Source of the DNA: Halichondria panicea
Taxonomy: Eukaryota; Porifera; Demospongiae; Suberitida; Halichondriidae
Reading direction: 5' to 3'
DNA: 64,000 nt
NCBI RefSeq assembly: GCF_963675165.1
Contig: NC_087386.1
Location: 6,454,066 to 6,518,065 of the forward strand
Each line of letters starts with the position of its first letter. Position 1 is the first letter of the stretch. The notes beneath the pieces are model-generated. The model had not been told where the DNA came from, did no database searches, and saw nothing but the letters and a program-made list of their open reading frames with translations. Of the stretch, positions 1 through 64,000 are shown one piece after another. Made by a program: the position numbers and the translations under genes.

Positions 1-600
1 GCAGCACCGCGGGTGCTGATGCCTCGGTGGAGGTGTAAAAATTAACTACAGCTACTATATAGCTATTATAGCAATAACTTTTATACACTGTCACACATTG
101 ATTATGATTATCATGATGAACATTTATACATTTTGCTGCATGTAGAACAGAGAAGCTCAACGAGTGGGTATTGATCGGCCATGATTGTTGTTAAAAACGA
201 TCGATGCCAAAAGTCCAAATGGCTGCTAGTATAGTAGCATCAGCAGAGCCTTGCAGCTCTCTTCTCACTCTTGCAGCTACCAATAGCTAGTGTTCTAGCT
301 AACTACTAAGTAGAGTAGCAACACTCGGTGAATAAGTTTTGCTACATACTCTTCTGAAAAGGCTGCAATGGCATTCCAAGTAAGCAAAACTAGGCATAAC
401 TCGAGAACGAAGCTTTATTTTGCAAATCCACAAGTTAATGTCCAAGAAAATGTTACTAGAAGCCCATAGAAACTCTTACTTCAAGTTCATTGATCCTTGA
501 GCAGCAGTCTACACACACACACACACACACAAACATATACTATACCGTATACCTCGCTTGCGCATGCGCACCGAGGTATAATGAATAGTGTAAGCAATTT
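1..600 (-). repeat. Interspersed-repeat tract (inverted relative to later copies)
   Basis: The first ~50 bases and positions 150-330 are reverse-complement relatives of sequence found next to the D-type ankyrin exons later on (for example around 16,050 and 17,900-18,030). Positions 330-600 resemble the end of the long interspersed repeat seen at 23.1-23.8 kb, including a short CA microsatellite at 511-531 and a terminal motif ending in a cgaggtata-like sequence. I see no coding exon here. A related fragment lies at 55,880-56,260. Confidence 0.6.
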
Positions 601-704
601 CTATATAGCTATAGTAATTGTAGAGCGAGGTTCTGCATTAGGTGTGTATTTTATAAATAGGTGGTACAGGCTGGCCAATGCTGCCCTTCTTTAATTGCCC
701 CATA

Positions 705-1023
705 CAGGGGCGGATCCAGGAATTTTGAAAAGGGGGGGCAGTTTGAAGAAAATTTTTACTAAAAGAAAGGTCAACAGTTTTTAAAAGCCCAATCAGTGTA
801 ACTTTTCTGATCACGGATTGATTGATGACCGTATGACATACATAGTAGCAGGAGATAGCAGAAATGGATGAAATCTTGCTCTTCAGCTTCAAAACTCTAC
901 AACTAGAGATCGTCTGCTGTTCTGCATGCTGCAATAATTGATTGTTGCTCTAAGCCACACCCACTTCGTGAGCCAGAAAGGGGGGACACATGCCCCTTGT
1001 GCCCTGCACTGGATCCGCCACTG
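705..1023. mobile_element. MITE family 1 (CAGGGGCGGATCCAG ends), oldest copy
   Basis: A short non-autonomous DNA element with terminal inverted repeats CAGGGGCGGATCCAG at the left and CTGGATCCGCCACTG at the right, and G-rich subterminal tracts. The flanks are ccata and ccatg, compatible with a 5-bp target duplication with one mismatch. It has no transposase. It is about 319 bp and more diverged than the copies in the 15-32 kb array. The CAG...CTG ends recall hAT-type elements, but the superfamily is inferred only. Confidence 0.75.
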
Positions 1024-1488
1024 CCATGCAGTGTGAAGTCGAAAAATATGGCCGACTAGCTAGTAAACTATGGCATTTTTCTTCAGTTTGTAGATAGATA
1101 GGAGCAAGAACTCTTCGAGCCGCTCTCAGGAATATCATAAACTGCTGGTAGGTCACTGTTTAGTTCTTGTTAGAGTCTTTCTTTGTCTAATATTTGACGA
1201 CTAAAATCGGCAATGACCACACGATCTTTGTGGCAAATTTTTTGCCATCTAGTTAGCGTACTGATAGCTAGCAAGCGCTGTAATAGTTACTTATGAGTAG
1301 TGCAACAGTATAGACACATCAAATAATAGCAATATCTTCCTTTCTCACAAAAAACAAAAAACAAAAACTCATGAATAATTCATGAGCAAACACTGCATCG
1401 TAACCTTAAGCAGACTTTTAGCGCAAACTTTTGGACCATTTATATGTGGGTCTGTGATGAGTGATCACACTATATTAACTCTGTACAG
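1024..1488. other. Non-coding stretch before the first visible ankyrin exon
   Basis: No coding exon is recognisable. The last ~40 bases are the intron that precedes A-type exons, ending in a ctgtacag acceptor. The gene presumably continues upstream of the window. Confidence 0.5.
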
Positions 1489-2763
1489 GATGGAACCACT
1501 GCATTGTATGTAGCTGCTCGGAATGGTCATGTGAGGGCAGTGGAATTGTTGATTGCAGCAAAAGTTCAAGTTAACATTCAACAAAAGGTGATCATTACTG
1601 CTAGTCAGCTCTTAGTAGTACTATTTGGATTTGTACAGGATGGTTGGACAGCATTGTACATTGCCAGTCAGGAGGGTCACTGTGGAGTTGTTAGAATGTT
1701 GTTGGAGGCCAAGGCTGATATCAACGTCAAGACTAATGTGAGTCACGCTGCATGGTGGTGTTTGTGTACTCTGATTCCATGGTTGAGTGTGTGTACTGTC
1801 ACCTCTGTGTTAGCCTCGTTTCCAGGTCGATTTTTTTCGAAGGGGGAAAAGGCCTGGTGTCCATTGCTTGGGTGTTAGTGCGCATGGTAATCGTGCACTA
1901 TAATGTAAAACGTTTGCAAACTAGTCCGTTTACTAGGAATATGTTCCGTAATACGTACTTCCATACTGAAGCTGTGGCTTATGCCCTCTATTGCGTTGGC
2001 CAAGAAAGCTGGCCGGTACACTTAGTCTGAAGTCTGAGGGTTCTACGATGGTCGTATTGTCGGGTTGTCTTCTCTAAGCAGTTAGGAGTACCACAGGAAG
2101 CACAAGGACTTGCTATAGTCCGTCTTTCCAAGCTCAGACATCCCGACCATACGACTGTCTTGAGGTAGACGAGAGCCTCTTCTGACTTCAGACTATATAG
2201 TGTGCAAGCCTTCTTGATCAACATAATAGAAGCACAGCATGGTAGATAGGGGAAAAAGAAGGGGATTCCCCATATTTTACAGCATAACTAAGCGTATGCG
2301 CACTATCAGTGGTCACCAGGCCGCAATTTTCCCCCTTCCATTCCTTACAAAAAAATTGGCTTGGGAACGAGGCTACCTCTGTGTATGAGTAGACTGAGTA
2401 GTGGAGAGTGTACAATTAGCTGGTCCAGTTGCTGTGACATATAATTATATATTTATGGTCTATAACAGAACAACTGGACAGCTCTGCATGTAGCCAGTGA
2501 TAAGGGACATGATGAGATAGTGAGAGTCCTCTTAGCAGCCAAGGCTACAGTCAACGCTCAGGACAAGGTTGGTTTTGTTGTACAATTCCCATAACACTAG
2601 TTGTGCAAACACATTTCCCACAACATGCTGTTTACATTGTTTTCCTCCTATGTACTGTATACAGTCGGGACAGACCCCTCTTTGGAGAGCCAGTCTCAGT
2701 GGTCACCAGAAATGTATGGAGCTCCTAATCGATGCTGGGGCAAATATTGATCTACCAAACAAG
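1489..2763 (+). CDS. Ankyrin cassette 1 (exons A, B, C, D)
   Basis: Exons: A 1489-1587, B 1639-1737, C 2469-2567, D 2665-2763, each 99 nt and one ankyrin repeat. A reads DGTTALYVAARNGHVRAVE, B DGWTALYIASQEGHCGVV, C NNWTALHVASDKGHDEIV, D SGQTPLWRASLSGHQKCM. The A-B intron is only about 51 nt. The B-C intron is ~730 nt and carries a MITE. All four have good GT...AG borders. This is the most diverged of the three tandem cassettes. Confidence 0.9.
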
Positions 2764-5700
2764 GTGAGTGTAAGTAGCTGTACACACATCTCAGAGGCCA
2801 CTAGCCACAGAGCCTCCCCATATCATGTTCTGTTGACCTGGTCCATTAGAAACCAGAGTGTTTGGTATAGTCTCCTGACATTATAGTGTAGATAGATATG
2901 CCTCGAGGCGTAGCTGCACGAGGTATACGGTAAAGCTGTATGAGTGATGTTGTGTAATGAGTGGATCTGTACTATCTTGACTCTGTACAGGATGGATTCA
3001 CTGCGTTGATTGTAGCTGCTCAGAATGGTCATGTGAGGGCAGTGGAATCATTAATTGCAGCAAAAGCTATAGTTGACATTCCACGGAAGGTGAGATTTAC
3101 TACTTGTCTGTTAGTAATTATTTGGATGTGTACAGGATGGATCCACAGCATTGTACATGGCCAGTCAGCGTGGTCACTGTGGAGTTGTTAGAATATTGTT
3201 GGAGGCCAAGGCTGACGTTCACAACAAGACTAATGTGAGTCACGCTGCATGGTGGTGTTTGTGTACTCTACTGATTCCATGGTTGAGTGTGTGTACTGTC
3301 ACCTCTGTGTTAGCCTCGTTTCCAGGTCGATTTTTTTCGAAGGGGGAAAAGACCTGGTGTCCATTGCTTGGGTGTTAGTGCGCATGGTAATCGTGCACTA
3401 ATGTAAAACTTTTGCAAACTAGTCCGTTTACTAGGAATATGTTCCGTAATACGTACTTCCATACTGAAGCTATGGCTTATGCCCTCTATTGCGTTGGCCA
3501 AGAAAGCTGGCCGGTACACTTAGTTTGAAGTCTGAGGATTCTACGATGGTCATATTGTCGGGTTGTCTTCTCTAAGCAGTTAGAAGTACCACAGGAAGCA
3601 CAAAGACTTGCTATAGCCCGTCCTTCCAAGCTCAGACATCCCGACCATACGACCGTCTTGAGGTAGACGAGAGCCTCTTCTGGCTTCAGACTAGTGTGCA
3701 AGCCTTCTTGATCAACACAATAGAAGCACAGCATGGTAGATAGGAGAAAAGAAGGGGATTCCCCATATTTTACAGCATAACTAAGCGTATGTGCACTATA
3801 AGTAGACACCAGGCCGCATTTTTCCCCATTTCATTCCTTACAAAAAATTTGGCCTGGGAACGAGGCTACCTCTGTGTATGAGTGGACTGAGTAGTGGAGA
3901 GTGTACAATTAGCTGGTCCAGTTGCTGTGATATATAATTATATATTTATGGTCTATAACAGAACAACTGGACAGCTCTGCATGTAGCCAGTGATAAGGGA
4001 CATGATGAGATAGTGAGGGTCCTCTTAGCAGCCAAGGCTACAGTCAACGCTCAGGACAAGGTTGGTTTTGTTGTACAATTCCCATATAACACTAGTTGTG
4101 CAAACACATTTATCACAACATGCTGTTTACATTGTTTTCCTCCTATGTACTGTATACAGTCGGGACAGACCCCTCTTTGGAGAGCCAGTCTCAGTGGTCA
4201 CCAGAAATGTATGGAGCTCCTAATCGATGCTGGGGCAAATATTGATCTACCAAACAAGGTGAGTGTAAGTAGCTGTACACACATCTCAGAGGCCACTAGC
4301 TACAGAGCCTCCCCATATCATGTTCTGTTGACCTGGTCCATTAGAAACCAGAGCTATAATCGTGTTTGGTATAGTCTCCTGACATTATAGTGTAGATAGA
4401 TATGCCTCGAGGCGTAGCTGCACGAGGTATATACGGTAAAGCTGTATGAGTGATATTGTGTAATGAGTGGATCTGTACTATCTTGACTCTGTACAGGATG
4501 GATTCACTGCGTTGATTGTAGCTGCTCAGAATGGTCATGTGAGGGCAGTGGAATCATTAATTGCAGCAAAAGCTATAGTTGACGTTCAACAGAAGGTGAG
4601 ATTTACTACTTGTCTGTTAGTAATTATTTGGATGTGTACAGGATGGATCCACAGCATTGTACATGGCCAGTCAGCGTGGTCACTGTGGAGTTGTTAGAAT
4701 ATTGTTGGACGCCAAGGCTGACGTCCACGTCAAGACTAATGTGAGTCACGCTGCATGGTGGTGTTTGTGTACTCTACTGATTCCATGGTTGAGTGTGTGT
4801 ACTGTCACCTCTGTGTTTAGCCTCGTTTCCAGGTCGATTTTTTTCAAAGGGGGAAAAGGCCTGGTGTCCATTGCTTGGGTGTTAGTGCGCATGGTAATCG
4901 TGCACTAATGTAAAACTTTTGCAAACTAGTCCGTTTACTAGGAATATGTTCCGTAATACGTACTTCCATACTGAAGCTATGGCTTATGCCCTCTATTGCG
5001 TTGGCCAAGAAAGCTGGCCGGTACACTTAGTTTGAAGTCTGAGGATTCTACGATGGTCATATTGTCGGGTTGTCTTCTCTAAGCAGTTAGAAGTACCACA
5101 GGAAGCACAAAGACTTGCTATAGCCCGTCCTTCCAAGCTCAGACATCCCGACCATACGACCGTCTTGAGGTAGACGAGAGCCTCTTCTGGCTTCAGACTA
5201 GTGTGCAAGCCTTCTTGATCAACACAATAGAAGCACAGCATGGTAGATAAGAGAAAAGAAGGGGATTCCCCATATTTTACAGCATAACTAAGCGTATGCG
5301 CACTATAAGTAGACACCAGGCCGCATTTTTCCCCCTTCCATTCCTTACAAAAAAATTGGCCTGGGAACGAGGCTACCTCTGTGTATGAGTGGACTGAGTA
5401 GTGGAGAGTGTACAATTAGCTGGTCCAGTTGCTGTGATATATAATTATATATTTATGGTCTATAACAGAACAACTGGACAGCTCTGCATGTAGCCAGTGA
5501 TAAGGGACATGATGAGATAGTGAGGGTCCTCTTAGCAGCCAAGGCTACAGTCAACACTCAGGACAAGGTTGGTTTTGTTGTACAATTCCCATAACACTAG
5601 TTGTGCAAACACATTTATCACAACATGCTGTTTACATTGTTTTCCTCCTATAAACTGTATACAGTCGGGACAGACCCCTCTTTGGAGAGCCAGTTTCAGT

Positions 5701-6379
5701 GGTCACCAGAAATGTATGGAGCTCCTAATCGATGCTGGGGCAAATATTGATCTACCCAACAAGGTGAGTGTAAATAGCATCTCAGAGGCCACTAGCCACA
5801 GAGCCTCCCCATATCATGTTCTGTTGACCTGGTCCATTAGAAACCAGAGCTATAATCGTGTTTGGTATAGTTGGTGTACAGTAGACTCTCGTTAATCCGG
5901 CCACCCTTGGGACCATGCAGCTTGGCCGGAATAGCGAGGTGGCCATACTTCAGATAATTAGCCGCGGCTTAAAAACGACCTTACCTCGAATCTAATCACT
6001 GATTTGCAGTTCTTGTCTCGAGGATAATGAAAGATAATGAATCATTCTGCTCTCTATTTAAGTGTAATCCAATTTTATTTACTAAACCAGACCCAAAACA
6101 TCATATCCGGCCGTAATACACATATAAAATTACATTGACAACGTTATTTGGGACAGCCAGCACTGGCCGGTAAACGGAATAGCGAGTGGCCGTACTTCAG
6201 GGTGAGTTTTGTGCAGTAAACATAGAGGTAGTATTCCTGCCAAACCAAATGGCCGGTATATCGAGGTGGCCGTACTTCAGAGAGCCGGAATAGCGAGAGT
6301 CTACTGTATATCTCCTGACATTATAGTGTAGATAGATATGCCTCGAGGCGTAGCTGCACGAGGTATACGGTAAAGCTGA

Positions 6380-6436
<57 letters not shown>

Positions 6437-9400
6437 TGCGTGTTCCAGTTGTAACCGAAAACTATGTTCAGCTTCTGTATTTAAAGAAAAAGAAGCCAGT
6501 TTCATAATAGTGGCTATTTTAAGCTTATTTGTTTGCTGGCATAGCCAAAGATAACTGGTCCAGACACTGTCTAGAGCTAGTTGTTTTTTCTGGCTGGTTG
6601 CTGCATGCAGTAGGTACGTGGAGGGAGGGGCTGACTAATTGCATCAAGAGGGGGAGTGGCTCTGTACCGTTCGCTTGGAGGGAGGGGCTGGCTGCTCATA
6701 TTCTGTCCACGCTGTGCAAGGCTTTGAGTGTGGACAGGAGCCTTGGTGTGGACGAGCTCTCTTTTTCCTAGTTGTCTTCTTGTTTGAATAGTGTTGCTAT
6801 GTGGTAGTCATGCAAGCTTATATAACTGGATGCAATCAGATGAGACAATGCACAGTGCCTCGGGGTTTATGACAGTAAACCCCTCTACACTGTACATTAA
6901 CTAATACATATACCCCACTTGGGGTCTGTATCATAGTAACTACCATAAACTCCCTTGCCTTGAGGACGCACTGATTTTATACTAGATGTACGCAGCCAAT
7001 AAAAGCTAGACACTTACTAGGGCAGGACAGATAGGTGGGGCTCGCTAAACACCAGGAAGGCTGGAGGAAGGGGAATTACTGATTGGACATTGACAAGTTA
7101 GTGCGTAGAGCTAGAAGCTTAGCACTGGCTACAAGCTATACTAGGAGTGCATGAATGAATACATGCACTCTTGGCTATACGCACAAGCTTTTTGTTGAAT
7201 AGTTTTTGAGACTGTTAGCTAGTTGTATCCAAGGTAAAGTAGCTTGGGTAGCAAGTACTTTTCATTCCAGTGGGTATAATTATAACACTTAATTATTGTC
7301 CACGTTGCACTATACATTCGAATTTATGGCAAACGTAAACCATATTTGGTCTTAGGGCTTCGCTCTTGTCCTCGGAGGTTTACTGCCATAGGTTCTGCTG
7401 TAGTGGACAATAAGTAACCAATCACCTTCACTTCCAAGCTGCGTTACTTCTAAGTGGCCTCATCCGGGTTAGTAGTGACCTCTGACCTTCCTAACTAGGA
7501 AGTGAATTGCCCTAATGGGCTTCCGTAGGTTAGGGTTGTGGTGTTTGAGTACTCTGCTGATTCCATGGTTTAGTGTGTGTACTGTCACCTCTGTGTGTGA
7601 GTGGACTGAGTAGTGGAGAGTGTACAATTAGCTGGTCCAGTTGCTGTGATATATATGGTTTATGGTTTATGGTCTATAACAGGACAACATGACAGCTCTG
7701 TATGAAGCCAGTAGGAATGGACATGATGAGATAGTGAGGGCCCTCTTAGCAGCCAAGGCTACAGTCAACATTCAGCGCAAGGTTGGTTTTGTTGTACAAA
7801 CATATTTCCCACAACATGCTGTTTACATTGTTTTCCTCTTATATGTACAGCCGGGACAGACCCCTCTTTGGACAGCCAGTTTCAGTGGTTACCAGAAATG
7901 TATGGAGCTCCTAATCGATGCTGGGGCCAATGTTGATATACCCAATGAGGAGGTGAGTGTAAGTAGCCGTACACACATCTCAGAGGCCACTAGCCACAGA
8001 GCCTCCCCATGTTCTGTGTAGAGAGCACTCAGAGGAGGTCTGACAACCTGTGCGCCTAACATTAATTTTTGCTGAATCAGCATTTTCATATAACTTGCCT
8101 TTAGAGGTACGTGTAGACTCCTCTGTCTTGTATTGTTAGGTCTAGTTTTAGTAATAGGAGCTCTAACTCTCTCAAGTATAAAGACAATTTCAGCAATTTT
8201 AATTCTAGGCGTACGGTTGTCGGACCTCCTCTAGATCTGTATAGTGTAGATAGTCATGTGATATTGTATAATGAGTGGGTCTGTACATGTGCATGGTGAG
8301 TGATGGTTCACCTGCTCACACTATCTTGACTCTGTACAGGATGGAACCACTGCGTTGTTAGTAGCTGCTCGGAATGGTCATGTGAGGGCAGTGGAAGTGT
8401 TGATCGCTGCGAAAGCTCAAGTTGACTATCAAGATAAGGTGAGATTTACTGCTCAGTTGTCTGTTAGTTATTATTTGGATGTGTACAGGGTAGAGGGACG
8501 GCATTGCACTTTGCCAGAGTCCCTGTTGAGTTGTTAAAATAGGGTTAGCTAGGGTTAGGGTTGTGGTGTTTGAGTACTCAGCTGATTCTATGCATGGTTG
8601 AGTGTGTGTACTGTCACCTCTGTGTATGAGTGGACCGAGAGTGTCCATTTGCAGTGATATATAATTATATGGGTAGCGGAGAGTGTCCATTTGCAGTGAT
8701 ATTATGATATCTGTGCCAGTAACTACACGAGTGCCTGCAAGGCACGAGTGACAGTTACTATAGACACGGACGAGTGATAATCATCAGTATCCATGGGATA
8801 ATGCATTTATTGCTTAGCAACCAAAATGCAGGTTGAATCTGCGCATGCGCGACATGTGGTTGCTTTATCAATCACAAGGATGCGTAGCAATAAAATTGAG
8901 TTTCTCCTAGTTGAAGACGAGTTTAAGAGAAAGAAAACAGACAAAGAAATAATACTCTAGAACAACAGGAGAGCTTGCAGAAGGCTACTAAAAGATTTTG
9001 TAAAGAAAAAAAGACAAGAAAAACGTTGACAACCAGCAATCCCGTTTTGAAAATAGATAGTTCTGAATTCGAAGGATAAACAGCATGTGCTTGCTTTCTA
9101 TCATGCTCCAGTGTATCAGAAGAGGAAACATGGACCGCTATAGCAAAAGAAAAGTGTGACAACCGTTTTGTTGCAAACGAATTACAAAAGCCTGAACAGG
9201 CTTAAATAATGGTGGTGCAGTACACTTCTACATGTGCAGTATTCCGCTCAAAGCACTCATTCCCAATACTGATGCCTGTTAGATGCATTAAATATGACTG
9301 CTGAAACTGAACACTGACAACCTCCTGACCCTCAGCCTCACTGCAAAAGAGCAAAGAAGTTATACAGAGCATCAGAAAACATGAAAAGATACTGATGAAC

Positions 9401-12400
9401 ATTGCATTGCATGATCATAAGTGTGTAAACTATTGTTCTCTCACTGCTGAAAACGTTTCATTCCAATTAAGAATCACTTCCTAGTGTGCATAACAAGTGT
9501 GCAATAATACTTCCGGGTGCATGTGCGATATGGAAAAATATCTTCACAGTCGGTGATGAGTCGCTTCCTGTGCAATTTGAATGTAAAACGCTGATGTCAG
9601 CACTTATTAATAATTAAATGGGTAGTGGAGAGTGTCCATTTGCATATGGGAGGTGATCACTGCCAAAATTAGCAGTAAAAAATGATGCTGTTTTTTTTAC
9701 AGAGGTGTTTTTAAAAAATGATGCTGTTTTTTTACAGAGGGTTTTAAAAAAATGGTGCTGTTTGTTTCACAGAGGTGTGTTTTACAAAATGATGCTGTTT
9801 TTACAGAGGGTTTTAAAAAATGGTGCTGTTTTTTTACAGAGGGTTTTATGTTCCTTTTTGTAGATCTATTTTGTAGAGAGCTAGTTGTCTTGAATTCTGG
9901 CGTTTTATTGTCAGCAATATCTCAAAGAGCGCTTGGCCGTGAGATAGTGAATGACTTTGCAGCCTTTAGACTACTTGAGGTATGAACAGTATTTTGTGGA
10001 TAACGTTTGAACGGTGTATATTCAACAATGGGTTCAATGCATTTGTCGGCAAAATCACACTGTTCTGGCTGTTGAATAGCATCACGATTGACTAGATAAA
10101 TACCAGTGGTATGAAAACCAGCAACAATGCATGTTGCTGGTGGTCATGGACTCCAGCCAGGCTTTACTAAAGAGCCTCCCAAAGTTGTAGTCACAAATGA
10201 CTTTCTCAGGGTGGGTGGTTTTAAAGTCATGACAAACTCTCTTCCAATGTTGTTTGAACGGACTAAAACCCCCTTTGTCCAGTGGCTGGGTTAAATGAGT
10301 TGTGTTTGGTGGCAGCAAAAAAAAATAAGTATAAGTATAAAAAAAAGAGAGAGATAGAGTATAACCCCATTTTCAGCAGCAAAAGCAACGGTGTCAGGGA
10401 AATAATGAGAAGTATGACCATCCATGAACAGAATTATAGGTCTGCTTGCAGGAGCATATCTCATAAATAGTTTCCTAAACCACGAGTCAAAAGTAATGCT
10501 GTTTGTCCACCCATTCTTCGAAAATCCATAAACAGTTCCTGGTATTTCCCCAGTTACCATTTCGGGGACCATCGTTTTTCTTTTCCAAACGATCAAAGGT
10601 GGGATCACTTGGCCAGCAGCACTGACACAAGCAATGACTGTGACTTGCGCCTTAGATCCACTGGAAATACAAAAGGCATTCTTCTCTCCACGAATATGAA
10701 TAGTTTTGTTTGACTTGGGATCAAAAGCAAAGCCAGTTTCGTCCATATTATAATAGAGAGCTGGATAATCAGCAAGTCTTGTTTCTTGAAGGGTAGTCTC
10801 CAAAAGATTGAAGTAACTATCGATGCTCTGGCTCTGGAAACTGATAGTGTTGCAGGAGTTCGGCTATCCAAAAGGGGGTGCCGACAGATGAATTTGCTCT
10901 ACCACCCGTTAGTCACACTACGCTCCACACCTTTACGAGCTAGCAATCTAGACACAATATTAAAAACATCTTTCTTTGTGCGGCCATAGCCAACATCGGC
11001 AGAAGTGAGCAGAAACTTAACAAGGTCTCTTTCTTCTGATGAAGACAGTAATGATCGAGGACCTGGCCTCACACCAGGTAATATTTTTCCCAATTTCTGA
11101 TCATTTAGGGTTGTTCAGGGAATCCCATAGAGTTCAGAGGCTTTGGAGACACTCATACCACTATAAACAGCTTCCATTGCCTCCCGCATAGATATATCAG
11201 ACCACTGTCTATATGTGCTGGAACTTTCATTGTCGGTATAAGTTTATGGTGGTTCCGGTATCTTAGTGGACTATGATCCCTCAGTGTAGGGAGTAAACAG
11301 GCTCTATAAAAACAGTAACATTAATATAGTCACTCCGACTCAGTTCAACCTACCTGTTTTCTCTTTGAGCTGCAAAATCCATACAGTGATGCATCACTAA
11401 CCATGATAATGCTAACCAGAGCTGTGGTAACCTAGACTACCTTCTGGGCTGTACTGTACCCCTAGCTTGTTGAGTAGAGAGGATCACTGACCATAGGGCC
11501 TTGCGCCTGTGGCAATTTATAGAGCGCAAGCTTTATTTACCAAAGTTGTGCATTAATAATTATTACCTGCAACTGAGTGTTAAGTTTGTTGGGAGGGAAC
11601 AGCTCGGGAAGCTTCCGTGACAGTTTTTCGTCATGCTCTACCAGGGTGGGGCTCACATTCAGCTGTTGCTGCTTTGCCCCCTAGTAGTGCTCACTAGCTA
11701 GAGTTATGCCAAGAAGTATAGTTATATACCGTATAGCGCGAAATTTTCGAGGGGCTTAATTTTCGCGGATTTCGTGGGTTGGAATTCTACACAAAAATTA
11801 AGTCCACGAAAAGTGTTCGTTAATAAGAATTACCTGCTACATGCAAATATTTAAAGGCGTGGCTTCCGGTAAACAGTCATTCCGCGAACATTGTGCAACG
11901 AAATGGCTTTTAGAGGCCAATCCACGAAATATAAGTGCCTCGAAAATTTCGCGCTATACGGTAGTTCTGGTAGTTTCGTTGCTTGGTGAGTATGCAAAGA
12001 CGGAGATAAATGTCGGTCTGACGAAAATTGAACTATTCGGCAGCTCACTTCGCATGACCACCATTCCGTCTGCAAGCAAGTTATTCTTTCTAACTTTTTG
12101 GGAGCTGTTTCTCTCATACCCGTCTATAAGTCCATGCAGTTAGTTTTGTAGAAAATCGTCTTGTACTTCGTGCAATAGCCGCCGATTATAGGTGTCTGAC
12201 GAAGTCGATTACTTACTCTAGTTGAAAGCACAAAGCTGCTGCTAAAGGCTTTTGACAGACTCGAGTGCAAGAGCAAGGGGGAGGGTAGGGCAAGCTCAAG
12301 TGCCTTAGCGGTGCCGTCTATGCCTACGTCCTCTAGCTCTACGTCTGCTTCCCAAACCCAAAGTGCCTCAAAGTTGGAGATGAACAAACTCTTTAATTGG

Positions 12401-15400
12401 AGTAGTGGGAGCAATCCTGAGGTCTAGGGTGTCTTTGTCTTCCATCTCTAGCTCTCTTAGCAAAGCCATGTGGGAGAATGTCCTTCTTTTTTGCCTCCAC
12501 CATGTGCTTAAAAGTGGAGACAAGAAAGAAGATTTCACTCAGTGCATGTACAGTGTCACAATTTTTTTTAAACCTCTGTAAAAAAACAGTACCATTTTTT
12601 TAAAACCCTCTGTAAAAAAAACAGCATCATTTTTTAAAACACACCTCTGTAAAAAAACAGCACAATTTTTTTAACCTTAATACATCTGTGATAAATCTAT
12701 GAGCCTTCTAACCTACAATGCATGAGGATCAATGCCTGCTCTGAGTCAGCTGCATATGCTACAGCAGTACAGTAGACACCCTCAATACAGAGCTGAGATC
12801 TGCTTGTTTGCACAATTAAGACGTTAAAATCTTTAAATTCTTGTCTTGTGAATGCTTTGAAGATAGAGGCAATCATTTATGGAAACGCTTTTATCAGCTG
12901 AATCATTCAGAAATGCTTGGCTTGCTTTAGTAAGCCAAACAAAGCCCTCTCTGTCAACATATTTGCTCAATATACCAATTAAAGTGAAATTCTGTGATGA
13001 TGAGAGATGGCAGGTGATTAAGAAGACGAAGAGAGAGAGGAAGTGAAGAGTGAAGAGTGAACTAGACAGAGGAGGCTTGTGGCATATCAGTGACAGAACG
13101 TACAACCTATTCTATACGACATCTGAGCTCTTATTTACAACCCAGTTTAATTGTCAACCCAAGTAAATCAATTCAGTTATGCCAAACCTCTCAATGGAGC
13201 ATGTTTGGGGGTAACTTAGACAATTATGACAGAAAAGAACTACTGGAAAAGGTTGTTAGGAAACTATACTGCAGCTAAAAAAAGGAAAGGACTACATATT
13301 ATATCGATACTGTTAGTTCAAATTGTTTATTCCCTTGTTTGTCTACAATTAAGGATCGAGTGGTTCATCCATTTTGATGACAAGGGACTTAGACTTTCAA
13401 TATAGACCCTTTTCTCTGCATGTTGAAAGAGACGACAAATGCATCCTTCGAATTCTCTGCTTTATAATTTATATGCTTTGGAATTTTTCGCCTGATACAT
13501 CCCAAGATGAAACTTCCTCGGCATACTCAAATCAACTGCACAAAATGACTGGGGATAGAGGACACTTTTGATACCGATATGTTTCAGTTTAATAAATACC
13601 CTATAATTACATAATGTACCTATCAATGTATTGCCCTACTACCCCCCCCAAGGACATGCGGGGAATTTGACTTGAAACGGGGGATTCTACCTGGCCTTGC
13701 ATCGTAAAGACTACAACCTGTGCAACTGCTTGGGGCTCAAAAAACCCCATGTTGATGGGGGGGGGATATTGAACCCACCATGAGGAATTTAACATGGGGT
13801 ATACAGGAGCATAGCCAGGATTTTTTGGAAAAGGGGGCAAAATGTATCAGCCGCGCAGCGCCGAAATTTTGACCATAAGCCACGCCTTTTAATTATGACA
13901 TCATAATTGACTTCTCTATTAGTTGGGTGCGGCCTTATGCATAGAAGAAGCTAACGGTAGCAAAGAACAAGAACTGTCTATAGATTTAGACCAGAATAGC
14001 TCACAGTTTAGGGACTAAATCGTTTTGCTTGCCTACTAGCTAGCTAACTGCAGCAAGATTCGGAAGAAAGGGAGTGCTCAGCAAGATAATTAACCTGAGC
14101 TGAGTATAGTAGAGATCCAGAAAAAGGGGGGGCATTTGCCCCCTTTGCCACCCACTGGCTACGCCACTGGTATACGTATGGTCAAGTTCTCCATGTTAGC
14201 TCCACCCCTCCCTAGGGGAGGGGGGTAGTGGGGTAACACATTGATAGGCGTATAAGTATTTCTCAGTTACGTCCATATCCAAGCCACATAACTTTAAAAC
14301 TGAACTTTCAACCATTATTAGTAAAACCAGTAGGTTTTACATAGGATTGGCAGTGGGTATGCCTGTGTTTAGCACATATTTTAACTCCTGCGCTCAGGGA
14401 AAGGCCACATCAAGAAACTGAATGGATCGACAGATAGTTTAGTTAGCCTTTACTCTCTTTGTATCTCTCATTTCATAATTCATGAACGTTTTAATAAACG
14501 AATATTGTCATTTTAAAAATTGTACTATTTCGACGTTTCACCGCTATTTGTCTGACTGACTAGGTAAGTAAGTAAGTTTCTTGCCCAGCATTTGCTCCAA
14601 GTACAGCCATCTCCAGGACATTCTGCACAGGGTTTCTAAACGACTACAACCTGGATTACAAAGCGCTTCTTCAGATTTGCGATTGCTTCCACAAGGCAGA
14701 TGACCTCTCAGGCTCTACTTCTCTTACCTAGACAATTCCGCCATCTTTAATGACTCAGCAATTGTGTTGTGGCCAAATAATAGATAAGCGTGGCTAAGAA
14801 ACCTGAACCTGTTGTGCCACAAATTCTGAATTCAGTGCTGTGCTTGCCTGAGCCAGAGGTGTTGCTTTTCTTCACACTGTTCAGCTCTAGCTCCCTTCCT
14901 CTGACAGGTATGCTATATGCACTGGCTAGATATCATGCTCTTGAAATAACTTAAACATATCAAGCAATAATTATAAATAATTACTCATTACTATGTTAGT
15001 CCGGTATTCTCTTCATGAACTTCTGTACTGCCTCTTAACGTTCCACTTATGCATGTCATGATATGTAAATTTATACTTCTGTACTGAAAAAGAAAGGGAA
15101 TCCGACTATAAAAAAATTTGCAATGTGAACAATTGCTAGGATTGGCCGGGAGAACCACCAAAAAGCGTGGAAACAAAAAATCAGACGAGAGTATAACTCC
15201 AATCCGTTACAAGGTCATGAACATGTACAAAATACATTATATATAGACTGTGTTCCAGATCCATCTACCAGCTTCCATCACCACATCATTCCATGCAGGT
15301 CACCAGTACTGCATGTCACTACGCAAGGATGGACTGCATGTGTATCAGTGGCAGATCCAGAAGGGGTTCTTTGGGTTCAATTGAACCCCACTTTGAGAAA

Positions 15401-18400
15401 GAAATGAAATGTGTATCCCCTGACACTGATTAGTGTAGATAGTCATGTGATATTGTATAATGAGAATAGTTGGATGGCATTGCACTTCGCTCTGCACTAG
15501 AACGCTAGCTATTGGTAGCTGCAAGGCTCTGCTGACTTGCAACCATTAATTTTAGACTTGAACTTTGGCATCGATCATTTTTAACAAAAATCATCGTCGA
15601 TCATTAGAGTTTCCCTGTGATTCTAGATTATGCATGCAGCAAAATTAAACATGTTCTCATAATCAGGGGCGGATCCAGGAATTTTGAAAAGGGGGGGGCA
15701 AGTTTGAAGAAAATGTTTACTACAAAAAATGTCAACAGTTTTTTTAAGCCCAGCCAGTGTGATTATGGATTGATTGATGACAGTATGACATACATAGTAG
15801 CAGGAGATAGCAGAAATGGATGGAATCATCTTGCTCTTCAGCTTCAAAAGTCTACAACTAGAGATCGTCTGCTGTTCTACATGTGCAATAATTGATTGCT
15901 GCTCTAAGTCACACCCACTTCATGAGCTAGTTTTATTCGAGCTGGTCAGAAAGGGGGTGCACGTGCCCCTTGTGCCCTGCACTGGATCCGCCACTGATAA
16001 TTGTAATCAATGTGTGTATAAAAGCTAGCTTAATTATATGTAGCTTTGGCACCTCCACCGAGGCATCAGCGCTTTCATTGGTTTTGTTGTACAAACACAT
16101 TTCCCACAACATGCTGTTTACATTGTTTTCCTCCATGTACAGTTTGGACGGACCCCTCTTAGGACAGCCAGTGTTAGTGGTCACCAAAAATGTATGGAGC
16201 TCCTAATCAATGCTGGGGCCAATGTTGATATACCCAATAAGGTGAGTGTAAGTAGCTTTATATACACACATCTCAGAGGCCACTAGCCACAGAGCCTCCC
16301 CATGTTCTGTTGACCTGGTTCATTAGACACCAGAGCTAGTCATGTTTGTGTAGAGAGCACTCAGAGAAGGTCCGACAAACTGTGCGCCTAACATTAATTT
16401 TTGCTGGATCAGCATTTTCATATAACTTGCCTTTAGATGCTTTAGAGGTACGTGTAGACTTAGTCCTCTGTCTTGTATTGTTAGGTCTAGTTTTAGTAAT
16501 AGGAGCTCTAAACTCTTTCAATAACATCTGTATAAAGACAAATTTAGCAAATTTTAATTCTAGGCGTACGGTTCTCGGACTTCCTCTGGAGAGCACTGGT
16601 AGTTGGTGTATCCCCTGACATTAGTGTAGATAGTCATGTGATATTGTATAATGAGAATAGTTGGACGGCATTGCACTTTGCCATGGTTGGTAGTTAGCTC
16701 TGCACTAGAACGCTAGCTATTGGTAGCTGCAAGAGTGAGAAGAGAGCTGCAAGGCTCTGCTGACTTGCAACCATTAATTTTAGACTTGAACTTTGGCATC
16801 AATCATTTTTAACAAAAATCATCGTCGATCATTAGAGTTTCCCTGTGATTCTAGATTATGCATGCAGCAAAATTAAACATGTTCTCATAATCAGGGGCGG
16901 ATCCAGGAATTTTGAAAAGGGGGGGGCAAGTTTGAAGAAAATGTTTACTACAAAAAATGTCAACAGTTTTTTTAAGCCCAGCCAGTGTGATTATGGATTG
17001 ATTGATGACAGTATGACATACATATAGTAGCAGGAGATAGCAGAAATGGATGGAATCATCTTGCTCTTCAGCTTCAAAAGTCTACAACTAGAGATCGTCT
17101 GCTGTTCTGCATGTGCAATAATTGATTGCTGCTCTAAGTCACACCCACTTCATGAGCTAGTTTTATTCGAGCTGGTCAGAAAGGGGGTGCACGTGCCCCT
17201 TGTGCTCTGCACTGGATCCGCCACTGATAATTGTAATCAATGTGTGTATAAAAGCTAGCTTAATTATATGTAGCTTTGGCACCTCCACCGAGGCATCAGC
17301 GCTTTCATTGGTTTTGTTGTACAAACACATTTCCCACAACATGCTGTTTACATTGTTTTCCTCCATGTACAGTTGGGACAGACCCCTCTTTGGACAGCCA
17401 GTGATAGTCATCTCCAAAAATGTATGGAGCTCCTAATCGATGCTGGGGCCAATGTTGATATACCCGAAGAGGTGAGTGTAAGTAGCTGTGTACATACATC
17501 TCAGAGGCCACTAGCCACAGAGCCTCCCCATGTTCTGTTGACCTGGTTCATTAGACACCAGAGCTAGTCATGTTTGTGTAGAGAGCACTCAGAGAAGGTC
17601 CGACAACCTGTGCGCCTAACATTAATTTTTGCTGAATCAGCATTTTCATATAACTTGCCTTTAGAGGTACGTGTAGACTTATTCCTCTGTCTTGTATTGT
17701 TAGGTCTAGTGCTCTAAACTCTTTCAATAACATCTGTATAAAGACAAATTCAGCAAATTTTAATTCTAGGTACGGTTCTCGGACTTCCTCTGGAGAGCAC
17801 TGGTAGTTGGTGTATCCCCTGACATTAGCGTAGATAGTCATGTGGTATTGTATAATGAGAATAGTTTGACGGCATTGCACTTTGCCATGGTTGGTAGTTA
17901 GCTCTGCACTAGAACGCTAGCTATTGGTAGCTGCAAGAGTGAGAAGAGAGCTGCAAGGCTCTGCTGACTTGCAACCATTAATTTTAGACTTGAACTTTGG
18001 CATCAATCATTTTTAACAAAAATCATCGTCGATCATTAGTAATAACTGATGGAGATTATAGCTTTGTTGGGAGAAGTAGGATTGAGTGTAAGTAGCTGTA
18101 CACACATCTCAGAGGCCATTAGCCACAGAGCCTCCCCATTTTCTGTTGACCTGGTCCTTTAGACACCAGAGCTAGTCATGTTTGTGTAGAGAGCACTCAG
18201 AGAAGGTCCGACAACCTGTGCGCCTAACATTAATTTTTGCTGAATCAGCATTTTCATAGCTGGTCCAGTTGCTGTGATATATAATTATATGGTTTATGGT
18301 CTATAACAGAACAACCAGACAGCTCTGCATGTAGCCAGTAGACATGGACATGATGAGATAGTGAGGGTCCTCTGCTGTGACATTAGTGTAGATAGTCATG

Positions 18401-21400
18401 TGATATTGTATGAGTGATATTGTGTAATGAGTGGATCTGTACTATCTTGACTCTGTACAGGATGGATTCACTGCGTTGATTGCAGCTGCTCAGGAGGGTC
18501 ATGTGAGGACAGTGGAATTGTTGATTGCGGCAAAAGCTGGAGTTGACATTCAAAATAAGGTGAGATTTACCGCTTGTCTGTTAGTAATTATTTGGATGTG
18601 TACAGAATGGATCCACAGCATTGTACATGGCCAGTAAGAATGGTCACTGTGGAGTTGTTAGAATGTTGTTGGAGGCCAAGGCTGACGTTCACAACAAGAA
18701 TAATGTGTGCATGGTGGTGTTTGTGTACTCTGCTGATTCCATGGTTGAGTGTGTGTACTGTCACCTCTGTGTTAGCCTCGTTCCCAAGCCGATTTTTTCG
18801 AGGGGGAAAAGGCGTGGTGTCCATTGCTTGGGTGTTAGTGCGCATGGTAATCGTGCACAAATAATGTAAAACTTTTGCAAACTAGTCCTTTTACTAGGAA
18901 TATGTTCCGTAATAATTATGTACTTCCATACTGAAGCTATGGCTTACGCCCTCTATTGCGTTGGCCAAGAAAGCTTGTACACTTATAGTCTAAAGTCTGA
19001 GGCCAGTAGTCTCTCATCTACCTCTAGTTCTACGATGGTCGTATGGTCGGGTTGTCTTCTCAAGCAGCAGTTAGAAGTAGACGAGAGCCTCTTCTGGCTT
19101 CAGACTAGTGTGCAAGCCTTCTTGATCAACACAATAGAAGCACAGCACGGTAGATAGGAGGGAAAGAAGGGAATTCCCCATAGAGCACTGGTAGTTGGTG
19201 TATCCCCTGACATTAGTGTAGATAGTCATGTGATATTGTATAATGAGAATAGTTGGACGGCATTGCACTTTGCCATGGTTGGTAGTTAGCTCTGCACTAG
19301 AACGCTAGCTATTGGTAGCTGCAAGAGTGAGAAGAGAGCTGCAAGGCTCTGCTGACTTGCAACCATTAATTTTAGACTTGAACTTTGGCATCAATCATTT
19401 TTAACAAAAATCATCGTCGATCATTAGTAATAACTGATGGAGATTATAGCTTTGTTGGGAGAAGTAGGATTGAGTGTAAGTAGCTGTACACACATCTCAG
19501 AGGCCATTAGCCACAGAGCCTCCCCATTTTCTGTTGACCTGGTCCATTAGACACCAGAGCTAGTCATGTTTGTGTAGAGAGCACTCAGAGAAGGTCCGAC
19601 AACCTGTGCGCCTAACATTAATTTTTGCTGAATCAGCATTTTCATAGCTGGTCCAGTTGCTGTGATATATAATTATATGGTTTATGGTCTATAACAGAAC
19701 AACCAGACAGCTCTGCATGTAGCCAGTAGACATGGACATGATGAGATAGTGAGGGTCCTCTGCTGTGACATTAGTGTAGATAGTCATGTGATATTGTATG
19801 AGTGATATTGTGTAATGAGTGGATCTGTACTATCTTGACTCTGTACAGGATGGATTCACTGCGTTGATTGCAGCTGCTCAGGAGGGTCATGTGAGGACAG
19901 TGGAATTGTTGATTGCGGCAAAAGCTGGAGTTGACATTCAAAATAAGGTGAGATTTACCGCTTGTCTGTTAGTAATTATTTGGATGTGTACAGAATGGAT
20001 CCACAGCATTGTACATGGCCAGTAAGAATGGTCACTGTGGAGTTGTTAGAATGTTGTTGGAGGCCAAGGCTGACGTTCACAACAAGAATAATGTGTGCAT
20101 GGTGGTGTTTGTGTACTCTGCTGATTCCATGGTTGAATGTGTGTACTGTCACCTCTGTGTTAGCCTCGTTCCCAAGCCGATTTTTTCGAGGGGGAAAAGG
20201 CGTGGTGTCCATTGCTTGGGTGTTAGTGCGCATGGTAATCGTGCACAAATAATGTAAAACTTTTGCAAACTAGTCCTTTTACTAGGAATATGTTCCGTAA
20301 TAATTATGTACTTCCATACTGAAGCTATGGCTTACGCCCTCTATTGCGTTGGCCAAGAAAGCTTGTACACTTATAGTCTAAAGTCTGAGGCCAGTAGTCT
20401 CTCATCTACCTCTAGTTCTACGATGGTCGTATGGTCGGGTTGTCTTCTCAAGCAGCAGTTAGAAGTAGACGAGAGCCTCTTCTGGCTTCAGACTAGTGTG
20501 CAAGCCTTCTTGATCAACACAATAGAAGCACAGCACGGTAGATAGGAGGGAAAGAAGGGAATTCCCCATAGAGCACTGGTAGTTGGTGTATCCCCTGACA
20601 TTAGTGTAGATAGTCATGTGATATTGTATAATGAGAATAGTTGGACGGCATTGCACTTTGCCATGGTTGGTAGTTAGCTCTGCACTAGAACGCTAGCTAT
20701 TGGTAGCTGCAAGAGTGAGAAGAGAGCTGCAAGGCTCTGCTGACTTGCAACCATTAATTTTAGACTTGAACTTTGGCATCAATCATTTTTAACAAAAATC
20801 ATCGTCGATCATTAGTAATAACTGATGGAGATTATAGCTTTGTTGGGAGAAGTAGGATTGAGTGTAAGTAGCTGTACACACATCTCAGAGGCCATTAGCC
20901 ACAGAGCCTCCCCATTTTCTGTTGACCTGGTCCATTAGACACCAGAGCTAATCATGTTTGTGTAGAGAGCACTCAGAGAAGGTCCGACAACCTGTGCGCC
21001 TAACATTAATTTTTGCTGAATCAGCATTTTCATAGCTGGTCCAGTTGCTGTGATATATAATTATATGGTTTATGGTCTATATATAACAGAACAACCAGAC
21101 AGCTCTGCATGTAGCCAGTAGACATGGACATGATGAGATAGTGAGGGTCCTCTGCTGTGACATTAGTGTAGATAGTCATGTGATATTGTATGAGTGATAT
21201 TGTGTAATGAGTGGATCTGTACTATCTTGACTCTGTACAGGATGGATTCACTGCGTTGATTGCAGCTGCTCAGGAGGGTCATGTGAGGACAGTGGAATTG
21301 TTGATTGCGGCAAAAGCTGGAGTTGACATTCAAAATAAGGTGAGATTTACCGCTTGTCTGTTAGTAATTATTTGGATGTGTACAGAATGGATCCACAGCA

Positions 21401-24400
21401 TTGTACATGGCCAGTAAGAATGGTCACTGTGGAGTTGTTAGAATGTTGTTGGAGGCCAAGGCTGACGTTCACAACAAGAATAATGTGTGCATGGTGGTGT
21501 TTGTGTACTCTGCTGATTCCATGGTTGAGTGTGTGTACTGTCACCTCTGTGTTAGCCTCGTTCCCAAGCCGATTTTTTCGAGGGGGAAAAGGCGTGGTGT
21601 CCATTGCTTGGGTGTTAGTGCGCATGGTAATCGTGCACAAATAATGTAAAACTTTTGCAAACTAGTCCTTTTACTAGGAATATGTTCCGTAATAATTATG
21701 TACTTCCATACTGAAGCTATGGCTTACGCCCTCTATTGCGTTGGCCAAGAAAGCTTGTACACTTATAGTCTAAAGTCTGAGGCCAGTAGTCTCTCATCTA
21801 CCTCTAGTTCTACGATGGTCGTATGGTCGGGTTGTCTTCTCAAGCAGCAGTTAGAAGTAGACGAGAGCCTCTTCTGGCTTCAGACTAGTGTGCAAGCCTT
21901 CTTGATCAACACAATAGAAGCACAGCACGGTAGATAGGAGGGAAAGAAGGGAATTCCCCATAGAGCACTGGTAGTTGGTGTATCCCCTGACATTAGTGTA
22001 GATAGTCATGTGATATTGTATAATGAGAATAGTTGGACGGCATTGCACTTTGCCATGGTTGGTAGTTAGCTCTGCACTAGAACGCTAGCTATTGGTAGCT
22101 GCAAGAGTGAGAAGAGAGCTGCAAGGCTCTGCTGACTTGCAACCATTAATTTTAGACTTGAACTTTGGCATCAATCATTTTTAACAAAAATCATCGTCGA
22201 TCATTAGAGTTTCCCTGTGATTCTAGATTATGCATGCAGCAAAATTAAACATGTTCTCATAATCAGGGGCGGATCCAGGAATTTTGAAAAGGGAGGGGCA
22301 AGTTTGAAGAAAATGTTTACTACAAAAAATGTCAACAGTTTTTTTAAGCCCTGCCAGTGTGATTATGGATTGATTGATGACAGTATGACATACATAGTAG
22401 CAGGAGATAGCAGAAATGGATGGAATCATCTTGCTCTTCAGCTTCAAAAGTCTACAACTAGAGATCGTCTGCATGTGCAATAATTGATTGCTGCTCTAAG
22501 TCACACCCACTTCATGAGCTAGTTTTATTCGAGCTGGTCAGAAAGGGGGTGCACGTGCCCCTTGTGCCCTGCACTGGATCCGCCACTGATAATTGTAATC
22601 AATGTGTGTATAAAAGCTAGCTTAATTATGTAGCTTTGGCACCTCCACCGAGGCATCAGCGCTTTCATTGGTTTTGTTGTACAAACACATTTCCCACAAC
22701 ATGCTGTTTACATTGTTTTCCTCCATGTACAGTTGGGACGGACCCCTCTTTGGACAGCCAGTTTCAATGGTCACCAGAAATGTATGGAGCTCCTAATCGA
22801 TGCTGGGGCCAATGTTGATATACCCGAAGAGGTGAGTGTAAGTAGCTGTGTACACACATCTCAGAGGCCACTAGCCACAGAGCCTCCCCATGTTCTGTTG
22901 ACCTGGTTCATTAGACACCAGAGCTAGTCATGTTTGTGTAGAGAGCACTCAGAGAAGGTCCGACAACCTGTGCGCCTAACATTAATTTTTACTGAATCAG
23001 CATTTTCATATAACTTGCCTTTAGAGGTACGTGTAGACTTAGTCCTCTGTCTTGTATTGTTAGGTCTAGTTTTAGTAATAGGAGCTCTAAACTCTTTCAA
23101 TAACATCTGTATAAAGACAAATTCAGCAAATTTTAATAGTCCTATTCGTTTAAGAGCCTGGAATTTTGATTGCTATTTGAACGCCCACTAACTACTTCCT
23201 GTATAGCTTCCGCAGTAAAATTGTGCTGAGCTGGCACACCCTTTTACATTGTGTACATGCATATTGTTATCTATATTGTTATATGGTAGTGTTTTGTGGC
23301 TTACCAGGCCCTCAAGACAAAGATGATTCTGCCAGGAGGATCTGGATCTGGATCTTGGATATTATTTTCTCACACATAGGGGAATGAGCGCGCATGCGCA
23401 TTACATCCACGGGAATAATTAAAGGGTGTGTCCAAAGAGATCAATTTCACAAATGGCTACGGCTAGCTAGCTGTTTTAACAGATATTTTCTGAGTATTGT
23501 AGCTAACAAAAAGCTAGCGCTTTAGTGCAAGGCTAACTCATATGTTGAATAGAAAGTTTGTGCGGACAGATGATGCTATGAAAGATTCTGAAGAGACTGC
23601 AACAGCCTTCAATGTGAGTCAAACTAGCCATAACTCGAGAAAGAAGCTTTAGTTTGCAAAATCCACGAATCAAAATCCAAGAGAACGTGGCTAGAAGCCT
23701 ATAGAAGCTGTTAGCTTTCGTCGCATTGCAACCGTTGAGCAGTTACAGCTGGAACAAACACACAGACAGACAGACACATACACACACACAGTCAGCTTTA
23801 CCGTATCCCTCGTGCGGCTACGCATCGAGGCATAATAACTGATGGAGATTATAGCTTTGTTGGGAGAAGTAGGATTGAGTGTAAGTAGCTGTACACACAT
23901 CTCAGAGGCCATTAGCCACAGAGCCTCCCCATTTTCTGTTGACCTGGTCCATTAGACACCAGAGCTAGTCATGTTTGTGTAGAGAGCACTCAGAGAAGGT
24001 CCGACAACCTGTGCGCCTAACATTAATTTTTGCTGAATCAGCATTTTCATAGCTGGTCCAGTTGCTGTGATATATAATTATATGGTTTATGGTCTATAAC
24101 AGAACAACCAGACAGCTCTGCATGTAGCCAGTAGACATGGACATGATGAGATAGTGAGGGTCCTCTGCTGTGACATTAGTGTAGATAGTCATGTGATATT
24201 GTATGAGTGATATTGTGTAATGAGTGGATCTGTACTATCTTGACTCTGTACAGGATGGATTCACTGCGTTGATTGCAGCTGCTCAGGAGGGTCATGTGAG
24301 GGCAGTGGAATTGTTGATTGCGGCAAAAGCTGGAGTTGACATTCAAAATAAGGTGAGATTTACCGCTTGTCTGTTAGTAATTATTTGGATGTGTACAGAA

Positions 24401-27400
24401 TGGATCCACAGCATTGTACATGGCCAGTGAGAATGGTCACTGTGGAGTTGTTAGAATGTTGTTGGAGGCCAAGGCTGACGTTCACAACAAGAATAATGTG
24501 TGCATAGTGGTGTTTGTGTACTCTGCTGATTCCATGGTTGAGTGTGTGTACTGTCACCTCTGTGTTAGCCTCGTTCCCAAGCCGATTTTTTCGAGGGGGA
24601 AAAGGCCTGGTGTCATTGCTTGGGTGTTAGTGCGCATGGTAATCGTGCACAAATAATGTAAAACTTTTGCAAACTAGTCCGTTTACTAGGAATATGTTCC
24701 GTAATACGTAATTCCATACTGAAGCTATGGCTTACGCCCTCTATTGCGTTGGCCAAGAAAGCTTGTACACTTATAGTCTAAAGTCTGAGGCCAGTAGTCT
24801 CTCATCTACCTCTAGTTCTACGATGGTCGTATGGTCGGGTTGTCTTCTCAAGCAGCAGTTAAAAGTAGACGAGAGCCTCTTCTGGCTTCAGACTAGTGTG
24901 CAAGCCTTCTTGATCAACACAATAGAAGCACAGCACGGTAGATAGGGGGGAAAGAAGGGGATTCCCCATAGAGCACTGGTAGTTGGTGTATCCCCTGACA
25001 TTAGTGTAGATAGTCATGTGATATTGTATAATGAGAATAGTTGGATGGCATTGCACTTTGCCATGGTTGGTAGTTAGCTCTGCACTAGAACGCTAGCTAT
25101 TGGTAGCTGCAAGAGTGAGAAGAGAGCTGCAAGGCTCTGCTGACTTGCAACCATTAATTTTAGACTTGAACTTTGGCATCGATCATTTTTAACAAAAATC
25201 ATCGTCGATCATTAGAGTTTCCCTGTGATTCTAGATTATGCATGCAGCAAAATTAAACATGTTCTCATAATCAGGGGCGGATCCAGGAATTTGAAAAGGG
25301 GGGGCAAGTTTGAAGAAAATGTTTACTACAAAAAATGTCAACAGTTTTTTTTAAGCCCAGCCAGTGTGATTATGGATTGATTGATGACAGTATGACATAC
25401 ATAGTAGCAGGAGATAGCAGAAATGGATGGAATCATCTTGCTCTTCAGCTTCAAGTCTACAACTAGAGATCGTCTGCTGTTCTGCATGTGCAATAATTGA
25501 TTGCTGCTCTAAGTCACACCCACTTCATGAGCTAGTTTTATTCGAGCTGGTCAGAAAGGGGTGCACGTGCCCCTTGTGCCCTGCACTGGATCCGCCACTG
25601 ATAATTGTAATCAATGTGTGTATAAAAGCTAGCTTAATTATGTAGCTTTGGCACCTCCACCGAGGCATCAGCGCTTTCATTGGTTTTGTTGTACAAACAC
25701 ATTTCCCACAACATGCTGTTTACATTGTTTTCCTCCATGTACAGTTGGGACAGACCCCTCTTTGGACAGCCAGTTTCAATGGTCACCAGAAATGTATGGA
25801 GCTCCTAATCGATGCTGGGGCCAATGTTGATATACCCGAAGAGGTGAGTGTAAGTAGCTGTGTACACACATCTCAGAGGCCACTAGCCACAGAGCCTCCC
25901 CATGTTCTGTTGACCTGGTTCATTAGACACCAGAGCTAGTCATGTTTGTGTAGAGAGCACTCAGAGAAGGTCCGACAACCTGTGCGCCTAACATTAATTT
26001 TTGCTGAATCAGCATTTTCATAGCTGGTCCAGTTGCTGTGATATATAATTATATGGTTTATGGTCTATAACAGAACAACCAGACAGCTCTGCATGTAGCC
26101 AGTAGACATGGACATGATGAGATAGTGAGGGTCCTCTGCTGTGACATTAGTGTAGATAGTCATGTGATATTGTATGAGTGATATTGTGTAATGAGTGGAT
26201 CTGTACTATCTTGACTCTGTACAGGATGGATTCACTGCGTTGATTGCAGCTGCTCAGGAGGGTCATGTGAGGACAGTGGAATTGTTGATTGCGGCAAAAG
26301 CTGGAGTTGACATTCAAAATAAGGTGAGATTTACCGCTTGTCTGTTAGTAATTATTTGGATGTGTACAGAATGGATCCACAGCATTGTACATGGCCAGTA
26401 AGAATGGTCACTGTGGAGTTGTTAGAATGTTGTTGGAGGCCAAGGCTGACGTTCACAACAAGAATAATGTGTGCATGGTGGTGTTTGTGTACTCTGCTGA
26501 TTCCATGGTTGAGTGTGTGTACTGTCACCTCTGTGTTAGCCTCGTTCCCAAGCCGATTTTTTCGAGGGGGAAAAGGCGTGGTGTCCATTGCTTGGGTGTT
26601 AGTGCGCATGGTAATCGTGCACAAATAATGTAAAACTTTTGCAAACTAGTCCTTTTACTAGGAATATGTTCCGTAATAATTATGTACTTCCATACTGAAG
26701 CTATGGCTTACGCCCTCTATTGCGTTGGCCAAGAAAGCTTGTACACTTATAGTCTAAAGTCTGAGGCCAGTAGTCTCTCATCTACCTCTAGTTCTACGAT
26801 GGTCGTATGGTCGGGTTGTCTTCTCAAGCAGCAGTTAGAAGTAGACGAGAGCCTCTTCTGGCTTCAGACTAGTGTGCAAGCCTTCTTGATCAACACAATA
26901 GAAGCACAGCACGGTAGATAGGAGGGAAAGAAGGGAATTCCCCATAGAGCACTGGTAGTTGGTGTATCCCCTGACATTAGTGTAGATAGTCATGTGATAT
27001 TGTATAATGAGAATAGTTGGACGGCATTGCACTTTGCCATGGTTGGTAGTTAGCTCTGCACTAGAACGCTAGCTATTGGTAGCTGCAAGAGTGAGAAGAG
27101 AGCTGCAAGGCTCTGCTGACTTGCAACCATTAATTTTAGACTTGAACTTTGGCATCAATCATTTTTAACAAAAATCATCGTCGATCATTAGAGTTTCCCT
27201 GTGATTCTAGATTATGCATGCAGCAAAATTAAACATGTTCTCATAATCAGGGGCGGATCCAGGAATTTTGAAAAGGGGGGGGCAAGTTTGAAGAAAATGT
27301 TTACTACAAAAAATGTCAACAGTTTTTTTAAGCCCAGCCAGTGTGATTATGGATTGATTGATGACAGTATGACATACATAGTAGCAGGAGATAGCAGAAA

Positions 27401-30400
27401 TGGATGGAATCATCTTGCTCTTCAGCTTCAAAAGTCTACAACTAGAGATCGTCTGCATGTGCAATAATTGATTGCTGCTCTAAGTCACACCCACTTCATG
27501 AGCTAGTTTTATTCGAGCTGGTCAGAAAGGGGGTGCACGTGCCCCTTGTGCCCTGCACTGGATCCGCCACTGATAATTGTAATCAATGTGTGTATAAAAG
27601 CTAGCTTAATTATGTAGCTTTGGCACCTCCACCGAGGCATCAGCGCTTTCATTGGTTTTGTTGTACAAACACATTTCCCACAACATGCTGTTTACATTGT
27701 TTTCCTCCTATGTACAGTCGGGAGAGACCCCTCTTTGGACAGCCAGTTTCAATGGTCACCAGAAATGTATGGAGCTCCTAATCGATGCTGGGGCCAATGT
27801 TGATATACCCGAAGAGGTGAGTGTAAGTAGCTGTGTACACACATCTCAGAGGCCACTAGCCACAGAGCCTCCCCATGTTCTGTTGACCTGGTTCATTAGA
27901 CACCAGAGCTAGTCATGTTTGTGTAGAGAGCACTCAGAGAAGGTCCGACAACCTGTGCGCCTAACATTAATTTTTACTGAATCAGCATTTTCATATAACT
28001 TGCCTTTAGAGGTACGTGTAGACTTAGTCCTCTGTCTTGTATTGTTAGGTCTAGTTTTAGTAATAGGAGCTCTAAACTCTTTCAATAACATCTGTATAAA
28101 GACAAATTCAGCAAATTATAATTCTAGTCGTACAGTTCTCGGACTTCCTCTGGAGAGCACTGGTAGTTGGTGTATCCCCTGACATTAGTGTAGATAGTCA
28201 TGTGATATTGTATAATGAGAATAGTTTGACGGCATTGCACTTTGCCATGGTTGGTAGTTAGCTCTGCACTAGAACGCTAGCTATTGGTAGCTGCAAGAGT
28301 GAGAAGAGAGCTGCAAGGCTCTGCTGACTTGCAACCATTAATTTTAGACTTGAACTTTGGCATCAATCATTTTTAACAAAAATCATCGTCGATCATTAGA
28401 GTTTCCCTGTGATTCTAGATTATGCATGCAGCAAAATTAAACATGTTCTCATAATCAGGGGCGGATCCAGGAATTTTGAAAAGGGAGGGGCAAGTTTGAA
28501 GAAAATGTTTACTACAAAAAATGTCAACAGTTTTTTTAAGCCCTGCCAGTGTGATTATGGATTGATTGATGACAGTATGACATACATAGTAGCAGGAGAT
28601 AGCAGAAATGGATGGAATCATCTTGCTCTTCAGCTTCAAAAGTCTACAACTAGAGATCGTCTGCATGTGCAATAATTGATTGCTGCTCTAAGTCACACCC
28701 ACTTCATGAGCTAGTTTTATTCGAGCTGGTCAGAAAGGGGGTGCACGTGCCCCTTGTGCCCTGCACTGGATCCGCCACTGATAATTGTAATCAATGTGTG
28801 TATAAAAGCTAGCTTAATTATGTAGCTTTGGCACCTCCACCGAGGCATCAGCGCTTTCATTGGTTTTGTTGTACAAACACATTTCCCACAACATGCTGTT
28901 TACATTGTTTTCCTCCATGTACAGTTGGGACGGACCCCTCTTTGGACAGCCAGTTTCAATGGTCACCAGAAATGTATGGAGCTCCTAATCGATGCTGAGG
29001 CCAATGTTGATATACCCGAAGAGGTGAGTGTAAGTAGCTGTGTACACACATCTCAGAGGCCACTAGCCACAGAGCCTCCCCATGTTCTGTTGACCTGGTT
29101 CATTAGACACCAGAGCTAGTCATGTTTGTGTAGAGAGCACTCAGAGAAGGTCCGACAACCTGTGCGCCTAACATTAATTTTTACTGAATCAGCATTTTCA
29201 TATAACTTGCCTTTAGAGGTACGTGTAGACTTAGTCCTCTGTCTTGTATTGTTAGGTCTAGTTTTAGTAATAGGAGCTCTAAACTCTTTCAATAACATCT
29301 GTATAAAGACAAATTCAGCAAATTTTAATAGTCCTATTCGTTTAAGAGCCTGGAATTTTGATTGCTATTTGAACGCCCACTAACTACTTCCTGTATAGCT
29401 TCCGCAGTAAAATTGTGCTGAGCTGGCACACCCTTTTACATTGTGTACATGCATATTGTTATCTATATTGTTATATGGTAGTGTTTTGTGGCTTACCAGG
29501 CCCTCAAGACAAAGATGATTCTGCCAGGAGGATCTGGATCTGGATCTTGGATATTATTTTCTCACACATAGGGGAATGAGCGCGCATGCGCATTACATCC
29601 ACGGGAATAATTAAAGGGTGTGTCCAAATAGATCAATTTCACAAATGGCTACGGCTAGCTAGCTGTTTTAACAGATATTTTCTGAGTATTGTAGCTAACA
29701 AAAAGCTAGCGCTTTAGTGCAAGGCTAACTCATATGTTGAATAGAAAGTTTGTGCGGACAGATGATGCTATGAAAGATTCTGAAGAGACTGCAACAGCCT
29801 TCAATGTGAGTCAAACTAGCCATAACTCGAGAAAGAAGCTTTAGTTTGCAAAATCCACGAATCAAAATCCAAGAGAACGTGGCTAGAAGCCTATAGAAGC
29901 TGTTAGCTTTCGTCGCATTGCAACCGTTGAGCAGTTACAGCTGGAACAGACACACAGACAGACAGACAGACAGACACGTACACACACACAGTCAGCTTTA
30001 CCGTATCCCTCGTGCGGCTACGCCTCGAGGCATAATAACTGATTGAGATTATAGCTTTGTTGGGAGAAGTAGGATTGAGTGTAAGTAGCTGTACACACAT
30101 CTCAGAGGCCATTAGCCACAGAGCCTCCCCATTTTCTGTTGACCTGGTCCATTAGACACCAGAGCTAGTCATGTTTGTGTAGAGAGCACTCAGAGAAGGT
30201 CCGACAACCTGTGCGCCTAACATTAATTTTTGCTGAATCAGCATTTTCATAGCTGGTCCAGTTGCTGTGATATATAATTATATGGTTTATGGTCTATAAC
30301 AGAACAACCAGACAGCTCTGCATGTAGCCAGTAGACATGGACATGATGAGATAGTGAGGGTCCTCTGCTGTGACATTAGTGTAGATAGTCATGTGATATT

Positions 30401-33400
30401 GTATGAGTGATATTGTGTAATGAGTGGATCTGTACTATCTTGACTCTGTACAGGATGGATTCACTGCGTTGATTGCAGCTGCTCAGGAGGGTCATGTGAG
30501 GACAGTGGAATTGTTGATTGCGGCAAAAGCTGGAGTTGACATTCAAAATAAGGTGAGATTTACCGCTTGTCTGTTAGTAATTATTTGGATGTGTACAGAA
30601 TGGATCCACAGCATTGTACATGGCCAGTGAGAATGGTCACTGTGGAGTTGTTAGAATGTTGTTGGAGGCCAAGGCTGACGTTCACAACAAGAATAATGTG
30701 TGCATGGTGGTGTTTGTGTACTCTGCTGATTCCATGGTTGAGTGTGTGTACTGTCACCTCTGTGTTAGCCTCGTTCCCAAGCCGATTTTTTCGAGGGGGA
30801 AAAGGCCTGGTGTCATTGCTTGGGTGTTAGTGCGCATGGTAATCGTGCACAAATAATGTAAAACTTTTGCAAACTAGTCCGTTTACTAGGAATATGTTCC
30901 GTAATACGTAATTCCATACTGAAGCTATGGCTTACGCCCTCTATTGCGTTGGCCAAGAAAGCTTGTACACTTATAGTCTAAAGTCTGAGGCCAGTAGTCT
31001 CTCATCTACCTCTAGTTCTACGATGGTCGTATGGTCGGGTTGTCTTCTCAAGCAGCAGTTAAAAGTAGACGAGAGCCTCTTCTGGCTTCAGACTAGTGTG
31101 CAAGCCTTCTTGATCAACACAATAGAAGCACAGCACGGTAGATAGGGGGGAAAGAAGGGGATTCCCCATAGAGCACTGGTAGTTGGTGTATCCCCTGACA
31201 TTAGTGTAGATAGTCATGTGATATTGTATAATGAGAATAGTTGGACGGCATTGCACTTTGCCATGGTTGGTAGTTAGCTCTGCACTAGAACGCTAGCTAT
31301 TGGTAGCTGCAAGAGTGAGAAGAGAGCTGCAAGGCTCTGCTGACTTGCAACCATTAATTTTAGACTTGAACTTTGGCATCGATCATTTTTAACAAAAATC
31401 ATCGTCGATCATTAGAGTTTCCCTGTGATTCTAGATTATGCATGCAGCAAAATTAAACATGTTCTCATAATCAGGGGCGGATCCAGGAATTTGAAAAGGG
31501 GGGGCAAGTTTGAAGAAAATGTTTACTACAAAAAATGTCAACAGTTTTTTTAAGCCCAGCCAGTGTGATTATGGATTGATTGATGACAGTATGACATACA
31601 TAGTAGCAGGAGATAGCAGAAATGGATGGAATCATCTTGCTCTTCAGCTTCAAAAGTCTACAACTAGAGATTGTCTGCTGTTCTGCATGTGCAATAATTG
31701 ATTGCTGCTCTAAGTCACACCCACTTCATGAGCTAGTTTTATTCGAGCTGGTCAGAAAGGGGGTGCACGTGCCCCTTGTGCCCTGCACTGGATCCGCCAC
31801 TGATAATTGTAATCAATGTGTGTATAAAAGCTAGCTTAATTATATGTAGCTTTGGCACCTCCACCGAGGCATCAGCGCTTTCATTGGTTTTGTTGTACAA
31901 ACACATTTCCCACAACATGCTGTTTACATTGTTTTCCTCCATGTACAGTTGGGACGGACCCCTCTTTGGACAGCCAGTGTTAGTGGTCACCAAAAATGTA
32001 TGGAGCTCCTAATCAATGCTGGGGCCAATGTTGATATACCCGAAGAGGTGAGTGTAAGTAGCTGTGTACACACATCTCAGAGGCCACTAGCCACAGAGCC
32101 TCCCCATGTTCTGTTGACCTGGTTCATTAGACACCAGAGCTAGTCATGTTTGTGTAGAGAGCACTCAGAGAAGGTCCGACAACCTGTGCGCCTAACATTA
32201 ATTTTTGCTGAATCAGTATTTTCATATAACTTGCCTTTAGAGGTACGTGTAGACTTAGTCCTCTGTCTTGTATTGTTAGGTCTAGTTTTTAATAGGAGCT
32301 CTAGCTAACTCTCTCAACAATATCTGTATAAAGGCAAATTCAGCAATTTTAATTCTAAGCATACGGTTGTCGGACCTCCTCTAGATCTGTAGTGTAGATA
32401 GTCATGTGATATTGTATAATGAGTGGGTCTGTGATGAGTGATGGTTCACCTGCTCACACTATCTTGACTCTGTACAGACTGGAGCCACTGCGTTGATGGC
32501 AGCTGCTCGGGAGGGTCATGTGAGGGCAGTGAAATTATTGATTGCTGCGAAGGCTCAAGTTGACTATCAAAATAAGGTGAGATTTACTGCTTGTCTGTTA
32601 GTAATTATTTGGATTTGTACAGGGTAGAGGGACGGCATTGAACTTTGCCAGAGTCCCTGTTGAGTTGTTACAATAGGGTTAGGGTTAGGGTTGTGGTGTT
32701 TGAGTACTCAGCTGATTCCATGCATGGTTGAGTGTGTGTACTGTCACCTCTGTGTGTGAGTGGACTGAGTAGTGGAGAGTGTTCATTTGCAGTGACATAT
32801 AATTATATGGTTTATGGTCTATAACAGGACAACCTGACAGCTCTGTATGCAGCCAGTAGGAATGGACATGATGAGATAGTGAGGGTCCTCTTAGCAGCCA
32901 AGGCTACAGTCAACACTCAGACCAAGGTTGGTACAAACACATTTCCCACAACATGCTGTTTACATTGTTTTCCTCCATCTACAGTTGGGACAGACCTCTC
33001 TTTGGACAACCAGTTTCTATGGTCACCAAAAATGTATGGAGCTCCTAATCGATGCTGGGGCCAATGTTGATATACCCGAAGAGGTGAGTGTAAGTAGCTG
33101 TATACACACATCTCAGAGGCCACTAGCCACAGAGCCTCCTCATGTTCTGTTGACCTGGTTCAATAGACACCAGAGCTAGTCATGTTTGTGTAGAGAGCAC
33201 TCAGAGAAGGCCCGATAACCTGTGCGCCTAACATTAATTTTTGCTGAATCAGCATTTTCGTATAACTTGCCTTTAGAGGTACGTGTAGACTTAGTCCTCT
33301 GTCTTGTATTGTTAGGTCTAGTTTTAGTAATAGGAGCTCTAAACTCTTTCAATAACATCTGTATAAAGACAAATTCAGCAAATTTTAATATAGTCCTATT

Positions 33401-36267
33401 CGTTTAAGAGCCTGGAATTTTGATTGCTATTTGAACGCCCACTAACTACTTCCTGTATAGCTTCCGCAGTAAAATTGTGCTGAGCTGGCACACCCTTTTA
33501 CATTGTGTACATGCATATTGTTATCTATATTGTTATATGGTAGTGTTTTGTGGCTTACCAGGCCCTCAAGACAAAGATGATTCTGCCAGGAAGATCTGGA
33601 TCTGGATCTTGGATATTATTTTCTCATACATGGGGAATGAGCGCGAATGCGCATTACATCCACAGGAATAATTAAAGGGTGTGTCCAAAAGAAATCAATT
33701 TCACAAATGGCTACTGCTAGCTAGCTGTTTTAACAGATATTTTCTGAGCTAACAAAAAGCTGCATACGACCGTCTTGAGGTAGACGAGAGCCTCTTCTGG
33801 CTTTAGACTAGTGTGCAAGCCTTCTTGATCAACACAATAGAAGCACAGCATGGTAGATAGGGGGAAAAGAAGGGGATTCCCCATATAATACCAACCTTCT
33901 CCTGAGTGTTGACTGTAGCCTTGGCTGCTAAGAGGACCCTCACTATCTCATCATGTCCCTGGATACTGGCTACAAACAGAGCTGTCTGGTTGTTCTGTTA
34001 TAGACCATAAACCATATAATTATATATCACAGCAACTGGACCAGCTAATTGTACACTCTCCACTACTCAGTCTACTCATACACAGAGGTAACCTCGTTCT
34101 CAGGCCAATTATTTTGTATGGTATGGAATGGAAGGGAGGAAAATGCGGCCTGGTGTCTACTGATAGTGCGCATGCGCTTAGTTATGCTGTATGGTTTTGT
34201 TGTATAAATACATTTCCCACAACATGCTGTTTACATTGTTTTCCTCCTATGTACAGTCGGGAGTGACCCCTCTTTTTGCTGCCAGTTTCAATGGTCACCA
34301 GAAATGTATGGAGCTTCTAATCGATGCTGGGGCCAATGTTGATATACCCAAAGAGGTTAGTGTAAGTAGCTGTACACACATCTCAGAGGCCACTAGCCAC
34401 AGAGCCTCCCCATGTTCTGTTGACCTGGTCCATTAGACACCAGAGCTAGTCATGTTTGTGTAGAGAGCACTAGTAGTTGGTGTATCGAGGTACGACACGC
34501 ATCTCGTGATCTCTCTTTTAATTGCATTCCAAAAATTTTACAATGTAATGCACAATAACTTTGACTAAGGCTGAAGGGTAGTATAGTTTAGACCTAGATC
34601 TAACTGTTTCCGTCGCTGAACCTCAGCTTCCATTAAAGATAAGGACTGCTACTGACTGCTTGCGCATGAATATTTTTCTTGTATTTTTATCAGTAAAAAT
34701 ATCCTGCCCGCAAGAATACAAATTCTTATTGAAAGTCATACACAGAGCTATATATAGCTAGCTAGCTAGAGACAGAGCTATAGGCTTGTTGTATAGCTAT
34801 TCTTTCAGTAGCAGTAGTATAGTAGACTTTCATCGAAGTTAGTATTAGATTGGCGTGGCCTGTCCATATAGGCTATTGTCAGCCTTCACTCCCTTCAGAC
34901 GATTGTCATAGACACTGTTGCTGGCTACGAGTCTTTTTTTAACATAGCAGGCTAAGGGTAGCTATCAGAATGCTATCTGATGGGCTAGAAACCTTCAATC
35001 AAACTTTCTATACTGTATAGCGCGAAATTTTCGCGGATTTCGTGGGTAAGCAATCCTACACGAAAATTAAGTGGACGAAAATTGTTAGAATTATCTGCTA
35101 TAACAAAGATTAAAAGGCGTGTCTTCCGATAAGCAGTCATTCCACAAACATTGTGCAACGAAATGGTTTTAGAGGCCATTCCACGAAATATAAGTGCCTC
35201 GAAAATATTGCGCTATACGGTATGTGACATCATTGTCAAATTCTAGGCGCACATTTGTCAGACCTCCTCTAGATCTGGAGAGCACTGGTAGTTGGTGTAT
35301 CTCCAGACATAGTGTAGATAGTCATGTGATATTGTATAATGAGTGGGTCTGTGATGAGTGATGGTCAGAAGAGGAATAGCGTCGCTTTCTTAAGGGGATT
35401 ATGAAAATTAACATTTTTGTTCTGGGTTCTTGACCTTAATTTGCTGCATATAGCAGCTAACGCTTCTGTTTAATCGTTTATTTGCCTGCTTGAAAAGCTT
35501 ATTATCTAGATCTATCCACGCAGCAAACACCAGTACATCAAAATGCATACCCTAGTCACAGAAGGTTAAGTTTCTGGTTTCAAATAAAAGGTCAAAGGTT
35601 GCAATTAAGTCCTCTCAAGTTAGTTTGTCTGGATCAGCTGATTTCTGTTGTATTAATTGGTGATGTATAAACTTAGGGGCGCGAGGGTGAACTCAGTTTT
35701 ACATCTCTAGCCGGTATTTTAATAAATAACCTTTTGACCCTGGCACTCCTCTGAATAATGGTTCACCTGCTCACACTATCTTGACTCTGTACAGACTGGA
35801 GCCACTGCGTTGTATGCAGCTGCTCAGAATGGTCATGTGAGGGCAGTGGAATTATTAATTGCTGCAGAGGCTCAAGTGGACATTCAACAAAAGGTGAGAT
35901 TTAAGTTATAATCTCACTCTATACTGCTTATCTGTGTTAATTATTATTTGGTCTGTACAGGATGGTTGGACGGCATTGCACGTTGCCAGTCACCAGGGTC
36001 ATTGTGGAGTTGTTAGAATGTTGTTGGAGGCCAAGGCTGTCAACAAAAAGACGAATGTGAGTCCCAGTGCATGTCTATAATTATGATAATGTAGCATTTG
36101 TTCATAACCGTGGCAACTGTGTATCAGTGGTTGTTTGTAATTACTGTTAAATTCCTTATTTCCCTTCATCACTAACTGCTCACATACCCACTATACAGGA
36201 CGGACATACTGCCTATGATATGGCTAGTAGGAAGGGACACACTCAAGTGTGTGAACTACTACACTGA
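1489..36267 (+). CDS. Ankyrin-repeat gene 1, multi-exon, 5' end outside window
   Basis: This spans all plus-strand ankyrin exons up to a final stop. Typical exons are 99 nt and start at a codon boundary just after an acceptor (ctgtacag, tataacag or gtacag). They encode one 33-residue ankyrin repeat and end at a codon boundary before gtgag or gttgg. Four types recur: A (DGxTAL..AAQNGHVRAVE), B (A.Q.GHCGVVRMLLEAKAD), C (TALHVAS..GHDEIVRVLLAAK) and D (PLW.AS..GHQKCMELLIDAGAN). Because all are phase 0-0, any exon can be skipped or duplicated without breaking frame. Ankyrin stacks bind proteins; no enzymatic domain, signal peptide or membrane segment is visible. The start codon is not in the window. 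Which exons of the 16-33 kb part are really spliced in is unknown. Family identity is secure; the single-gene model is inference. Confidence 0.75.
1976..2236. mobile_element. MITE family 3 inside the B-C intron
   Basis: About 50-bp imperfect terminal inverted repeats flank this segment: the left end reads ctattgcgttggccaagaaa and the right end is its reverse relative ending in tgatcaacataatag. There is no coding capacity. The same element sits in the same intron of each cassette (about 3474-3730 and 4980-5235), so it was present before the cassette was duplicated. Shortened versions lie in the second array (about 18,949-19,142, 20,337-20,530, 21,729-21,922, 24,736-24,930, 26,713-26,906, 30,936-31,130). 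A right-end piece is at 33,765-33,850, and a copy with two tandem left ends lies at 54,811-55,800. Confidence 0.65.
2991..4258 (+). CDS. Ankyrin cassette 2 (exons A, B, C, D)
   Basis: Exons: A 2991-3089, B 3136-3234, C 3962-4060, D 4160-4258. A to B is separated by a 46-nt intron. The D exon (SGQTPLWRASLSGHQKCM...) encodes the same peptide as in cassette 1, and the whole ~1.5-kb unit is a near copy of cassette 3. Exon borders and phase are as in cassette 1. Confidence 0.9.
4497..5763 (+). CDS. Ankyrin cassette 3 (exons A, B, C, D)
   Basis: Exons: A 4497-4595, B 4642-4740, C 5469-5567, D 5665-5763. The start-to-start spacing to cassette 2 is 1,506 nt and from cassette 1 to 2 it is 1,502 nt, so this is a clean tandem series. 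The intron after D is interrupted by the 428-bp MITE at 5879. Confidence 0.9.
5879..6306. mobile_element. Tigger/pogo-like MITE, 428 bp, TA target duplication
   Basis: Terminal inverted repeats CAGTAGACTCTCG at the left and CGAGAGTCTACTG at the right, with TA on each side. Inside are further inverted blocks such as ggccggaatagcgaggtggcc. It sits in the intron after exon D of cassette 3. The corresponding intron of cassettes 1 and 2 has no insert. A second copy of the family is at 59,867-60,277. The ends and the TA duplication fit Tc1/mariner-pogo (Tigger-type) elements; there is no transposase inside. Confidence 0.85.
6381..6442 (+). repeat. GT / CGTG microsatellite
   Basis: About 40 bases of (GT)n run directly into (CGTG)n. 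It follows a terminal motif of the interspersed repeat family (cctcgaggcgtagctgcacg), the same association seen at 23.7 kb, 30.0 kb and 42.3 kb. The microsatellite therefore belongs to the repeat's 3' part. Confidence 0.9.
6443..7640. other. Intergenic/intronic stretch, no gene seen
   Basis: No recognisable coding exon, RNA gene or complete mobile element. Positions 7531-7600 are a scrap of the intron that follows a broken B-type exon, beginning with a TTAGGG-like motif (ggttagggttgtgg). The rest is unique-looking. Confidence 0.4.
7683..8560 (+). CDS. Ankyrin cassette 4 (C, D, A intact; B broken)
   Basis: Exons: C 7683-7781, D 7851-7952, A 8340-8438. D is 102 nt because of an extra GAG codon at its end, so frame is kept. 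The expected B exon at 8489 starts normally (G-RGTALHFA) but ends after about 17 codons in TAG. A TTAGGG-rich patch replaces its second half and donor. The C-D intron is short (69 nt). Confidence 0.8.
8590..9659. other. Non-coding stretch with a small hairpin
   Basis: No coding exon recognised. A short inverted repeat lies at about 8,716-8,758 (gtaactacacgagtgcc ... acgagtgacagttac). A ~30-base segment, gggtagcggagagtgtccat and its near copy, occurs at 8,670 and again at 9,619, so the sequence between may be an insertion with duplicated flank. Confidence 0.4.
9680..9846 (+). repeat. Left inverted-end repeat array of the pogo-type element
   Basis: Five tandem units containing tgctgttttttt followed by acagagg, separated by gttttaaaaaatg-like spacers. 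They match in reverse complement the array at 12,557-12,672. Confidence 0.8.
10082..11093 (-). pseudogene. Transposase pseudogene, CENP-B/pogo (DDE_1) type
   Basis: Reading from 11,093 downward: a helix-turn-helix-like N-terminal part (GYGRTKKDVFNIV at about 10,990), then a CENP-B-like stretch RTPATLSVSRARAS near 10,860. The catalytic core follows, with the first Asp in YNMDETGF (about 10,740), the second in LFMDGHTSH (about 10,420) and a third in LTQPLDKG (about 10,275), matching the DDD pattern of pogo-type transposases. It is split over three frames (breaks near 10,905 and 10,805). A low-complexity insert of about 35 bases near 10,320-10,355 separates the second Asp region from the PPNTTHLTQPLD segment. 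It is therefore non-functional. Confidence 0.85.
11729..11961. mobile_element. MITE family 2 (CCGTATAGCGCGAAATTTTC ends)
   Basis: A 233-bp element with terminal inverted repeats CCGTATAGCGCGAAATTTTC and the matching reverse complement, flanked by TA on both sides. It is nested inside the pogo-type element. A second, diverged copy lies at 35,013-35,220, also flanked by TA. No coding capacity. Confidence 0.85.
12557..12672 (-). repeat. Right inverted-end repeat array of the pogo-type element
   Basis: Units of the form cctctgtaaaaaaacag followed by A/T-rich spacers. This is the reverse complement of the left array at 9,680-9,846 and marks the other end of the transposon. Confidence 0.8.
12691..15660. 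other. Non-coding stretch, no gene recognised apart from one MITE
   Basis: Open frames here are short and show no known domain. The only supported feature is the MITE at 13,804-14,169. A 15,345-15,540 segment resembles the intron before A-type exons (tagtgtagatagtcatgtga). Confidence 0.4.
13804..14169. mobile_element. MITE with CAGGAGCATAGCCAGG / CTGGCTACGCCACTG ends
   Basis: A 366-bp element. The left end CAGGAGCATAGCCAGG and right end CTGGCTACGCCACTG are inverted repeats, with G-rich subterminal tracts. It is flanked by a perfect 5-bp duplication GTATA (13,799-13,803 and 14,170-14,174). It has no transposase. The same 5-bp duplication size and CAG...CTG ends occur in MITE family 1. Confidence 0.85.
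15664..15996. mobile_element. MITE family 1 copy beside D exon at 16,143
   Basis: Ends CAGGGGCGGATCCAG and CTGGATCCGCCACTG, flanked by ATAAT on both sides (5-bp target duplication). It is part of a repeated module in which the MITE is followed ~150 bp later by a D-type ankyrin exon. Apparent open frames in it are not genes. Confidence 0.9.
16143..16241 (+). CDS. Ankyrin D-type exon
   Basis: A 99-nt phase 0-0 exon reading FGRTPLRTASVSGHQKCM then ELLINAGANVDIPNK. It is preceded by a pyrimidine-rich tract and gtacag, and followed by gtgagtg. It is flanked by MITE family 1. Confidence 0.85.
16892..17226. mobile_element. MITE family 1 copy
   Basis: Same ends and same ATAAT flanks as the copy at 15,664. 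It lies in the second MITE-plus-D module, ~1.23 kb after the first, and was duplicated with it rather than inserted anew. Confidence 0.9.
17373..17471 (+). CDS. Ankyrin D-type exon
   Basis: A 99-nt exon starting LGQTPLWTASDSHLQKCM and ending NVDIPEE. The usual SGHQ is changed to SHLQ, which alters the conserved Gly-His of the repeat. It has a good acceptor and donor. Confidence 0.8.
18310..18704 (+). CDS. Ankyrin unit C'-A-B, copy 1
   Basis: C' begins normally at 18,310 (NNQTALHVASRHGHDEIV) but breaks at about 18,373 without a donor and joins sequence that normally precedes A. A is 18,461-18,559 (DGFTALIAAAQEGHVRTVE) and B 18,606-18,704 (NGSTALYMASKNGHCGVV), both 99 nt and in frame. The B donor is gtgtgc instead of gtgagt because a few bases of the intron start are lost. 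Confidence 0.85.
19698..20092 (+). CDS. Ankyrin unit C'-A-B, copy 2
   Basis: C' from 19,698, A 19,849-19,947, B 19,994-20,092. The encoded repeats are identical to copy 1. The C' exon lacks its last third and its donor. Confidence 0.85.
21090..21484 (+). CDS. Ankyrin unit C'-A-B, copy 3
   Basis: C' from 21,090, A 21,241-21,339, B 21,386-21,484, with the same encoded repeats as copies 1 and 2. Just downstream (22,204) the sequence switches to the MITE-plus-D module. Confidence 0.85.
22264..22588. mobile_element. MITE family 1 copy
   Basis: CAGGGGCGGATCCAG ... CTGGATCCGCCACTG with ATAAT flanks. It carries a small internal deletion (gctgttct missing) shared with the copies at 27,248 and 28,456, which groups these three. 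Confidence 0.9.
22733..22831 (+). CDS. Ankyrin D-type exon
   Basis: 99 nt, LGRTPLWTASFNGHQKCM ... NVDIPEE, with gtacag acceptor and gtgagtg donor. It is followed by an intron that runs into the long interspersed repeat at 23,138. Confidence 0.85.
23138..23836 (+). repeat. Long interspersed repeat (~700 bp), copy 1
   Basis: Unrelated to the ankyrin exons. It starts agtcctattcgtttaagagc, contains taactcgagaaagaagcttt, and ends with CA/CAGA microsatellite and the motif cgtgcggctacgcatcgagg. Other copies are at 29,330-30,036 (near identical), 33,391-33,762 (truncated) and 41,478-42,375 (interrupted by a foldback element). Diverged relatives are at 330-600 and 55,880-56,260, and inverted at about 43,080-43,260. 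No open frame with a known domain; class unknown. Confidence 0.75.
24103..24497 (+). CDS. Ankyrin unit C'-A-B, copy 4
   Basis: C' from 24,103, A 24,254-24,352 (GHVRAVE, unlike GHVRTVE in most array copies), B 24,399-24,497 (MASENGHCGVV). Near copy of the unit at 30,303. Confidence 0.85.
25272..25600. mobile_element. MITE family 1 copy
   Basis: Same ends and ATAAT flanks as other array copies. It shows a one-base shortening of the tttt run after the left end, shared with the copy at 31,472. Confidence 0.9.
25745..25843 (+). CDS. Ankyrin D-type exon
   Basis: 99 nt, LGQTPLWTASFNGHQKCM ... NVDIPEE, phase 0-0, with standard borders. Confidence 0.85.
26074..26468 (+). CDS. Ankyrin unit C'-A-B, copy 5
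   Basis: C' from 26,074, A 26,225-26,323, B 26,370-26,468. The exons match copies 1-3 (GHVRTVE, MASKNGHC). Here the D exon precedes C' directly, without the long interspersed repeat. Confidence 0.85.
27248..27572. mobile_element. MITE family 1 copy
   Basis: CAG...CTG ends with ATAAT flanks and the same internal deletion as the copy at 22,264. Part of a MITE-plus-D module. Confidence 0.9.
27718..27816 (+). CDS. Ankyrin D-type exon
   Basis: 99 nt, SGETPLWTASFNGHQKCM ... NVDIPEE. It starts with Ser as in the first array, where neighbouring D exons start with Leu. Confidence 0.85.
28456..28780. mobile_element. MITE family 1 copy
   Basis: Near identical to the copy at 22,264, including the gggagggg variant of the G-rich tract. 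It belongs to the ~6.2-kb spaced duplicate. Confidence 0.9.
28925..29023 (+). CDS. Ankyrin D-type exon
   Basis: 99 nt, LGRTPLWTASFNGHQKCM. It differs from its duplicate at 22,733 by one visible replacement, Gly to Glu (LLIDAEANVD), at the turn before the next repeat. Confidence 0.85.
29330..30036 (+). repeat. Long interspersed repeat, copy 2
   Basis: Near-identical duplicate of 23,138-23,836, carried along in the higher-order duplication. The CAGA microsatellite is one or two units longer. Confidence 0.8.
30303..30697 (+). CDS. Ankyrin unit C'-A-B, copy 6
   Basis: C' from 30,303, A 30,454-30,552, B 30,599-30,697 (MASENGHC). It is the duplicate of copy 4 but with GHVRTVE in A. Confidence 0.85.
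31472..31802. mobile_element. MITE family 1 copy
   Basis: Last copy of the family in the array, with CAG...CTG ends and ATAAT flanks. It is followed by the D exon at 31,949. Confidence 0.9.
31949..32047 (+). CDS. Ankyrin D-type exon
   Basis: 99 nt, LGRTPLWTASVSGHQKCM ... INAGANVDIPEE, with standard borders. Confidence 0.85.
32478..33083 (+). CDS. Ankyrin cassette A, (broken B), C, D
   Basis: A 32,478-32,576 (TGATALMAAAREGHVRAVK), C 32,828-32,926 (DNLTALYAASRNGHDEIV), D 32,985-33,083 (LGQTSLWTTSFYGHQKCM). Between A and C, the B exon at 32,623 is broken as in cassette 4: it ends within a (TTAGGG)3-like patch and has no donor. The C-D intron is only 58 nt. Confidence 0.85.
33391..33762 (+). 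repeat. Long interspersed repeat, truncated copy 3
   Basis: Begins like copies 1 and 2 but stops after about 370 bp and joins a right-end piece of MITE family 3 (33,765-33,850). Confidence 0.75.
33885..34190 (-). pseudogene. In-place inversion carrying a C-type ankyrin exon
   Basis: A complete C exon, 33,896-33,994, lies on the minus strand (NNQTALFVASIQGHDEIV..., 99 nt, with intact acceptor and donor). The ~300-bp segment around it is the reverse complement of the segment found in plus orientation in cassettes 1-3, while the sequence on each side stays in plus orientation. An exon facing backward cannot be spliced into gene 1, so this copy is lost to the gene. Confidence 0.85.
34257..34355 (+). 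CDS. Ankyrin D-type exon
   Basis: 99 nt, SGVTPLFAASFNGHQKCM ... NVDIPKE. The donor is gttagt instead of gtgagt. It is followed by an intron of ~1.4 kb that contains two mobile elements. Confidence 0.85.
35013..35220. mobile_element. MITE family 2 copy
   Basis: Starts CTGTATAGCGCGAAATTTTC and ends with the reverse relative, flanked by TA. About 25 bp shorter than the copy at 11,729. Confidence 0.8.
35366..35757. mobile_element. 392-bp insertion with ATGGT target duplication
   Basis: The intron sequence before A exons normally reads gtgatggttcacctgctcac. Here it is interrupted after atggt by ~392 bp and resumes with atggt. The ends CAGAAGAGGAATAGC and CACTCCTCTGAATA form only a short imperfect inverted repeat. 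No coding capacity; element class unknown. Confidence 0.65.
35795..36267 (+). CDS. Last exons of ankyrin gene 1 (A, B, terminal)
   Basis: A 35,795-35,893 (TGATALYAAAQNGHVRAVE). B 35,961-36,056 is 96 nt, one codon short (the Asp after KA is missing). The terminal exon 36,199-36,267 reads DGHTAYDMASRKGHTQVCEL then LLH and TGA. It is a capping half-repeat, so the protein ends right after the ankyrin stack. A possible polyadenylation signal ATTAAA is at 36,362-36,367. Confidence 0.85.
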
Positions 36268-36679
36268 CTCTGTACCTTATTAACTGTACTGTTACCATGG
36301 CAGCTAGCCTCTGATAGATACGTTGATTGCAAATTTATACACTACATCATTTTGTCTTATAATTAAATTTTTTCTATATACGGTTTCTCATGTATTTCAC
36401 CAAGTTACATTCTGATCATGTAAAACTTGAAAGTTAATTGGTCAATAATGGGAAATGTGCAAAATTAATAACCTGAAACTAGATTGAATTGTTTGTCTAA
36501 AGGTGCGGCCTGGAATCGAGGCTATATAATTATATAGGTGCTTGATTCTCAATCACATCTTGAGATAGGAATCCCACTTGTAGTAGATAAGAGATGACAG
36601 CATGATGATCACATGACACAGCTGTAGAGGAAATACAATCACGAATATAATTATAAGGAATTCAAAAAGAGACAATAAT

Positions 36680-37091
36680 TATTACCGCGAATAAATCTAA
36701 TAACCAGCTCAACTTACTACACAATCTAACTGACACAATCTAACTGACTTCCCAAACAACCCAGCAACCAAGAGAAATATGACGTACAGTAGTAGAACTG
36801 TTAACTGTTTTACTCTGGTCCCCTACCAATGTAGAACATCCTTTTACAAATTCTCATTTTTTCCGCATGCAATCACAATATGGAATAGGCTGGTTAGCCA
36901 CAAGGACTTTACTTTAGTAGACTGTACTAGTATAAGTTCATTTAAGTCTCATCTGTATTCACATCTAGTTGACATGTTGTAACTATTAAAGCGTATGTTA
37001 TAGGACTCACTTCACCCTAGCTTTGTAGCTATTTGTGTATCCTTGCAATTAATTGCTAAATCTTTCATAAAAAAAAAAAAAAAAAAAAAAA
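36680..37091 (+). mobile_element. LINE 3' end (CR1/L2-like), 5'-truncated
   Basis: The open frame from about 36,779 reads CRTSFYKFSFFPHAITIWN, the typical C-terminal tail of non-LTR retrotransposon ORF2 proteins. It is followed by a short 3' tail and a run of ~24 A at 37,068-37,091. Only the last ~70 codons remain. Confidence 0.75.
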
Positions 37092-37310
37092 CTTCTACAG
37101 CTATAGGGTATAATATGTTTCCTCGATCACCATCATTAATGCAAATACAAAAAGATCTCCAAGGTTACCATAGATACACAGCCAAACTGACTTCCCTCAC
37201 TATTCAGTAGAGGGAGCATTGGACTCAAACAAAGATCTACAAACAGACAGCTAGCTTCAACATGTATTAACACACAAGCACCCTCTGTAAAGGAATACTC
37301 CATCTCTCAC

Positions 37311-37780
37311 CGTAATGAAGAGGTGTCTGATTGTCTGTGTCCCGGCTCAATATTAACATCTGCTCCCCTCTTCACAAGTAGTTTCACCATGTTCAGGTTG
37401 CCACGGTCACAGGCCCAGTGAAGAAGACCCATCCCCTGTATCATGAAATGCATCTCTATAATTATACATGTGCAAGTATGTGTACAGCATTCTACAATTA
37501 GCATTAGTCTCAAACATTAAACACGCTCAGTTAGTTCAAATTATACAGCAATTTTCTTATAATTGGAGAGTCTTTTCAGAATGTGTATATCAACTATATA
37601 ACTATTTTGGCACATAATTACAGGAATGAACTATATTATAACATTATTAACCTGTCTACTCACCTCTTGGTCAGTTTGATTGACATTGGTGTCAGAGAGT
37701 AGAGATCGTAATTTATTTTCATTCCCCTCCTTACACCAGTCGAACATTGTCGTCTTGTCGTCAGTTAGTGCCTCCTCTGT
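37311..37780 (-). pseudogene. ACBD6-like ankyrin fragment (partial)
   Basis: Two minus-strand exons: about 37,664-37,780 (TMFDWCKEGNENKLRSLYSD ...) and 37,311-37,435 (GMGLLHWACDRGNLNMVKLL then VKRGADVNI). The LLHWACDRG stretch and the preceding FDWC...NVN region match the ankyrin half of acyl-CoA-binding domain protein 6. Near 37,350 the frame is off by one at a ggg run; with one g fewer it would continue DTDNQTPLHY as expected. The N-terminal acyl-CoA-binding domain and the last repeat are absent. It abuts an SLC27A fragment on the same strand. It is either a pseudogene fragment or a gene with sequence errors. Confidence 0.65.
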
Positions 37781-37783
37781 GTC

Positions 37784-38869
37784 TCATCCAGCCAGAGTGC
37801 TCCCCTGCATGACCAGAGTCCCCACAATGGCAGCCATTCCAGCACGCCCCTCGTTACCAGGCACCTCAACACCGTGCACCACCACATCCGTCAACTTCAA
37901 CACAGTAGCAATACGAGTCTCAACCTCTGCCATGGATACGTTCTCCCCCTTCCAACGAAACGTGTCCCCAGATCGATCACAGAAATACACCAAACCTTCC
38001 TCGTCAATGTGCATAATGTCTCCAGTTCTGAAAAAGCATTTCCTGCTTTGAAACAATTCCTAAGAATTTTTTTGCCGAGTTCTTTTTATTTCGATACCTG
38101 TAGAAGGGAGAGACTTTAGTAATCTCACAAACAGTTTCACCAGGTTCCCTCACACCACACTCGACACAGAAACCATTCTCATCTCTTAGGTAACCACCAG
38201 TCTCCGGATGAAGCTTCAAGATAGTGACGTTTTGAAGGGACGGTACAAACAGTGGGAGAGCTCCAACAGATCCTGGCTTGTTGTAAATGTTGATGATACC
38301 AAAGTTGCCCTCAGTAGAGCCATAAAACTCGATAATATGATCCACTTCAAATCGTTTCTGGAACTCCAGCCACAGCTCTTTTCTGAGTCCTGCAGTGATG
38401 ATTAGACGTACTTTGTGTTGTGTGTCAGTGGGTTGAGGGGGTTGGGCCAACACGTAGTGATTCAACTCCCCAATCGTGCATACCATCTGCACAGTGGGGG
38501 AGTAAGTGGATATAAATGAAGTGATGTCACCCGTACACAGTGATACATAGCTCAAGTTGTGTATATAGTGAAAGCAAAGGCAGGAATAGCTGAAAGCATA
38601 ACAACACGTACTGTCTATCTAAGACATTAATGTAAGTGGGTCAGCCCCAGTCAATTAGCCAACTCACAGTGCAGTTGTACTTCGCACTATCGGTCCAAAA
38701 GTTTTTGGCAGAGAACTTTTTCCTAATGACGAGAGTGGCTCCTGTGTAGATCATAGGCCCTCCACCGTGTGCGAGGCCGTGGGAATGGTAGAGGGGCAGG
38801 ACAGAGTACACACAGTCACTGTCAGTCACTCCTCCGGCAATCCCAAAGAAAGTAGGAGAACGAAACAAT
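37784..38869 (-). pseudogene. SLC27A/FATP long-chain acyl-CoA synthetase fragment
   Basis: Exon 1 seen: 38,668-38,869 (SPTFFGIAGGVTDSDCVYSV, LPLYHSHG). Exon 2: from 38,486 down to about 37,790 (TIGELNHYV, FYGSTEGNFGIINIYNKPGS, CFFRTGDIMHIDEEGLVYF, DRSGDTFRWKGENVSMAEV). These are hallmark FATP motifs: the adenylate-forming core and the DRxGDTFRWKGEN block. Two one-base frame slips occur at homopolymers (a run of A near 38,070, a run of T near 38,037). The N-terminal membrane and AMP-binding exons are not found upstream, and the ~95 C-terminal residues after RAGMAAIV are missing, replaced by a stop and then the ACBD6-like exon. Members import and activate long-chain fatty acids; this copy is probably broken. 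Confidence 0.8.
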
Positions 38870-38896
38870 CTGAGAGAGAGAGGGACGGGATTAGTA

Positions 38897-39612
38897 CACA
38901 AGTGATTTCTCCTGGACCAAGCATATTACTTCTACATGCAATAAATCGAGAAAACTTATTGGCATGCTCCACAGGAGCTTTTACAAATACTCGAAACCTG
39001 ACTCTACCTCAAAATTATACAAATCACTAATTAGACCTCATTTAGAATACGCCTCTGCTGTCTGGAGTCCCCACTTGGCTAAGGACATCAAGTTACTGGA
39101 GGACACCCAGATGTTTGCCCTAAAAGTGTGCACCAAGAAATGGGATGAGAATTATGAGACACTGCTAACCATGTGCAACATAAAAACGCTAGCTATGCGT
39201 CGGAGTATAGTCAGACTCTGCCTACTCTTCAAGATCATATCAGGGGATATATCCTATCCCAATCTTCCATTCACCATTAGAGTCCAGCCGTACCAATTAA
39301 GACATTTGAACTCTACACAGCTTTCTGTCCCATTCGCGACTTCTAATAATTTCAAATATTCATTCTTCGCAGATACTATAACCATAATTATGGAATAAAT
39401 TAGGTTTTGACACAGACGGTATTTCTCTTGCATTCTTTAAATATCAGTTACTGTAGATTAATTAAGTGTAATTTACATGTTCTGTTGTAGGTTGTTGTGT
39501 ATTGTTTTTTGTGTAGGTAACTGATTTGAATTAGCTACTATTCTGCTATTTTCTGTTACCTTTGCTGTATGCATAAATTTGTTTAATAAAATAAAAAAAA
39601 TAAAAAAAAAAA
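38897..39612 (+). mobile_element. LINE 3' end (CR1/L2-like reverse transcriptase C-terminus)
   Basis: Reading from about 38,910: SWTKHITSTCNKSRKLIGML, then LYKSLIRPHLEYASAVWSPH and the thumb region up to about 39,398, a typical non-LTR reverse transcriptase C-terminus. It ends in an A-rich tail (39,583-39,612). It is 5'-truncated, lies directly upstream of the FATP exon on the opposite strand, and is probably in its intron. Confidence 0.8.
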
Positions 39613-40406
39613 GAGTCGCCCTCCAGTAAGTCTTTAGGCATCGAATACTGGTCAGAAAGACAACCTGGAAGCTATGCAGTCAACAAAACTTGACGCTAAA
39701 ATTTTCAGTTTTTACTGCTGTTTATCAATAAAGTGGGTGGATCAAGGCGTGGTTTATTTATTCGATTATCCGGCATATTCACTTATCCGGCTAGCCTCGA
39801 ATCCACGCCGATTAAAATATCGGCGTGGATTCGAGGCTATTATCCGGCCTGCTTCTGGAACCAAGGTCAGAGGAGGCGCGAAGCACTTAACCTTTGCTCA
39901 TTAGGTCTCTAATTGCCGTTGTGTTAATTGCATGCCAGTCTCATGAATTAGCCGCCCTTCCTAAGTGAGAGACCTAGGAAGGGCGGCTGATTCGTGAGAC
40001 TATAACCAACAAGCTGAAAGACATCATGCAAGACAGCCTGGAGCAAAGAGCTTGCCATCAATAGAATCATGTCAGGGAACACTCCAAAACAACCAGCTAT
40101 AAGAAGCCATCATCTATGATTAAAAGAAGTTATATCCAGGACCATGCATGTACCACAGCAGAAGAGCCTGAGGCCTCCTTTTACAATGTATATACGTATA
40201 AAGTGGACCGTACATGCATGCTACATGCAACAAAGGCCAGCTATTGAGAAACCTGGCCAAAATCTCATCCGCCCTGTGTTCGACTGTGGGAGGGAGCAGC
40301 TCAATACTTGACTGAAAGTGGTCGCAAAGCAGCTAGGCTAAACGCACAAGTTAGTTTTATTCTCTGTTTTACGTTTTAATAATCCATTCTCGTTCACACA
40401 GTTAAT
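39613..40406. other. Non-coding stretch with two strong hairpins
   Basis: Hairpin 1 at 39,792-39,839 has perfect 21-bp arms (tagcctcgaatccacgccga and its complement) with a 6-base loop, flanked by attatccggc-like direct repeats. Hairpin 2 at 39,937-40,001 has ~27-bp arms with few mismatches around gccgcccttccta. No coding exon is visible. Confidence 0.6.
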
Positions 40407-40945
40407 GTGCATGTGACGCTCATTCAACTCCAAAATGATCTTGTTGTTGCCAAACCAGTTCAAGATACGACAAGAAATGAAGATTTTGATGAGCTCGAGC
40501 ATTCTTCATCATTAGTATTCACACCTGAGTTTGCCAATGTGGTCAATGTCGATGGATTGAGACGGCAAGGTGTTTGTTATTTGGAAGTGGCAGGTGCTAC
40601 ATCCACAAGACAAGACGGTAATAATAGTGAGGGGAATTGCTGTTTGTTTTCGGCCAACGGAACCCCGGACTATTCAGACGCAGAGTCTGAAACAGTCACA
40701 CACCATACCTTTCAAGGTGATCGGATGTATTAAGGAAAAACTATATCCAAAAGTACTCTGAAAAGCAAGTGTACTTATTGACGAAGGTGTCCCTGTACCT
40801 ATACATAGAAGTACATGTTGAACCTGACAATCCTGCGACTCCAAATGCAATTGCGTTGTAGACGGTTCCTTTGGATACATAGTGAAGGAAACACGGGATG
40901 CTGTGTACGATGCCCTCATAAGGAATGACATTACTGTTTAACATT
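40407..40945 (+). pseudogene. HIRAN-like domain pseudogene
   Basis: An open frame (40,407-40,733) contains RRQGVCYLEVAGATSTRQDG. It then breaks, and coding-like pieces continue in other frames: KVIGCIKEKLYPKVL, VLIDEGVPVP, PDNPATPNAIA and GSFGYIVKETRDAVYDALI. The order resembles a HIRAN domain (EPDNP.D.NAIA followed by GYI). At least two frameshifts and a stop interrupt it. Assignment to HIRAN is moderate; decay is clear. Confidence 0.45.
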
Positions 40946-41477
40946 CAAGTGGGTCAAATATGTCAGTGACTGGTATATACCGTATGGGCCCAGGGTTTTT
41001 TTGCTAACATAACAACGAAAGGTGTATGGCCGTCAAATTAATGTTGAAGTACACATTAAGTACTGTTGTCGCCTAACCTAATTTTGCGTTGATGACTGCA
41101 TTAATGTAACACTCGCACGACTATAAACAATCATGCTCTAATAGCATTGTTCATTGCTCATGTCATTTTTTGTTGTACATTTCTATTGAAATTCGACCAA
41201 GTGCAGCAATAACATGTTATAACTAGTGTTCAAGCTGGCGCTGTGCTAATGCCTCTCGCCATGTTTTTGCTTTCGCTCAAAAGTATTAGAGTAGTTTCTA
41301 TAATGAATTTTATATTAAAGGTAGCTTATCTATATAAAGTCACTGAGAAGAAAAGACTTATTTATATGCATCTATTGTTGTTATTGTATTATGTGGCTTA
41401 CCAGGACCTCAAGAAAGAAGAAAATTGATTCTTCCAGGATCCAGTTCAGTGTATATAATATCTAAGAAGAAAAGATC

Positions 41478-42375
41478 TGTGTACATGCATATTGTTATCT
41501 ATATTGTTATATGATAGTGTTTTGTGACTTACCAGGCCCTCAAGACAAAGATGATTCTGCCAGGAGGATCTAGATCTGGATCTTGGATATTATTTCTCAC
41601 ATGGGGAATGAGCGCGCATGCGCATTACATCCACAGGAATAATTAAAGGGTGTGTCCAAAGAGATCAATTTCACAAAATAATGGCTACTGCAGCTGTTTT
41701 AACAGATATTTTCTGAGTATTGTAGCTAACAAAAAGCTAGCGCTTTAGTGCAAGGCTAACTCATATGTTGAATAGAAAGTTTGTGCAGACAGATGATGCT
41801 ATGAAAGATTCTGAAGAGACTGCAACAGCCTTCAGGTGAAAGCAGCGATCCGATTACGGCAGATGTTTTTAATATATCTGATGATAGATCTTGATTAGTG
41901 CTCTCTAGTGGTGGTCTTGGATTTCCAGTGCCTTGCTTGGTTCTCTAGATATGAAGGCCGAAAGTAGCTGGGCGTGGTCTGGCGAGTGGGTAAAGGGTCA
42001 TACCTAGCACCTTTTACCCACTCGCCAGACCACGCCCAGCTACTTTCGGCCTTCATATCTAGAGAACCAAGCAAGGCACTGGAAATCCAAGACCACCACT
42101 AGAGAGCACTAATCAAGATCTATCATCAGATATATTAAAAACATCTGCCGTAATCGAATCGCTGGCTATACCTTCAATGTGAGTCAAACTAGCCATAACT
42201 CGAGAAAGAAGCTTTAGTTTGCTAATCCACGAATCAAAATCCAAGAGAACGTGGCTAGAAGCCTATAGAAGCTGTTAGTTTTCGTCGCATTGCAATCGTT
42301 GAGCAGTTACTGCTGGAATACACACACACACACACACAGTCAGCGTATCCCTCGTGCGGCTACGCCTCGAGGCAT
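41478..42375 (+). repeat. Long interspersed repeat, copy 4, split by a foldback element
   Basis: Matches the copies at 23,138 and 29,330 from the tgtacatgcatattgttatc region to the terminal cgtgcggctacgcctcgagg motif. It is interrupted at 41,835-42,170 by a 336-bp palindromic insertion. Confidence 0.8.
41835..42170. mobile_element. Foldback (hairpin) element with CCTTCA target duplication
   Basis: CCTTCA occurs just before (41,829-41,834) and just after (42,171-42,176) this insert. In the uninterrupted copies at ~23,610 and ~29,810 it occurs once. Inside, about 135 bases from cagatgttttt at ~41,860 to gagtgggtaaa at 41,994 are repeated perfectly in reverse complement from 42,013, around an ~18-base loop. 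The outer ~25 bases are inverted with a few mismatches. No coding capacity. Perfect arms suggest a young insertion or gene conversion between arms. Confidence 0.9.
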
Positions 42376-42602
42376 AATTATACAAGTATTAAACAAGCAT
42401 GCTGACTATAAAAGGGCGTGCCGTGGGCAGCTCCGACCGGAAGCAACCAAAAAATGACAAAATGGCAACAATGAATATTCTTGAGTCTTGCAAAAAGACG
42501 CCCTTGACAGTTATAATGCACATTCTTTACATTTTTACATTCTTCTTTTGATACGCCTTCTTCCGCTCTCTCACGAGATAGTAGACACAAACTAAACAAA
42601 AA

Positions 42603-43572
42603 ATGGCTGTCAAAAGTTTATTTCAAGACGTCTGTTCTCAACCTCAAAAGAAGCCAACTGGGGGTTCCACAGGAGCTAAAGTTCGAGACTGAAGATACCA
42701 AGCAAGTCTTTGTAGGTATAATTGACAGTGCTAATCGTTATCTTGCTGCCAGAGATGCATTGGCCCAACATAAGGATATGACAAACTGATGCTGTTGTTG
42801 AAGATGTGGACATAATAACTCAAGTAAGTAGTCCATAGGTCTATAGTAAAAGTACTAGTCTAGTATAAAGTAATGTGACTTCATCAACCTGCGAACGCTT
42901 TTTCGCTTTTTAACTTGTTCATTTTTCATGGATAAAGTAACGAAGAGGAGAGTTGAAAGTCTGTAGGGAAGGAGCTTTGTATAAAGTAACAAAGAGGAGA
43001 GTTGAAAGTCTGTAGGGAAGGAGCTTTGTATAATATCTATGTGCAGTTTGTTTGTTTATATATACAGTCATTATGCCTCAGTTGGGCATGTGCAAGGTAT
43101 ACGATAGTGTGTCTGTGTGTGTGTAGATAGACTGTTACAGCTGCTCGATGATAAATGAAGCTCGAAGAGTTTCTGTGTAATTATTGTAGGCTGCTAATCA
43201 TAATTATTTCTTGAATTGCAATTAGTTGGGTTTGCAAAATAATGCCTATTGTTATGTTTGCTTACTTTGAAAGCTAGTACAACTTGTGTGTAGCAAAATA
43301 GGGGAATAACGAGAGAATAAAGTAAAATAAAAAGAATTAAGCATTATCCACCAGGGCCGATGAATCCATCTAAAATGTTGTAAATTATATGTACAGTGTG
43401 TTCATTAATAATGGTACTGCATGTAGCTTCATTGCCTACACTGAGGCATCATCACCCTTTCAGTAACATTCATTTTTTTCCTCAGGTCGCGTTGAAGGAC
43501 GCTTTGAAGGGCTGCGACTGCCTTTGCTTGTTGACAGTCTCCCTGGGTACACCATCAACCTATGTAGAAAAT
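42603..43572 (+). pseudogene. Unrecognised two-exon coding remnant
   Basis: Exon 1, about 42,603-42,833, starts ATG (MAVKSLFQDVCSQPQKKPTG) and has coding-like continuation in shifted frames (FETEDTKQVFVGIIDSANRY, then TDAVVEDVDIITQ), ending at a good donor gtaagta. Exon 2, 43,486-43,572, has a pyrimidine-rich acceptor and donor gtaagt, reading VALKDALKGCDCLCLLTVSL. I do not recognise the family. Two one-base slips in exon 1 make it a probable pseudogene or an error-bearing gene. Confidence 0.4.
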
Positions 43573-44294
43573 GTAAGTATTACTATCTGTATCAAGCAAT
43601 AATTATTATATCCCTAGCTCTTTGCTGGAGGCAGGAGAGCCTCACTGTCTGGTGGCATGCACTCCACTTGCCCTATTAAAATGGTATAGTAAAGAATTTG
43701 TTTGATATATCTACTGATATTCATATAAATCCTTTTCAGAATCGAATTTTCAGTGAATTTCCACAATGGCACAGTTTCACAGTTTCAATGCCGTCTATTA
43801 TGCAAGAAAGCAAGCTTCCTAACTCTTCCACAACGTTCCCTGGAGTATGCTCACTGTAGCTGACTTGGAGCTGAAAAGATTCCTTTATTGTGCATTGCCT
43901 TTTGCTGTATCTATACATAAAGTATTTGTCAGCCATTTATTTTATTTTTTTGTTCTGCTTCTGGTAAAAAAGAAAAACTACCAAGAATGTATTTCCATTC
44001 CCCCTTTGTGTATATTTTTTAGTGTTTACAGTGTGTAGTGAATGGGTTCTGAGCGCTTTTGCGCAAGAGAAAAAAAGAGCTCGTTACTAAGGCTTGAATG
44101 AACATTTTGGGGTCAAAGGTCGCGCCCACGGCAGCTCTTTTTATACTCAAAACTCGCTCCGGGATCCGGAAGTGGCTAATCCGGTAATTAAAGCCAACAT
44201 GCTCGTTTAATAGCTGTTAGCCATGATATAATGCTCACATGATTATCAATGTCAAATTTTTTAATAGTTGTGGTCAGTTATATTGCAGTAACTT

Positions 44295-46491
44295 GTGAGG
44301 GAGGATGATCAACTGGCACATTGTAGTATATATTCGCACGCACAATATGAAACCGACCCTCCTGCTACCTCTAAATATGAAACCGACCCCCCTGCTACCT
44401 CTAAATATGAAAGCGACCCTCCTGCTACCCCAAGATACGAAACCGACCCCCCTGCTACTTCTAAATCGAAACCAATCCCCTTGCTACCCCTGAATACAAA
44501 ACTATCTGTAGCTACCAAATGGATCTGACAAAGAGGCTCTCTAATTGCTTCCAATATGTAGCTAAATACTTACATCAGAGTGGAGCACTGACTGACATAC
44601 AATACCAGATAATCATCAGGCATAGAGACGGTGCTGAGAAGCTCATGGAGATTATTGTTGTTGGCATCAAAGACCCAGACACCACATTGGATGCTTTTGC
44701 CGACTTTGTGAGAGCAATGAAACGAAGTGGGAACAAATTCTTGCAAACATTTGTCAGAGAAAAAATTGAATCGAAACGAAAACAGTTGTATAGAGAATTG
44801 CTCACAGTTCCACCAGGTATGTGGTATAAATAGTTAATGATGATATGATCATGTTGATTTCCCATATTCACAGGTTTCCGAGCATCTCAGGAATACGACG
44901 TCTTCATCAGCTACAGTCGTGAGGCTGACACTATGCGCACAGTCGACACTCTTTTGCGCCCTCGACTAACACAAGAAGGCCTCACTGTGTTTGTAGACAG
45001 AGATGGCGTTCGTCCTGGGGACAGATGGCGATCTGAGATTGCCTCCGCTATCAAAACCTGCAAAGCCTTTGTTTGCTCACTAAATGCTACGTGAAGTCCG
45101 TGTACTGCAACGGAGAGCTGTACGAAGCAGTGGCTCTTGACAAGCGACTGTTCCCAGTGGTGTGTGAGCATGGTTGGGGAGATGTGCCTGGAGGTGCTCC
45201 TGTGACGGAGGTGGTACAAGAGGTTCAGTTAGTGTCGCTAGTAGCAGAGGACAGGGAGACACAACTGACAAGACTGGTCCAAAGTATCAAAGGTCAGTCA
45301 TTGCATTGCAATCACTCTCATAGTGTTACTGAACTTATTTTGAAGTACTTTGATGATATCATTATTCATTTTGCAGAAACTGTGGCACCTTTATTACCTG
45401 TTGCAGTAGCTCCAGGCTCGTCTAATCTACCCACCGACCATGCAGGCTGGTAAGATGATGCTATATTTACTTGTTATTGTTGGTGCATAATGTGTTATTA
45501 TCCCTCATGCAGGTCCCTCGTCCCCTGTAATGGAAGGTGTGTGTAAGAAGACTGGAGTGAGTGATCAACAACTAGATCAATAAATCCCTGAGAGTGACAT
45601 CATTCTATTAGCGGAGAAATTTCCTCACCTACTGAGCGTGCACAAGGTAGACAGTACATATAAATTATATATGCAACTTGTTGTCCTGACATTTTGGTGA
45701 GAAGAGAAATGGTGTTCATGTGTATGGGGGATTGATGACATGTATCTAGAGGGTTCGGGGTATGCCCCCAGGAACTCATTACTACCTGCTATTAAGAATA
45801 TTGTTCACCAGAACCACTCAATTGTATTCCCATCGAGTTTCTTCTAGAAGGTATTTCCGAGGCAACTCCCACCAAATATAACCCTGTTGATTGTTGCTTT
45901 TGTACAGGCTTTGACAATTAACGATCTGCAACATGTTTACGAGAAACTACACACTGCACATGAAAGTGCCAGCCCTCACTGGTTCAATCTGGGATTGGCT
46001 CTAGGTCTGACTCATTTTATTCTCACCAATATCGATAGCAAGCATCATGGTGATAATGTGTCATCATTGCGTGAAATGTTGGCTGAGCTCCTGCGTACGA
46101 AAGATGTAACATGGAGTCTCCTGTCAGATGGTCTCAAAAAGCCCACGGTGGAGCTCATCAATTTGGCTGATAGCGTCACAGGTAACCATTTTCAGTGTTT
46201 ATGCATATGGTATATACGTACATTTAACGTCATTTTATCTTTTTTCTTTGCACAGCCACAACTCCTAACCTGCTCGATCGACTCAACCTCACCCCAGCCG
46301 ACCTCGGTGATGTAACTGATGTCACACGTCGTTATGGCAATCAAGCTGGAGTGGATTATGCATTGAGAGTGTGGCAAAGAGTGAATCCTTCCAGAGCTAC
46401 CTTCAGGGCCTTGGTGGAAATTGCCATAGGACTGAGAAGAGGAGACACTGCTGTAGACATTTGTAGATTTATTGTAAAGGAACTAAACTGA
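44295..46491 (+). CDS. CARD-like / TIR / Death / Death signalling protein (frame-damaged)
   Basis: Domain order: proline/threonine-rich linker, CARD-like helical domain, TIR domain, short linker exons, and two Death-fold domains. Candidate exons: up to 44,816; 44,874-45,292; 45,377-45,449; 45,513-45,646; 45,908-46,181; 46,256-46,491 (TGA). Borders agree in phase for linker-CARD to TIR (phase 1) and between the two Death exons (phase 1). The combination is that of a cytosolic innate-immune or cell-death adaptor. Damage: one base off in the linker near 44,465, one base off in TIR near 45,073, and a TAA in the fourth exon. The 5' start is not certain. Possible polyadenylation signal AATAAA at 46,735-46,740. 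It is either a pseudogene or a gene with residual sequence errors. Confidence 0.7.
44330..44816 (+). CDS. Proline-rich linker plus CARD-like domain exon
   Basis: The linker carries four near-perfect copies of a ~10-residue unit (KYETDPPATS). It is followed by a ~95-residue all-helical domain from 44,519 (LTKRLSNCFQYVAKYL, DGAEKLMEIIVV, LDAFADFVRAMKRSGN). The pattern LT..Q...I....DGAEKLM..I and the buried FADFV helix fit a CARD. A close paralog lies at 62,650-62,964. The donor after CCACCAG is gtatg. Confidence 0.65.
44874..45292 (+). CDS. TIR domain exon
   Basis: Opens in phase 1 from the CARD exon: GFRASQEYDVFISYSREAD (box 1 type YDVFISYS). It continues TVDTLLRPRLTQEGLTVFVD and RDGVRPGDRWRSEIASAIKT (box 2 region with DRDGVRPGD). 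After KAFVC the frame slips by one base near 45,073 and resumes LLTKCYVKSVYCNGELYEAV. The Glu in the YCNGELYEA helix corresponds to the position of the catalytic Glu in NADase-active TIRs; activity is not implied. Ends at SIKG before gtcag. Confidence 0.8.
45377..45646 (+). CDS. Two short linker exons, the second with an in-frame TAA
   Basis: Exon 45,377-45,449 (ETVAPLLPVAVAPGSSNLPT ...) is a low-complexity linker. Exon 45,513-45,646 reads MEGVCKKTGVSDQQLDQ, TAA, then IPESDIILLAEKFPHLLSVH. The part after the stop looks like the first helices of a Death domain, so the stop probably replaced a sense codon. The border between the two exons is ambiguous. Confidence 0.5.
45908..46181 (+). CDS. Death domain exon
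   Basis: ALTINDLQHVYEKLHTAHES ... WFNLGLALGL ... LREMLAELL ... TWSLLSDGLKKPTVELINLA. The six-helix Death-domain pattern with the conserved Trp in helix 5 (TW..L...L) is clear. It starts at phase 0 after tgtacag and ends at phase 1 (ACAG, then gtaacc). Related to the Death domain at 50,615. Confidence 0.75.
46256..46491 (+). CDS. Terminal Death-fold exon
   Basis: LLDRLNLTPADLGDVTDVTR, GVDYALRVWQRVNPSRATFR, ALVEIAIGLRRGDTAVDICR then FIVKELN and TGA at 46,489-46,491. The alternation of hydrophobic helices with W..v.p..ATFRALVEI fits a Death domain. It joins the previous exon in phase 1. Confidence 0.7.
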
Positions 46492-47095
46492 GCTTAACAA
46501 TGTTTATAAACATTTTTTGTCTGTCTAATTAGTACGTGGGCGTAGGTGTTCCAGCATATGTCATATTAATTATAACATTGTTTTCTGCAGGAGCACATTA
46601 CAGAAGGAGCGTCTTACCTCGGGAATCGCATCTCGTGGAAGTTTGCAAAGCATGGCCTTATATGCAAAACCACTAAGTGGGTCTGCGGGCGAGTGCTAAT
46701 TGAGCTGACGGTGCACTTTTACCAAGCATAGGTCAATAAAAGTGAAAAGCTACAGCTAGCTAGCTAGCTATAGGCCTGGTAGTAAGCTCTCTCTTCTAAC
46801 AACCCCAGTAAGACTCCCTACTGCAAAAAAAAAACGCCTAGTATGTGTTAGTCTAAGTCTAACAAACTTCTCTGTACAAAGTGACTGGATATGCTCCTAT
46901 TCTGTACCTTACCGATGACAGTCTCTTCCATGATGTATACCAACATCCATCAAAGATCTAGCTATTCATTTTAGCTCTTTCTGGCTCAACCTAGCTCTCC
47001 TGCTGCTGCACTACATACAAAATCCGTTCATAATGATATTCACAGGCTGACCGCGGTCTGTAATTTATGTACACAGTACCTAGATGATACAGTAC

Positions 47096-48313
47096 TTTTT
47101 TTTTTTTTTTTTTTTTTTTTGAGGTTAATTATACAAAAACAAGTGAAAGTAAAAAAGAGGTTAAAAAAAAAAAAAAAAAAAAAAAATAAGTTAGTGTTCT
47201 AGGTTAGTGTTCTAGGTGTCCCTCCACAACTTGGACCTCGATTGGCTCAAGAAGTACATCCTTAGCTGGTCTGTTTCTTGATGACCTGGCACCCCTAATT
47301 GCCATAATGGATGCCCTCAGTAGAGCGAAACTCAGCTGGCATCGTATCCATCCTATCATTGTATTGTAGGGTACATCTCTCTTCTCACTGAACATCGACG
47401 ACAGTCTCTTGTAGAAAGTTGTTGCAGCTCTTCCCATGCCTCCAGTAGATGAGAGGACTAGTGGTGTGAAAGTTGAGTGTTCCACTTCCCGAATACGCTG
47501 TTCATAGTGGCGTTTCTTTTCCAGCTCATGTCTTCTGTATGTAGATGCTAGAGAGGTTTGTTGATTCGATTGGGCACTTGGGTTAAATACCCTTACATCA
47601 AGGAATGCCTTTTCGAATCTGCCTCCCCAGAAGCCGCATACTGCGATGTCTAGTCTTGATTGGTCTTCTGTGTTGGCTGTTCTGTGGGACAAGGATTCTC
47701 CCCTAATAGGTTGAAGGTGTGGCTCTATTGATACACTGTGGCATACTTTCGTCAGCAGGGAGGCAGTAATATCTCGAATTTCGTTATGCCTAATTGATGG
47801 ATATCCTCCGGTCGGACACGACATGGCATGTGCGATACCGAAAGTGTGGCCACAGCTGCAGTGTGATGGTGTGTTCTTTAGAGCCCAGCCATAGCGGAGG
47901 GATAGGGCATCCCGGAACGCAGCCTTATGGAGAGCGAAGCCATGGTTCTCGATGGGTAGTGCTGTCAGCCAGGTTGACGCACCTTTCTCTTGTGAGAGCT
48001 CCATGCTGCGTTGGAGCGGGATAGGGAGTTGTTCCAGCAAGTTTTTGGCTGATTGTTTTAGTCTGTTTTGTTTCTCTGATCTAGTTGAAGCCTTTATTTT
48101 TCTTTGAGTTTCCGAGCATTCAGCATTCTGGTGGTCTTGTTTCAATACCAGTTCTACAAGTGGGGCACTGATTTTCCTTGACGTGTAGTGCTGACTTGCT
48201 GATACACATAGAGGATTGATCAGGCCTATGCCTCCATATTTAGGAGGAAGTGTAAGCAGTTCTCTAACCAGGTCCCCTGGTGGGCTGTGTCCCGTAAGAG
48301 CAGGAATGAATAG
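47096..48313 (-). mobile_element. 5'-truncated non-LTR retroelement with 11-bp target duplication
   Basis: A minus-strand insert ending in a poly-A tail (seen as ~24 T at 47,096-47,120), flanked by TGATACAGTAC at 47,085-47,095 and 48,314-48,324. Poly-A, variable target duplication and 5' truncation are signs of target-primed reverse transcription. It carries the C-terminal coding region described separately. Confidence 0.85.
47204..48313 (-). CDS. C-terminal part of a retroelement polyprotein with endonuclease-like motif
   Basis: Open without a stop from the truncated end (48,313) to 47,204, ~370 codons. It begins with a region like the end of reverse transcriptases (LPPKYGGIGLINP). A Cys/His cluster follows (CSCGHTFGIAHAMSCPTGGY), then RLDIAVCGFWGGRFEKAFLD with VRVFNP, which resembles a PD-(D/E)XK nuclease core (D ... 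D-V). The end is rich in STGGMGRAATTFYKRL. The nuclease assignment is inference. The frame is intact, suggesting a fairly young insertion. Confidence 0.65.
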   Translation of the reverse strand, partial: LFIPALTGHSPPGDLVRELLTLPPKYGGIGLINPLCVSASQHYTSRKISAPLVELVLKQDHQNAECSETQRKIKASTRSEKQNRLKQSAKNLLEQLPIPLQRSMELSQEKGASTWLTALPIENHGFALHKAAFRDALSLRYGWALKNTPSHCSCGHTFGIAHAMSCPTGGYPSIRHNEIRDITASLLTKVCHSVSIEPHLQPIRGESLSHRTANTEDQSRLDIAVCGFWGGRFEKAFLDVRVFNPSAQSNQQTSLASTYRRHELEKKRHYEQRIREVEHSTFTPLVLSSTGGMGRAATTFYKRLSSMFSEKRDVPYNTMIGWIRCQLSFALLRASIMAIRGARSSRNRPAKDVLLEPIEVQVVEGHLEH

Positions 48314-48419
48314 TGATACAGTACTGACGTGGATGTGAAACGGCCTAGTATCCGGAGGGGTCCACGGGAATTGTCTGAAGCTATCATCGTAACAAGCAGA
48401 TTATGTTAGAAACCCTGTA

Positions 48420-49760
48420 ACTGTCATGTTTATATAGCAACCAGAGCGTAGTAAACAGTGTTCCGTGTCTGAAAACTGGTGAAAATGACCGGCACACATT
48501 GATACTTGCAGTGGGCTTGTAGGTAAGACTAGTTTCTCTAAGCTCATGGGAGAATATCATATTTTAGCATAAATTTTCCTGTAAAAATACTTTGTGTGAG
48601 ATTTTTGGCTTGGACAGTAAATATTCAGGTTACCATTCAGTAGTAATACTTGAAGTACACTGTAAACTACGAGGAGAATCTATGTTTGACAACTGTTATG
48701 AAAGTTTAAGTGCTATAGAAAGGGCTAAAGCATGAGTTAGTTGCACTTTTGCGTGAGATTATTTCTAAACCTGTTGAGCCTATTTTTTGCATATTTAGCT
48801 GATGAAAACCTTCGTGTATTGATGCAGCAGGAGAATCTATTAACTAAGCATACAGTAAAGTTATTGGAAAAATACAGCCTCAAGAAAAATATGTAAAATC
48901 TATGTACATGTTAAACAAAAATTAATCCTATGTTCTTATTACAACTAACTACTATTATGATTTCTATCAATAAGTTCACACGTACATGTACATGTCATTA
49001 ACTTTCCAAATTGCAGTGTTGTCTTTCGCTGAGCTAAGATATCAATTGCCAAATGTTAGCTAATTATACTATCAAGTGAAATTTATCCCAGAACCTACTC
49101 GAGTGCTACTTCTCTAGGCAACACCATCGGTGAAGACAGCAATTAACGTCCAACCTCTTTTCAAGTGCCGTGTATCTACACTTGTATAGGAATTTCGAAC
49201 CGGCAAGTTGGAATGTGTCTCTCTCATAGCCACTTCGTAAACGATCAAGAAACAGTTTATCGTGTACTATAAATTAATACTCTCAGACTATTATAAAATT
49301 CTATTAGCATGTACACGTACACGTACACGTACAGATCATCAACAATTTTCACCCGTTTGCTTATCTCATGCTAGTGTTATGAGTCAGCCACACTTCTTTT
49401 GATCTACATGCATGCTACCAACATTGAGTGACTTGCTTTTGGATATAATTACATGGGTACAGGGGTAGATCTACTATAAAATAATAATTATAGACTTAAT
49501 TAATTAATAGTTAATATCATCTTGCACTGGACTGTACTTCCTCTACTCATTCTACCTCCTCACAGTCACTACTACTGTCTTCGCTTAATACACTTGCAGC
49601 ATCAATATCCTCTCTGTTAATACATAGATTCTCTTTTATCTGTCTCTGGCCAGTTCTGCCAACTCACTCACAGCTGCTTGGTATAACCTCGATAATTTCC
49701 TCGGCGTTTATTTGGAACAAATTGCCTAATTTACGGAAACTAGTAAATTACCTCGGATAT
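48420..49760. other. Interior of the interrupted DNA element, no gene seen
   Basis: AT-rich, without any open frame showing a recognisable domain. It contains a small (acgtac)n-type run at 49,312-49,333. Confidence 0.4.
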
Positions 49761-50229
49761 GCCCGTTACTATGATAGCTTCAAGCAGAATACCGGAATCC
49801 AGAAACGTTTCACATCCACGTCAGTACTGTATCATCTATGACAGTACTTACACACTTTTCTTATAAGGCAATGCGGCGTTTAGGAAAGCACACGAGATGC
49901 GATTTCGGAATCCATGCACAGTTAGACGCTCCTTCTGTAATGTGCTCCTGTTTTCTGTAATGTGCTTTTTTCAACACATTGTTGTGGTAAATTATTGAGC
50001 ATGCGCAGTAGGAACACAACAACGCCCACATAATTTGGGAATTCAGGGTGGCATATGCATGTCTAGGAGTTTTCCCAGCTGAGCTCAACAAGTGCTCCCT
50101 TGAGATCCCTGCTTTGGCTAGCTATGAAATACCAAGGTCAGCAAGGCGTTTTATTGTGCGTGAGTATCTAGATCTACTGGTACCCCTCTAAATACAAAGT
50201 CATTTGTAGCTTTCGTTATCGAAAATAGA

Positions 50230-50970
50230 ATGGGGATCACAGTGGAGTTGTGGAGAGCTCGCATTGGGCAGTTCAGTGGTGGGAGGGGATCACGACCACA
50301 CAGTAAAGCTCCCTCGACAAAACAGCCTCTACACTTCAGTGATACAGTGGGTACTACTGCAAAAGTTGTTCAAGGAGGCTTGCTTTTATTGTTAATTCTC
50401 AAGTTTCTGAGTTCTCACGACAAATCACTTTTGCTAAAACGCACAAGAAATGCTGGTCTCCTGATGATTGCCATTGTTGGGTTGGTCCACTCTCTTGCCC
50501 ATCTCTTGCTGCTAGCTGGAGACATTGAGAGCAATCCTGGGCCACAAATGGGTAAGTTGTATGATTTATATTGTGAAGGTGGATGTTTCTAAATTTTCCA
50601 TATTATTGTTACAGACGAAGTTCTGGCTCTCCATGAGCATCTAGAGGACGCTTACAGCAAGCTGTTCAAGGCTCGTACAGAATGGTTCAATATTGGGCTA
50701 ATTCTAGGTGTCGATGGCAAGACTCTTACTGCTATCCGCCAGGAGCATTCTAGTAACCATGGTGACTGTCTCCGAGATATGTTGGCTCATCGTATCAAAA
50801 CAATGGATTCACTCACTTGGGGAGATCTGTGCAAGAGTCTTAGACATGTCACAGTAGGACGCAGTGATGTGGCTGATGAAATCGAAGCAGGTATTTTTAG
50901 TACAGGTATAGCTGAACCTCTCCAACAAAAATGTGTCAGTATATGGCACTCGTTTGTTTGTGATATCTGA
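50230..50970 (+). CDS. Hydrophobic leader / 2A-like motif / Death-domain protein
   Basis: Exon 1 is 50,230-50,551, exon 2 is 50,615-50,970 (TGA); they join in frame as QM-DEVL, giving 225 residues. Residues 1-48 are basic and Ser/Gly-rich. Hydrophobic segments lie at about 49-60 and 76-95. Residues 96-105 are AGDIESNPGP, a full match to the D-x-E-x-N-P-G-P 2A-like consensus with a leucine run in front, as in active 2A peptides. Ribosome skipping would separate residues 1-104 from a product starting at Pro105. The rest is a Death domain (LEDAYSKLFKARTEWFNIGL, LRDMLAHRIK, LTWGDLCKSLRHVTVG). The intron lies two codons after the 2A. A phase-1 donor-like GCAG|gtattt near 50,891 matches the donor in the related Death exon, so a longer spliced form is possible. 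2A-like leaders are known from sea-urchin NLR proteins and non-LTR retrotransposons; function here is inference. Confidence 0.75.
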
Positions 50971-51039
50971 GTATGCTGACCTGGATTCCATAGTGCTGTG
51001 TTTATAGCATGCATACCTTCCCATTAAAGTTTGTTGTCA

Positions 51040-51045
51040 AATAAA
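51040..51045 (+). terminator. Polyadenylation signal of the 2A/Death-domain gene
   Basis: AATAAA, 70 bases after the TGA at 50,970. A closely related string (tcgttgtcaaataaaaatg) occurs at about 63,937-63,956. Confidence 0.6.
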
Positions 51046-51229
51046 AGCGAGCAAAAGCTGAACTTGCACGTTGACTGCATGGCTAGCTAGATCTAGCTAG
51101 CTATACACGCCGCTTTTATTCGAGGTACGTATTTTCAGCTGTTTTATTTCTTTTTCCCTAAGACTCCTAGTCTCAAAGCTAGACTCCTCCCTAGGGGTCA
51201 AGTTCCTATGTGTGAAACTCATGTTAGAA

Positions 51230-51374
51230 GTCCACGAATTTCTTGGACTGGTATAATTAACCGCACAGGACGTGCATGCCCACTATCTGCCATGAACATG
51301 ATCCTTATATTCATGACTAATTGTGGGCGTGTATGTCTTGTGCGGTTAAATTACCGTTCAAGAAATTCGTGGAC
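51230..51374. repeat. Inverted repeat (~52-bp arms)
   Basis: gtccacgaatttcttggac at 51,230 pairs with the reverse complement ending at 51,374. The arms extend through the taattaaccgcac block with a few mismatches and a ~40-base spacer. Probably a small foldback element in non-coding DNA. Confidence 0.7.
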
Positions 51375-51450
51375 TTTTAACAGGCGTTTCATTAGAGGAA
51401 CACTTAACCAGACTATCTCTATATCCCCTAAGTAGGAGCAAAAGTGCATA

Positions 51451-51868
51451 AGAAGAGAAGAGTGTCGAACTACTGATATCTACACAAACACTGTGCACAA
51501 AGTAACATGACTCACACGTGATAAAGTATTGTAAACATACTAGTAATCTCCTAGTAAATGTTAACCGTGACGTTTTTAGGGGTGTGGTATCTAGCTAGTT
51601 GTTTGTGTTTAACGTTTAGAGCTCATGGAGCTGCTCACGCACACTGATAGGAGACGATCTCTTCACAAAAATCATCTAAATAGAGACAATAGTCGAGTTG
51701 ATCCTCTTCACTTGCACTCTTTATTCACTATTAACAACTTCTGTGCATTGCGTAATTATGCGCAAACGTCATCAATTGCGATACTCACGTGCAATTGACA
51801 GGATGTCACGTTACTTTGTGCACAGTGTTTGTGTAGAGGTATCGGTAGTTCAACACTCTTCTCTTCTG
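51451..51868. mobile_element. Element with ~62-bp inverted ends
   Basis: agaagagaagagtgtcgaac at 51,451 and tacacaaacactgtgcacaa at 51,481 recur in reverse complement at 51,802-51,868. The interior of about 290 bases has no coding capacity. No target duplication could be fixed. Confidence 0.6.
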
Positions 51869-52325
51869 CCTGGCCTCGAGACTACAAGACTTTGCTGTGT
51901 TCTTAATGCACCACTGAAACTCAGCTATCAAAGTTCAGCATGCCTGTGATGCTCTTGTTACTTGCTGCTTACTAGCCAGCTTTCATGCTCATACATACAT
52001 CTGCATTTATTGTGTAACACTCCTATAGTACATAATTATGATCTGAGTCAGATACCACACCGTACACTACAATGTGACTAGAGCAGGTATGTTTCAAGGG
52101 TATTAACTTTTGGAATGACCATGCATGCATGGCTAAGGCAGGTGGGCTGCCATCAGAAATTACGCTATTAACCACAGTATGGTTGTAGACACTAGTATGA
52201 CATGCGGCGACCTTATGCACTTACCTTTTTATTGCCAATTATTAATTTTGGCGACACTCACCTTGATTTGCCAAAATTACCCGCTATATATATATGGTAT
52301 GGTTTATGGTCTATATATATAACAG
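51869..52325. other. Non-coding stretch before ankyrin gene 2
   Basis: No exon recognised. The last part (52,230-52,300) contains a gccaattattaattttggcg / gccaaaattacccgct pair, a short inverted motif also present upstream of the C exon at 61,919. Confidence 0.4.
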
Positions 52326-52584
52326 GACAACCAGACAGCTCTGTATGCAGCCAGTAGTCATGGACATGATGAGATAGTGAGGGTCCTCTTAGCAGCCAAG
52401 GCTACAGTCAACACTGAGGACAAGGTTAGTTTTGTTGTACAAACACATTTACCACAACATTGATGTATGCGCATGCATGCAGGATGGACAGACCCCTCTT
52501 TACATAGCCAGTTACATTGGTCATCAGAAATGTATGGAGCTCCTAATCAATGCTGGGGCCAGTGTTGATGTGACCACAGAAGAG
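52326..52584 (+). CDS. Ankyrin exons C and D of gene 2
   Basis: C 52,326-52,424 (DNQTALYAASSHGHDEIV). D 52,483-52,584 is 102 nt (DGQTPLYIASYIGHQKCM, ending VDVTTEE). The intron between them is 58 nt. The intron after D is interrupted 11 bases past the donor by a 765-bp element. Confidence 0.85.
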
Positions 52585-55500
52585 GTGAGTGTAAGCATAG
52601 ATTGAAAAGGAAGGGGATTGGAAACGACCAGGCCTCCCTGTGTAAATGGTTGAAACACTCCGCGTTATGATTTCGCGCTCGCGATTATTTTTGTTTTGAC
52701 CGTACTCTGGTTGTATTTCAACTGTTTCTAGCTCTCCTATCCACTAGCGATCACTCAGAGGCTGGGAGGTTACTCTAGAGAAGTAAGTTTACACCACTGA
52801 CAAGCTCTAACTTGTCTAAGTCCGCTGTCTTTACTCTGTTTTTAGTTTTTGTTGAGTATAGCTTGAATTACTCCATGTCAACTTTTCTCTTTCCCTGCTG
52901 CAAAGCCTAAACAGCAAAAGACATTGCTTGACTTGGTTATTATGTATCTAAGTGCTATATAGAATGGTTTCATGCCATGGATAAGCTTTACTGTTCATAA
53001 ACGTTTGCAGTATAGTCCTTCAAACTGCTTTAATATACTTTTAGACACACCACGGGCCTTAACCTCTCACGACTTCATAGTAAGGGCTGTTCCTTCTTTT
53101 ATAGCATTTATTTGTTTAGTGATAGTGGTTGCGTTGCTTAGTCGACCTTTTAGAGCTATATTCTCTTTACTTTTTAGAATATTCAACATTAAAAGTGATC
53201 AATTTCACCATTTCTATGTACAGCACATTGTATGGCAGCCAAGACAGGTAATGAGCATGCTGATTATAAAATAATCCCTTGTAGTTTTAGCCACACCCTA
53301 TAACGCGGAGTGTTTCACGCAAAAATTTTCGTTTCCAATCCCCTTCCTTTTCAATCTATGGTGTAAGTAGCTGTACACACGTCTTATAGAGATCACTATA
53401 GCCTATACAGAGCCGTCCCATGCATGTTCTGTTTACCTGTGTTGCTGGCACCAGAGTTAGTCACATGTTTTTGCATGTAGAGAGCACTGGTATAGTTGTG
53501 TATGATGTAAATGTATAGTCACGTGATTGCCTTGAGGCGTAGCCGCACGAAGGATACGGTAAAGCTGACTGTGTAGTTCTACGGTGGCCCTGAGCACTAC
53601 TAGTAGTTTACCTTAGCTACTTGATAGTTCAACTACCTTAGCTACTTTGAAGTTGACCTTTGAACTGTATGTTAATGCTGCTGTAGCCATGCTCTACATA
53701 GCGACTAGAGATCAATAATGAGAGCTACATATATATATACAGGTACTGAGGATTATCTGCAGCCGGTCAGTTCTACCCTATGGGTAACAACAATGCAAGA
53801 CGAGAGTACCACACTTGATTCATTTGGAAGTTACATGTTATTCAACAAAACTATAGTCTAATAGCTTGGGGGCAAATCAATAGGATTAGGATACCACTTT
53901 CTCCTCTTCCCCTTCCCCTCCCCCTCTGAGAAAAGGTCTGGCCACCATGCAGACTAATACAATACATGCAGTTCAAGTTCTCTGTGTATCTATAGGTCTA
54001 TGCCTAATCCACAATTGCAGCACAAGAATTCTGTCTATACAATGGTTCTGGTGTGGTACTCTCGTCTTACATTGCTGTTAGATAATCCTCAGTACCTGTA
54101 TACATATGTAGCTTAGTCTCGAGTTCCAGCCAGTTCTCATTGTAAGCGTGGGAGGGAGAGAACCATCTGGTGACTCTGGGGGCAGAGCGTTCTGTCAGTC
54201 AGGAATGTAATCATCCTGTTAACCAGGTGGATAATAACCCACAATTAGAACTGTGTATTCTCGAAGCTATCTTATATTCTTGTGGGTAAGGCTCCAATGA
54301 ATATACTCTACCAACATTCTGTCCGACGACAGATGCCCAGAGTCACCAGACGGTTCTCTCCCTCCCACGCTTACAATGAGAACCAGCTGGAATTCGAGAC
54401 TAATATGTAGCTCTCATTATTGATCTCTAGTCGCTATGTAGAGTATGGCTACAGTAGAATTAATGTACAGTTCAAAGGTCAACTGCGAAGTAGCTATAAG
54501 GTACTTGAACTATCAAGTAGCTAAGGTAGGTAAACTATCAAGTAGCTAAGGTGAACTACTATAGCTAGTAGCACGCTCAGGGCCACCATATTCAAAATGA
54601 GTTAGTAAAGCGCTAGCCTCGAGACCAGGCTGATTAATTAAAATACGGCCTGGTCTCTATTGCATGGATGATAGTGCACATGCGCGAACTGAGTTACCCA
54701 GAATCTGGGTAACTCGTTATACTTTAGTAAACCTTTGGAAAATTATACCATAAACTAGTTTGTTTACTACTTTCTTTCCGTATTAATTTTAACAAATACT
54801 TGTCTCCGGTGAAGCCGTGGCTTATGCTCTCTATTGCCTTGTCGAGAAGACTTGCTGGCTAGCTGTGGCCCTCTATGGTGTTGTTGAGAAAGAACATATT
54901 AACTACGCTGCAATGAAGGCATCCAAAATCCTGAACCTACTAAGGAGGAACCTCCACCACTCTTCTAAGACAGCCAAATCTAAAGCCTACACTGGACTAG
55001 TCCACCCTAACCTGGAGTATGCAGCTCCAGTTTGGTCTCCGCACAAAGTGTGCGACATCAGTAATCTGGAAAAAGTGCAGAAAAGGGCAGCAAGGTGGAT
55101 AGGGGCCAAATGGAATAGAACACAATGGGACAAATCTTACGAGGAGTGTGCAGACATAATCTCAACTGGCTCACCCTGACTAAACGTCATGAGTTTCTAA
55201 TCTGCTGTCAGACATTTAAAATAATGAACAAAATGGATTGCCTCCAATTCTCGGATTTTTACTCCTTCAATACTTTAAACACTCGTTCTCATAGTCTTTC
55301 TTTAGTTTGTAAATACGCTAGTTTAAATAGCTATAGATTTTCTTTTTTTGTTAATAGTATTTTCCTGTGGAATTTGTTACCCGCTACAATTGCTTACAGT
55401 TGTTCGTATAGTATTTTTAAATCTAACCTTAAGACTTACTTTTTTAATAGTTTTCTAGTTTTTAGCCTTTTAAAATGTCTTGGTTTGTTTGTTCTGTTCT

Positions 55501-58500
55501 TGTTGTTTGCTTTTTGTTTTGTTTATTTATTTGTTTGTTTGTTTGTTTGTGTAATGGGGAGCACCTTTGTAAGGCAATATTGCCTATGTGTGACCCTTTC
55601 CCCTAGCTGTGGATAAATTTATTCAATTCAAGAAGGCTTGCACACTAGTCTGAAGCCAGAAGAATTAAGCTCTTATTTGTACAGAAACCAAGTTCAAAAC
55701 ATCACGACCATCCAACCATCATAGAGGTAGATGAGAGCCTATTCTGGTTTCAGACTAGTGTGCAATTAAGCCTTCTCGACAACACCATAGAGTGCCACAG
55801 CTATAGCTATAGCTAGCTAGGCTATAAAGCTTCATATTATCAAGGGCGTATGAATAGAAGAGGGCATGCAACTACAATCTATCGTATTACAAATGGGCTT
55901 GCAGTTCTCTTCTTACTCTTGCAGCTACCAATACTAAGCGTTCTATAGTGCAGAGCTAACAACTACTAAGTAGAGTATACCAGAACTCGGTGAACAAGTT
56001 TTGCTACGCAGTCTTCTGAAAAGGCTGCAATGGCATTCCAAGTAAGCTAAACTAGGCATAACTCGAGAACGAAGCATTATTTTGCAAATCCACGAATTAT
56101 AATTCAAATAAACATGACTAGAAGCCTATAATTATATAGAAATCTTTACTTGCACTTGATTGATCCTTGAGCAGCTGTAGCAGTTTACACAGACACCCAG
56201 ACACACAAACACACTACCGTATACCTCGCTTGCGCATTTGTATCAAGGCATAATTATCTGTGCTAGTATATAGATATGTTATGTAGATTTGACACATCTA
56301 CCAAGGCATCAGCACCCGCGCATTATATAATGAGTGGGTCTGTGATGATTGATGGTTCACCTGCTCACACTATCTTCTCTGTACAGGATGGAGCCACTGC
56401 ATTGTATGTAGCCGCTCAGAATGGTCATGTGAGGGCAGTTCAAGTGTTAATCGTGGCAAAGGCTCAAGTGAACATTCAAAAGACGGTGAGATTTACTACT
56501 TGGGTGCTATTATAATTATTTGGGTGTGTATAGGATGGTTGGACAGCATTGCACATTGCCAGTCAGGAGGGTCACTGTGAAATTGTTAGAATGTTGTTGG
56601 AGGCCAAAGCTGACGTCAACATCAAGACTACTGTGAGTCACGCCGCATGGTGGTGTTTGTGTACCTTGCTGATTCCATGGTTGAGTGTGTGTACTGTCAC
56701 CTCTGTATGTATGACTGCATGGAAGTCACTCAGTATAGTTGTATTGTCAACTTGGTGTTCTGTACTTGAGCTTTGCTAGTTGAGTCTTCGCTAGTTAGTG
56801 ACCTTTTGTTGGTAACATGCGGAGACTATAAATGACAAGCAACTTGTAAGAATAGCTAGCTAACCAGCCACTAAAGTGAAGTAAGAAAAAATGCTGATGT
56901 GACTAGTGAACCTGTTGACATAGATCTGCATGTCTGGTATTCACTGTGCATGCAATCTTCATCACTTATTGGGCTGCTCTCACATTGTCATATTCTTTCA
57001 CATTATAATGCAGAACATGAAATTGCTATATTTCTGTACAACTTGTCGATCTAGTTGTTAATTAATTAAGGTTACGGTAAACTAGATGTAGCAGCTAAAA
57101 TGAGTTAGAGTCCAGCTGAAACGCAGTAGTCATTTCATGGCTCGAATCGACTTTTTTACTGGGTATATAGCTTAGGTATACAGTCTACTGTAGCTTCACT
57201 ATATGCAGGGCGGCTCGAGGATATATTTTAAAAAGGCTATACCAAAAGGCTGTTTTCCTTGGCTCAGACCACCATTTACTATTATTTTGTGAGAGTTTTT
57301 TGGCCTGGAAAGAAGAAAAGCCTTGTGAGCTGCCCTCCAGAATGGTAAAAAGCATTGTATAAGAGCAAGAACACAGAGCTAGATATACTAGACATATTTT
57401 TCGAGGGTATTAATTTCTGCTATTTCTGCGAATGATAGTAAAATCATGTATACCCGCAGATAATTGGGATAATGCACTTGTGAGTAATTAGAAATGCTGT
57501 TGATTTTACAATTGAGCCTCGGCAGAATTTAATACATGCAAATTTGACAAATCTACCTGTAAAATATGTAACCTGAAGGTATTTATCACGTATGTGCTTC
57601 AAACTCTGAATTTATAGTTTCATGGGAATATTCATGAGCGAACAGTTTATGCCTATAATTTCTAAGGATAATATTATGGTGTAGTGCTGTGTACAGCTTG
57701 GATCTTGCTATACATGGCTGCTAGCACTTAGCAGATACTTCAATGCAGGTTGCATGCATGGTTTTGTTGCATTTCTCACAACATTATTTACACAGTTGGG
57801 AGCGACCCCTCTTTGGGCAGCCAGTTTTCATGGTCAACAGAAATGTATGAAGCTCCTAATCGATGCTGGGGCCAATGTTGATGTACCCAATGAGGTGAGT
57901 GTAAGTATAGCTGTACACACATCTCAGAGGCCACTAGCCACAGAGCCTCCCCATGTTCTGTTGACCTGGTCCATTATATATAGACACCAGAACTAGTCAT
58001 GTTTGTGTAGAGAGCACTGGTGGTTGGTGTATCCCCTGACATTAATGTAGATAGTCATGTGATATTGTATAGTGAGTGGGTCTGTGATGAGTGATGGTTC
58101 ACCTGCTCACACTATCTTGACTCTGTACAGGCTGGAGCCACTGCGTTGAATGTAGCTGCTCAGAGTGGTCATGTGAGGGCAGTGGAAGTGTTGATTGCTG
58201 CAATGGCTCAAGTGAACATTCAAGTGAAGGTGAGATTTACTGCTTGTCTGCTTAAAAGTATTTGGATCTGTACAGAATGGAGCCACAGCATTGTACATGG
58301 CCAGTCAGAATGGTCATTGCGGAATTGTTAGAATGTTGTTGGAGGCCAAAGCTGATGTCAACATCAAGACTACTGTGAGTCACGCTGCATGCATGGTGGT
58401 GTTTGTGTACCCTGCTGATTCCATGGTTGAGTGTTGTGTGTACTGTCACCTCTGTATGTATATGACTGCATGGACCGGGGCGTGCAGGGGAGGTGCTTTG

Positions 58501-61500
58501 GGCACCCCCACCTGACTCTACTTAAAGCTTACTTAAAGATCCAGTTGAGCTCAGCACTCCAGATTTAGCTTGTTAGCTGCATACTGAACTAGATAATCTA
58601 GCTATTCACCTAAGAGAGTAGTTTTTAGTTAGTAGTTGGACTCGAGTTATGAAAGAATTTGTTGATTTGCATGCTGGTTTTAAATTTTAAACTGCATGGA
58701 AGGTCACAGAGGGTTCAGCTATTCACTTCCTGCATGCATGGGTGGAGCTATATTTGTATGTAGGCTTCTCTATGCATTGGGCCATGCCCAACTATGCAGA
58801 TGATGTCACTAATAAGAGGTGTGGTTTCTGGTCAACCAAATTTCGGCACTGCGCGGCTGAAAATTAGGCGCTTTGCACCATCTTTTATTTATAAAAACAC
58901 CCCCTTCTCCAAAATCCTGGCTACGCCCCTGATGGAGGTCACTCAGTATAGTTGTATTGTCAACTTGGTATTCTGTGTACTTGAGCTTCGCTAGTTGAGT
59001 CTTCGCTAGTTGGTGACCTTTTGTTGGTAACATGCGGAGACTATAAATAACAATAAGAATAGCTAGCTAACCAGCCACTAAAGTAAAGTAAGAAAAGATG
59101 CTCATGTGACTAGTGAACCTGTAGGCGTAGATCTGCATGTCTGGTATTCACTGTGCATGCAACCTTCATCACTTATTGGGCTGCTCTCACTTGTCATGTT
59201 CTTTCACATAATTATAATGCAGAACATGAAATGGCTATATTTCTGTACAACTTGTCGATGTAGTTGTTAATTAATTAAGGTTACGGTAAACTAGATGTAG
59301 CGGCTAAAATGAGTTAGAGTCCAGCTGAAACGCAGTAGTCATTTCATGGCTTGAATAGACATTTTTACCATAAAGCTTAGGTATACAGTCTACTGTAGCT
59401 TCACTATATGCAGGGCGGCTCGAGGATATATTTTGAAAAAAGGCTATACCAAAAGGCTGTTTTCCTTGGCTCAGACCACCATTTACTATTATTTTATGAG
59501 AGTTTTTTGGCCTGGAAAGAAGAAAAGCCTTGTGAGCTGCCCTCCAGAATGGTAAAAAGCATCGTATAACAGCAAGAACACAGAGCTAGATATACTAGAT
59601 ATATTTTTCGAGGGTGTTAATTTCTGCTATTTCTGCTAATGATAGTAAAATCATGTATACTCGCAGATAATTGGAAAATGCGATTAAAATCACTTGTAGA
59701 AAACGCTGTTGATTTTATAATTGAGCCTGCGCAGAATTTAATACATGCAAATTTAACAAATCTACTTGTAAAAATATGTAACCTGAAGGTAGTTAATCAC
59801 GTATGTGCTTCAAACTCTGAATTTATAGTTTCATGGGAATATTCATGAGCAAACAGTTTACGTCTACAGTAGACTCTCGTTAATCCGGTCACCCTTGGGA
59901 CCATGCAGCTTGGCCGGAATAGCGAGGTGGCTGTATTTCGGGAAATAGCCGCAGCTTAAAAACGACCTTACCTCGAATCTAATGACTAATTTTGCGGTTC
60001 TTGTCTCGAGGATAATGAAGGATAATGAATCATTCTGTTCTCTCTTTAAGTGTAATCCTTGCTAAACCACACCCAAAACGCCATATCTGGCCATAATACA
60101 CGTATAAAATTACATTGAAAACCTTGAAAGCACTGGTATACGGAATAGCGAGTGGCCGTACTTCAGGGTGAGTTTTGTGCAGTAAACATAATTATAGCTA
60201 GCATTCCGTGCCAAACCAAATGGCTGGTATATCGAGGTGGCCGTACTTCAGAGAGCCGGAATAGCAAGAGTCTACTGTATAATCCCTAAGGATAATATTA
60301 TGGTGTATAGTGCTGTGTACAGCTTGGATCTTGCTATACATGGCTGCTAGCACTTGGCAGATACTTCAATGCAGGTTGCATGCATGGTTTTGTTGCATTT
60401 CTCACAACATGCATTTACACAGTTGGGAGCGACCCCTCTTTGGGTAGCCAGTTTCAATGGTCAACAGAAATGTATGGAGCTTCTAATCAATGCTGGGGCC
60501 AATGTTAATGTATACCCAATCAGGTGAGTGTAAGTAGCTGTACACACATCTCAGAGGCCACTAGCCACAATGATGAGTGATGGTTCACCTGCTCACACTA
60601 TCTTGACTCTGTACAGGGATACACTGCGTTGTGGGTAGCTGCTCAGAATGGTCATGTGAGGGCAGTGGAAGTGTTGATTGCTGCAATGGCTCAAGTGAAC
60701 ATTCAAGCGAAGGTGAGATTTACTGTTTGTCTGCTTAAAAGTATTTGGATCTGTACAGGATGGAGCCACTGCATTTTACGTGGCCAGTCAGAATGGTCAC
60801 TGTGGAATTGTTAGAATGTTGTTGGAGGCCAAGGCTGACGTCAACATCAAGAATAATGTGAGTCACGCTGCATGCATGGTGGTGTTTGTGTACTCTGCTG
60901 ATTCCATGGTTGAGTGTGTGTACTGTCATCTCTGTGTATGAGTGGACTGAGTAGTGGAGAGTGTACAATTAGCTGGTCCAGTTGCAGTGATATATAATTA
61001 TATGGTTTATGGTCTATAACAGAACAACCAGACAGCTCTGCATGTAGCCAGCAGTAATGGACATGACGAGATAGTGAGGGTCCTCTTAGCAGCCAAGGCT
61101 ACAGTCAGCACTCAGGAGAAGGTTGGTTTTGTTTTACAAACACATTTCCCACAACATGCTGTTTACATTGTTTTCCTCCTATGTACAGTCGGGACGGACT
61201 CCTCTTTGGACAGCCAGTTTTAGTGGTCAACAGAAATGTATGGAGCTCCTAATTGATGCTGGGGCCAATGTTGATGTACCCAATGAGGTGAGTGTAAGTA
61301 GCTGTACACACATCTCAGAGGCCACTAGCCACAATGATGAGTGATGGTTCACCTGCTCACACTATCTTGACTCTGTACAGGATGGAGCCACTGCGTTGTA
61401 TGTAGCTACTCAGAATGGTCATGTGAGGGCAGTGGAAGTGTTGATTGCTGCAATGGCTCAAGTGAATATTCAAGCGAAGGTAAGATTTACTGCTTGTCTG

Positions 61501-62964
61501 CTTAAAAGTAATTGACTGTGTACAGAATGGAGCCACTGCATTGCACATTGCCAGTCACAACGGACAATGTGAAATTGTTAGAATGTTGTTGGAGGCCAAG
61601 GCTGACATTCACAGCAGGGATAATGTGAGTCACGCTGCATGATGGTGTTTGTGTACTCTGCTGATTCCACGGTTGAGTGTGTGTACTGTCACCTCTGTGT
61701 ATGAGTGGACTGAGTAGTGGAGAGTGTACAATTAGTTGCTGTGTGCGTGTCATAGTGAGTAATTATAATTTGGCAAAGGAGGAAATTGAACTATTATTTG
61801 CGATGTTTAATATTTATCACATGCGATATACTGCAAGTTAGCAATTAATGTTTTGGCGACCCTCACCTTGAATCGCCAATTTGTCGCCAAATTTACCCGC
61901 TTTTATGGTCTATGACAGAACAACAGGACAGCTCTGAATGCAGCCGGTAAGAATGGACATAATGAGATAGTGAGGGTCCTCTTAGCAGCCAAGGCTACAG
62001 TCAACACTCAGACCAAGGTTGGTTTTGTTGTACAAACATATTTACCACAGCATGCTGTTTACATTATTTTACTTGTGATCCGTATGCTCTCACCGAATTT
62101 CTTAAACTGCATTCATTAAGCCATCCGATATAAGTTTCTGAGCTCTTCTCTGTTTTGAGCATGCAATGTATGGAATTCGATTGCAAATGCAGCAAACAAT
62201 CTTCTATAATACAAGAAGCATGCTTAGCACAGCTCAACGTGCAACATTCATTGGTTTTAAGATATCTTGAAAACATGCTGCACAAAGTCAACATTACACA
62301 TTGCATGTAATATCCCCCCTCACTGCAGATGACTACTGTTACCCCTGAATGCAAAGCCAACTCCCCCGCTACCCCTGAGAACCCCCCTGCTACCCCCTCT
62401 GCTACCCCTGAGAGCCACCCTGCTACTCCCTCTGCTACCCCCTCTGCTACCCCTGAGAGCCCCCCTGAGAGCCCCCCTGCTACCCACTCTGCTACCCCTG
62501 AGAGCCCCCCTGAGAGCCCCCTGCTACCCCCTCTGCTACCCCCTCTGCTACCCCTGAGAGCCCCCCTACTACCCCCTCTGCTACTCCTGCGAACCTCCCT
62601 GCTACCAAAGCCATCTCCTCTGCTACCCCTGAATACGAAGCCATCTGTAGCTGCAGAGTGGAGTTAACCAAGAAGCTCTCTGCGTGCTTCAAAGATGTAG
62701 CTGAATACTTACGTCAGAGTCAATCACTGACTGACGACCAATTCCAGACAATCATTGGCATCCAAAATTCTCAAGACGGTGCTGAGAAGCTTATGGATAT
62801 GATCATTGTCGACATCAAAGAGCCAACAACCACATTGGATGCTTTTGCCGACTTAGTGACAGCAATAAAAAACAGTGGTAACAAACACTTCCAAACGTTT
62901 GTCAAGGAAGTAATTGAATCGAAACGAAAAGAGTTCTATAGGGAATTGCTCACAGTTCCACCAG
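52326..62964 (+). CDS. Ankyrin-repeat gene 2 running into proline-rich linker and CARD-like domain
   Basis: A second series of one-repeat exons of types A, B, C and D, all plus strand and phase 0-0, followed by an exon that starts in the same frame after ctgcag at 62,329 and encodes a proline-rich linker and a CARD-like domain. Exons are listed in the cassette entries. The start is not evident, and the last donor (62,965) predicts a further exon beyond the window; by analogy with 44.8 kb it could be TIR. The D exon at 60,423 is 101 nt and the linker has a one-base slip, so part may be non-functional. The proposed role, by domain content, is an ankyrin-type receptor or scaffold coupled to a CARD effector. 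Confidence 0.65.
52596..53360. mobile_element. 765-bp MITE inserted 11 bases past a splice donor
   Basis: Terminal inverted repeats CATAGATTGAAAAGGAAGGG and its complement, extending about 65 bp with mismatches to the ctccgcgttat block. Flanked by GTGTAAG on both sides (52,589-52,595 and 53,361-53,367), a 7-bp duplication. The empty form, gtgagtgtaagtagctgtac, is present after many D exons in this window. An internal 100-codon open frame (52,972-53,274) has hydrophobic stretches but no recognised domain; I do not call it a gene. Confidence 0.9.
53583..54587. mobile_element. Compound foldback: outer stem enclosing two inner hairpins
   Basis: The outer arms, ggtggccctgagc at 53,583 and its complement ending at 54,587, extend inward ~165 bp to gagagctacatat. 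Within them, one hairpin runs from about 53,741 (caggtactgaggattatc) to 54,101, and a second from 54,114 (ttagtctcgagttccagcca) to 54,402. The interior is non-coding. The arrangement is a three-stem (cloverleaf-like) palindrome, about 1 kb in total. Confidence 0.8.
54811..55800. mobile_element. MITE family 3 copy split by a LINE
   Basis: The left end (gtggcttatgctctctattg) at 54,811, and a second left-end-like copy at 54,850-54,890, are separated by a LINE fragment from the right end (aagaaggcttgcacactagt) at 55,630-55,800. The same family lies in the B-C introns of gene 1. Confidence 0.6.
54896..55616 (+). pseudogene. LINE reverse transcriptase C-terminal fragment
   Basis: AMKASKILNLLRRNLHHSSK, then LVHPNLEYAAPVWSPH, KVQKRAARWIGAKWN, and after a one-base slip near 55,165 LNWLTLTKRHEFLICCQTFK and YRFSFFVNSIFLWN. 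This is the standard thumb and C-terminal region of CR1/L2/jockey-type ORF2. 5'-truncated and frame-broken. The 3' tail has a tttg-repeat and ends near aataaatttattcaattc. Confidence 0.8.
55801..56386. other. Intronic stretch with diverged interspersed repeat
   Basis: Positions 55,880-56,260 are a diverged copy of the long interspersed repeat, like 240-600 (agctaccaata, taactcgagaacgaagc, CA-rich tract, cgcttgcgcat). The rest is the standard pre-A intron. Confidence 0.55.
56387..56632 (+). CDS. Ankyrin exons A and B of gene 2
   Basis: A 56,387-56,485 (DGATALYVAAQNGHVRAVQ, ending IQKT). B 56,534-56,632 (DGWTALHIASQEGHCEIV), with a 48-nt intron between. The B acceptor is tatag rather than tacag. 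Confidence 0.85.
56720..57900 (+). repeat. Segmental duplicate of 58,937-60,530, first copy
   Basis: From gtcactcagtatagttgtat through the D exon at 57,796, this ~1.2 kb is repeated from 58,937 with many small differences. The second copy additionally holds the MITE at 59,867. The interior of this copy (56,780-57,740) is non-coding. Confidence 0.85.
57796..57894 (+). CDS. Ankyrin D-type exon of gene 2
   Basis: 99 nt, LGATPLWAASFHGQQKCM, ending NVDVPNE. The His of GHQ is Gln. Donor gtgagtg. Confidence 0.85.
58131..58374 (+). CDS. Ankyrin exons A and B of gene 2
   Basis: A 58,131-58,229 (AGATALNVAAQSGHVRAVE ... AAMAQVNIQVK). B 58,276-58,374 (NGATALYMASQNGHCGIV ... VNIKTT), with a 46-nt intron. 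Confidence 0.85.
58475..58931. mobile_element. 457-bp CAG/CTG-type insertion with ATGGA duplication
   Basis: ATGGA flanks both sides (58,470-58,474 and 58,932-58,936). The uninterrupted sequence gactgcatggaagtcactca is at 56,710. Left end CCGGGGCGTGCAGGGG, right end CCTGGCTACGCCCCTG: imperfect inverted repeats like the element at 13,804. No coding capacity. Confidence 0.85.
59867..60277. mobile_element. Tigger/pogo-like MITE, second copy
   Basis: 411 bp, CAGTAGACTCTCG ... GAGTCTACTG, flanked by TA. The duplicate at 57,645-57,665 shows the empty site (cctataatttctaagg) against tcta...tataatccctaagg here, so the insertion is later than the segmental duplication. Confidence 0.9.
60423..60523 (+). 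pseudogene. Frame-shifted D-type ankyrin exon
   Basis: Starts LGATPLWVASFNGQQKCM, but near its end two extra bases (gtatacccaatcagg) make it 101 nt, so splicing to the next phase-0 exon would break the frame. It can be skipped without harm because neighbours are phase 0-0. Confidence 0.75.
60617..60857 (+). CDS. Ankyrin exons A and B of gene 2
   Basis: A 60,617-60,712 is 96 nt, lacking the first Asp codon (GYTALWVAAQNGHVRAVE). B 60,759-60,857 (DGATAFYVASQNGHCGIV ... VNIKNN) is 99 nt. Confidence 0.85.
61023..61624 (+). CDS. Ankyrin exons C, D, A, B of gene 2
   Basis: C 61,023-61,121 (NNQTALHVASSNGHDEIV), D 61,189-61,287 (SGRTPLWTASFSGQQKCM), A 61,381-61,479 (DGATALYVATQNGHVRAVE; donor gtaag), B 61,526-61,624 (NGATALHIASHNGQCEIV). 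All are 99 nt. The D-A intron is only 93 nt, far shorter than in the other cassettes. Confidence 0.9.
61919..62017 (+). CDS. Last ankyrin exon (C type) before the CARD exon
   Basis: 99 nt, NNRTALNAAGKNGHNEIV ... TVNTQTK, acceptor tatgacag, donor gttgg. The following ~310-base intron ends at ctgcag, 62,328. Confidence 0.85.
62329..62964 (+). CDS. Proline-rich linker plus CARD-like domain exon, gene 2
   Basis: Opens MTTVTPECKANSPATPENPP after ctgcag in the frame left by the ankyrin exons, then runs through repeats of the type PPATPSATPES. At a run of five C near 62,515 the frame slips by one base and resumes correctly as SATPANLPATKAISSATPEY and then the CARD-like domain from about 62,658 (LTKKLSACFKDVAEYL, DGAEKLMDMIIV, LDAFADLVTAIKNSGN). 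Closely related to 44,330-44,816, with the same donor after CCACCAG. Confidence 0.65.
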
Positions 62965-63600
62965 GTATGTGATAAGGGTAAATGGTGATAATCTATTATC
63001 ATAGTTGATGTAATTACAATGCTAGAACAAGTTCTAATTCCACTTCTGAGTGGCGCATCATCTTTTAAATTGCGTTTAGCCCAGCTGGCGTTATGTTCCA
63101 CATGCTGCTAGTATAATTATATAGACATTAGAGAACTCAGTTTCACTTGCTAGCTAGCTGACACGTGAAAACTACATTTAGGATATCCCTACCAGTGGAG
63201 TACAACAGTTGCCTAGGACACAGGTGATATACATAGGACAACCTCACATGCATATCTAGAGCTGCTCTTTGATGTGTCTGCATACACATAACAAAGCACC
63301 GTTTGACGGTGTAGCTATATATATATATAATATGGATCATGCAGACAACTGTTCAAAAGTGTGAAGGGAAGTCGACCTAGCTAGCGCTAAAAAAAACAAC
63401 GGTATATAGAGAGTCCTTCCAGATGGATATATCACCAGCTATATATATAGCTACCATGACTGTACAAGCTAGCTAGCTCATTGATAGCTAAATGTTTCAC
63501 TAAATAATAAATAACCTTCGCAAAAAGCGCTTCAATTTTGTACAAAAACCTGCAGTTGAGCATGCGCTTAAAATAAAGATACGCTTATAATCGAGTAAGC
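62965..63600. other. Presumed intron after the CARD-like exon
   Basis: No TIR-like or other exon is recognisable before the window ends. AT-rich, with gctagctagct runs. Confidence 0.4.
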
Positions 63601-63622
63601 TCTCATAATCTAGTTTCTACGG

Positions 63623-63821
63623 TAGCTGGTAATTTTCGTGGGATAAAAAAGACGTTATTACATTCCTAGGCAGCCACCGAAAATTTTACACATGAATAAA
63701 CGTAGCCGTGTTTTACCAGAACGCATGCAATTTTAATGCAGCACATACTGAAGTGAACAAAATTCCAAAAATTCCCGCTGATCAACTTTAACGAATTTTA
63801 CCCCACGAAAATTACCCGCTA
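63623..63821. mobile_element. 199-bp MITE (TAGCGGGTAATTTTCGTGGG ends)
   Basis: Left end TAGCTGGTAATTTTCGTGGG and right end, in reverse complement, TAGCGGGTAATTTTCGTGGG. No coding capacity. A bare acccgct end motif also occurs at 52,285 and 61,900. Confidence 0.75.
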
Positions 63822-63839
63822 TATGATAGTCCGTTGGTT

Positions 63840-64000
63840 TGTTTGCTTGTCATGATATCTGAGTCTACTCACTAGGCTGCCATAGCGCTGTATTTATATA
63901 GCGTCCACCAACAGTTTTAATAATGGCAGATTTAGCTTCGTTGTCAAATAAAAATGACAATGGAGCGGATACAACGAAGCTATGGCTGCTAGCTATGGCT
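63840..64000 (+). other. Relative of the 3' flank of the 2A/Death gene
   Basis: gatatctgagtctactcact ... ccatagcgctgtatttatag ... gttgtcaaataaaaatg parallels 50,963-51,048, the stop and 3' end of the 2A/Death gene. It may be the end of a related gene fragment or a shared repeat. No upstream Death exon is visible within 1 kb. Confidence 0.4.

Follow-up and report, generated by a model that had tools for sequence, protein, structure and literature searches.

The closest precedent for the gene described here is the 2A signal sequence of sea-urchin NLR proteins, which showed about 80% skipping in cell-free translation, none after a Pro-to-Ala change and reduced skipping after changes to the hydrophobic tract (PMC4981915). 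According to the same report, the sequence serves dual targeting: the unskipped form was found mainly in the Golgi, and the amount of reporter in the medium was ∼15% for the wild type versus 44% for the Pro-to-Ala control. 2A-like sequences were counted in 85 of 241 urchin NLRs, and a later NCBI set of 87 had 14 (PMC4981915). In PMC12846837, ribosome skipping is presented as commonly viral and its cellular use as rare. Sponges have putative membrane-bound NLRs with predicted transmembrane segments, and Death-NACHT-LRR types exist (PMC12909245); the word "recoding" is absent from the main text of that report, and "sponge" from the main text of PMC4981915, PMC12846837 and PMC11512398. None of the matches listed in our literature search dealt with 2A in genes of sponges or in Death-domain genes.

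The putative membrane-bound sponge NLRs are said to go back to Yuen et al. 2014, given as the cited source, and 2A-like sequences were reportedly described in APE-type non-LTR retrotransposons by Odon et al. 2013. A survey of 2A peptides in viral and cellular proteomes is likewise attributed to Rao et al. 2025; because it may already list the present proteins, we state their novelty with caution.

We analyzed a 64-kb stretch of DNA (the window) from a 131-Mb sponge genome, in which the gene of interest lies on contig C10. The leader exon (50230..50551, + strand, 322 nt) runs from an ATG to a phase-1 donor and contains 107 full codons plus one base, its end reading NPGPQM-G. The predicted 2A-like motif DIESNPGP (50521..50544) ends two codons short of the exon end, with the predicted skip between Gly104 and Pro105. 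A 63-nt phase-1 GT-AG intron (50552..50614, GTAAGT...TTACAG) separates it from exon 2, which can be read to a TGA (50615..50970, stop at 50968-50970). Reconstructed from the sequence, the two exons join in frame across the intron into 225 residues, so that the reading continues downstream of the motif. The first-pass annotation had placed an exact-consensus AGDIESNPGP at residues 96-105, and rebuilding the gene confirmed the position (A96-G97-D98-I99-E100-S101-N102-P103-G104-P105). It had also described a leucine-rich hydrophobic run before the motif, and this holds as well: the best 19-mer, at residues 77-95, has a Kyte-Doolittle mean of 2.41. This run belongs to a hydrophobic stretch at residues 75-97 (50452..50520), a candidate for both a signal anchor and the upstream part of the 2A element.

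The sea-urchin leader shares with the window a hydrophobic N-terminal run and G-D-V-E-x-N-P-G-P (tested as GDVETNPGP) and stands before immune receptors, whereas the window leader has ∼104 residues versus 26, an extra conserved N-terminal element and its own phase-1 exon (PMC4981915). A further difference is that a Death-like exon follows the leader and that no NACHT was found in the window; tblastn of a NACHT region from contig C14 against the window gave nothing at E 1. The core D(V/I)ExNPGP is also that of viral 2A/StopGo elements (PMC12846837), and the window AGDIESNPGP carries this core, D-(V/I)-E-x-N-P-G-P, with the preceding Gly.

Set against the rare cellular use given in PMC12846837, the motif was found at 116 chromosomal places. 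The pattern D-x-E-x-N-P-G-P matched 116 sites in the genome compared with 1 for a reversed-pattern control; two complementary patterns completed the list (45 + 71), and all 116 sites were fetched and translated, in sets of 102 and 14. Among 150 order-2 Markov simulations of the window, read in six frames, D.E.NPGP had no match, and NPGP alone occurred 39 times summed over the simulated windows. A chance origin of the motif was rejected on the simulations (0/150) and the genome control (1 versus 116). Neither residue 2 nor any flanking position was specified in the search; residue 2 was V (91) or I (25) at all 116 sites, Gly preceded the motif at 115, and Leu occupied position –5 at 113 sites and position –6 at 110. 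As the pattern prompted neither V/I at residue 2 nor Gly at –1, the known 2A consensus was recovered independently. The codons at the fixed positions vary synonymously (Gly: GGA 73, GGG 19, GGC 13, GGT 11; Asn: AAC 71, AAT 45), and the variation spans leader classes that BLAST does not link to one another at E 1e-4. Single-linkage BLAST clustering at that threshold gave classes of 53, 30, 9 and 4 leaders, three pairs and 14 singletons. Five of the singletons are retrotransposon-like, and three are copies on contig C2 that probably belong to the C2 type, since no more than 12 residues upstream of their motif are open.

A profile search found a Death-like exon downstream of the motif at 82 of the 116 sites (72/102 and 10/14 in the two sets). 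At the other 34 sites the profile supported no Death exon within the stretch examined; they comprise nine of a class on C6, C10 and C12, seven retrotransposon-like sites, six of the C2 class, in which no Death exon was seen within the 1.5 kb examined, and twelve mixed sites, at least two of which have a NACHT domain downstream. To the eye, the nine-copy C6/C10/C12 class has a half Death-like exon right after NPGP; our Death profile gave no match in the nine copies and Pfam none in the three scanned, and the class was left out of the Death count. Among the 72 Death-positive loci of the first set, the splice donor pattern was matched in 59, always in phase 1, and a phase-compatible AG acceptor followed in 55 of these. 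Five of the 13 loci with an unmatched donor pattern are window-class copies, four from C5 and one from C13, in which GTAAG has become GTAAT, so some copies may not splice. Given that every donor found was in phase 1, the leader mostly behaves, by its predicted boundaries, like a modular exon whose end is fixed just past the motif.

On contig C14, leaders of this kind accompany NACHT sequences of NLR type. The complete locus of one of them (L098) reads leader, Death-like exon and a 1065-residue frame with a NACHT domain (Pfam E 1.6e-20); leucine-rich repeats are visible by eye in that frame, and Pfam listed none at E 0.1. The C14 genes thus resemble the urchin arrangement of leader and motif followed by NACHT-LRR (PMC4981915), an arrangement found in these relatives and not in the window gene. 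With the NACHT region of L098 as query, 31 NACHT matches were listed in C14 below 1.7 Mb, and 30 of these have the exact motif upstream on the same strand within 10 kb (29 within 4 kb; two share one motif). The remaining match is preceded by GNVEANPGP, a D-to-N variant. The fraction 30/31 covers every listed NACHT match in that region, 119 of 259 candidates having been scored, and the figure of 36 of 47 NACHT places describes a selected set, made up of the whole C14 cluster and of others chosen by hand, rather than a genome rate.

We then considered what exon 2 encodes. An in-frame Death exon past the intron had been annotated, and the joined frame and profile support for a Death-like domain (about 50617-50886) uphold this, while a direct Pfam match was lacking: exon 2 itself had no PF00531 match and did not reach the Pfam cut-off for the Death domain, and phmmer of the window protein against the PDB gave no Death domain. 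Of the 19 aligned members, 8 matched PF00531 with E values no higher than 0.1, the best being 3.3e-11, and FADD and PIDD Death-domain chains headed the PDB list for a profile built from the 19 members (best E 4e-5), although both outcomes may be carried by the most canonical members. A single-sequence AlphaFold model has six helices but a poor mean pLDDT of 56.5, and in Foldseek nothing matched this model below E 0.001; a Death-domain chain came 15th, at E 1.4. A Death-like identity of exon 2 is thus supported through its relatives and their profile.

Where exon 2 ends on its 3′ side is uncertain. A donor-like junction, CAG|GTATTT, lies at 50890/50891, and CAG|GT is present at the matching position in 5 of 7 aligned paralogues. 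Similarity among eight aligned copies ends near ADEIE, the read-through tail departs after AGIF in the closest neighbor (90% identical), and two copies on C10 meet a stop within seven residues when read on. Given the junction in the paralogues and the differing tails, the TGA at 50970 may be intronic. Three close aligned paralogues have a second Death-like exon further on (two on C5, one on C10). A candidate polyadenylation signal, AATAAA, read directly in the sequence at 51040..51045, favors a short gene. The annotated length of ∼120 residues for the Death protein is consequently not established, in view of the junction and the divergent tails. Nor is its status as a free adaptor, considering the ambiguous exon end, the second Death-like exons and the NLRs with a like leader; the window product can be read in two ways, of which a free death adaptor is one.

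We propose that the gene belongs to a large, expanded innate-immunity set of Death-domain genes and Death-NACHT-LRR receptors whose active-looking 2A (StopGo) leader exon would cause skipping and direct the products of each mRNA to two locations, and we give this reading a probability of roughly 75%. Over a hundred copies exist, most of them before immune-receptor and death-domain genes, and this placement suggests membrane-bound and free forms from one message. On the sequence, the leader exon ends a few codons past NPGP at a phase-1 intron, which allows an in-frame join to the Death-like exon. Once the hydrophobic stretch and GDIESNPG occupy the exit tunnel, the Gly104–Pro105 bond would not be made, as suggested by the exact consensus and a tested urchin leader of like design. 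The leader would be released and the ribosome would continue, so that the Death protein or NLR would be cytosolic and begin with Pro. If the sea-urchin NLR leaders are a guide (PMC4981915), an unskipped fraction would keep the leader and enter the secretory or membrane system, and skipping efficiency would set the proportions in which one mRNA serves the two locations. On these comparisons, ribosome skipping at the leaders is very likely and dual localization of the products plausible. The targeting of the window leader cannot be taken for granted, as it is ∼104 residues long against 26 in the urchin and has two hydrophobic stretches (around residues 39-62 and about 74-97); a 19-mer hydropathy of 1.6 was reached by 72 of 113 leaders in the 30 residues before the motif.

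Homologues of the window leader were found at 42 places, and 18 of them, the window included, span the full 107 residues at 82-100% identity. Seven residues after the start Met lies the element WRARIGQF (50251..50274). The pattern WRARIG.[FY] occurs at 33 sites genome-wide (the window and 32 other places; control 0), close to the start Met and in the otherwise differing leaders of two BLAST classes. Across 17 intact window-class copies, the leader as a whole had a pN/pS of 0.38, with 0.32 in codons 1-48, 0.44 in the hydrophobic part and 0.16 inside the motif, the last value being partly fixed by the choice of loci. From these patterns, the leader looks like a maintained protein rather than a spacer. 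The same data give some weight to an account with full skipping and no dual targeting, in which 2A does no more than free the leader, the leader itself carries the function, and Death proteins or NLRs stay in the cytosol throughout: constraint on the first 48 codons is no weaker than on the hydrophobic part, an element is common to two classes, neither of which a mere targeting spacer would need, and the urchin element already skips at ∼80% (PMC4981915). We regard this account as unlikely, though the strongest of the alternatives, given that the ∼15% of urchin wild-type reporter in the medium means that some fused product entered the secretory path. The hydrophobic stretch of the window leader, moreover, occupies the position of a signal anchor.

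A second alternative is that the leader is a signal or anchor sequence only, with NPGP incidental and no skipping. The hydrophobic stretch is present, as this would require, and the phase-1 boundary after the leader fits too, such boundaries being common among signal-sequence exons. The retention of the motif speaks against it. Because the motif loci were chosen by the motif, conservation of D, E, N, P, G and P among them is no evidence, and the WRARIG set served as a motif-independent sample. Of the 33 leaders, 26 are open from the Met to the motif position, and all 26 keep the motif; seven are broken by stops or frameshifts, and five of these have lost it (C5:3029570, C5:2702657, C5:2648840, C4:4050708 and C15:970511; retained in C13:4031031 and C5:3080211). 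Fisher's exact test gives 8.8e-5 for intact versus broken, an optimistic value owing to shared descent, since the copies are paralogues and neither the counts nor the test are independent evidence. That all intact copies keep the motif and most broken ones have lost it points to selection on the motif at the amino-acid level, as far as the paralogues can indicate. The excess of sites over the control and the presence of G-D-(V/I)-E-x-N-P-G-P in leader classes with no detectable similarity are also difficult to reconcile with an incidental NPGP, and we consider this alternative very improbable.

Marginally weaker still is the idea that the leaders are leftovers of retrotransposons, pieces of non-LTR ORFs trapped next to Death exons. 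Among the 116 sites, seven carry the same motif and do look like APE-type non-LTR elements, but BLAST at E 1e-4 gives no link between their leaders and the immune leaders, and a phase-1 boundary recurs among the immune copies, whose pN/pS is below 1. A distant origin of the immune leaders from such an element is possible. As observations on the non-LTR-like loci (L012, L014, L016, L028, L071, L015 and L110), six show a PHD-like cysteine pattern after the motif and L110 was assigned by its leader only; one scanned PHD-pattern site was confirmed by Pfam (PF03372, PF14529 and PF00628), and L012 has an APE-type endonuclease frame past the 2A motif.

Returning to skipping with two destinations per message, a Death-like exon follows the motif at 82 loci, and 30 of the 31 listed NACHT matches of one NLR cluster go with it, against a background of rare cellular use. 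If working, it would provide a simple rule for the membrane/cytosol split of a domain that alarms or kills cells, and a cleavable 2A leader may explain part of the "membrane-bound" NLR predictions. The leader families form a natural series for measuring skipping efficiency. More tentatively, and with less than even confidence, ribosome skipping might act as a general layer in the expression of innate-immune genes: at the head of several Death and NLR families, a phase-1 "2A exon" would set the membrane/free split through its skipping efficiency, and the released leader with its conserved WRARIGx(F/Y) start would be a second functional product.

The surroundings of the gene contain further features. 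Just 3′ of it, at 51213-51391, are two nested inverted repeats (43 nt, 79% complementary, and 36 nt, 89%) that resemble a small foldback element, part of which also trails the copy at C10:6527117. A second Death-like frame lies at 45848 (+) (E 1.9e-20 with our profile); the window scan showed no D.E.NPGP close to it. Ankyrin-repeat exons flank the gene on both sides (1498-35970 and 52335-61535, + strand); 26 of 27 regex matches are on the + strand and six frames were confirmed by Pfam. A continuation of the gene into the ankyrin exons at 52.3 kb was not adopted, as such exons also lie upstream in the window and an ankyrin motif scan found none in the 7.4-kb and 6.0-kb stretches of two paralogues, starting ∼1.5 kb past the motif. 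Near-identical ankyrin matches at 18319, 19707, 24112, 26083 and 30312 suggest tandem duplication. Together with the Death and NACHT places of the genome, the ankyrin and CARD frames of the window point to an animal. Frames at 54793-55613 (+) resemble the end of a non-LTR reverse transcriptase by eye, with no Pfam match. Finally, a CARD domain (PF00619, 27.8 bits against a cut-off of 23.9) lies at 62514-62969 (+) and is possibly the end of an ankyrin-CARD gene.
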